Positions 1-37,830 of a stretch of DNA of 37,830 nt are shown here, in pieces. The stretch lies in the NCBI GenBank assembly GCA_900322135.1, contig ONYP01000057.1:1-37830 (forward strand), read 5' to 3'. Made by a program: the position numbers and the translations under genes. How positions within the stretch are numbered: the stretch's first letter is position 1; each line of letters opens with the position of its first letter. The notes beneath the pieces were generated by a model, which saw only the letters and a list, made by a program, of their open reading frames with translations, searched no databases and was not told the DNA's origin. This stretch comes from an uncultured Prevotellaceae bacterium (GTDB taxonomy: Bacteria > Bacteroidota > Bacteroidia > Bacteroidales > Muribaculaceae).

Positions 1-336
1 GAGTTTGGTGGACTTGGCCTTCTGTTCCTTGGCGTGTTTGCGCTGTTGGAACTTGAACTTCTGGTAGTCCATCACGCGGCACACGGGGGGCTCGGCTTGG
101 GGCGCAATCAGGATGAGGTCCAGCTCCTGCCCCTCGGCGATTTTCAGGGCCTCATCGATGGGATAAATGCCCTGCTCCACGTTGTCACCCACCAGGCGCA
201 CCTCGCTGGCACGAATTTCATCGTTGATCAGGTTGGTGTCTTTGTCATTTTTGCCGCCCATTTGGCGATTGCGGCCTCTGGGCCTGGTGGCATTGCTCGG
301 GCGCTTCGGCCCGGGACGATACGGTTTTTTGTTCAT
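1..336 (-). CDS. infC: Translation initiation factor IF-3, N-terminal part (runs off the window)
   Basis: IF-3 binds the 30S subunit and controls start-codon and initiator-tRNA selection. The minus strand reads [20 protein letters not shown], a basic linker-like extension of about 35 residues, then the IF-3 N-domain core with [18 protein letters not shown], a segment ending in [20 protein letters not shown] and the basic helix [16 protein letters not shown]. The C-domain lies outside the window. An in-frame TGA directly precedes the ATG at 334-336, which fixes the start. It is an ordinary ATG, not the rare AUU used by enterobacterial infC. The gene follows thrS after 75 bp on the same strand; rpmI and rplT usually follow it, but this cannot be seen here. 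The N-terminal extension is longer than in many IF-3 proteins. Confidence 0.95.
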
Positions 337-379
337 TCAGCAGTTTTACAATTGTTAGTATTATCGTGACAATCAAGCA

Positions 380-407
380 CTTCCATGTGGCACACGCCAC
401 ACGGAAG
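380..407 (-). promoter_or_regulatory. Hairpin in the thrS-infC spacer
   Basis: A 12-bp stem with one mismatch (arms 380-391 and 396-407, loop 392-395) fills much of the 75-bp spacer, 4 nt after the thrS stop codon on the minus strand. No U-run follows, so it does not look like a Rho-independent terminator. Its place between the two genes suggests an attenuator, an RNA processing site, or a structure tuning infC translation. That role is inference. Confidence 0.5.
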
Positions 408-411
408 CGGC

Positions 412-2346
412 TTAAAAGTTGGTCATTTCTGCCACTTCGCGATTAATATCGGCTGCAAAGGTAGTAATTTTTTTCGAACCTTGATCACCTTCGCCCTGTT
501 TTCTTATAGAAACTTCTTCACATCCTGCCTCTTTTTCTCCGACGATGAGGAGGTAAGGGATGCGTTTCAGCTCGTTGTCACGGATCTTGCGGCCGATTTT
601 CTCGTTGCGGTCATCGACGATGGCACGCACATCGAGTTTGTTCAACTCGTCTGCCACATGGTGGGCATAGTCGTTGAACTTCTCGCTGATGGGCAGCACG
701 ACACACTGGTCGGGCACGAGCCACAGCGGCAACTTGCCGGCGGTGTGCTCGAGAAGCACGGCAACGAAGCGCTCCAGCGAGCCGAAGGGGGCGCGGTGAA
801 TCATCACGGGACGGTGCTTCTGGTTGTCGGCACCGGTGTACTCGAGTTGGAAGCGCTCGGGCAGGTTGTAGTCCACCTGGATGGTACCCAACTGCCAGCG
901 GCGGCCCAGAGCATCCTTGACCATGAAGTCGAGTTTGGGACCGTAGAAGGCGGCCTCGCCGGTCACCTGCTTGGCCACCAGACCCTTCTCCTCACAGGCC
1001 TCGACGATGGCACGCTCGGCCTTCTCCCAAACCTCGTCGCTGCCCACATACTTCTCCTTGTTATTCGGGTCACGCAGCGAAATCTGGGCCTCGTAGTTGA
1101 AGCCGAACACCTTGAAGATAAACGAGATGATGTCCATCACACCGAGGAACTCCTGCTTCAACTGGTCGGGGGTGCAGAACAGGTGTGCATCGTCCTGGGT
1201 GAAGCTGCGCACGCGGGTCAAGCCGTGCAACTCACCACTCTGCTCGTAGCGGTAAACGGTACCGAACTCGGCATAGCGGATGGGCAGGTCACGGTAACTG
1301 CGGGGTGCGGTCTTGTAGATCTCGCAGTGGTGGGGGCAGTTCATGGGTTTGAGCATGTACTCTTCGCCCTCCTCGGGGGTAGTGATGGGGCGGAACGAGT
1401 CCTTGCCGTATTTAGCATAGTGGCCACTGGTCACATACAGCAGCTTGTTGCCGATGTGCGGCGTGATTACCTGCTGGTAGCCGTAGCGCTTCTGGATCTT
1501 GGCCAGCATGTCCTGCAGGCGGTTGCGCAGGGCAGCTCCCTTGGGCAGCCACAGGGGCAGACCCTGTCCCACATTGGGAGAGAAGGCAAACAGCTCCATC
1601 TCCTTGCCGATCTTGCGGTGGTCGCGCTTCTTGGCCTCCTCGAGCAGCACAAGGTACTCCTCGAGCATCTTCTTCTTGGGGAAGGTGATGCCATAAACGC
1701 GAGTCAGTTGCGGACGGGTCTCGTCACCGCGCCAGTAGGCGCCGGCAAGCGACATCACCTTGATGGCCTTGATGGCTCCGGTCGAGGGGATGTGCGGACC
1801 GCGGCACAGGTCGGTGAAGTTGCCCTGGGTATAGGTAGTGATGTGACCGTCTTCCAGGTCATTGATGAGCTCGCACTTCAGGGTCTGGCCCTTGTCACCG
1901 AAGAACTTCAAGGCATCGGCCTTGCTGATGTCGGCGCGCACAACGGCCTCGTTCTTCTGGGCGAGTTCTGTCATCTTCTTCTCAATCTTGGCGAAGTCAG
2001 CATCGGTCAAGGGGGTGCCGCCGGTATCGATGTCATAGTAGAAACCGGTCTCTACAGCCGGGCCAATACCGAACTGCACATTGGGGTACAGCTCCTGCAG
2101 GGCCTCGGCCAACAGGTGTGCCGATGTGTGCCAGAAGGCGTGCTTGCCCTCGGCGTCCTCCCACTTGAAGAACTTGATATCGCCATCCATACAAATGGGG
2201 CGTGAGATATCCCATTCCTCGTCGTTTAATGATGCGGCCAGCACATTGCGTGCAAAGCCTTCGCTAATGCTCTTGGCAATGTCCAGAGGAGTAACTCCGT
2301 CCTCATATTGGCGCACATTGCCGTCAGGAAACTTGATGTTAATCAT
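412..2346 (-). CDS. thrS: Threonyl-tRNA synthetase
   Basis: Charges tRNA-Thr with threonine in the cytoplasm. The 644 residues match the usual full length. In order they show a TGS domain (1-60), the editing domain with H73 and H77 of its HxxxH motif and the C181/H185 pair (CRGPH), then the class II catalytic core (about 245-540) with the zinc ligands C337 (KPMNCPHH), H388 (DDAHLF) and H517 (MIHRAPFG), and finally the anticodon-binding domain. The gene begins with ATG at 2344-2346, about 55 nt after a predicted promoter. It leads an operon into infC. No frameshift or missing residue is seen. The plus strand of the same stretch also stays open for 606 codons, a by-product of GC-rich codon use. 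Confidence 0.98.
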
Positions 2347-2408
2347 ATTAAGTATTTGATAATTAATAGTTTGCGTTGTACCCTACAACAGTACAACATT
2401 TTAGCCTG

Positions 2409-2438
2409 CAAAGTTAACACAACTTTACCACACGGCAA
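2409..2438 (-). promoter_or_regulatory. Promoter of the thrS-infC operon
   Basis: On the minus strand TTG (2438-2436) is followed after 19 bp by TAACTTTG (2416-2409), an exact match to the Bacteroidetes primary-sigma pattern TTG/TAnnTTTG. Transcription should start near 2402, giving a leader of about 55 nt. Confidence 0.75.
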
Positions 2439-2554
2439 AACGAAAAATGAGAAATTCTCTACAGCCGCGATAATTGAAGTCGCAATTGATATCGCAGAGC
2501 GGCAGTCTCCCGTTTCACAGACTGACAAATCAAAAATAATAACCCTGAATTATT

Positions 2555-2584
2555 TTGCAATTTAAGGAAATTTGATTATTTTTG
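2555..2584 (+). promoter_or_regulatory. Promoter of the dockerin-like secreted protein
   Basis: TTG at 2555-2557, a 19-bp spacer and TATTTTTG at 2577-2584 match the Bacteroidetes -33/-7 consensus. The predicted start near 2590 leaves a leader of about 40 nt before the ATG at 2632. Confidence 0.75.
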
Positions 2585-2631
2585 CACGGGTATTTAAGCG
2601 AAATATTAACATAAGACCAAATTTTACTATT

Positions 2632-3669
2632 ATGAAGAAATTGCTACTAATCTTTGCTGCATTTGCGGTCGCATTTGGCGCATCTGCACAATTTAGCCTG
2701 ACTCCTAAGGATCCCACTAATGTGGTGTGGCAAGACTTCGGAAGCAGTGTCCTGGGTCAGTCTAATCTGAAGTTCAAAATCGACCTCAAAGATGCGACAT
2801 TTGGCATAGATCTTAATCCTGCGAATGTCAGTTACAGCATTTTTACCGATGATGACCAGATTTTCACTTTCACTGTAGACGATTATGGCTCTATGGATGG
2901 AATCACTGAGGACATGACCGAAATCCCTTACGGTTTTGGCAAGCACAGCATGAATGATTCTATCGTGTTTTTCTACCGAACAAACAACGAGAATCCTCCA
3001 TTCTTTACCGAGCGCATCGGCATTCAGGTGTACTACAACTTCAATGGCACCAAGACTGCGTCCAACATCGTTTACACTTACCTTGAGAGTGTGACTCCCG
3101 CAACGCCGGCTAATGCCACCGACCTGGTGTGGACCCCAGGTGACGGCACCGATTGGTCTTCAAAATTTGAGTTTGATATCATCCCGCCGGTTGATGTAGA
3201 CGGTAATGCCTTGATGCAGTCCAATGTCTCCTACACCATCTTCTACGACTATGACAAGCCCTACACTTTCCTCTATGAAGAATATGGCCCCTATGACTAT
3301 CTCCATGGAATGACGGGCGACATGACCGAGATACCCTTCTCGCTCATACATGGTTACATTACACCGGGAGCGATTCACTTCTTACATAAACCTGACTTCT
3401 GGCGCATCGGCGTTCAGGTCTACTACACAATTGATGGAGTGCGCAGCGCTTCCGACATCGTCTACCTCATGATTGGTGAAGAACCCGAATACATACTCGG
3501 CGATGTCAATGGTGACCATGAAGTCGACATTAATGATGTATCCGACCTGATTAGCTACCTGTTAGATAACAATGTAGCCATCATCCAGCAGGCAGCCAAC
3601 ATCGATGGCAATAGTGAGATTGATATTAACGATTTGACTGACTTGATTGACATGGTCCTCGGTCTTTAA
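2632..3669 (+). CDS. Secreted protein: two repeated beta-rich modules plus a dockerin-like C-terminus
   Basis: The 345-residue protein starts at ATG 2632 with a clear signal peptide (MKKLLLIFAAFAVAFGASAQ). Two homologous modules of about 130 residues follow. Each has a VSYxIFxDxD stretch, an MTEIP motif, RIGxQVYY and a closing ASxIVY. The C-terminus has two EF-hand-like calcium loops, DVNGDHEVDINDVSDLI and NIDGNSEIDINDLTDLI, spaced like the two halves of a type I dockerin. Such tails occur on secreted Bacteroidales proteins that belong to no cellulosome, and their partner is usually unknown. The module itself is not one I can name. An upstream TTG codon in frame at 2572 overlaps the promoter and was rejected as the start. 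A terminator follows, so the gene is probably a single transcript. Confidence 0.85.
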   Translation: MKKLLLIFAAFAVAFGASAQFSLTPKDPTNVVWQDFGSSVLGQSNLKFKIDLKDATFGIDLNPANVSYSIFTDDDQIFTFTVDDYGSMDGITEDMTEIPYGFGKHSMNDSIVFFYRTNNENPPFFTERIGIQVYYNFNGTKTASNIVYTYLESVTPATPANATDLVWTPGDGTDWSSKFEFDIIPPVDVDGNALMQSNVSYTIFYDYDKPYTFLYEEYGPYDYLHGMTGDMTEIPFSLIHGYITPGAIHFLHKPDFWRIGVQVYYTIDGVRSASDIVYLMIGEEPEYILGDVNGDHEVDINDVSDLISYLLDNNVAIIQQAANIDGNSEIDINDLTDLIDMVLGL

Positions 3670-3697
3670 TCAAGTGTGTTTCGTGTGATATGAAAAC

Positions 3698-3734
3698 AAT
3701 GCGCGGGCCCAAACGGGTCAGCGCATTATTTTTT
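3698..3734 (+). terminator. Rho-independent terminator after the dockerin-like gene
   Basis: AATGCGC (3698-3704) pairs with GCGCATT (3721-3727); the inner GGGCCC/GGGTCA arms extend the stem with one mismatch and one wobble. ATTTTTT follows. It lies 29 bp after the stop codon. Confidence 0.8.
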
Positions 3735-3879
3735 GGGAATTATATACTATTTGGCCCTGTAAGTATTGAAAGGTTTGCAAATTACCAGCCGGAACAGGTG
3801 CCGTGGGAGCGCAGCGCGCTCGACTACATGCTGCCGACTGCTGCCGAGGCTTGTAATGTTAGCGGTTTTTTTAGCTATC

Positions 3880-4437
3880 CTAATTTTTCGTGATGCTCTT
3901 GAGCATAGGCATAATCTGAGGCTCAATCTCAGCGGCACTTTCAACGGGATAACTGAAATCGCCCGTCACGCCGGCATCAGATGCCATGAAGACAATGAAG
4001 AAGGTGCATACTTGTCCGCCATCTTCATCCACACCTTTAAAGGTCATGATTTTGCCATCAATCCTGGGCGGCTCAAACTGATAGAGGCTCGACGACTCCA
4101 TTCCGGTCAGGCCCTGATAGTATTCCTGGTAATCAGCTGGATCCCAAGGCATTTCGCTAAATGTGACATTCAGAGTGATACCGATATCGTCATTGGTTGC
4201 GGTGAGCATACCCATCTCGGTATCGGCGTACGATTCCTGCACAATATCAGGATAAGACATGGTAAACTTGTCACTGACGAATGTGTTGCCACCCGTCTGG
4301 GCGGCAGGTGCCACACTTGGCTGGTTGCCGACAGAGGCATCGGCCGCTCTCATTTCATCACTGGCTTTAGCATGACCACCACACGGCACTGCCAAGAGAG
4401 CGCAAATGGCGAACATCGTAAATATAACTTTTTTCAT
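3880..4437 (-). CDS. Exported protein of unknown function
   Basis: The 185-residue product begins with a signal peptide (MKKVIFTMFAICALLAVPCG), so it should leave the cytoplasm. A low-complexity stretch rich in Ala, Pro and Gln (about 25-50) precedes a compact domain with KFTMSYPDIVQE, GITLNVTFSEMPW, GKIMTFKGVDEDG and TFFIVFMAS. This pattern of a short beta-rich domain opening with an F-x-x-x-Y-P motif recalls the PsbP/DcrB-like fold. That comparison is only a guess from memory. The gene faces the dockerin-like gene tail to tail and has its own promoter with a long leader of about 150 nt. Base composition is like the neighbours. Confidence 0.8.
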   Translation of the reverse strand: MKKVIFTMFAICALLAVPCGGHAKASDEMRAADASVGNQPSVAPAAQTGGNTFVSDKFTMSYPDIVQESYADTEMGMLTATNDDIGITLNVTFSEMPWDPADYQEYYQGLTGMESSSLYQFEPPRIDGKIMTFKGVDEDGGQVCTFFIVFMASDAGVTGDFSYPVESAAEIEPQIMPMLKSITKN

Positions 4438-4820
4438 GATGACAGTATTTATGCTTTAATTTCACAGCACTTTTGACTAAATCATATAACACCCTGGCCA
4501 ACAACAAGTTGATTAAGGATGCTTCTACGACAGGGATTTCGCCTCATCCACTGCTGCAAACCGAAACCGGGCAAAAACCCCTCTCACGATATGGCAAATG
4601 TACAACAATCAGCTGACATTATCAACCTTCACGGGTGACTTTTTTTGATTCTCAAGCAAACTGAGCGCCGGTGGCTGCACTTGATCATCGAGAGGCATCG
4701 TGACAAAATGGGCAGTGGGCACCCATTTGGAGCAGAAATAGATGAAACTACACTTAAATTGTAGTACCTTTGCAACAGTCAAAAAAAAACAGGTCATTTA
4801 ATCACTCAACAGACCAACGG
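4438..4820. other. Intergenic stretch with divergent promoters
   Basis: This 383-bp gap holds the leader and promoter of the minus-strand gene and, on the plus strand, a -7 box TACCTTTG at 4765-4772, 49 bp before the helicase ATG, with no clear -33 TTG. A 62-codon minus-strand reading frame (4609-4797) has no supporting feature. Nothing else is recognised. Confidence 0.5.
4595..4625 (-). promoter_or_regulatory. Promoter of the exported protein at 3880-4437
   Basis: On the minus strand TTG (4625-4623), 20 bp, then TACATTTG (4602-4595): a full Bacteroidetes consensus. The leader of roughly 150 nt to the ATG at 4437 is long, but no known riboswitch is recognised in it. Confidence 0.65.
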
Positions 4821-4896
4821 ATGAGCAACACTGCGGCCATAGCACTGCTGCAACAGCAACGGCATCTGCTCCAGGTGGAATACCAGGAGGAGAACG
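4821..4896 (+). pseudogene. Severed N-terminal fragment of the helicase gene
   Basis: ATG at 4821 opens MSNTAAIALLQQQRHLLQVE, which matches the usual start of Bacteroidales IGHMBP2-like helicases. After about 25 codons (around 4896) the sequence jumps to LHAGRTYYNSVNQYCIEVTR in a different frame. From memory of the family about 25 to 30 residues, including an RGLCWYP-like motif, should lie between. The join is therefore a deletion with a frameshift, either in the organism or in the assembly. The promoter -7 box lies upstream of this fragment. Confidence 0.7.
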
Positions 4897-5001
4897 CTGC
4901 ACGCGGGCCGCACCTACTACAACTCGGTCAACCAGTACTGCATCGAGGTAACGCGGCAGGGCGACGAGGAAATCGACCACAACTTCGAGTACGGCAAGCC
5001 G

Positions 5002-6687
5002 GTGGTCTTCTTCAGCGCCGAGGCACCCGCCGGCGACCTGAAGCAGGCAACGGGAGTCCGCTTCTTCGGCTTCACGGGCACCATCTCCTATGTCGACGGC
5101 AACCGCATGGTCGTGGCCATCCCCGAGGGACACACGCTCGAACTGCAGAACTCGCCGTTGCCGCTGGGCGTGCAACTGTTCTTCGACGAGACGAGTTACC
5201 GCTTCATGTTCGACGCCCTGGAGCGCGCCATGAATGCCAAGGGCACGCGGCTGGCCTACCTTCGCGACCTGTTCTACAGCCACCAGCCGGCAGGGACTTT
5301 CACCTTCGAGCCGATGCGGTTCCCCTGGCTCAACACGAGCCAGGAGCGGGCCGTCAACGATGTGCTGCGGGCCAAGGATGTGCGGGTACTGCACGGCCCG
5401 CCGGGCACGGGCAAGACGACGACGCTGGTCGAGGCCATCAACGAGACCCTCAAGCGCGAGACCCAGGTGCTGGTGTGTGCCCAGAGCAACACCGCCGTCG
5501 ACTGGATCAGCGAGAAACTCGTGGACTGCGGCATCCCGGTGCTGAGGTTGGGCAATCCCACCCGTGTCAACGACAAGATGCTGAGTTTCACCTATGAGCA
5601 CCGCTTTGCCGACCACCCCGACTACCCCAAGTTGTGGCAGGTGAGGCGCACCATGCGCGAGATGAGGCGCCGGCGCCGCGAGAGTGGCGAGCGCTTTCAC
5701 CAGAAGATTGAGCGCCTCAAGGAGGTGGCTGTCGAACTCGAAGTGCGCATCAACGCCGACATCTTCGGGCAGGCACGCGTCATCGCGTCAACGCTCGTCG
5801 GGGCGGGTAACAAGTTGCTCGACGGACACAAGTTCGGCACCCTGTTCATCGACGAGGCGGCCCAGGCCCTCGAGGCGGCCTGCTGGATTCCCATCCGCCG
5901 TGCCAGCCGCGTGATATTCGCCGGCGACCATTGCCAGTTGCCGCCCACCGTCAAGAGCCTCGAGGCCCTGAAGGGCGGCCTGGGCACCACGCTCATGGAG
6001 CGCATCGTCAACAACAAGCCCGAGTGCGTCTCGCTGCTTGAGGTGCAGTACCGCATGAACGACGAGATCATGCAGTTCAGCAGCGACTACTTCTACCATA
6101 GCAGGATGAGGTCGGCCCCCGAGGTGGCCCACCGCGCCATCCATGAGGGCGATGCCCCCATCCTGTGGTTCGACACCTCCGCCATCAACCTGGGCGAGGA
6201 CGAGCAGGACAATTTCCGTGAACAGTTCATCGGCGAAACCTTCGGCCGTGTCAACAAGGGCGAGGCTGGCCTCACCCTGAGCCTGCTGCAGATTTACTTC
6301 CAGCGTGTGGGCAAGCAGTGTGTCCTCGACAACAGCATCGATGTGGGCATCATCTCGCCCTACCGGGCCCAGGTGCAGTACATCAAGCGGCTGATCAGAA
6401 AACGCGCCTTCTTCAAGCCCTTCCGGCACTTGATCACGGTCAACACCGTCGATGGCTTCCAGGGCCAGGAGCGCGATGTCATCATCATCTCGCTGGTACG
6501 CGCCAACGACACGGGCCAGATCGGCTTCCTGCGCGACCTGCGCCGCATGAATGTCGCCATCACGCGCGCCCGCATGAAACTGTTCATCCTGGGCGATGCC
6601 CCCACCATGACGCGCCACCCGTTCTACAGGCGACTGTTCAATTACATCCAGCGTGTCCGCGGCATCCAGAGCAACGACAATCCATAA
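5002..6687 (+). CDS. SF1B helicase of the IGHMBP2/SMUBP-2-like family, 5' end disrupted
   Basis: An ATP-dependent nucleic-acid helicase. The open frame begins with the GTG of the family motif KPVVFFS, so it is not a natural start; homologous coding sequence in the same frame reaches back to about 4897. All helicase motifs are intact: Walker A GPPGTGKTT (132-140), Ia with AQSNTAVDW, motif II DEAA (284-287), motif III GDHCQLPPT (308-316), motif IV QYRMNDEIM, VGIISPYRAQVQY, motif V VDGFQGQERD and motif VI RRMNVAITRAR. Full-length relatives run about 600-640 residues; here the first 60 or so are split off. Whether an active protein is made depends on whether the junction near 4896 is real. The gene ends at a terminator and stands alone. 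Confidence 0.85.
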   Translation: MVFFSAEAPAGDLKQATGVRFFGFTGTISYVDGNRMVVAIPEGHTLELQNSPLPLGVQLFFDETSYRFMFDALERAMNAKGTRLAYLRDLFYSHQPAGTFTFEPMRFPWLNTSQERAVNDVLRAKDVRVLHGPPGTGKTTTLVEAINETLKRETQVLVCAQSNTAVDWISEKLVDCGIPVLRLGNPTRVNDKMLSFTYEHRFADHPDYPKLWQVRRTMREMRRRRRESGERFHQKIERLKEVAVELEVRINADIFGQARVIASTLVGAGNKLLDGHKFGTLFIDEAAQALEAACWIPIRRASRVIFAGDHCQLPPTVKSLEALKGGLGTTLMERIVNNKPECVSLLEVQYRMNDEIMQFSSDYFYHSRMRSAPEVAHRAIHEGDAPILWFDTSAINLGEDEQDNFREQFIGETFGRVNKGEAGLTLSLLQIYFQRVGKQCVLDNSIDVGIISPYRAQVQYIKRLIRKRAFFKPFRHLITVNTVDGFQGQERDVIIISLVRANDTGQIGFLRDLRRMNVAITRARMKLFILGDAPTMTRHPFYRRLFNYIQRVRGIQSNDNP

Positions 6688-6696
6688 ACCAAGAGA

Positions 6697-6732
6697 GGGA
6701 AAGCAGTCTGATTTGACTGCCTTCCCCCTTTT
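6697..6732 (+). terminator. Terminator after the helicase gene
   Basis: GGGAAAGCAGTC (6697-6708) pairs with GACTGCCTTCCC (6715-6726) with a single mismatch; CCTTTT follows. It separates two convergent genes and may act for both, though the T-run is better on the plus strand. Confidence 0.7.
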
Positions 6733-6757
6733 AGTTGTCAGCGGGCCGATGCCGTGA

Positions 6758-7210
6758 CTATTGCTTGATCACGGCATATTTCTTGGAAACCCAGTAGGAG
6801 TTGCCCTTGAACTGGATTTTGAACCAATCGCCCTTTTCGCCAAGATATTTGAAGCGGTCACCATCGTTGGCCCTCAAACCGGAGTCCTTGCCGCCCGGGG
6901 CCTTTCTCATGATCACCTTGTCACCGGTAACAACCACATATTTCTGGGTCTGCTCCTGTGAGATGCGCTCAACATACTTCGACGAGATGTAGTAAATGTT
7001 TTCGCCATACTGAACCGAGTACCAGCCGTCGTCATAGCTGTACCACTCCAGTTTGTCGCCTTTGTCCATCCTCAGGCCCGAGTCGGCACCGCCAGGAGCC
7101 ATTCTCAGCCTCACACTGTTGCCGGTCACCTTAAGCCAGCCGCCGGCAAATACCGAGACGGCCACCATTGCGAACAACACCGTTAAAAGTAATCTTGCTT
7201 TCTGCTTCAT
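6758..7210 (-). CDS. Exported protein with two bacterial SH3 domains
   Basis: From the ATG at 7208-7210 the product has 150 residues: a signal peptide (MKQKARLLLTVLFAMVAV) and two tandem SH3b repeats, each with a GNSVRLRMAPGGADSGLR or GDKVIMRKAPGGKDSGLR strand pair followed by W-Y/F contacts and a closing YYISSKYV or YWVSKKYA. Bacterial SH3 domains commonly bind cell-wall or other peptides in the periplasm; no catalytic domain is attached. Two further ATGs lie upstream in frame (7216 and 7234), but the signal peptide is best from 7210. The gene follows pnuC by about 90 bp on the same strand and has a possible promoter of its own. Confidence 0.85.
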   Translation of the reverse strand: MKQKARLLLTVLFAMVAVSVFAGGWLKVTGNSVRLRMAPGGADSGLRMDKGDKLEWYSYDDGWYSVQYGENIYYISSKYVERISQEQTQKYVVVTGDKVIMRKAPGGKDSGLRANDGDRFKYLGEKGDWFKIQFKGNSYWVSKKYAVIKQ

Positions 7211-7245
7211 AATCATTATGGGTTTAAATGTCAATAATTATGTCG

Positions 7246-7276
7246 CAAAATAAGCGTAAAAAATTGGGATTTCCAA
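7246..7276 (-). promoter_or_regulatory. Possible promoter of the SH3 protein
   Basis: On the minus strand TTG (7276-7274) is followed after 21 bp by TATTTTG (7252-7246), which is one base shorter than the TAnnTTTG consensus. No convincing terminator separates this point from pnuC, so read-through is also possible. Confidence 0.4.
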
Positions 7277-7301
7277 ATTTTTCGGCCGTTTTTCTTACGA
7301 T

Positions 7302-7949
7302 TTACACCCCTGCAGGCTGCTGACGCATCTTTTTGAGCCAGTAGCGGTAGCCCAGCACGGCCATCACGGTGTAGAAGGCGTAGAGGCAGGCCGTGAACGG
7401 AATCTGCTTGTAGATATAGAGAACAGCACACACGAGATCCACGACAAACCACAGCAGCCACTGCTCGGCATATTTCTTGGCGAGCGCCCACAGGGCCACC
7501 ATGCTCAGTGCTGTGGTGAAACTGTCGCACAAGGGCACGCTGCTGTCGGTAAAGGTGAGCAGCACCCAGTAGATGGCGCCCCACAGCGCCATCCCGATGA
7601 GCGTCACGGGCAGCACTAGCCGCAGCGGGAAGCGCGTGATGGGACGCTCGGCTGCCTGCTCCCCTGCCCCGGCATTGCGGCTGCGCACCCACCGCCACAT
7701 GGCGTAGCCATAGACTGCGGCCAGGACATAGTAGACCTCCATGCCGAAGTCGGCATACAAGCCGCGCGCCCAGTACAGGTAGCCGTGCACGATGGGCATG
7801 ACGACGCTCACCAGCCACAGCCAGATGCTGGCCTTGAACTCGAGCCACAGGTAGATGAGGCCGAGCACCAGGCCTGCCATGTCGATAGCCTTGACCAGAG
7901 TGAAGTCACTGAAATATTGCACAATCGTGTCCGTCATCGTCGCAATCAT
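7302..7949 (-). CDS. pnuC: PnuC-type vitamin transporter, probably for thiamine
   Basis: An inner-membrane facilitator of 215 residues with about seven hydrophobic segments. It matches the PnuC family in size and in motifs such as LGLIYLWLEFKASIWLW near the N-terminus and WLLWFVVDLVCAVLYIYK near the C-terminus. PnuC proteins were first known for nicotinamide riboside, but members placed under TPP riboswitches carry thiamine (sometimes named PnuT). Here the gene follows a TonB-dependent receptor that has a TPP riboswitch in its leader, so thiamine is the likely substrate; that is inference from context. The start at 7947-7949 overlaps the end of a CTAG repeat array. The thiamine pyrophosphokinase gene often found third in this operon is absent; the next gene encodes an SH3 protein. 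Confidence 0.9.
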   Translation of the reverse strand: MIATMTDTIVQYFSDFTLVKAIDMAGLVLGLIYLWLEFKASIWLWLVSVVMPIVHGYLYWARGLYADFGMEVYYVLAAVYGYAMWRWVRSRNAGAGEQAAERPITRFPLRLVLPVTLIGMALWGAIYWVLLTFTDSSVPLCDSFTTALSMVALWALAKKYAEQWLLWFVVDLVCAVLYIYKQIPFTACLYAFYTVMAVLGYRYWLKKMRQQPAGV

Positions 7950-8016
7950 CTAGATGATCTAGTTCCTCTAGTTTCTCTAGTAAATCTAGTTCATCTAGTA
8001 AATCTAGTTTCTCTAG
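7950..8016. repeat. Array of eight CTAG tetramers at an exact 9-bp period
   Basis: CTAG occurs at 7950, 7959, 7968, 7977, 7986, 7995, 8004 and 8013, each separated by five variable bases, the last mostly T. It fills the spacer between the TonB receptor stop and the pnuC start. A four-unit array of the same design lies at 36308-36338 before rimO. Function unknown. Confidence 0.9.
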
Positions 8017-8021
8017 AGTAA

Positions 8022-10199
8022 TTAGAACCTCAGTGTCACATGGCCCAGGGCGTTGAGGCCAGCCATGGGATAGAAGCGCGGGTCGCTGTACAGGTTGTAC
8101 TGCGCATCCTTGCTGCCGCCGGGATACAGGGCGCAGGTCTGCGAGTAGCCGTTGGTCTCGTACTTCTCGTCAAGCAGATTGTAGATGGTGGCGCCCACGG
8201 TCACGCTGCGCAGGTGAGGCAACTTGAAGGTGTAAGCCAGGTCCAGGTTGTTGACGAAGTAGGGGTCGAGCGAGTCCTCCTTGCGCTCAAAGTTGTCGAG
8301 GTACTGGCGCGAGACATACTGCGACTGCAGCGCGGCGGTGAAGCCCTTGTAGTCCAGGGCAATCAGGCTGCCCACGGTCACGCTGGGCGAGAAGGCGATG
8401 GTCTTGTCGCCGGCATGGATCTCGGTCTGGGTCCACATGTCGTCCCATGTGTCGGCGTCATAGTCGCTCACATAGCCCACATAGTCCTTGATGCGGTTGC
8501 GCGACAGCGTGGCGTTCACATCCCAGCGCAGCCAGTCGGTGAAGCGGTAGCCCGCCATCAGTTCCACGCCCATGCGGTAACTGTCGGGGACATTCTCGGC
8601 CATCAGCTCGCCAATCTCGTTGATCTTGCCGTTGAGCACCAGCTGGTCCTTGTATTTCATATAATAGAAGTTGACGCCGGCACTGAAACGGCCGCTGCGC
8701 AGTTCGTAGCCGGCCTCCCAGTCATAGAGTTTCTCACTCGTGGGATGCTTCACCAGCGGACCGTCGTTGTAGTTGTTGCGGGTGGGCTCTTTCTGGGCCA
8801 CGGCAAACGAGGCATAGAAGCGGTTGTGCTCGTTCATCTGCCAGTTCACGCCTGCCTTGGGGTTGAAGAAGTCAAACGGCTCGTCGATGTCCAGCACCTG
8901 CAGGTGCTCGGGGCTGGCGGTCCAGTCCCACTTGTCGTTATCGCCCCTCATGATGTTGAAGTCGTTCTTGCGGGCATAGTTGCGGTAATACTCGTGGTCG
9001 GGCGCCAGCGGACTGGTGTAGTTCTCGACCCAGATGACCTGGCCGTAGTGGTCGTTAGTGTAGCGGTTGATGCCGCCACCCAGTGTAGCTGCCAGGCGCT
9101 CGCCGCTGTACTGCAACGAGAACACACCGCCGCCAAAGCCGCTGTCCAGGCATTTCTTGCGCACCAGGCTCGCCTTCTTGCTCGTGCCCTCGGGCGTCAC
9201 CACAGGCTCCAGGCCATACTCCTTGAGCGTGCGCGCGTTCTTGTATTCCTGGTAGTAGCCGTAGCCGTCGGTATAGTGCAGTGCCACATTGAGTTTCCAC
9301 TCGGGGTTGAAGGTCTGGTTCCAAATCAGCTGATAGTGCGTCTGGCGGTAGATGTCTTTCTGGTCCTTGTAGAAGCCCGTCACCTTGCCGTCGTGCTTGA
9401 TTTCGCCGTTGGGGTTATAGGTGCGGTTGTCCTTCAGGTCGTCGCGGCTGATGCCGTCCCAGGCGTGGTAGGTGTCTTCCTTGCCGCCAAAGGTGATGAA
9501 ACGCAGCGAGGTGCCGCCGCCGAAGTAGCCCAACTGCCCATAGTAACTCACCAGTTCGCTGCTCGCGCGGTCACGGTAGCCGTCACTGCCGATGTGCGAC
9601 AGGCGCGCCTCAACCGACCAGTGGTCCCCCAACAGGCCACTGCCCACACGCAGCGTCTCCTTGTTGGTGTTAAACGAGCCGTAACTGCCCGACACCTCGG
9701 CAAAAGCATCGCGCGAGAAGCCCTGGGTGCGCATGTTGACACTCGCACCAAAGGCGCCCGAGCCGTTGGTCGAGGTGCCCACACCACGCTGTACCTGAAT
9801 GTCACGCACCGACGAGGCAAAGTCCGGCGTGTTCACCCAGAAAACGCTATGGCTCTCCGAGTCATTCAACGGGATGTCGTTCACCGTGATGTTGATGCGG
9901 GTAGCATCGGTGCCGCGCACGCGCATCGAGGTGTAGCCCACGCCCGCACCCGCGTCGCTCGTGGTAATCACGCTCGGCGTCATCGTCAGCAGGAACGGGA
10001 TGTCCAGGCCATGGTTCACGGCGGCAATCTGCTTGCCCGTCACATTGGTATACGCTACAGGAGTGTTCTCACTGGCACGCGTGCCCAGTACCTCCACCTC
10101 GCTCAGCGCGATGGTGGGCACCGTGTCGGTTGCCGCGGGCTGTGCCGCTGCGGCAAGGGTTGCCATCGTTGCGGCAACCATCAACAAAGTCTTCTTCAT
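8022..10199 (-). CDS. TonB-dependent outer-membrane receptor for thiamine uptake
   Basis: The 725-residue protein has a signal peptide (MKKTLLMVAATMATLAAAAQ), a possible TonB box (IALSEVEVLGTR), a plug domain (about 40-165) with SMRVRGTDATRINITVNDIP and the VRDIQVQRGVGTS strand, and a long 22-strand-type barrel ending in LGHVTLRF with a terminal phenylalanine. No carboxypeptidase-like extension precedes the plug, so it is not a SusC-type protein. It would import its ligand with TonB-ExbBD energy. The TPP riboswitch directly upstream and PnuC downstream point to thiamine, like the OMR1-class receptors reported for Bacteroidetes. The ligand is inferred from regulation, not from the protein itself. 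Confidence 0.93.
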   Translation of the reverse strand: MKKTLLMVAATMATLAAAAQPAATDTVPTIALSEVEVLGTRASENTPVAYTNVTGKQIAAVNHGLDIPFLLTMTPSVITTSDAGAGVGYTSMRVRGTDATRINITVNDIPLNDSESHSVFWVNTPDFASSVRDIQVQRGVGTSTNGSGAFGASVNMRTQGFSRDAFAEVSGSYGSFNTNKETLRVGSGLLGDHWSVEARLSHIGSDGYRDRASSELVSYYGQLGYFGGGTSLRFITFGGKEDTYHAWDGISRDDLKDNRTYNPNGEIKHDGKVTGFYKDQKDIYRQTHYQLIWNQTFNPEWKLNVALHYTDGYGYYQEYKNARTLKEYGLEPVVTPEGTSKKASLVRKKCLDSGFGGGVFSLQYSGERLAATLGGGINRYTNDHYGQVIWVENYTSPLAPDHEYYRNYARKNDFNIMRGDNDKWDWTASPEHLQVLDIDEPFDFFNPKAGVNWQMNEHNRFYASFAVAQKEPTRNNYNDGPLVKHPTSEKLYDWEAGYELRSGRFSAGVNFYYMKYKDQLVLNGKINEIGELMAENVPDSYRMGVELMAGYRFTDWLRWDVNATLSRNRIKDYVGYVSDYDADTWDDMWTQTEIHAGDKTIAFSPSVTVGSLIALDYKGFTAALQSQYVSRQYLDNFERKEDSLDPYFVNNLDLAYTFKLPHLRSVTVGATIYNLLDEKYETNGYSQTCALYPGGSKDAQYNLYSDPRFYPMAGLNALGHVTLRF

Positions 10200-10220
10200 T
10201 TTTTTAATTCATTAGTTGTT

Positions 10221-10291
10221 CTCTACGCCGGCATTGTCCGGATCAGATCCGATGGGTATGTTCTCAGCCCCTGATACTGCGGGGCACCCCC
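10221..10291 (-). ncRNA. TPP (thiamine pyrophosphate) riboswitch
   Basis: The minus strand carries the thi-box: GGGGTGCCCC (P1/P2 region), GGGGCTGAGAACATACCC with the invariant CUGAGA, then CTGATCCGGACAATGCCGG and GCGTAG. All parts of the two-armed TPP aptamer are in order. It ends about 21 nt before the receptor ATG. No terminator hairpin with a U-run separates them, so binding of TPP probably blocks translation initiation. The leader also holds ATG-AAT-TAA just before the start, a two-codon frame of unknown importance. Confidence 0.95.
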
Positions 10292-10311
10292 AAACTCATT
10301 GAATCACGCCA

Positions 10312-10319
10312 CAAAATTA
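10312..10319 (-). promoter_or_regulatory. -7 box of the thiamine uptake operon
   Basis: TAATTTTG on the minus strand matches TAnnTTTG exactly and lies about 20 nt before the riboswitch. No -33 TTG stands at the right distance; that position is taken by one arm of a long inverted repeat. Confidence 0.55.
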
Positions 10320-10325
10320 GTGCAA

Positions 10326-10378
10326 GTCATGGACATAAAAAATGAAAAAGGCCACTTTTTCATTTTTTATGTCATGAC
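10326..10378. repeat. Long perfect inverted repeat upstream of the thiamine operon promoter
   Basis: A 19-bp perfect stem (10332-10350 with 10355-10373, loop GCCA) continues for 5 more base pairs (10326-10330 with 10374-10378) past a one-base bulge. The arms are A/T-rich and include ATAAAAAATGAAAAAG. It covers the -33 region of the operon promoter. It could be an operator or a two-way terminator; the sequence does not decide between them. Confidence 0.85.
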
Positions 10379-10625
10379 GCAGCCTAATCTCGCCCCAGTC
10401 AACGATACCGCAACCCTAGCGAACCGCCTCCACCTGATGAAGGGAAACTAATTTCCACTATTTAAATTTTTACGGGCTGTCGCCCGCATTACGGGACAGG
10501 GGGGCTAGCGGGCTGCGGGGGCGGCTTTTTTTTACGGGCTGTCGCCCGCATTACGGGACAGGGGCGCGCGATACGGGACGGGGACGAGGGGACGAGCGGC
10601 TTTTTTTTACGGGCTGTCGCCCGCA
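10379..10625. other. Gene-free stretch with GC-rich repeats
   Basis: Between the inverted repeat and the ATPase-like gene lie about 90 bp without recognisable features, followed by the three GC-rich repeat copies described separately. Confidence 0.6.
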
Positions 10626-10639
10626 TTACGGGACAGGGG
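10467..10639. repeat. Three copies of a GC-rich 28-bp+ repeat with T-runs
   Basis: The core TACGGGCTGTCGCCCGCATT followed by ACGGGACAGGGG occurs at 10471, 10533 and 10608 (steps of 62 and 75 bp). The core contains CGGGC-TGTC-GCCCG, a 5-bp hairpin. Copies two and three are preceded by eight T and copy one by five. G-rich filler (GGGCTGCGGGGGCGG) lies between. The third copy runs into the ATPase-like gene and supplies its stop codon and proline-rich tail. Confidence 0.85.
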
Positions 10640-11882
10640 GCTGCGGGGGCGGGGGCGCGATGGTATCGCTCGATATGGGAGCATTCCCTTGGGGGTGTGG
10701 GTCGGGGGGAGTGTTAAAAGCAGCAATAGGCTTGTGCTTGTCAGGGGTTAGGATGCGGTCGTAGTATCCTGTTTGCAAGTGGTTTAGGAGGGCTTGGCTG
10801 TGGATATCGCTTCCTGTCAAAAAGCAAGATGTGCGAGGGTCGGGAATTTCTCTCATAACCGGGGTGGCAGAGTAGTCTCCCGTTGCTGGATCACGGGAGA
10901 TGATGCCTCGGATGAGTGCGTTGGATATGAGATTGCGAGCGCGGTTAAATTTGGCCAGACGGATGAGGTGACTGGTGACACTTGCCATGAGCTCGTCGGG
11001 CTTGATGGAAACCCCGTCAGAAATAATGCTAGAGAAAATGTCTTGCAAAGTGAGCGTGTCGATGTAGTCTTGGGATGCAGAGACGCGTTGGGGCGCAATG
11101 ACGACCTCCTGCGGCAGGTTTCGGTCGTTGAGCGTGAAAGTGAACTCGTAAGGGGTCTGTTCCAATGCCTTGTAGGAAGTGACGGTAGATGTTGCACCAT
11201 GGTCGATGACCCGGAAGATGTTGGTTGCTATACCAAAGAGCTCCGTTCCAAGCAGTCCCGTGGTATTCTTGACTTTACCGATGAGGTTGTGTGCGATGGC
11301 GCAAACAGCAACATTGTAGAGTGATGTGGTTTCCCTCAGAAAAGCGACGAAGTCGTTGGTGTCGCGATGTCCAGCAAACGGGATGAGGTGGTCAATGTCG
11401 TTGATGACGATGAAATTGGGCCTAAAATCACGCACCGCCCCGATGATGAGGTCGACGATTAAGCTACTGTTGTTATTGAAGGCCCCAAGACAGTCGAGGC
11501 ACATCATTTGGAAGTTGTCGCTGTTGATTTTGCAGTTCTCCTTGAATTGCTGCATCAAGTTGGTAACAGAGTGGATGGAGTTAACTGAGTCAATCCACAT
11601 GACTTTTCCCCCCTTGAGCTCAGTAGTGAAACTTGGAGCAAAAGGGTATTGCCCGCCATTGAGAATGGCTGTTGCGAGCATTTTGGCATAGTGGTGAGTG
11701 CGCGAATGGCTGCAACCAGTGACAAGTGTAATCTCATGGTTAAGCACTACGGGTATGCCGCAGTTGGTGACCAATGGTGTCGCTCCGAATTCGGACAAAT
11801 CGGTTTCGCAAGTGAAGATGCAGTTCTGTTGCGGGTCTTCAAAAACGGGCTGGCGCAAATAGATACATTGATTTTCGTACAT
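10626..11882 (-). CDS. RecA/AAA_25-like ATPase homologue without a P-loop lysine
   Basis: The 418-residue protein looks like the RecA-fold ATPases (AAA_25/RepA-like) found in Bacteroidetes accessory DNA. A beta strand leads to TLVTGCSHSRTHHYAKMLA (53-71) where the Walker A loop should be, but the GK[T/S] lysine is missing. The rest of the fold is present: GGKVMWIDSVNSIHS (91-105), a Walker B-like FIVINDIDHL (157-166) and VCAIAHN (193-199). The C-terminal part (about 240-370) is helical. The last 15 residues are proline-rich (APPPPQPPVP) and come from the GC-rich repeat at 10608. It sits between that repeat and the CRISPR array, on the same strand as cas9-cas1-cas2. No partner gene is visible. 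Its role is unknown, and a link to CRISPR is only positional. Confidence 0.75.
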   Translation of the reverse strand: MYENQCIYLRQPVFEDPQQNCIFTCETDLSEFGATPLVTNCGIPVVLNHEITLVTGCSHSRTHHYAKMLATAILNGGQYPFAPSFTTELKGGKVMWIDSVNSIHSVTNLMQQFKENCKINSDNFQMMCLDCLGAFNNNSSLIVDLIIGAVRDFRPNFIVINDIDHLIPFAGHRDTNDFVAFLRETTSLYNVAVCAIAHNLIGKVKNTTGLLGTELFGIATNIFRVIDHGATSTVTSYKALEQTPYEFTFTLNDRNLPQEVVIAPQRVSASQDYIDTLTLQDIFSSIISDGVSIKPDELMASVTSHLIRLAKFNRARNLISNALIRGIISRDPATGDYSATPVMREIPDPRTSCFLTGSDIHSQALLNHLQTGYYDRILTPDKHKPIAAFNTPPDPHPQGNAPISSDTIAPPPPQPPVP

Positions 11883-12249
11883 GGCGTTTTTCTGGTTTTG
11901 TTCAATAAAGCTAATAAATGGAGCAAAGATAATGGGACGGGGAGTGTTTGTCCATGCTGAAAAGATTTTTCGGTTGCACTACTTGCCATTTCGTCAACAA
12001 ACCACTACCTATCAAAGAACGCGACGAAATGAATAACGCGACATAGCGGGCCCACGCCCCTCTTATTTATCTCCCAAAACCATCCCGATGATGCACCAAC
12101 CCTGCCACTGCCACTTGATAAAAGGAAGACAAGAAAGACAAGAAGGACTATGGCATCCGCACACCCGCATTAAAAGTCTGCGAATTAAACTAATTAATCG
12201 AATTGGCTGCCACCCTCCCTTGCCATCGACAGTTGCCATCAGTCAGATG
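11883..12249. other. Spacer between the ATPase-like gene and the old end of the CRISPR array
   Basis: This 367-bp stretch holds a -7 box TATCTTTG on the minus strand (11931-11924), 42 bp before the ATPase ATG and without a -33 TTG. It also holds an inverted repeat CATTTCGTC (11987-11995) / GACGAAATG (12023-12031), and a short AAGACAAGAAAGACAAGAAG direct repeat near 12125. No gene is seen. Confidence 0.5.
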
Positions 12250-13137
12250 GTTCTTTTGACTATTATTCCTACATCAAACCACAACGAAGAGGCTAGCAAA
12301 GCGCACAAATCCGCTGTTGTATCTTCTCTAGTTCCTACATCAAACCACAACTCCTAAGTGCTACAAGCGGTGGAGGACATGTTGTATCTTCTCTAGTTCC
12401 TACATCAAACCACAACCAGAACCTGTACATCGTCCACGGCAACCCGGTTGTATCTTCTCTAGTTCCTACATCAAACCACAACTAATTTTGTGCAAAACTC
12501 GATTTTTTATGGTTGTATCTTCTCTAGTTCCTACATCAAACCACAACTTGCCCTAGTTCGTCCATCCCCTATAGCGAGTTGTATCTTCTCTAGTTCCTAC
12601 ATCAAACCACAACTCTTGCAGACTTCTGCAAGTGAAGCTGAAGGTTGTATCTTCTCTAGTTCCTACATCAAACCACAACTTGTTGCATCTGGTATTGGTA
12701 CTTCTTCTGTTGTATCTTCTCTAGTTCCTACATCAAACCACAACCTGCTGAGCAGAACACCGTCATCAACAAGGTTGTATCTTCTCTAGTTCCTACATCA
12801 AACCACAACACCCTTCTGGAAGTGGACTTGGTAAGTTCGTTGTATCTTCTCTAGTTCCTACATCAAACCACAACCCGTCAGCACCAGGTGCACGCCCCAT
12901 CAGTGTTGTATCTTCTCTAGTTCCTACATCAAACCACAACTGCCGGCTGGCGGTGCTTGACATACAGGTAGTTGTATCTTCTCTAGTTCCTACATCAAAC
13001 CACAACTAACCGGTGTTAAACCTGAAGAATTAAAGCGTTGTATCTTCTCTAGTTCCTACATCAAACCACAACCTCGCTTGTCGTCTGCAATGCCCACACG
13101 CGTTGTATCTTCTCTAGTTCCTACATCAAACCACAAC
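12250..13137 (-). CRISPR. Type II-C CRISPR array, 14 repeats and 13 spacers
   Basis: Thirteen identical 36-bp repeats, starting GTTGTATCTTCTCTAGTTCC and ending CATCAAACCACAAC on the plus strand, plus one degenerate repeat at 12250-12285 whose first 17 bases are altered while the last 19 are intact. Repeats start at 12250, 12316, 12381, 12447, 12512, 12578, 12644, 12709, 12774, 12839, 12905, 12971, 13037 and 13102. Spacers are all different and 29 or 30 bp long. The tracrRNA anti-repeat resembles the plus-strand repeat, so the crRNA is read from the minus strand: its repeat begins GUUGUGGUUUGAUGUAGGAA. The leader is then at the right, beside cas2, and the degenerate repeat is the trailer end, which agrees with how repeats decay. 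The newest spacer should be the one at 13073-13101. Confidence 0.98.
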
Positions 13138-13225
13138 TTAATTCAAATATCTAGCTTATTTCCAGCAAGTTGCGACATAATTATCGATTAAGAAGTGGCG
13201 ATAGATGCAGTACTTGTTTACAAAA
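13138..13225 (-). promoter_or_regulatory. CRISPR leader
   Basis: An 88-bp AT-rich stretch between the last repeat and the cas2 stop codon. On the minus strand TAATTTTG (13228-13221), which overlaps the cas2 stop codon, is an exact -7 box that could start a pre-crRNA leader near 13214. No -33 TTG is found at the right distance. Adaptation should add spacers at its junction with the repeat at 13102-13137. Confidence 0.55.
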
Positions 13226-13573
13226 TTACCAAATTATTTCTAACTGGAGTGGCTCGGTTATCACCTTTTTATCTTTTTCTTTCTTGCCCCAGTAATTAAC
13301 GATATCTCCATATTGCTTATCGGTTACGCTCAGTACACTTACCTTTCCCTCGTCGGGGACGAAAAGTTTCACCCGTTTAGCGTGCACCTTCATACTCTCA
13401 TGCGACCCGCAGTGCCTGATATAAACTGAATACTGGAACATAACGAAACCATCTTTCATCAAGTTTTTGCGGAAAAGCGCAGCAGCTTTCCTTTGTTTCT
13501 TGGTTACGACAGGTAAATCAAAAAAAACAAAAAGCCACATAATGCGATAGGCATTTAGTCGGTTTTCGCTCAT
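13226..13573 (-). CDS. cas2: CRISPR-associated endoribonuclease-fold protein Cas2
   Basis: Structural partner of Cas1 in the spacer integration complex. The 115 residues carry the ferredoxin-like Cas2 fold: the first strand MWLFVFFDLPVVTKKQRKAA with the conserved aspartate (D19), then LMKDGFVMFQYSVYIRHCGS and VSVLSVTDKQYG. The length is typical of type II-C. The ATG (13571-13573) overlaps the cas1 stop by the ATGA arrangement, so translation is likely coupled. It is the last cas gene before the leader. Confidence 0.97.
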   Translation of the reverse strand: MSENRLNAYRIMWLFVFFDLPVVTKKQRKAAALFRKNLMKDGFVMFQYSVYIRHCGSHESMKVHAKRVKLFVPDEGKVSVLSVTDKQYGDIVNYWGKKEKDKKVITEPLQLEIIW

Positions 13574-14457
13574 GGCATCCTGGGGAGTGTGAGTTTTTTA
13601 GCGTCTCCCTTAAACACTTTAACCAGAGAAGCAGTTGTCAGCGACAGTGCAACCTCAAGCGGGCGAGTCATCTTTCCGATTTTCACATCAGCGAACAGGA
13701 CTCGCAATAGTCGGCTCTTGACATTATTGTCCAAGTCGTTGGTTTCATCATCCTGGCATAGGGAATAAACCACCTCGTCGACAAATGGTCGATAGGGCTC
13801 CATCACATCATCGGCAAGAGGAAAAGCATTGTATCTGTTTCGATGAAAGATGCCAAATGCGGGATACAATCCAGACCCGACCAATGCCCTGGCCACAGCA
13901 GCCCTAAGAATGGTATAGCCGTAATTCAGGAACTGATTGGGCGAGTCACCATCACGATTCCGCTTGAAGCCATTTTCAAACAACTGCGACCAATAGACTC
14001 GGGCGGCTGCGCCCTCGCGATTATCGGTATCGCCCGACTTAACATTTGCATAAAACGGTTTCAACATTTGACCCTCTTTTCCCAGTCGATCAAGCAGCGC
14101 CGCCTGATTCTTGATTTTAGCCTCAACAAGTTGCTTCCACATCTGTTTCTTGATCGGTGATGCAGCCTCAATTTGAAACTTATGGCTCTCTTGGAGCGTC
14201 GTGTTACCCACAAGTGGTTGCAACATGGCCTGAGGCATCTGTTTCTTGTCACAGATGATGACAGCCACATTGTTGGCAGCCAGTTCATTGAGCAATGGAA
14301 TAGTCAACGAAACCATGGGATTGTCGATGATGAGGAAGCCGATATCCTCGACTGGTCTCGTGAGGGTTTTATCATCCTCGAGGGACTTCACCACCAGTTG
14401 CCCATACTTTAGGGACAGAGCAACTGGTGAAGTGAACATCAATGTCTGTTTAATCAT
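13570..14457 (-). CDS. cas1: CRISPR integrase Cas1
   Basis: The metal-dependent integrase that inserts new spacers, acting with Cas2. The 295-residue length suits type II. An N-terminal beta domain (MIKQTLMFTSPVALSLKYGQ) is followed by the helical catalytic domain with E148 (NREGAAARVYW), H205 (GIFHRNRYNAF) and E220 (DDVMEPYRPFVDE), the three metal-binding residues. The start overlaps the cas9 stop by 8 bp and the end overlaps cas2, so cas9-cas1-cas2 form one tight operon. No csn2 or cas4 is present, which sets the type as II-C. Confidence 0.98.
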   Translation of the reverse strand: MIKQTLMFTSPVALSLKYGQLVVKSLEDDKTLTRPVEDIGFLIIDNPMVSLTIPLLNELAANNVAVIICDKKQMPQAMLQPLVGNTTLQESHKFQIEAASPIKKQMWKQLVEAKIKNQAALLDRLGKEGQMLKPFYANVKSGDTDNREGAAARVYWSQLFENGFKRNRDGDSPNQFLNYGYTILRAAVARALVGSGLYPAFGIFHRNRYNAFPLADDVMEPYRPFVDEVVYSLCQDDETNDLDNNVKSRLLRVLFADVKIGKMTRPLEVALSLTTASLVKVFKGDAKKLTLPRMP

Positions 14458-17400
14458 TTATTATTTTCTTAATTTCACCCAAGTCATTCAATTCAAAGTC
14501 CACCCCGTCTACAAGAGCCTTAAATTGAGTGTGAAGCATCAAGATACCTGGGCGGAAAACTTCAGATGCTCTAAACGCGCCATTTATCTGTTTGACTTCT
14601 GTACCAGGTCTTGCATCTTGATGATGAACCAACGAAATGCGCCCATAAGATCTACTACCTGACATAAAAGAATTCAAACCTGTCACTTTATATAGTCGTT
14701 TTTGCAATTCCTGAAGATTTGAATTCCAGATTTCATCAGGGTTGTTCTCATACAAGAGAACCATTGTGCCGATTTTCAATTGATATTTCAAACTACACCC
14801 ATTATTGACCTCGGGAACCAATTGCCTTTTCTCTTCAGCGTTCTGTCCACTCCTTCGGTAGAAATTGGCTGCTATGATGTTACTGATGAGTTCAAATGTC
14901 CGTTTCTCCCTACCGCGCTCATCACAGCCAACATAAATTGCCATCATGTAGTTGCGGTCGTTCTGCACATGGAACTGCCGTTTGTACTCATGTCGAGACT
15001 TGTCGCGATGCTGACGGATGTTGATAGGCCTGGTCACTGAGTTGGCAAATATCCTCACTTTCTTGATGGGGATTTGCTTCGGCTCATTCATCCAGATTGT
15101 CGCTTCGACCGCCGCTTTGAGGCTGCCATGAGTGGCAATGGCATCTTTTACCTTCTGCTTTACTACTTCATCAACAATCTTATCGATGTCCTTGGCCTCG
15201 AGCATGTCGAGGCTCTTGCGGACAACATAGCGGATGTCACCGTCACGCTCTATAGCACCATAATAGGTGTCGTTGTGAAGCGAACCACGGGCGGTATCAC
15301 CCTGGATGTAGTTGTCGCCACCTTTCTTCTTGGTATGCTTGGGCATGTTGTCCTTGGCGTAATGTGCAACAAGGAGTTCATCCTGGATGTGCTTGATATC
15401 GGCAACAAATGTGGGCCACGGCTTCTCAAATTGGGGTTTATTGCCCTTGCCCAGATGATAGTTGTCCTCGTCCTGATAGAACCGGGCCAATTTGTCGTAT
15501 TGCACCTTGTCAATGCAGGCGATGGTGATTGCATCAATGCAGTGATGAACATGATTGACACGCTCCTTGGCGGTATATTCGTCCTGTATGCCCCACATCT
15601 TGCGGAAGTCTGATGTAGCGATGCCCTTGACGATATAGACCTTGTCGAAGACAGATTTCAGGTACATGCGGGCATAGCGAGAGATGACACTGATATCCGT
15701 CCCCTGACGGCGGGAGAAGCCCTCGGGCACCTCGGTCATCGTGAATCGCCTGTACTTGCCCCTCCAATAATCGCGCTCCAACGACAACAGATGGCGGCGG
15801 CGAATGATACTGTCCTTCTCCTCTTTGGTGGCAGCCCTACTGCCCTTGAGTTTGCGAATGCGCTTGCTCAGTTCTTCGGCACGCTCATTCCAGTGCTCAA
15901 TGCGCTGCAGCATGGCTTCGTAGTAGGGCAACGCTGTGGGCAGTTTAGTCTTTTTGGTCTTGCGGTTATAAGCGCTCTCGCACAGCGTCAAGTTCATCTT
16001 GGTGCTATCACCACCTGCACTCTGGGGAACAGTGTGCTCGATATCATACTTGGGATTAGAGCACAAGAAATCAGAAATCCCGATTTGATTGCCTGTATAG
16101 ATACAGATGTGATTCTGCTCTTCCCATAACTGATACTTGAGGATGTCGTTATCGGTGGGATTCTCGATGTGGGCATCTTCCTGAATCCTCTTCCTGATTT
16201 CCTCTCTGTTTTTCTCCTGTTGGCGTTGCCACTGCTGAATCGCCCATCGGCGGTTAGCATCGTTGAGATCCCTTGAGAACTCGATGTGGACCTTGGTATC
16301 CTTGTCAATATAACCCTGAGCCAACAATAAGTTAACCACCTTGCGCAATCGGAACATAGAACGCATAGCCATCGGGTTCCTCACACTGCTGATGCGGGGC
16401 GAGCCCAACTGGTAGATGCCGTCATCACCAGGGGCCACATGTGGGTACTGCTCCATCATTGACGGGTGGTAGAGTTTCTGCAGGCTCTTTTCATCAAAAT
16501 CATATCCTGAATATTCGCTTTTCAAATAATCCTTGAAATAGACCTCCAAGGGGCGCTCATCATTTTTATTGCCATACTCCAATAAAGCCTCAACAGCAGC
16601 ATTGATGGCCTTCTCGTGTTCGTCGTCATGCCTCATGAAAAAAGAGGGCAGCACCTCGTCCAGATTGGCCAAAAAGACGGCCTGGGAATAAATCAGGCCA
16701 TAGTCCTTGAGGAATGGCAGAATTTTGCGGATGGCCTTGAGGCTAAGTGAAGCATAGTCATTAGGCATTGAGATGTGGGCAAATTTCTCGGCATCCTCAT
16801 CGCTTAATTGCAGCCGGTCCTTGGCAAACATCTTCAATTTCTCCTCATCGTCAAAGAAGAACAGGGCGTGCCAGACATCATTCATGATTTGGAACGGAGT
16901 TTTCCCCTCGGCAAGTGTATAAACCTCACATGCCCCTTCCAACCAATTCTCACCGAAGATTTCCACGAGTTGAGCAGTTACCGTGCTGATGGGAACAGGA
17001 GTATCCATCTGATAGTTGAACTGGTAGGGCTTGTCGTCTTTGTCACGGAAGTACATATATTTTCCCTTGCCAGCGAGTTTCTTGGCGATATCCTCAAAAT
17101 TAAAGGAGTGTTTGCTTTTCCGGTACTTCTTGAAAAGAGGCAAGATGATAGCCTTTTCATCACCCGACAAATAGCGCAGATCGGCATCGGCGGGCGTCTT
17201 GATTTTGATGTTGTTCAAGAAACTGTAAAGACGGAATTCCTCAAACAAGGGATGTGATGCCGGACAACGCGCTTTACCTTTCTCGAAAGCGCAGGTGCCG
17301 ACAGTGCCCTTCTGCGATTTCAGCGGGCGCTGGAAAAAGATGGCTCTCCTAAGATTGTCGACCAAATCCTCAGACAGTTGCTGCTTCTCGCATATAGCAT

Positions 17401-18064
17401 TGAATTCTTTCAGGTAATGCTCGTTGCGTGCGGTATAACGGCTCCTTATCTTCTCGCCAGACTGATAGAGACGATAGAAGTATTCGCCCAAATACTCACA
17501 CCCCGCATCCTGCATCTCGGCAGTCAGGCTGCTGATACCTTCACTGACGGCACCGTCTGATGCCTTTGTCGTCTCTTTCCTGTTGCTTAGGAAACCTCGA
17601 CGCTGATTAAGATGATACAGTGCTCGGCCCAAAATATATCGTTGTGTCAAGTTAGACAAATCCAATTGTTGTGTCAAACAGATATGCCTGAACTGGTATG
17701 GATTCACATTATTCTTATCCTCAGTGCGCTGCCATGCCAGGAATTCTTCATCATGAGGGTAAATACCATTCAGACGCCAATCTCGTAATTGCTCAGTGTC
17801 AACGGGAGGGCACAAACGATTCTGTTCCAATACCGTGAGCAGGCGTATTTTCCTCACTTTGCGCCGCCAATAATGTTTACGCAAAGCCCTGTGTTCGGTG
17901 CGTTCGGCTGCCTTAGAAGATTCAATACCTTTTTCTATTTTTACTCCTTCGGTAAAAATGTTTGTTCCTTTGTGCAATAATTTAATTTCACCGTTGTCAT
18001 TCTTTTCTATAATCGCCCATCCAAGGCTATTTGTTCCGGTGTCAATTCCTAATATTTTTTCCAT
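14450..18064 (-). CDS. cas9: CRISPR-associated endonuclease Cas9, type II-C, compact (1204 aa)
   Basis: RNA-guided DNA endonuclease. Domains in order: RuvC-I with D8 (LGIDTGTNSLGWAI), an arginine-rich bridge helix (about 52-80: TEHRALRKHYWRRKVRKIR), a recognition lobe (about 85-585), RuvC-II with E595 (VHIEFSRDL), HNH with H677 (YDIEHTVPQSAGG), C654 and N691/N700, RuvC-III with H841 and D844 (VNHVHHCIDAITIA), and a C-terminal wedge and PAM-interacting part (about 900-1204). Every catalytic residue is present, so both DNA strands should be cut. Many Bacteroidales Cas9 proteins are near 1400 residues, so this one is short. The PAM cannot be read from the sequence. GC content looks lower than in the flanking core genes. 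The start codon lies about 85 bp from the divergent tracrRNA start. No clear cas9 promoter was found in that gap. Confidence 0.98.
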   Translation of the reverse strand: MEKILGIDTGTNSLGWAIIEKNDNGEIKLLHKGTNIFTEGVKIEKGIESSKAAERTEHRALRKHYWRRKVRKIRLLTVLEQNRLCPPVDTEQLRDWRLNGIYPHDEEFLAWQRTEDKNNVNPYQFRHICLTQQLDLSNLTQRYILGRALYHLNQRRGFLSNRKETTKASDGAVSEGISSLTAEMQDAGCEYLGEYFYRLYQSGEKIRSRYTARNEHYLKEFNAICEKQQLSEDLVDNLRRAIFFQRPLKSQKGTVGTCAFEKGKARCPASHPLFEEFRLYSFLNNIKIKTPADADLRYLSGDEKAIILPLFKKYRKSKHSFNFEDIAKKLAGKGKYMYFRDKDDKPYQFNYQMDTPVPISTVTAQLVEIFGENWLEGACEVYTLAEGKTPFQIMNDVWHALFFFDDEEKLKMFAKDRLQLSDEDAEKFAHISMPNDYASLSLKAIRKILPFLKDYGLIYSQAVFLANLDEVLPSFFMRHDDEHEKAINAAVEALLEYGNKNDERPLEVYFKDYLKSEYSGYDFDEKSLQKLYHPSMMEQYPHVAPGDDGIYQLGSPRISSVRNPMAMRSMFRLRKVVNLLLAQGYIDKDTKVHIEFSRDLNDANRRWAIQQWQRQQEKNREEIRKRIQEDAHIENPTDNDILKYQLWEEQNHICIYTGNQIGISDFLCSNPKYDIEHTVPQSAGGDSTKMNLTLCESAYNRKTKKTKLPTALPYYEAMLQRIEHWNERAEELSKRIRKLKGSRAATKEEKDSIIRRRHLLSLERDYWRGKYRRFTMTEVPEGFSRRQGTDISVISRYARMYLKSVFDKVYIVKGIATSDFRKMWGIQDEYTAKERVNHVHHCIDAITIACIDKVQYDKLARFYQDEDNYHLGKGNKPQFEKPWPTFVADIKHIQDELLVAHYAKDNMPKHTKKKGGDNYIQGDTARGSLHNDTYYGAIERDGDIRYVVRKSLDMLEAKDIDKIVDEVVKQKVKDAIATHGSLKAAVEATIWMNEPKQIPIKKVRIFANSVTRPINIRQHRDKSRHEYKRQFHVQNDRNYMMAIYVGCDERGREKRTFELISNIIAANFYRRSGQNAEEKRQLVPEVNNGCSLKYQLKIGTMVLLYENNPDEIWNSNLQELQKRLYKVTGLNSFMSGSRSYGRISLVHHQDARPGTEVKQINGAFRASEVFRPGILMLHTQFKALVDGVDFELNDLGEIKKIIND

Positions 18065-18111
18065 AAAGTGATAATTTATCTGTTAAATTTCGGTAAATTT
18101 ACTCCAATTAC

Positions 18112-18142
18112 TTGATTCTGCAAAATAATAGTTATAATTTTG
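18112..18142 (+). promoter_or_regulatory. tracrRNA promoter
   Basis: TTG at 18112-18114, a 20-bp spacer and TAATTTTG at 18135-18142 give a full consensus promoter pointing away from cas9. Transcription should begin near 18148, just before the anti-repeat. Confidence 0.85.
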
Positions 18143-18147
18143 TGCCC

Positions 18148-18229
18148 ATAAGATTCCTACATCTTATCACAATAAGGCCATCATGGCCGAAGGGTAAAAC
18201 CTATACTCCCGCTTCGGTGGGAGTTTTTT
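18148..18229 (+). ncRNA. tracrRNA
   Basis: About 80 nt with every expected part. The anti-repeat (about 18152-18173) contains ATTCCTACATC, which pairs with GATGTAGGAA of the crRNA repeat, and CACAAT, which pairs with its 5' GUUGUG. A four-base internal bulge (TTAT) separates the two helices. A nexus hairpin GGCC-ATCAT-GGCC follows (18176-18188). The 3' end is a Rho-independent terminator, ACTCCCGC-TTCG-GTGGGAGT (18205-18224) with a UUCG tetraloop and six T. The start is inferred from the promoter. Confidence 0.92.
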
Positions 18230-18570
18230 ATTTATCCAATGTAAGGAAAAACTATGGTTTGTTGTTGAGGTGTTGTAACTTTTTATCAGGAGTGCGGCAG
18301 CCTGTCAGTTTAATCCGTTAAAACCGTTGGCAGTTCTTGTGGCAGCAGCGGGGTTGGTATATCAATGCTTTCAGAAGAATCAGAAGAATCAGACGATTCA
18401 GTTGTTTTTTGTCCGTTTTGGTTGGGCGGGCGTGAAATACCTGAAAAGTGATGAATTCGTTTCATTGGCCGACAAAAAAGCGGGAAGCGGATGCCAGTTA
18501 ATAAAGATTTGCATTATCTTTGCAGATAATATAAATGATATAGATCTTTCAGAACTAAAATTCAAAGGAT
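18230..18570. other. Gap between the tracrRNA and the Ntn hydrolase
   Basis: This 341-bp stretch contains a 9-bp periodic repeat (18371-18401) and a -7 box TATCTTTG (18515-18522), 49 bp before the next gene and without a matching -33 TTG. No gene is recognised. Confidence 0.5.
18371..18401. repeat. TCAGAAGAA 9-bp tandem repeat
   Basis: TCAGAAGAA at 18371 and 18380, TCAGACGAT at 18389 and a partial TCAG at 18398: three and a half units at an exact 9-bp period in intergenic DNA. Confidence 0.75.
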
Positions 18571-19704
18571 ATGAAGAGAAGATTGTTGATGGCCCTGGTG
18601 GCTGTGCTGGGCGTGATAATAGCGGCTGATGCGTGCACATCGGCCATCGTGAGCGGCAAACTGACGGCCAACGGGCGTCCGCTGATGTGGAAGAACCGCG
18701 ACACCAACGACCTGAACAACCGCGTGGAACGCATCAAGGGGCACGACGGACTGATGGAGTTTGTGGCGCTGTTCGACGCTCGCGACCTGCGGGACACGGC
18801 GGCGTGGATGGGATTCAACGAGGCGGGATTTGCCATCATGAACACGGCGTCCTATAACCTGAACGGCAACGACGGCGTGAAGAACATGGACCGCGAGGGC
18901 GAACTGATGCGCTACGCGCTGGAACGCTGCAAGACAGTGGACGACTTTGAGCAGTTGCTGAAGACGCGGCCCAAGCCGCTGGGCGTGGAGGCCAACTTCG
19001 GCGTGATCGACGCGCAGGGCAACGGTGCCTACTTTGAGACGGGCAACTACAGATATGTGAAATTTGACCTTGCCGACGCCCCCGAGGGCATCCTAACGCG
19101 CACCAACTACAGCTACAGCGGCGCGAAGGACAAGGGCATGGGCTATGTGCGCGAGAAGAACGAGAAATCGCTGCTGGCACCGCACATCGCCGCGCAGGAC
19201 ATCACGCCGGCGGTGTTCACCGAGGAACTGTCGCGCACATTCTACAACTCGCTCATCGGCAAGGACTACACGCGCAGCGGCGACACATGGATTGTGGACC
19301 AGGACTTCATCCCGCGCCGCATCTCGAGCGCCAGCGTGGTGATTGAGGGCATCGTGCCGGGCGAGAATCCGCGCCTGACGACGATGTGGATTGCCCTGGG
19401 CTATCCCCCCTGTGCCGAGGTGTATGCCGTGTGGGTGGGCGAAGACGGTGTGGCACCCGAACTGACGGGCACAACGGCCGAGAACCACTCGGTGCAGTGC
19501 GACAAGGTGAACAAGCGCAAGGAGGAGGTCTTTCCTGTGGTGCGCGGCAACGGCAAGCAGTACCTGAACCTGTCGAAACTCTATAACAACGAGGGCACGG
19601 GTTATTGCCAGACGCTGACGCTGAAGAACCGCCAGGCCTACAAACGCGGCTACGAGGAAATCGCCCGCCGCCGCGCGATGTACGCCAAGAAAAAGAAAAA
19701 ATAA
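18571..19704 (+). CDS. Exported Ntn-type hydrolase (choloylglycine hydrolase / C45-like)
   Basis: The 377-residue protein opens with a signal peptide (MKRRLLMALVAVLGVIIA) whose cut site would leave C22 (ADACTSAIVSGK) at or near the new N-terminus. That is the cysteine nucleophile position of Ntn hydrolases. The following PLMWKNRDTND is the characteristic strand and turn of the family, and MGFNEAGFAIMNTASYN and ANFGVIDAQGNGAYFE continue the alpha-beta-beta-alpha core. Family members cleave amide bonds such as conjugated bile acids, penicillins or acyl-amino acids. The substrate cannot be told here, and choloylglycine hydrolase in the strict sense is only one option. The C-terminus is very basic (AKKKKK). 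The gene appears to be alone. Confidence 0.8.
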   Translation: MKRRLLMALVAVLGVIIAADACTSAIVSGKLTANGRPLMWKNRDTNDLNNRVERIKGHDGLMEFVALFDARDLRDTAAWMGFNEAGFAIMNTASYNLNGNDGVKNMDREGELMRYALERCKTVDDFEQLLKTRPKPLGVEANFGVIDAQGNGAYFETGNYRYVKFDLADAPEGILTRTNYSYSGAKDKGMGYVREKNEKSLLAPHIAAQDITPAVFTEELSRTFYNSLIGKDYTRSGDTWIVDQDFIPRRISSASVVIEGIVPGENPRLTTMWIALGYPPCAEVYAVWVGEDGVAPELTGTTAENHSVQCDKVNKRKEEVFPVVRGNGKQYLNLSKLYNNEGTGYCQTLTLKNRQAYKRGYEEIARRRAMYAKKKKK

Positions 19705-19751
19705 AGCAACGGTTCAAACAACAGTGTTTTTCAAACAACTTGAACTATAAT

Positions 19752-19829
19752 GAACAACTTGAACAACATTATTAATCATATATAATCCTCGTTGTTTGGG
19801 TTGTTCCAAGTTGTTCATGTTGCTTGAGA
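19752..19829. repeat. Inverted GTTGTTC-rich repeats with about 9-bp spacing
   Basis: GAACAACTTGAACAAC (19752-19767) and GTTGTTCCAAGTTGTTC (19800-19816) form a 16-bp stem with one bulged base around a 32-nt AT-rich loop. Within the right arm GTTG recurs at 19791, 19800, 19810 and 19819. The structure follows the Ntn hydrolase and may end its transcript, though no T-run follows. Confidence 0.7.
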
Positions 19830-19841
19830 TAAAGTGAAGTG

Positions 19842-20263
19842 ATGAGGTTTGATGGAGGTAAAGTGACGGCAGGGGCCTATATGCGGCACCTGGGGGCCAT
19901 GTTCCTGGCCGAGAACTGGCTGTGGCTGGTGCTGCCTGTGGCGGTGTGCGCCGTGCTGGCCATCTGGGTGGATGTGCGCTTTGTCATCGTGGCGATGATG
20001 GTGGTGCTGATGGTGCTGCCCATGCTGCTGGCCCTGCTCTACTTCTACTACGGCTTCTCGCCCGAGGCCCGGTGGTCCATCATGGAGAAACAGGTGGACC
20101 TGACCGACCGTGGGACAATGTACTCAATATCATCGAAAAGGATGATGTGTGGCTGCTGATGTTGAGCGGCGGCAGGCGTTACACCTGCCTGATGCTGCCG
20201 TCATCAGTTATAGATCCAGACATCGCGCAACGCCTTAGGGAGCTCGTCACGCAGGTCCATTAA
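19842..20263 (+). pseudogene. Small membrane protein, YcxB-like, with a frameshift
   Basis: ATG at 19842 gives MRFDGGKVTAGAYMRHLGAM, then two membrane segments (LWLVLPVAVCAVLAIWV and FVIVAMMVVLMVLPMLLALL) and GFSPEARWSIMEKQVDLTD. Near 20110-20118 the frame moves: the original one ends at 20159 after a short unrelated tail. The neighbouring frame continues naturally with DNVLNIIEKDDVWLLMLSG and YTCLMLPSSVIDPDIAQRL and stops at 20263. One missing base would restore a protein of about 140 residues. Two helices followed by a small beta domain ending in LPxS suggest a YcxB-like protein of unknown function. The last 60 bp overlap the 3' end of the convergent HU/SPOR gene. Confidence 0.65.
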
Positions 20264-21157
20264 GGTGTTATAGTCGTCGCTGCGAGCGACATAGACACAC
20301 ATCATGCCCTTGTAGTCAAGCAACTTCATCGAGGGCACCAACTGAGGATACTTGTTCTTGAAAGCGTCCAGCTCATGATTGTTGCGCAGTGTGGCGATGA
20401 CCATGTAGTAATGGCCCTTGTCGTTGCCCACACTGGCAATGGTGGGCGACTGCGACTGCTCGACAGGGGTGATGGGCTGTGCCGACACGCCGGGCTCGAC
20501 GGTGACACCGAGCTGCGCCGAGCGCGGAGCAGTCACCGTGGGTGCCATGCTGGCCAACTGCTGGTTGCTGCGGTCGACAACGATGGGGGTCGTGAGCATC
20601 ACGCCCATGCCGATGAGCACAGCCACCGAAGCGGCAATCTGGGCAGCCTTGCGCGAGAACAGGTTGCGGCCCTGAGGCACGATAGCGGCACGGGGCTCTT
20701 CAACCTCCTGCACGGCACGCTGCTGCTCGAGAGCGGCAACCGTCTTGATCGACAGGTCATCGAGACCGTAAAACTGGTCGCAACCGTCGGCACGGAAGAA
20801 CGGCACAAACTCGGTTATGCGTTCCTGGACACGGCGGAAGTAACCCAGCCTGCCCATCGACACCTCGCAGTCCTTCGCAAGTTGCTGACGGAAAGAAGTC
20901 ACGCTGTCGGCAATGAAACGCATAGCCTCATCATAGGTTAACCCCTCGCGCCGCATGAGCGACTGAGCCAGCAAGCCGTCGTTGTGGGTGACGCTGGCGT
21001 TGAAGCCGACGGTGCGGCAAGGCCGATGCATCGTCATGCTGTCCTCGTCGTAACGGGCTGGACTATAATTGGCTATGAACGCGCCCCAACCGGGAATAGC
21101 CACACAGTCGTGGCGCGTCATCAGGAATTCTATATGTTCTGAAATTGAATACATCAT
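20204..21157 (-). CDS. Membrane-anchored HU-CCDC81 / SPOR domain protein
   Basis: Bacteroidetes proteins of this design have a cytoplasmic N-terminus of two HU-like domains and a periplasmic SPOR domain that binds denuded peptidoglycan at division sites. Here residues 1-70 give ISEHIEFLMTRHDCVAIPG and GAFIANYSPARY, and 70-130 the second domain with MGRLGYFRRVQE. A single membrane helix spans about 171-193 (AAQIAASVAVLIGMGVMLTT). A Ser/Pro/Thr-rich linker follows, and the SPOR domain covers 248-317 (YYMVIATLRNNHELDAFK and MMCVYVARSDD). The 317 residues look complete. The start MMYS lies only 2 nt after a -7 box, so the mRNA appears leaderless. The 3' end overlaps the convergent gene by 60 bp. 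Confidence 0.9.
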   Translation of the reverse strand: MMYSISEHIEFLMTRHDCVAIPGWGAFIANYSPARYDEDSMTMHRPCRTVGFNASVTHNDGLLAQSLMRREGLTYDEAMRFIADSVTSFRQQLAKDCEVSMGRLGYFRRVQERITEFVPFFRADGCDQFYGLDDLSIKTVAALEQQRAVQEVEEPRAAIVPQGRNLFSRKAAQIAASVAVLIGMGVMLTTPIVVDRSNQQLASMAPTVTAPRSAQLGVTVEPGVSAQPITPVEQSQSPTIASVGNDKGHYYMVIATLRNNHELDAFKNKYPQLVPSMKLLDYKGMMCVYVARSDDYNTLMDLRDELPKALRDVWIYN

Positions 21158-21159
21158 AG

Positions 21160-21189
21160 CAAAGGTACTGCTTTAGGCTGGACGGGCAA
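21160..21189 (-). promoter_or_regulatory. Promoter directly abutting the HU/SPOR start codon
   Basis: On the minus strand TTG (21189-21187), 19 bp, TACCTTTG (21167-21160), then CT and ATGATG. A start 4-7 nt after the box falls inside the tandem ATG codons, so no room remains for a ribosome binding site. Confidence 0.7.
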
Positions 21190-21281
21190 AATTTTGGGCG
21201 CTAAAAGTTATTAACAAGTCTAGTTCCTGAAGCAGTTGCGGGTGGGTATCCACCCAGGGCAAGAGCAGCACGCCCCCTGCC

Positions 21282-21866
21282 TCACGACGGCAGAGCGAAG
21301 ACGAGCCGGTAGGCCTCGGCCTTGCGCTCCAACGGCAGCGGATAAGCCCGCGAGGTAGACGGCATGCGCCACAGGGTGAAGCAATGGGTGCCGACGGTGC
21401 AGTCCACGGGACGGCCGATGGGCGGCACTTCGATACCGGCCTGGGCAGCGATGACGCCGGTGGCCTTCTCGCCGGTGGTGATGACATGGGTAATCGTGGG
21501 ATGGAGATCGAGCAACGCCGCGAGGTCGATGGGCTCGACAATCTCGAGGAACTTGTCGCTGGCATTGTCCTTGAGGCGGCGCACGGCCATCGCCGTGTCC
21601 CACAGGGCGATGTGCTCACGGTCGAGCAGGGCCTTGATGGCATCGAGATCAAAACAGCGCAAGCGGCTGTCCCACAAGGCATCACGGTCATTCATGAAGA
21701 TAACACCCATCACGCGCCAGAAGTCATTGATGCGGTTAGGATAGAAAAAAGGCATGGACCACCGCTCGGGCTTGGGGGGAAATGTGCCGAGGAAGAGATA
21801 GCGGGCCCCGTCGGGGACATAGGGCGGCCAAGGATGGCGCTCGATGGGCTGTTGAATGTCGTTCAT
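21282..21866 (-). CDS. Uracil-DNA-glycosylase-fold protein, HDG/family 6-like
   Basis: A base-excision repair glycosylase by fold. The 194 residues begin MNDIQQPIERHPWPPYVPDG. The core reads ARYLFLGTFPPKPERW, which replaces the GxDPxx active-site loop of classical UDG. MPFFYPNRINDFWRVMG is the aromatic and N-rich stretch typical of the hypoxanthine-DNA glycosylase branch, followed by a second loop LWRMPSTSRAY near the C-terminus. Members remove deaminated bases such as hypoxanthine or uracil; which one applies here is not determined. The gene stands alone between the HU/SPOR gene and the divergent export lipoprotein. The 125 bp downstream of it contain only the HU/SPOR promoter and no gene. 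Confidence 0.8.
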   Translation of the reverse strand: MNDIQQPIERHPWPPYVPDGARYLFLGTFPPKPERWSMPFFYPNRINDFWRVMGVIFMNDRDALWDSRLRCFDLDAIKALLDREHIALWDTAMAVRRLKDNASDKFLEIVEPIDLAALLDLHPTITHVITTGEKATGVIAAQAGIEVPPIGRPVDCTVGTHCFTLWRMPSTSRAYPLPLERKAEAYRLVFALPS

Positions 21867-21987
21867 GATGCAAAGAAAGCGAAAAAACGCGCATCGGCAT
21901 CGTGTTTTTACCGAAAAAAAACGCGATTATTGCAATTTTTACTATCTTTGCAGGTTAGAAGAACAACAACATTAAAAAATAATGCAT

Positions 21988-22800
21988 ATGAAAATCGGTA
22001 AATTTCTACTCTTGATGGCCATTGCGCTATCGTTTGTCGCCTGTAAGAGCCCCAAAGAGGTGCCCTACATGACCAACATCGACCAGATGCCACCTGAATT
22101 AATTGCCGCTTCTGCTCAGGCCGGTGACTTCTCCATGAAGATTGGTGACCTGTTGCACATCACCGTGTCGGGCTCTAACGCCGACGCCGTGAAGCCCTTC
22201 AACAAGATCAGGTATATCTCCGATGTGAGCGGCGGTAGCCTTACCTACAGCGTGGGTGACGCTACAACAATGTTCTATCTGGTTGACAAGGATGGCAACA
22301 TCGACTTCCCCGTGCTTGGCAAGCTGCATATCTTGGGTATGACCAAGACCCAGGTTGAACAGTATGTCACTTCACTGATTTACCCGCGCTATCTCACCGA
22401 GATGCCCAATGTGGAATGCCGCATCCAGAACTTCCGCGTCTACTGCATCGGTGATTTCAACGCTCCTGGTGTAATCCAAGCCAGCAACGGACGCCTGAAC
22501 CTCATCGAGGCCATCGCCATGTGCCATGACCTCACCCTGCAGGGCCGCCGCGACAACATCTTGCTTGTCCGCACCCACCCCAACGGCCAACGCACGACAA
22601 CGCGCTTCAACATTAACGACGCAAACTTCATCGCGAAGCCTGAGTTTGAGTTGCAGCAGAATGACATCCTGTATGTCCAGCCCAACGAATCCAAGGCCCG
22701 CTTGTCATGGTCATCGCCTCCCCAGCTTGCATTTGGTATCAGCCTGATGGGTACTGCGATGTCTATCATCACATTCATCACTGTGCTGGCCAACAAATAA
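21988..22800 (+). CDS. Wza-like polysaccharide export lipoprotein
   Basis: An outer-membrane export channel subunit of the poly-export/SLBB family. From the second ATG at 21988 it has 270 residues; the ATG at 21982 is also possible. The signal peptide MKIGKFLLLMAIALSFVAC ends in a lipobox with C19. The poly-export domain has FSMKIGDLLHITVSGSN, then VDKDGNIDFPVLGKLHILG. The soluble-ligand-binding (SLBB) part contains FRVYCIGDFNAPGVIQASNG and NLIEAIAMCHDLTLQGRRDN. A hydrophobic helix ends the protein (AFGISLMGTAMSIITFITVL), as expected for insertion in the outer membrane. No tyrosine kinase (wzc) or glycosyltransferase is adjacent; clpB follows. A -7 box TATCTTTG lies at 21943-21950, without a well-spaced -33. 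Confidence 0.9.
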   Translation: MKIGKFLLLMAIALSFVACKSPKEVPYMTNIDQMPPELIAASAQAGDFSMKIGDLLHITVSGSNADAVKPFNKIRYISDVSGGSLTYSVGDATTMFYLVDKDGNIDFPVLGKLHILGMTKTQVEQYVTSLIYPRYLTEMPNVECRIQNFRVYCIGDFNAPGVIQASNGRLNLIEAIAMCHDLTLQGRRDNILLVRTHPNGQRTTTRFNINDANFIAKPEFELQQNDILYVQPNESKARLSWSSPPQLAFGISLMGTAMSIITFITVLANK

Positions 22801-22820
22801 CGCGGACAGTCCGCAAGAGG

Positions 22821-22880
22821 CCAACAATGGCCCATCCCTGCTGACAACGGTCCATTCCTGCTAACAACGGTCCATTCCTC
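22821..22880. repeat. Three tandem 20-bp units after the export gene
   Basis: Units start at 22821, 22841 and 22861. The last two (CTGACAACGGTCCATTCCTG and CTAACAACGGTCCATTCCTC) agree at 18 of 20 positions; the first is more diverged. The final unit forms the left arm of the hairpin at 22865-22900. Confidence 0.75.
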
Positions 22881-22900
22881 AAGACGAGGATGGGCCGTTG
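22865..22900 (+). terminator. Hairpin after the export lipoprotein gene
   Basis: CAACGGTCCATTCCTC pairs with GAGGATGGGCCGTTG around AAGAC, with one wobble and one bulge. Only ATTGTTAAT follows, so the U-run is poor. It may slow or end transcription ahead of clpB. Confidence 0.5.
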
Positions 22901-22914
22901 ATTGTTAATATGAC

Positions 22915-22937
22915 AAAACTGACAAAATGGCAGTTTT
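22915..22937. promoter_or_regulatory. Inverted repeat upstream of clpB, possible heat-shock operator
   Basis: AAAACTGAC-AAAAT-GGCAGTTTT: nine-base arms with one mismatch around a five-base centre, 80 bp before the clpB ATG. Position and symmetry suggest a regulator binding site. No regulator is known to me for it. Confidence 0.5.
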
Positions 22938-23017
22938 TACTCATTGGCATGAGTGTTGAAGGACATTATAAAGGTGTTTTAAACCACTAGAAATGACAAG
23001 AAAGGAGAAATAATCAT

Positions 23018-25606
23018 ATGAACTTTAACAATTTCACAATCAAAGCACAAGAGGTTGTCCAGAAAGCCGTCCAGTTGACCCGGACGGGTGGCAACCAGGC
23101 CGTAGAGCCTGAGCACCTGCTCAAGGCCGTCATGACCGAGGGGGAATCCGTTGTGCGCTTCATTTTCCAGAAGCTGGACATCAATCCGGCCAATGTGGAA
23201 AGGTCACTCGAAGCTGCACTGCAACGCCTGCCTCGCGTGAGCGGCGGCGAGCCATACTTGAGCAACGATGCCAGCAAAACGCTGGAGAAGGCAAACGACA
23301 TCGCCAGCAAGAACAAGGACCAGTATGTGACCGTCGAGGCAATCCTGCTCGCCCTGTTTGAAGTCAAGTCTACCGCCTCGACCATCCTCAAGGATGCCGG
23401 CATGACCCACGACGGCCTCCAGGCCGCCATCAATGAGTTGCGCAAGGGCAAGAATGCCACCTCGCAGAGTGCCGAGGAGCAGTACAACGCCCTGAGCAAG
23501 TATGCTGTGAACCTGAACGAGCGCGCCCGTCAGGGCAAACTCGACCCCGTTATCGGCCGCGACGATGAGATTCGCCGCGTGCTGCAGATTCTGAGCCGCC
23601 GCACCAAGAACAACCCCATCCTCATCGGTGAGCCGGGTACCGGCAAGACCGCCATTGTCGAGGGGCTGGCACAGCGCATCGTGCGTGGCGATGTGCCCGA
23701 GAACCTGAAGATGAAGCAGGTTTATTCGCTCGACATGGGCGCACTGATTGCCGGCGCAAAGTACCAGGGAGAGTTTGAGGAGCGACTCAAGTCGGTCATC
23801 AACGAGATCACCCAGGCACAGGGCGAAATCATCCTGTTCATCGACGAGATCCACACCCTTGTGGGTGCCGGCAAGAACAGCGGCGCGATGGATGCCGCCA
23901 ACATCCTGAAGCCCGCGCTGGCGCGTGGTGACCTGCGCAGCATCGGTGCCACGACACTCGACGAGTACCAGAAGTACTTCGAGAAGGACAAAGCGCTGGA
24001 ACGCCGTTTCCAGGTGGTCATGGTCGACGAGCCCGACGAGGAGAGCAGCATCGCCATCCTGCGCGGCCTGAAAGAGCGTTACGAGAACCATCACAAGGTG
24101 CGCATCAAGGATGACGCCATCATCGCCGCCGTGCAGTTGAGCCAGCGCTACATCAGCGACCGCTTCCTGCCCGACAAAGCCATCGACCTGATAGATGAGG
24201 CAGCCGCCAAACTGCGCATCGAGATGGACAGCGTGCCGCAGGGCCTGGACGAGATTTCGCGCAAGATTTCCCAACTGGAGATTGAGCGCGCCGCCATCAA
24301 GCGCGACGGCGACGAAGCCCGCATCGCTGACCTGGACAAGCAAATCGCCGAGTTCAAGGACCGCGAGAGCGACTACAACGCCAAGTGGAAAACCGAGAAA
24401 GAGTTGATCAACAAGATTCAGCAGAACAAAATCGACATCGAGCAACTCAACTTTGAGGCCGAGCGTGCCGAGCGCAACGGCGACTACGGCCGCGTAGCCG
24501 AGATCCGCTACTCGCTCATCAAGCAGAAGCAGGACGAAAACGCCCAGATACAGGAACGCCTGCGCGAGATGCAGGGCGACAAGGCCCTCATCAAGGAGGA
24601 GGTCGACAGCGACGACATCGCCGAAATCGTATCGCGCTGGACCGGCATCCCCGTGACCAAGATGCTGCAGAGCGAGAAAGAGAAGCTGCTGCACCTCGAG
24701 GAGGAACTGCACAAGCGCGTTGTGGGCCAAGACGATGCCATCAAGGCCATCAGCGACGCCGTGCGCCGCAGCCGTGCCGGCCTGAATGACCCACGGCGCC
24801 CCATCGGCTCGTTCATCTTCCTGGGCACCACGGGCGTGGGCAAGACCGAACTCGCCAAGGCGCTCGCCGACTACATGTTCAACGACGAGAACATGATGAC
24901 GCGCATCGACATGAGCGAGTACCAGGAGAAGTTCTCGGTGACCAGGCTCATCGGTTCGCCTCCCGGCTATGTGGGCTATGACGAGGGTGGACAATTGACC
25001 GAGGCCGTCAGGCGCAAGCCCTACTCGGTAGTGCTGTTCGACGAAATCGAGAAAGCCAATCCCGATGTGTTCAATGTGCTGCTTCAGGTTCTCGATGACG
25101 GCCGTCTGACCGATAACAAGGGACGCACCGTCAACTTCAAGAACACTATCATCATCATGACGAGCAACTTGGGGTCGAGCCTCATCCGCGAGCGCTTCGA
25201 GCACCTGACTCCCGAGAACCGCAACGAGGTCATCGGCAACACCCGCGACGATGTGATGGACATGCTCAAGAAGACCATCCGTCCCGAGTTCCTCAACCGT
25301 ATCGACGAGGTCATCATGTTCACCCCGCTCGACGAGGAGCAGATACGCCAGATTGTCACCATGCAGCTGAATGGCGTCAAGAAGATGCTGGACAAGAACG
25401 GCATCACCCTCGAGGCTACCGATGCCGCCATCAGCCTGCTGGCCCAAGCCGGCTACGACCCCGAGTTCGGTGCCCGTCCCGTCAAGCGAGCCATCCAGGG
25501 CATGGTGCTCAACCCGCTGAGCAAGGACATCATCGCCATGAAGGTCAACCGCGACCGTCCCATCACTATCGATGCCCAAGACGGGCAACTGGTATTCAAG
25601 AATTAA
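23018..25606 (+). CDS. clpB: Protein disaggregase ClpB (Hsp100)
   Basis: Hexameric AAA+ chaperone that pulls apart aggregated proteins together with DnaK. The 862 residues carry the N-domain (1-150), AAA-1 with Walker A GEPGTGKT (204-211) and Walker [14 protein letters not shown], the coiled-coil middle domain (about 400-530) that defines ClpB rather than ClpA or ClpC, AAA-2 with GTTGVGKT (602-609) and [11 protein letters not shown], and the C-terminal D2-small domain with [10 protein letters not shown]. The start is helped by a rare Shine-Dalgarno, AAAGGAG at 23001-23007, 10 nt before ATG; such sites are unusual in this group. A terminator follows the gene. Confidence 0.98.
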
Positions 25607-25625
25607 TCTGACGACTGACTAACAG

Positions 25626-25668
25626 CGAGGGCGGCAGTGCTTAACACTTCCACCCTCGTTTATTTTAT
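25626..25668 (+). terminator. Terminator after clpB
   Basis: CGAGGG (25626-25631) pairs with CCCTCG (25653-25658), with an inner AGTG/CACT helix, followed by TTTATTTTAT. It also separates clpB from the convergent rfbC. Confidence 0.75.
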
Positions 25669-25679
25669 GCCCTGATGAT

Positions 25680-26237
25680 TTAGAATCCCAGGAAATCAGG
25701 TGTCATCTCGTCCAACGACAGGCCATCTGTATCCTTCTCGCTCAAGATCATTTCATCGCGGGAGAGGCACCAGTCGATGCCCAGTGCCGGCTCATCCCAT
25801 CGCAGTGTTGCCTCGCTCTGCGGGGCGTAGACATTGTCCACCTTGTACTGGAACTGTGCGACATCACTCAGCACAGCAAAACCGTGTGCAAAACCACGGG
25901 GGATAAACAGTTGCCGGCCCGAGTCGGCATCGAGGACGATGGCCACATGCTTACCCCAAGTGGGGCTGCCACGCCTCAAGTCGACAGCGACATCAAAGAC
26001 CGAACCCTGCGAGACACGCACCAGTTTGGCCTGGCTCCACTCGCCACGCTGGAAATGCAAGCCGCGCAGCACACCCTTGCGAGAGAACGACTCGTTGTCC
26101 TGGATGAAGTCCACATGTCCCACATGGGCCTCAAAGTCGGCCAGCTTGAACACCTCGCTGAAGTATCCCCGCCTGTCGCCGAATCGCTGCGGCTCAATGA
26201 CCCAAACGCCCTTGATGTCTTGTTCGATAAAGTTCAT
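25680..26237 (-). CDS. rfbC: dTDP-4-dehydrorhamnose 3,5-epimerase
   Basis: Third enzyme of dTDP-L-rhamnose synthesis (RmlC), supplying rhamnose for surface glycans. The 185-residue length is typical. The cupin core shows the catalytic histidine H61 (VLRGLHFQRGEWSQAKL), a DVAVDLRRGSPTWGKH strand pair, RQLFIPRGFAHGFAVLS and the tyrosines Y131 and Y137 (FQYKVDNVY). The other rml genes are not in the window, so the pathway must be completed elsewhere. It is transcribed from its own promoter away from the GlmU-like gene. Confidence 0.96.
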   Translation of the reverse strand: MNFIEQDIKGVWVIEPQRFGDRRGYFSEVFKLADFEAHVGHVDFIQDNESFSRKGVLRGLHFQRGEWSQAKLVRVSQGSVFDVAVDLRRGSPTWGKHVAIVLDADSGRQLFIPRGFAHGFAVLSDVAQFQYKVDNVYAPQSEATLRWDEPALGIDWCLSRDEMILSEKDTDGLSLDEMTPDFLGF

Positions 26238-26265
26238 TTTCCTATGCGTAATGATTAATCAAGCG

Positions 26266-26296
26266 CAAAATTAACCTTTTTAGCGCATTGAAACAA
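26266..26296 (-). promoter_or_regulatory. Promoter of rfbC
   Basis: On the minus strand TTG (26296-26294), 20 bp, then TAATTTTG (26273-26266), a full consensus match. The predicted leader is about 20-25 nt. On the other strand TACTTTTG (26318-26325) is a -7 box for the divergent gene. Confidence 0.75.
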
Positions 26297-26349
26297 CATT
26301 ATTCCGTAAAAATAAAGTACTTTTGCCGCCGACAAACCATCAAAAGACA

Positions 26350-27546
26350 ATGAAAAAGACCGCACGCAATATCATCCTGTTTGACGACAACGAGGTGCGC
26401 AAGCACCTGATGCCGTTCACCTACACGCGCCCCACTGCCCTGCTGCGCATCGGTATCGACACCATCAGCGAGAAATGGCAGGCCATGCTCGGCGAAGCCA
26501 ATTACAGTTATCTGACCGTTCCTTACCTGAAGAAGAAGTTCCCGCTGCATGTGCGTCGCTCGACCAACCTGATGGTCGCCGGACATGTCATCCCCACTCC
26601 CGAGTTGGCCGAGCAGGTACTCTCGCTGCAGGAAGGGGAGGCTCTGATGGTCGGTGAGGAGTTGATAGCCTTCAACGGCTCGGCACACGACTATGACGCT
26701 CATCACTACTCGCGCGTGCTGTTCCCCAAGAACTTGCCTCTCGTCGTCAAGCACCTGTATGACATCTTCGAGTTCAACCGCGTCGTGCTGTTACAGGACT
26801 TTGACCGCCTGACCGCGGGCCGTGAATCGCAGCCGCTGTCAGCGACCAACACCGTCATCGGCGACCCGTCGCGCATCTTCATCGAGGAGGGAGCCTATGT
26901 CGAGGGAGCCATGCTCAACACCAACGAAGGCCCCATCTATATCGGCCAGAATGTTGAGGTGATGGAGGGAGCCTGCATCCGTGGCGGATTTGCAGCCTGC
27001 CACGATGCCAAGGTGCGCATCGGTGCCAAGGTCTACGGAGCCACCACCCTGGGTCCGCATGTCAAAATCGGCGGCGAAGTCGAGAACACCATCTTCATCG
27101 GCTACAGCAACAAGGCCCATGACGGCTTCCTGGGCGATGCCGTCATCGGCGAGTGGTGCAACATCGGCGGAGGCACCACGGCCAGCAACCTCAAGAACGA
27201 TTACGGCGAAATCAAATTGTGGAACTATGCCAGCAAGCGCTTTGAGCGCACCGGACTACAGTTCTGCGGCCTGTTCATGGGCGACCACAGCAAAATCGGC
27301 GTCAACGGCATGATCAACACCGCCACAGTCCTAGGCGTGGGTGTCAACATCCACGGCGCAGGGTTCCCGCGCAACTTTGTCGCCTCGTTCCAGGAGGGCA
27401 GCGCACAGGCCGGTTTCAAGGATGTGCCACTCGAGACTTTCTACACCATCGCCGAACGCGTCATGGCTCGGCGCCACATCGCCCTCACCGATGTAGACCG
27501 CAATATCTACAAGGCCATCTACAACATCCGCGACCGCTACAAGTAA
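26350..27546 (+). CDS. GlmU-like sugar-1-phosphate nucleotidyltransferase family protein
   Basis: A 398-residue protein with a degenerate nucleotidyltransferase-like N-terminus (NIILFDDNEVRKHLMPFTYT, then RPTALLRIGIDTISEKW) and a left-handed beta-helix from about 170 onward. The helix is built of hexapeptide repeats: VIGDPSRIFIEEGAYVEG, GPIYIGQNVEVMEGACIRGG and NTIFIGYSNKAHDGFLGD. The family is usually annotated as putative sugar nucleotidyltransferase or GlmU-related and often sits near cell-envelope genes; the exact substrate is unproven. The classical GxGTRM signature of active GlmU is not obvious at the N-terminus. The ATG at 26350 is chosen over an in-frame TTG at 26323 that lies inside the promoter. 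A strong terminator follows. Confidence 0.88.
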   Translation: MKKTARNIILFDDNEVRKHLMPFTYTRPTALLRIGIDTISEKWQAMLGEANYSYLTVPYLKKKFPLHVRRSTNLMVAGHVIPTPELAEQVLSLQEGEALMVGEELIAFNGSAHDYDAHHYSRVLFPKNLPLVVKHLYDIFEFNRVVLLQDFDRLTAGRESQPLSATNTVIGDPSRIFIEEGAYVEGAMLNTNEGPIYIGQNVEVMEGACIRGGFAACHDAKVRIGAKVYGATTLGPHVKIGGEVENTIFIGYSNKAHDGFLGDAVIGEWCNIGGGTTASNLKNDYGEIKLWNYASKRFERTGLQFCGLFMGDHSKIGVNGMINTATVLGVGVNIHGAGFPRNFVASFQEGSAQAGFKDVPLETFYTIAERVMARRHIALTDVDRNIYKAIYNIRDRYK

Positions 27547-27580
27547 ATCAATCAGACCTGATATTTAAGGCTTAAATACA

Positions 27581-27616
27581 ACGAGAGACGCAAGTTTTTG
27601 CGTCTCTCGTTTTTTA
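27581..27616 (+). terminator. Strong Rho-independent terminator
   Basis: A perfect 13-bp stem (ACGAGAGACGCAA at 27581-27593 with 27598-27610) around GTTT, followed by TTTTT. It ends the GlmU-like transcript. Confidence 0.92.
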
Positions 27617-27687
27617 CTTAATAATATTCATCATCACAATTTAAGTATTCATACAATATTTTCAATATAACAGTTTTACTCTCATGA

Positions 27688-28074
27688 TTATTTAGCAACC
27701 TGCGTAAAAATTTCAAAATTATGATCATCTGGATCACCTATAAACTTTCCAAGTGATAATTCATCTATCTCTGTGGAAGTCATATCATATTTGCTCATTA
27801 ACTCAAGATGAAACACAAAACCTCCTCCGACATCTAATTCTCTGTCGATTTCGAATCTAATCCTTTGTTTATTTTTATCATAGAACCATTTACCATAATA
27901 CACAATTGAAGAAGCATACTCTATTTTACATGAGTCATTGGCATCTAAACAGATAACTGTTCCATCATTAGACTGCCATTTTCTATTAGTCAAATCAGAT
28001 TTGTTGAACTCTGAAGAACAACTACAAATGATTAGTGTTATAAAAAGTAGTGCTATGACTATCTTTCTATCCAT
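27688..28074 (-). CDS. Small AT-rich lipoprotein of unknown function
   Basis: The 128-residue product starts MDRKIVIALLFITLIICSCS with a lipobox cysteine at 17 or 19. The mature part has NRKWQSNDGTVICLDAND, SIVYYGKWFYDKNKQRIRFE and a VFHLELMSKYD strand, like small lipocalin-type or DUF lipoproteins that begin with a K/RW motif, but I cannot name it. Codons are strongly A/T-ending (AAA, ATA, TTT, ATT), unlike the GC-rich neighbours on both sides. Recent arrival by horizontal transfer is likely. No mobile element is seen next to it. Confidence 0.8.
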   Translation of the reverse strand: MDRKIVIALLFITLIICSCSSEFNKSDLTNRKWQSNDGTVICLDANDSCKIEYASSIVYYGKWFYDKNKQRIRFEIDRELDVGGGFVFHLELMSKYDMTSTEIDELSLGKFIGDPDDHNFEIFTQVAK

Positions 28075-28174
28075 GATTGAAAATTTTTATAGAATTATTA
28101 GTTGTTAATTATTTGTTGTAGTTAAAGAACCATGTATTGAGGGGGACAAACTTTCGGATTCTGAAGAATCGTTT

Positions 28175-29785
28175 TTAGAAGCCTTTCCAGGTTTGTAGCC
28201 AGAAGTCATGGGCCATCTGCTGCCATCGGTAGGCTGCAGCACCCAGGGCGTCGCCTGTGTAGTCGTTGAGGTACTGGGCGGCCTTATCCTTGTCGGTGGC
28301 ATTGAGTTCCTGCCAGGTGCGCTCCACCATGGGGAGTTCGCGCAGTCCCTTCTCGAGGAAGTGGTCACGGGCGGGCTCAAGCGTCTTGCGGAAGACGCCC
28401 CAACGCAGCGAAGCCAAGCGGTTGGCCTTGCGGAACTGCCACAACGGCGTGTTGTCGTTCTCGGCGCTGTGCCCACAGACCTTCATCGATGAGGGCAGGT
28501 CGGTATTGCCGCAGAAGACGGGGAACCTGGGGCTCTGGCCAGGGTTGTCGAAGGCAATCCATGCCACGCCGCCCACCTCGTCGGGTAGCCAGTTGCGCAG
28601 TTGGATGACCGTGCTATAGGAGCACCAGGGCACACTGACGGTGCGTGTCCACTTCATTGCCGAGTCACCCATCGCATAATACATGGCCAGTTGCTCGTTG
28701 GTAATCCACGGGTTGGCAACGGGCGAGACGATGCTGTCGGGCTCGTTTTCCACCAGATTGCCCTCCTTGTCCTTACGCTTGGGGTTAGGAATCTTGTGCC
28801 GTGCGCTCAAGTCGAGGTCAGAGCCCTCGTAGTAACTGCCCAGCAGACGGGAGACATCCTCGACGCTCACCTTCTTATCGGGCTTGACGCTTACGGGCAG
28901 GTTCTCGATATCGCTAGTCAATCCCAGCGAGGGAGCCAGTTGCTGCATGATATAGAGTTCGCGGATGCTGTAGTTCTTCACTTCCTTGAGGTAGTTGGCA
29001 CCGCTGTAGGCCTTCCAGAAGCAGAACGGCTCCTTGCCATCCCAGAGTTTCAACTTCCTGGCCACATCAAAGACATTGTCCGAAGCCATGTAGTGGTCAG
29101 GATCGTTGAGGTCGAGGGTGCCGATGCGCGAAATGTTGGCCGACACGGCAATCTCGTCGTCGGGGATGCGCACGGCAGCCCACACGCCACCCACCTTCTT
29201 GGGTCCCTCGCCGAAGACTTCAAAAATCCACACCTCGTTCTTGTCGGCAATGGTGAGGCACTCGCCGCTGTCGCCATAGCCGTACTTCTTGACCAACTCA
29301 CCCATCAGTCGAATGGCCTCGCGGGCAGTGGAGCAGCGCTCGAGGGCGATGCGCGAGAGTTCCTCAATCATGAAAATACCCTGCTTGTTCTGCAGCGTGT
29401 CACGGCCCGAGATGGTCGTCTCACCCATTGCCAGCTGCTTCTCGTTGAGGCAAGGATAGGCCGTGTCGAGGAAACGGTAGGTGTGTCGCACCTGGGGAAT
29501 GGTGCCCAACTGTACCATTCCCGTCACATCAGTTGGCGAACTGGTGTGGAAACGGTCGCGATAGACGGCGACCACCGTGTCGCGTTCATAATCCCGTGCC
29601 GGAACGATGGTCATCCATGTGCGGTATCGGGCGTCACAGGTGTGAGAGGTAATCACAGAGCCATCAGCACTGGCCAGCTTGCCCACCATGATGCTGGTGC
29701 ATGACTCGGTCATGCGCTCGGCATCGTGTGCGTTGACAACAGTAGCAAGTGCCATCGTCAAGATGGCGAGAAGAATCTTTTTCAT
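28175..29785 (-). CDS. Exported C69-family dipeptidase
   Basis: The 536-residue peptidase belongs to the PepD/C69 Ntn hydrolases, which cut dipeptides after removing a short propeptide to expose a cysteine. The signal peptide MKKILLAILTMALATVVNA is followed by HDAERMTESCTSIMVGKLAS, so C29 would be the nucleophile. The core continues with GSVITSHTCDARYRTWMTIV, GMVQLGTIPQVRHTYRFLDT and a long C-terminal part with WITNEQLAMYYAMGDSAM. The start at 29783-29785 is chosen because the signal peptide begins there; the frame extends upstream without features. A -7 box TACCTTTG lies at 29822-29815 on the minus strand, without a spaced -33. Confidence 0.92.
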   Translation of the reverse strand: MKKILLAILTMALATVVNAHDAERMTESCTSIMVGKLASADGSVITSHTCDARYRTWMTIVPARDYERDTVVAVYRDRFHTSSPTDVTGMVQLGTIPQVRHTYRFLDTAYPCLNEKQLAMGETTISGRDTLQNKQGIFMIEELSRIALERCSTAREAIRLMGELVKKYGYGDSGECLTIADKNEVWIFEVFGEGPKKVGGVWAAVRIPDDEIAVSANISRIGTLDLNDPDHYMASDNVFDVARKLKLWDGKEPFCFWKAYSGANYLKEVKNYSIRELYIMQQLAPSLGLTSDIENLPVSVKPDKKVSVEDVSRLLGSYYEGSDLDLSARHKIPNPKRKDKEGNLVENEPDSIVSPVANPWITNEQLAMYYAMGDSAMKWTRTVSVPWCSYSTVIQLRNWLPDEVGGVAWIAFDNPGQSPRFPVFCGNTDLPSSMKVCGHSAENDNTPLWQFRKANRLASLRWGVFRKTLEPARDHFLEKGLRELPMVERTWQELNATDKDKAAQYLNDYTGDALGAAAYRWQQMAHDFWLQTWKGF

Positions 29786-29876
29786 ATTCGGTTTCTGGTT
29801 AATGGTCCCGGTTGCAAAGGTAATGGTTTTTCCTGACATGGAGAAAAGGTGTGCACCCCTTTTCACGTGCATAGGC

Positions 29877-29914
29877 AAAAAGGCGGCCCCGCCTCATGAG
29901 GAGCAGGGCCGCCG
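29877..29914 (-). terminator. Strong terminator of the large secreted protein gene
   Basis: Read on the minus strand, GGCGGCCC (29913-29906) pairs with GGGCCGCC (29889-29882); an inner CTCCTCATGAGG helix extends it, and TTTTTGCC follows. It lies about 50 bp after the stop codon. Confidence 0.9.
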
Positions 29915-29960
29915 TTAAACGTCGGGGTTCACTCGAGAAGTTGTCGCGGTGAACTTGTGA

Positions 29961-31775
29961 TTACTTCACGACATACTTCTTGCCGTTGTGGATGTAGATG
30001 CCACGCTGGGTGGGAGCGGCAATGCGCCTGCCGTCGATGGTGTACCAAGCACCATTATCCTCGCTGTTGATAGCGATCTCATCGATACCGGTATCGTTGC
30101 TATAGATGGTGAAGTCACCGACCTCGGCAGCGGGGATGCCATAGTAGTACTCGCCCTCGGTAATCTCGATAATCACCATATAGTGGCCAATCTCGGTGGG
30201 AGCCTCGGTGAGGATATCGCCAGAGGTGAGGTCACGATAGGTGATGGTCACGTCGCCACTGCCCTCGGGAACGGTGACGGTAGCGCCATGTGCCTGGCCG
30301 TCATACTCGGTGTCCTCGGGAATAACAACCTGATACTGGCATGGAGCCTTGTCGATGGTGAAGATGGTCTCGCTCACGCCGATGGTGTTCTCGACGAACT
30401 TGCCCTCGAAGGTGAAGGTGTACTCGCCGGGATAGATGTAACTGCCATCCTCGCCCAGGGTCACAGCGTTGTCACCGTAGGTCACCTGATAGATCTGGGG
30501 CTCGCCGTTGTAAACGCGGTCGTCAAGGCCGTTAACGGGAATCGAGCGCACGTCGGTCCATGAGAGGCCCTCAAGGTCGGTGTAGTTGTCCAGACCGTCA
30601 TTGAAGCGAACGGCAATCACATGGTTGGTAGCACGGTTGGGGTTGAAGGAGATGTTGAAGTTGAACTCATAGTCAGCGGCCGAGGCGAGTTCGCCCAGCA
30701 GGTGCCAGGTGTTCTCGTCATCAACCTGATACTCAAGATAGCCAGCCTGTCCGTAGGGGTGCTCATAGTGTCCCCAGATGTGGATGGGATGCTCGGCCTC
30801 GAGGTCGTTCCAAGCCTCGCAGTCAAAGGCCTCGATGTTGTAGGTGAAGATGTCCTGTCCGGGCTCGGGCTCGTCGGGGATGATGGGCTCCTCAAAGTCA
30901 ATCTCGCCCACGCTGATGAGGTAGGAGAGTTCGATGGTCTCACCGGCCTCGATAGTGCGATCCTTCCAGCAGAAGCCCAGACCGCAGTCATAGTTACCGT
31001 TCTCCTGCATGTAGTAGGGGCCATAGGTGGCCTGTGAATAGTTCTTGTTGCTGGTGTTATAGACCGTGTTGGAATAGTCACCGCACAACTCATTGGCATG
31101 CCAGTTGGTGCTGAAGAAACCGAACCAGTGGTCATCGGCAGGCGTCACGCCGGTGAGGTGCTCACCGAAGAGGGCGCACAACAGCGGGGTGTTGGCATTG
31201 TTGCTGTACTTCATCTTGATGCCATAGGTGTTACCGGTAGAGGTATTCAAGCGCTCGAGCGGAGCCTGATCATTATCACCGATCATGATGTCGCCCCAAA
31301 CGCCGGCGTCGACGCTCACAGCCTCATCGTTGTTGTTGACGAAGGTGTAGATGATGCGGGCGGCCACTTCACCCTGGGGCTCAATTCTCGCGGTGACCAT
31401 TACGCCATCGCCCGAGGTGCCCGTTGATGCATTCAGGTAGCGGGCTGTGCCGTCGTTAACGCGGAAGGCCGCGATGAAACCTGCTCCAGGACGATACTCG
31501 GTATAGAACAGATGACTCTCGTTAGGTTCATAGGTCGACGAGTAGTAGTAGTTTCCAATCTTGCCAAGAATGCTGAAGCCGGTCTGGTAGCCGGGGCCAG
31601 CAGCCTCGCGTTGCGAAACATTGTAATAAATTGAAGTGTTGCCCAAACGGCTGTAGCCATCAGGGAGGGTACTGAAAATTGCCGAGCGCATGGGTGCTTT
31701 GGCAGGGGCAGCATGTACATTCAAGCCACACAACACGGCAGCCATGACGAACAATAAAAATGTAATACGTTTCAT
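29961..31775 (-). CDS. Large secreted protein with a Bacteroidales C-terminal sorting tail
   Basis: The 604-residue protein has a signal peptide (MKRITFLLFVMAAVLCGLNVHA). Residues 30-290 form a beta-rich domain with Asn-rich loops and phrases such as GYQTGFSILGKIGNYYYSS and DHWFGFFSTNWHANELCGD. A Pro/Glu linker (PIIPDEPEPGQD, about 299) separates a second region with beta-sandwich-like repeats, including IDKAPCQYQVVIPEDTEYDG, which resembles MBG-like domains of bacterial surface proteins. The last 40 residues read GAWYTIDGRRIAAPTQRGIY then IHNGKKYVVK, the tail seen on many Prevotella and relatives' secreted proteins, thought to direct secretion by the type IX system. Function unknown. It stands alone with its own terminator. 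Confidence 0.85.
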   Translation of the reverse strand: MKRITFLLFVMAAVLCGLNVHAAPAKAPMRSAIFSTLPDGYSRLGNTSIYYNVSQREAAGPGYQTGFSILGKIGNYYYSSTYEPNESHLFYTEYRPGAGFIAAFRVNDGTARYLNASTGTSGDGVMVTARIEPQGEVAARIIYTFVNNNDEAVSVDAGVWGDIMIGDNDQAPLERLNTSTGNTYGIKMKYSNNANTPLLCALFGEHLTGVTPADDHWFGFFSTNWHANELCGDYSNTVYNTSNKNYSQATYGPYYMQENGNYDCGLGFCWKDRTIEAGETIELSYLISVGEIDFEEPIIPDEPEPGQDIFTYNIEAFDCEAWNDLEAEHPIHIWGHYEHPYGQAGYLEYQVDDENTWHLLGELASAADYEFNFNISFNPNRATNHVIAVRFNDGLDNYTDLEGLSWTDVRSIPVNGLDDRVYNGEPQIYQVTYGDNAVTLGEDGSYIYPGEYTFTFEGKFVENTIGVSETIFTIDKAPCQYQVVIPEDTEYDGQAHGATVTVPEGSGDVTITYRDLTSGDILTEAPTEIGHYMVIIEITEGEYYYGIPAAEVGDFTIYSNDTGIDEIAINSEDNGAWYTIDGRRIAAPTQRGIYIHNGKKYVVK

Positions 31776-32142
31776 AATAGTTAAAAGTTTTCAAAAATTA
31801 ATAATTATACTAAATGTTTTGCGCTTTTTTCTTACAATCTGGTTTGTAAATGCAAAATTACAACATCAATTCATAATGTCGGCATAAACATGTGTTAATA
31901 TTTCATAAAAACAACAGGCGACACTTCCTAAAATTATGCGGAGCCGCCTGTTAGGCGTCAATTATAGATGATTCAAGTTTCAAAAAGGCGATGATATAGA
32001 TGTTGGCCCGAAGCCTGCGGGGGCTAATGCTAATGACACGAATTTAAATATTTCTCGTGAAACACGTTTTTCATAGCGAAATTAGCATTTTTTCTTCAGA
32101 ACTCCGCACTCCGGGCCCTGTAATCAACTCAAGTTGTTAGTT
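31776..32142. other. Intergenic region with nested inverted repeats
   Basis: This 367-bp gap holds a -7 box TAATTTTG (31860-31853, minus) for the secreted protein gene, and AACAGGCG/CGCCTGTT arms (about 31913-31950). It also holds a nested structure: AATGCTAAT (32026-32034) pairs with ATTAGCATT (32081-32089), with CACGA (32037-32041) and TCGTG (32055-32059) inside, followed by TTTT. The last looks terminator-like for the plus strand, but no plus-strand gene precedes it. No gene is recognised. Confidence 0.5.
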
Positions 32143-33453
32143 TTACTTCAATGTGATTTCGATCACGGTATCAACGCCAGTGGGGACGGCAGGCAGTGAG
32201 ACGGTAATACCTGTGGACGTGGGCGTGTAGGGCAGCCTGGTCTTACCGTCAAACAGAGCAACGCGCTTGACCTGCTTGGCACTCAAGGGCAGGAACAGGG
32301 CATCGTCCTTGAGGTTGAGAATGTGGACATACAGGGTGTTGCCACGCTGGGTGGTCACACCCCAGTCATGCGGCGGGATCATGCCGCCACGCGTGCCGTA
32401 GATGGTCTCACCGTTGGCGCGCATCCACTCCCCCATGTCATGCAAGCGCTCGACAGCCTCGGCAGGCAGGCATCCGTCGGGGCGGGGACCCACATTGATG
32501 AGCAGGTTGCCGTTGCGTCCAGCGGCACGCACCATGGTGCGGATAATCTCGTCGCTGCTCTTGTAGTTTTTGTCGGTGATGCGGTAACCCCAAGTGTTGT
32601 TCATCGTCATGCAGGTCTCCAACGGCAACCGGCTGATGCCACTCTCGCCCGAGTAGCCGGCAGTGTTCTCGCCCGGCACATCCTGCTCAAAAATCTGGAT
32701 ATCCTCGCCAGGGAGTGGCACCTCGTGGTGGTTGTTGCCAATGAGGCAGGCTGGCTGGAGGCGGTGGATGAGGGCATACTGCTCGTCGAGTTGCCAGTCA
32801 AAGGGGACCGAGTCGGTATCGTGTTCCCACTTGCCGTCGAACCAGATGGCTCCAATTGGGCCGTAATTGGTCAACAGTTCGGTCAACTGGTCGTTCATGA
32901 ACCGATAATACTGGGGCCAATTGGAGGTCGAGGGGTCGTGCGGCAGTTCCTTTTGGTGGCGACCCAGCGGATAGTCCAGGCGATGCCAGTCGAGGTGGGA
33001 ATAGTAGAAGTGCAACTTAATGCCGTGACGCTGACAGGCGACAGCGAGTTCCTTGAGGATATCGCGCTTGAAGGGGGTGGCATCGACAATGTTGTAGTCG
33101 CTGACAGCGCTCTTGAACATCGAGAAGCCGTCGTGGTGGCGCGAGGTGATACAGATGTAGCGCGCACCGGCATCCTTGATGGCGCGTACCCACTCGTCGG
33201 CGTTAAAGCGCGAGGGATAGAAGCCAGCGGGCAGTTGGGCATACTCGTCGCGGTCGATGTGCTTGTTGAGCATCACCCACTCGCCGTCGGCCAGCATAGA
33301 ATAGACTCCCCAGTGGATGAAGACACCGAGTTTGTTGTCCTGGAACTCCTCGCGGGCCTTGAGGTTCTCATCGGTGGGCACATAGGCCGTTGATTGGGCA
33401 TTGGCAGCCATGCACACGACAAGGGCTGCAAACAAGAGCGTGATTTTATTCAT
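32143..33453 (-). CDS. Exported GH29 alpha-L-fucosidase
   Basis: Removes alpha-linked L-fucose from glycans such as mucin or milk oligosaccharides. From the ATG at 33451-33453 it has 436 residues with the signal peptide MNKITLLFAALVVCMAANAQ. The TIM-barrel opens with GVFIHWGVYSMLADGEW, a GH29 hallmark. RYICITSRHHDGFSMF follows. The nucleophile is D206 in GAIWFDGKWE. A small C-terminal beta domain ends the protein. The start overlaps the esterase stop by 8 bp, so the two genes form one transcript. Exact linkage preference and acid/base residue cannot be read. Confidence 0.94.
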   Translation of the reverse strand: MNKITLLFAALVVCMAANAQSTAYVPTDENLKAREEFQDNKLGVFIHWGVYSMLADGEWVMLNKHIDRDEYAQLPAGFYPSRFNADEWVRAIKDAGARYICITSRHHDGFSMFKSAVSDYNIVDATPFKRDILKELAVACQRHGIKLHFYYSHLDWHRLDYPLGRHQKELPHDPSTSNWPQYYRFMNDQLTELLTNYGPIGAIWFDGKWEHDTDSVPFDWQLDEQYALIHRLQPACLIGNNHHEVPLPGEDIQIFEQDVPGENTAGYSGESGISRLPLETCMTMNNTWGYRITDKNYKSSDEIIRTMVRAAGRNGNLLINVGPRPDGCLPAEAVERLHDMGEWMRANGETIYGTRGGMIPPHDWGVTTQRGNTLYVHILNLKDDALFLPLSAKQVKRVALFDGKTRLPYTPTSTGITVSLPAVPTGVDTVIEITLK

Positions 33454-35210
33454 TGGAAGTATTGGTTTTGTTGGATTGATTTTTCTTAAAGCGGTGGCGC
33501 AACTTGACAATCAACCATGTGAGCAGCAACAGGAAGGCGACAAGCGTGCCGATGGCGACAGCCGCATACCACGGTGCCTTGTCGAGCAAGTCGCTGAAGA
33601 TGGGCGATATGTACTCCTTCAAGAGCGGGCTGATATAAACAAGTTGCCCCGGCAACTTATCGTTGTTATAAACAGTAATCGAGGTTTTATCCAGAATCAT
33701 TGTCGCACCCTGCAGCGATTCATAGGCAGGCCAGTAATGTGATGGCGTGCTGGGATTGCCTGTCGCGGCAAAGTTGACCCACATCTGCTGCACCTCACTT
33801 GCCAATGCCGAGTCAGTCACTTCATCGGTTTTTATCTGGCGTCCCGTGTTCAGGACATAACACACCTCAGAGGCGTGACAGGCCCCATAATAAGTGCCCT
33901 GTGGGCTGGTCTGCAGTTTTTGGCGCCAAAGATACATGTAGGTCTTGCCACCTGATTGAGCATGACGCTTTGCCATCTCGATTGCAGGGCCGCGGAACAT
34001 CAAGTCATTCAAGAACGCTTGCGCCGTCTGGGGCCCTTCCAAGTGTTCATCCTGGTCACGGAAATACTTGAAATAACTGTTGGCACTATTGCTCTCGGCA
34101 CTGTCGAGCGACATCATGATGTAACGGCACCACAGTTCAGCGGCAAGATCAAACTTGCGCTCGCCGCCCATGGCGTCAATCCAGTAGCGGACCTCGTCGG
34201 CATTGGAGCCGATGAGCATATCGATAGTTGAGTTGAAGCCATCGAAACGGCTGTAGGGGTCCTCGGGGATGAGGTCACCGTCGCGCTCGGGGAAACGGAA
34301 GAACTTGCCCACCTCGTCGTTGAGAGCGATTATCTCGTCGGTGGATAGCGCCTTCAACTCGGCCACCGTCTTGGCTCCCGTAGCATCGAGCACGCGCCTG
34401 GTCAACGACTGGCAATCCTCACGGCTGCTGGTAAAGGCCACGCTGCCGCTCTGCATGATGGCACGACGGAACAGGCCCTGCGCCTCGTCGATACTGGCCA
34501 GCAGCGACACACTGCCCAAAGGCCGCGATGTTGCGGCGAATCCACCTCAGGGCCTCGACCTGGTCAAGAATTCCCAGATTGCCACTGTGTGCATAAGCCT
34601 TGCCATCGGGCAAGGATGAAAGGTCAAGGAAACCTAACAACCCCAATCGGTAATTGATTGAAACCATGACGACCCCGGGGTGTGCTTTGACGAAGTTATC
34701 GCCCCAATTGCGGGGATTCACCGTGCCGTCGCACACATAGGAGCCACCGTGTATCCACACCATCACGGGACGGCGAGCCGTGCGCATGCCCCTCGAGGCA
34801 GTCCACACATTAAGCGTCAAGCAGTCCTCGCCCTGCGGATAGAGCGAGGCGGCACTGCCCTGGGAGCGGCTCTGGATAGCGCTGTGTCCAAAATACCTGG
34901 CCTCGCGCACAAGACGGCTATCAGGCTCGGGTTCAGGCTCTTGCCAACGCCTGTCGCCAGTGGGCTGCAAGGCATAAGGGATGCCCTTGAACGCGAGCAA
35001 GCCATCCTCGCTTGTACCCACAAACACACCATTGGCCGCCTCTACCGCCAACGAGTCGGGAAAAGCACCCTCGATGACCTTGTTCTCGCCATACAGTGCC
35101 GTCATCTCCCGTTCCAGTTCTGACGGAGCCTCGGGTTGTTTCTCCTGCTTGGAGCCACACGAGGCCAGCGACAGCACCAACAAGCCAAATAATGCTATAT
35201 ACCGTATCAT
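33446..35210 (-). pseudogene. Type-B carboxylesterase lipoprotein gene, broken at the nucleophile
   Basis: ATG at 35208-35210 starts MIRYIALFGLLVLSLASCGS, a lipoprotein signal. The alpha/beta-hydrolase body follows with GIPYALQPTGDRRWQEPEP, DCLTLNVWTAS, PVMVWIHGGSYVCDG (oxyanion hole) and SINYRLGLLGFLDLSSLPDG. After LRWIRRNIAAFG (about 34505) the frame is lost. The next frame resumes with GSVSLLASIDEAQGLFRRAI and runs to 33446, ending in a membrane helix (AAVAIGTLVAFLLLLTWLIV). The missing piece, about 13 codons in relatives, should include the GESAG motif with the catalytic serine. The encoded product cannot be an active esterase as written. It precedes and overlaps the fucosidase gene. Confidence 0.85.
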
Positions 35211-35234
35211 GACATTTAATCCAGTTGAAAAGTG

Positions 35235-35265
35235 CAAAGTTAATCAAAGCAAAGCACAAAAGCAA
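35235..35265 (-). promoter_or_regulatory. Promoter of the esterase-fucosidase operon
   Basis: On the minus strand TTG (35265-35263), 20 bp, then TAACTTTG (35242-35235). The leader would be about 20 nt. Confidence 0.72.
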
Positions 35266-35305
35266 AAAAATCGTTTCCCAGACCATCTAACCACAGGAAA
35301 ATGTG

Positions 35306-35313
35306 TACCTTTG
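35306..35313 (+). promoter_or_regulatory. -7 box of ftsY-rimO
   Basis: TACCTTTG is an exact -7 match, 28 bp before the ftsY ATG, facing away from the esterase promoter. No TTG lies at the usual -33 distance. Confidence 0.5.
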
Positions 35314-35341
35314 CACTCAAATATCAAAAAACTAAACAAAT

Positions 35342-36307
35342 ATGGGACTGTTTAAGAAATTATTCTCACGAGAGAAGAAGGAAACACTCGATAAGGGTCT
35401 AGAAAAGACCAAGCAGGGCGTATTTGAGAAAATCAAGCATGCCGTTGCCGGTAAATCGACCGTCGATGACGATGTGCTCGACAACCTGGAGGAGGTGTTC
35501 GTCACCAGCGATGTGGGCGTAGACACCACCGTCAAGATCATCGACCGGCTGCAGGCCCGCGTAGCCCGCGACAAGTATGTGGGCACCGAGGAATTGAACG
35601 AGTTGCTGTGTGACGAAATCTCACAGATGCTCGCCGACAACAATAATGCTGAACTGGAAGACTTCACCGTTCCCGAGGACAGCAAGCCCTATGTCATCAT
35701 GGTCGTGGGCGTGAACGGCGTGGGCAAGACCACCACCATCGGCAAGCTCGCCTACCAGTTCAAGCAGGCCGGCAACAAGGTCGTGCTCGGCGCTGCCGAC
35801 ACCTACCGTGCCGCTGCCGATGAGCAACTGGAAATCTGGGGCAACCGCGTTGGTGTTCCCGTCATCAAGCACAAGATGGGCACCGACCCCGCCGCCGTGG
35901 CCTATGATGCCGTGCAGAGCGCCGTAGCCCAGCAGGCCGATGTGGTCATCATCGACACCGCAGGCCGCCTGCACAACAATGTGAGCCTGATGAACCAGTT
36001 GACCAAAATCAAGAACACCATGCGCAAGGTGCTGCCCGATGCCCCGCAAGAGGTGTTGCTCGTGCTTGACGGCTCGACGGGTCAGAACGCCTTTGAACAG
36101 GCCAAACAGTTCTCGGCAGCCACCGAGGTCAACGCCCTTGCCATTACCAAACTCGACGGCACTGCCAAGGGTGGTGTTGTCATCGGCGTGAGCGACCAGT
36201 TCCAGATTCCCGTGAAGTACATCGGCCTGGGCGAGCAGATGACCGACCTGCAAATCTTCAACAAACAGGAGTTTGTGAAATCGCTGTTCGGTGTCAACAA
36301 GGAGTAA
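35342..36307 (+). CDS. ftsY: Signal recognition particle receptor FtsY
   Basis: SRP-type GTPase that docks ribosome-nascent chain complexes at the inner membrane. The 321 residues comprise a short N-domain starting MGLFKKLFSREKKE, an amphipathic membrane-contacting helix rather than the long acidic A-domain of enterobacteria, and the G-domain. The G-domain has G1 VGVNGVGKTTTIGKLA (about 122-137), DTYRAAADEQLEIW, G3 IDTAGRLHNN and TKLDGTAKGG with the TKxD guanine motif, and ends near LGEQMTDLQIF. It is followed by rimO after 44 bp. Confidence 0.98.
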   Translation: MGLFKKLFSREKKETLDKGLEKTKQGVFEKIKHAVAGKSTVDDDVLDNLEEVFVTSDVGVDTTVKIIDRLQARVARDKYVGTEELNELLCDEISQMLADNNNAELEDFTVPEDSKPYVIMVVGVNGVGKTTTIGKLAYQFKQAGNKVVLGAADTYRAAADEQLEIWGNRVGVPVIKHKMGTDPAAVAYDAVQSAVAQQADVVIIDTAGRLHNNVSLMNQLTKIKNTMRKVLPDAPQEVLLVLDGSTGQNAFEQAKQFSAATEVNALAITKLDGTAKGGVVIGVSDQFQIPVKYIGLGEQMTDLQIFNKQEFVKSLFGVNKE

Positions 36308-36338
36308 CTAGATGATCTAGAGGCTCTAGAATATCTAG
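36308..36338. repeat. Four CTAG tetramers at an exact 9-bp period before rimO
   Basis: CTAG at 36308, 36317, 36326 and 36335 fills the ftsY-rimO spacer, starting at the first base after the ftsY stop codon. It has the same CTAGNNNNT design as the array at 7950-8016 before pnuC, including the shared CTAGATGATCTAG. Confidence 0.88.
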
Positions 36339-36351
36339 ATTTTACCCTACT

Positions 36352-37647
36352 ATGAGGAAAAACAAGATTGACATCATCTCGCTGGGCTGTTCCAAGAATC
36401 TGGTGGACAGCGAGCACCTGATGCGTCAGTTCCAAGCTGCAGGTTATCGCGTCGCCCACAATGCCGAGCGCGTTGACGGCGAAACCGTAGTTGTCAACAC
36501 CTGTGGCTTTATCGCCGACGCCCAGCAGGAGTCCATCGACACCATCCTGCAACTGGGCGAAGCCAAGCGTCAGGGGCGCATCCGCAACCTCTTCGTCATG
36601 GGATGTCTGGCCGAGCGTTTCCGTGCCGACCTCATCGAGACGCTTCCCGAGGTGGACCGTTTCTACGGCAAGTTTGACTGGAAGTCGATGCTTGCCGACC
36701 TGGGGCACGCCTACCGCGACGACCTGTCCAACGAGCGTTGCCTGACCACCCCACCCCATTACTGCTACATGAAGATATCGGAGGGCTGCAACCGGTTTTG
36801 CGCCTTCTGCGCCATTCCACTCATCACAGGCCGCCACACATCGGTGCCGATGCCGCTGTTGCTTGACGAAACGAAACGGCTGGCCGAAAGTGGCGTGAAA
36901 GAGTTCAACATCATCGCCCAGGACCTGTCGTCCTACGGTCTGGACCTGGAAGGCCGCATGATGCTCCCCGAACTCATCGACCGCATGGCCGACATCGAGG
37001 GTGTGGAATGGATTAGGCTGCACTATGCCTACCCCACCCAGTTCCCCTATGACATCCTGCCAGTGATGGCGAGCCGCGACAATGTGTGCAGTTATCTGGA
37101 CATCGCCTTGCAGCACATCAGCGACAAGGTGCTGACCAACATGCGCCGCCATATCTCCCGCCAAGAGACGCTCGACCTGCTGGCACGCCTGCGCCGCGAG
37201 GTGCCTGGCATCCACATCCGCACGACGCTGATGGTGGGATTCCCCGGTGAGGGAGAAAAGGAATTTGAGGAACTGATGGACTTTGTCCGTGAGTCAAGAT
37301 TTGAGCGCATGGGCGCGTTTGCCTACAGCGAGGAGAACGGCACATGGGCCGCCAGCAACCTCACCGACGACATCCCGCAGGAGGTCAAGCAGGACCGCCT
37401 GCAGCAGTTGATGGCGCTGCAAGAGGACATCTCGCTCGACATCCAGGAGCAGAAAGTCGGCCAAACGCTGCGGGTCATCGTGGACTGCGAGGAGGATGAC
37501 TATTACATCGGCCGCACCGAGTGGGACAGCCCAGAGGTCGACCCCGAAGTGCTCATCGCCAAAGACAAGTCACTAACCGTGGGTGATTTCGCCCAAGTGC
37601 GCATCAAGCAGGCCTTGCCGTTTGAACTGATTGGCGAGGCAGAATAG
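36352..37647 (+). CDS. rimO: Ribosomal protein S12 methylthiotransferase
   Basis: Radical-SAM enzyme that adds a methylthio group to the conserved aspartate of ribosomal protein S12. The 431 residues give the N-terminal UPF0004 domain with three cluster cysteines (SLGCSKNLVDSE, VVNTCGFIADA, VMGCLAERF), the radical-SAM centre GCNRFCAFCAIP (about 145-155, CxxxCxxC), HYAYPTQFPYDILP, and a C-terminal TRAM domain from about 365. The SKNLVDSE motif favours RimO over the tRNA enzyme MiaB. It shares a transcript with ftsY. Confidence 0.97.
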   Translation: MRKNKIDIISLGCSKNLVDSEHLMRQFQAAGYRVAHNAERVDGETVVVNTCGFIADAQQESIDTILQLGEAKRQGRIRNLFVMGCLAERFRADLIETLPEVDRFYGKFDWKSMLADLGHAYRDDLSNERCLTTPPHYCYMKISEGCNRFCAFCAIPLITGRHTSVPMPLLLDETKRLAESGVKEFNIIAQDLSSYGLDLEGRMMLPELIDRMADIEGVEWIRLHYAYPTQFPYDILPVMASRDNVCSYLDIALQHISDKVLTNMRRHISRQETLDLLARLRREVPGIHIRTTLMVGFPGEGEKEFEELMDFVRESRFERMGAFAYSEENGTWAASNLTDDIPQEVKQDRLQQLMALQEDISLDIQEQKVGQTLRVIVDCEEDDYYIGRTEWDSPEVDPEVLIAKDKSLTVGDFAQVRIKQALPFELIGEAE

Positions 37648-37680
37648 CCTAGACACCGTTTTTTTTGAGCCACAATCCCC

Positions 37681-37701
37681 GGCAGTCGCAAAGCGGCTGT
37701 C
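37681..37701 (+). other. Hairpin downstream of rimO
   Basis: GGCAGTCGC-AAA-GCGGCTGTC, nine pairs including two wobbles, without a following T-run. It may be a weak terminator or a processing signal. Confidence 0.35.
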
Positions 37702-37769
37702 ATGCAATCGTTTGCGCTGTAATTTAAGCAAAATCTCTTATTTAATTAATGTATTCATAAAAAAGTTAG

Positions 37770-37777
37770 TAACTTTG
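37770..37777 (+). promoter_or_regulatory. -7 box of a gene beyond the right edge
   Basis: TAACTTTG matches TAnnTTTG exactly in AT-rich DNA. No coding start is seen before the window ends, so its gene is outside. No -33 TTG is well placed. Confidence 0.5.
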
Positions 37778-37830
37778 ACCCGCTTAAAAACTAAAAAGTT
37801 TCAGGTACAAGAACAAACCAACTTTATTCA

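Follow-up and report, generated by a model that had tools for sequence, protein, structure and literature searches.

The CRISPR-Cas locus described here is an ordinary, well-preserved type II-C locus of a known kind, and what is new about it is a tentative PAM unlike that of its closest relative, together with the observation that cas1 was repeatedly lost from related systems. We read it as a complete type II-C system of a rumen-type Prevotellaceae, functional by prediction, and put the probability of this reading at about 0.87. An earlier note on the same DNA had described the locus as complete and apparently functional, and this description is supported by the genes and their catalytic residues, by dN/dS values, by covariation in the tracrRNA and by spacers that match viruses. 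In the following, the window means the whole stretch of DNA that was analysed, a contig of 37,830 bp in a draft MAG of 3.09 Mb that is 82.6% complete.

Genes of the locus and its subtype

The locus is made up of the following features:

14450-18064, minus strand: cas9, 1204 aa, with RuvC I-III and HNH (TIGR01865, 457 bits; HNH_4 and RuvC_III)
13570-14457, minus strand: cas1, 295 aa, intact type II integrase (TIGR03639, 296 bits; PADLOC Cas1_II)
13226-13573, minus strand: cas2, 115 aa, intact (TIGR01573, 63 bits; PADLOC Cas2_II)
13138-13225, minus strand: leader, 88 bp from cas2 to the first repeat, facing lower coordinates and positioned opposite the decayed repeat; its promoter is presumed
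12250-13137, minus strand: CRISPR array of 13 exact 36-nt repeats, one decayed distal repeat and 13 spacers of 29-30 nt
12250-12285, minus strand: decayed leader-distal repeat, 5' 20 nt retained, 3' part diverged
about 18149-18229, plus strand: tracrRNA with anti-repeat (18153-18172), nexus hairpin, short second stem, terminator hairpin (18205-18224) and T run; the 5' end is putative
18135-18142, plus strand: candidate tracrRNA promoter, TAATTTTG

The coordinates bear out the layout proposed earlier: cas9 and cas1 overlap by 8 bp and cas1 and cas2 by 4 bp, the array follows the leader, and the tracrRNA runs divergently, outward from cas9. Judged by the family models, chance resemblance is excluded for Cas9, Cas1 and Cas2 because of the scores listed above, that of Cas9 corresponding to an E value of 1.4e-136. 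The catalytic residues named in the earlier note are all at their positions, both in Cas9 (D8, E595, H841 and D844 of RuvC, H677 of HNH) and in Cas1 (E148, H205 and E220). Among relatives with matches long enough to align, window included, E595, H677, H841 and D844 are kept in 39 of 39 Cas9 rows and D8 in 38, the remaining row having a gap there; each of the three Cas1 residues is kept in 31 of 31 rows, and D19 of Cas2 in 33 of 33. The dN/dS ratio of cas9 is 0.061 against RUG278 and 0.047 against RUG362, at dS values (1.1 and 2.2) that are partly saturated, and that of cas1 is 0.048 against RUG278. By this measure both genes are under purifying selection.

Assignment to type II is based on a Cas9 with RuvC and HNH nuclease motifs, a tracrRNA whose anti-repeat fits the array's own repeat, and Cas1 and Cas2 of the type II kind (TIGR03639; PADLOC Cas1_II, Cas2_II). 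Subtype II-C has a three-gene operon without the csn2 of II-A or the cas4 of II-B. Such an operon was found here, as checked at the operon and its two flanking ORFs: there is no room for csn2 or cas4 among cas9, cas1, cas2 and the array, and of the two flanking ORFs that of 418 aa matches no family and that of 377 aa is a C45-like acyltransferase. Assignment to II-D/Cas9d was rejected, as model NF049971 gives 93.6 bits against a cut-off of 375. The best solved chains for the window's Cas9 are distant Cas9s of several kinds, including Nme1 and Nme2 of II-C, and phmmer aligns them in two local stretches only; the Cas9 tree used below was built from the window's own relatives only. The type II-C system of Bacteroides fragilis, in the available part of its description (PMC5704556), is alike in carrying cas9-cas1-cas2 in Bacteroidales, but it has 47-nt repeats and additional ORFs, whereas the window has 36-nt repeats and no such ORFs.

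Two observations concern the neighbourhood. The 418-aa ORF (10626-11882, minus strand) lies between the array and a TonB gene; it has no match in Pfam, NCBIfam, PADLOC or PHROGs at E 0.001 and no plasmid relative, and in the RUG362 locus the roughly 800 bp from the array to the TonB match leave too little room for it. At 7302-10301 on the minus strand, a TPP riboswitch (10202-10301) stands ahead of a TonB-dependent receptor-like gene, named from sequence, and a PnuC-like gene, and this stretch is probably a thiamin uptake operon.

The array and its tracrRNA

The crRNAs are read on the minus strand, a direction fixed by the pairing of the minus-strand repeat with the anti-repeat at 18153-18172. 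The decayed repeat thus lies farthest from the leader, as expected. A match to MT838156.1 is explained by a similar repeat that occurs twice at one end of this record, the copies lying 66 bases apart.

The 5' part of the crRNA repeat (positions 2-20) pairs with the tracrRNA around a conserved 2-nt internal loop at positions 9-10. The window and 35 of the listed relatives have an array, and in every one of these 36 loci repeat positions 2-7 and 11-18 are paired and positions 9-10 constantly unpaired, with G-U at position 7 in 33 of them. Position 18 and its anti-repeat partner are G-C in 19 loci and A-T in 17, paired in every case, and across these loci the duplex shows compensatory change.

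The fold of the tracrRNA itself is supported by covariation in an alignment of 27 sequences (the window and 26 of the 45 relatives). Both-sided change was seen in 7 of 14 pairs, in 36 cells compared with 10.1 in shuffles, and 93.7% of cells are paired compared with 82.6%; the number of pair types was equalled by 7 of 500 shuffles. Slid versions of the structure score far lower, an advantage partly given to it by its having been drawn by hand on the same alignment. In 14 of 27 rows the bases of one nexus pair drawn by hand (columns 33-39) do not pair. RNAalifold independently gave nearly the same stems. The candidate promoter TAATTTTG resembles the Bacteroidetes -7 box, and TTTGCA-type stretches occur at a similar place ahead of the tracrRNA in many relatives.

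It is very improbable that the locus is decayed and non-functional. One distal repeat has decayed, which is normal for that end of an array, and the source is a draft genome of 82.6% completeness; against this stand three intact overlapping genes, purifying selection on cas9 and cas1, a coevolving tracrRNA and spacers that match viruses.

Relatives of the Cas9 and its length

Forty-five related loci, with 42-89% identity in the best segment, came from a scan of GTDB genomes. The nearest are RUG278 (L021), with 89% Cas9 identity, and RUG362 (L022), with 84%, both uncultured rumen Prevotellaceae MAGs. A characterised homologue above about 80% identity, which in the view of the earlier note would take away the novelty, was not found in the sources searched. 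Both relatives share with the window the 5' part of the repeat and a near-identical tracrRNA, and RUG362 also has the same genes on both sides of the locus. They are unlike the window in the C-terminus of Cas9 (74% identity in RUG278 and 69% in RUG362 over residues 1031-1204), in their protospacer flanks, and in cas1, which has a stop in RUG278 and is deleted in RUG362.

Cas9 is 1195-1223 aa long in 36 of the 45 relatives and longer in three (1346, 1347 and 1483 aa); the remaining six are cut, interrupted or misread, and the length rows of L027 and L039 were disregarded. The cas9 frame is broken in L027, L055 and L060, and in L061, a fragment of 3.1 kb, it extends over two frames as well. Of the 101 genomes of the genus, 25 contain a match to Cas9. 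The window's kind is present in three of these (its own genome, G047 and G050), and in 19 of the other 22 the open frames measure 1367-1497 aa. Two Cas9 kinds occur in the genus, and a length of about 1204 aa is the usual one for the first of them and no special trait, because most relatives have it and the other kind is mostly 1367-1497 aa. The earlier statement that this Cas9 is shorter than many homologues is correct only with respect to the genus's other kind, the length being normal within the clade. For the same reason the argument that a short protein should have a distinct PAM domain is not supported, and length was rejected as a sign of novelty.

Among the titles and abstract openings found in the literature, none mentions this clade of Cas9s or their PAM. 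The main text of a Cas9 catalogue (PMC7606464) leaves Prevotella unnamed, and its supplement may include a member of the clade; the accessible part of PMC13356809 deals with Cas9 loci in rumen MAGs generally.

Spacer targets and the predicted PAM

The search of IMG/VR, made with exact 18-20-nt seeds on the PAM side, covered eight of the 13 spacers, namely 1-7 and 11. Full-length viral matches were found for three of the eight:

12941-12970, minus strand: spacer 3, 30/30 in viral contig L069; 3' flank GGACGCCACAAG / GGACGCCA
12875-12904, minus strand: spacer 4, 29/30 in viral contig L158, in a weakly portal-like gene; 3' flank CCTCACCAAGGA / CCTCACCA
12417-12446, minus strand: spacer 11, 30/30 in viral contig L111, in a RecT gene; 3' flank CATCACCATCAG / CATCACCA

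The gene with the spacer 3 target has no PHROG match and its neighbour has one. Spacer 4 also matches a same-genus genome (L095) at 26/30, with the flank CATCACCAAGGA. Matches of spacers 6 (L096) and 8 (L097), with six mismatches each, and of spacer 10 (L175), with five, were not counted, and the seed hits of spacer 7 are due to chance, as all 18 have at least four mismatches elsewhere. A non-exhaustive search for self-targeting (the array and three stretches of it, against sets including the window's own draft genome) found no spacer matched in full beyond the array itself; the closest hit was 92% over 25 nt, for spacer 6. Among plasmids, the matches to the window's array were all weak, the best having an E value of 0.8, and phages compared with the arrays of L027, L040, L021 and L022 gave nothing usable.

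PAM prediction from protospacer flanks, as the earlier note had suggested, leads to a tentative 3' N3-C-R-CCA based on spacers 3, 4 and 11, three of the 13. The flanks suggest that CCA at positions 6-8 is its firmest part. The C at position 4 appears weak, because two of the four viral contigs that are one mismatch away from spacer 11 have G there.

For comparison, five spacers each of RUG278 and RUG362 were searched against the 101 genus genomes, the sixth of RUG278, beside a decayed repeat, being left out. Four of the ten have matches. In RUG278 these are spacer 1 (29/30, flank CATATCAA), spacer 2 (27/30, AGCATCAA) and spacer 4 (29/29, TGGAACAA), whose flanks agree on N3-A-W-CAA; a weaker match of spacer 1 (L194, 27/30) is flanked by ATCATTAA, at variance with CAA. 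Spacer 5 of RUG362 matches at 28/29 with the flank AGGCGCAG (in the window's own genome and at two other loci) or AGTTGCAG, and at 27/29 with AGCATCAG. With three spacers on each side, this suggests that the PAM of the window, N3-C-R-CCA, differs from the N3-A-W-CAA of RUG278.

Genes at the RUG278 and RUG362 targets include a RecE-like exonuclease, a NinB-like protein, a virion protein and a reverse transcriptase. The last adjoins a 29/30 match of RUG278 spacer 1 (L191), and a link to a diversity-generating retroelement is our guess. In the window's own genome, phage-like genes L214 (G000:C65:71317-71345) and L216 (G000:C126:44575-44603) have 29/29 and 28/29 matches to RUG278/RUG362 spacers; no comparable phage-like match was found in that genome for the window's own spacers.

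How far agreement among so few flanks can be trusted was judged from random draws. Both flank triplets, that of the window and that of RUG278, agree at positions 4, 6, 7 and 8, in other letters. When triplets were drawn at random from the same records, agreement in as many of ten columns was reached in 54 (window) and 55 (RUG278) of 20,000 draws. Position 6 is C in all seven flanks, and one column identical in all seven came up in 288 of 100,000 draws. The control consisted of 34 seed hits of spacers 3, 4, 6 and 7 that do not extend to a full-length match; CCA stands at positions 6-8 in two of these. It is rather unlikely, with a real chance nonetheless, that the shared CCA reflects coincidence or codon conservation and that the real PAM is different or looser. 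Such a reading gains from the small number of spacers, three, and from the flank of spacer 11, which lies within a conserved run of RecT codons where 50 of 52 seed hits have CCA whatever their match; it loses from the rarity of equal agreement among random triplets (about 0.3%) and from the RUG278 system agreeing at the same columns in other letters.

Divergence of the PAM-interacting part

The wedge and PAM-interacting part was taken as residues ~907-1204 of Cas9. Identity between the window and RUG278 is 92% over residues 1-906, compared with the 74% over residues 1031-1204 given above, and dN/dS rises from 0.043 over residues 1-906 to 0.20 over residues 1031-1200. For 39 pairs of relatives with no less than 78% identity, divergence over 1031-1204 was compared with that over 1-906, and the ratio of the former to the latter is at least 2 in seven. 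All three pairs formed by the window, RUG278 and RUG362 are among these seven (2.3, 3.0 and 3.2). The other four have ratios of 4.0-15.2 and resemble cases of a replaced domain; L045-L058, for instance, has 96% compared with 44%. In L045-L058 and L046-L051, Cas9s that are 92-96% identical over residues 1-906 share 37-44% over residues 1031-1204, the pattern of PAM-domain replacement within the clade.

A profile search found no solved chain that matches the C-terminal part by sequence. The AlphaFold model of residues 880-1204 has a mean pLDDT of 76.6, and its best fold match in Foldseek is the weak one to the C-terminus of CbCas9 (8iyq), the PcrIIC1-associated II-C Cas9 (E 1e-10, TM 0.39). CbCas9 is unlike the window's protein in sharing 21% identity over the C-terminal part and in size (1442 residues for the chain in 8wr4), and the window's operon has no additional gene. 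The PAM-reading part of the window's Cas9 looks distinct, being the fastest-diverging part in the comparison with its two nearest relatives, without a solved sequence match, and accompanied by a flank motif unlike that of its 89% relative. The earlier suggestion of a possibly distinct PAM domain stands on these observations, and length is not the reason for it.

Both PAM diversity among close II-C Cas9s and PAM-domain shuffling are known, according to the available parts of PMC9433092 and PMC8482600. In PMC9433092, Nme1Cas9, Nme2Cas9 and their kin are similar to the window's system in belonging to II-C, in showing little or no preference at PAM positions 1-4 and in a PAM that varies between close orthologues; they are 1035-1078 aa long in its table compared with 1204 aa here, and their solved chains align in part.

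Absence of cas1 in related loci

In 40 relatives the contig continues for at least 1.3 kb behind cas9 (L039, L047, L061, L062 and L064 were left out because their contigs end early). Among these 40, cas1 is matched over at least 96% of its length in 30 and over at most 26% in ten, which are counted as missing it: L022, L024, L025, L032, L033, L045, L051, L056, L057 and L060. These loci were gathered through Cas9, so that loss of cas9 with cas1 kept would escape the count. Eight of the ten keep the array directly after cas9, and part of cas2 is often missing too. On a quick Cas9 tree of 39 rows, nine changes are needed for nine cas1-less rows; L060 and six others were left out of this tree, 9 of its 36 inner forks are drawn open, and the change count alone cannot separate loss from gain. 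Scraps of cas1 or cas2 mark several of the absences as losses: RUG362, for example, has cas1 scraps and half of cas2. A search for Cas1 in the whole assemblies of the ten gave no match in seven, only the remnant in one, the complete genome of Prevotella communis E15-14, and another Cas1 in two; the drafts among them may be incomplete. Taken together, related systems appear to have lost the spacer-adding gene again and again. L032 and L056 have a full-length Cas9 and a tracrRNA, and no cas1, cas2 or array was found within 6 kb on either side.

This raises the question whether in the window, too, interference works and adaptation is fading, so that memory no longer grows, as may hold for its two nearest relatives. 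The cas1 of RUG278, counted among the 30, has a stop at codon 249 (which may be a MAG sequencing error), RUG362 retains only scraps, and a quarter of the relatives (10 of 40) miss the gene. We consider this improbable for the window itself, where cas1 and cas2 are full-length with their catalytic residues, 13 spacers compare with five or six in the two relatives, and the 13 repeats are identical.

Implications

We prefer the reading of a complete system, predicted to work as follows. Cas1-Cas2 would insert new spacers at the leader end, on the 13137 side. The array would be transcribed on the minus strand, and the repeat of each crRNA would pair with the divergently encoded tracrRNA. Cas9 loaded with this guide would then cut phage DNA next to the PAM.

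For the clade we offer a broader proposal, to which we give somewhat less than even odds: its Cas9s may change their PAM by fast divergence of the C-terminal part, as in the window, RUG278 and RUG362, or by its replacement, with guide RNA and nuclease near-fixed, so that Cas9s 89% identical would read different PAMs (N3-C-R-CCA and N3-A-W-CAA); adaptation would have been dropped repeatedly, leaving interference-only systems with a frozen memory.

The locus is one corner of a natural experiment, in which related Cas9s use one guide RNA design and have diverging C-terminal domains, and such a set could help to locate the residues that read the PAM. That cas1 is repeatedly missing from loci with cas9 and array still in place is relevant to the question whether adaptation carries a cost. 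This rumen host is connected to viruses by its spacer matches and the PAM hypothesis.
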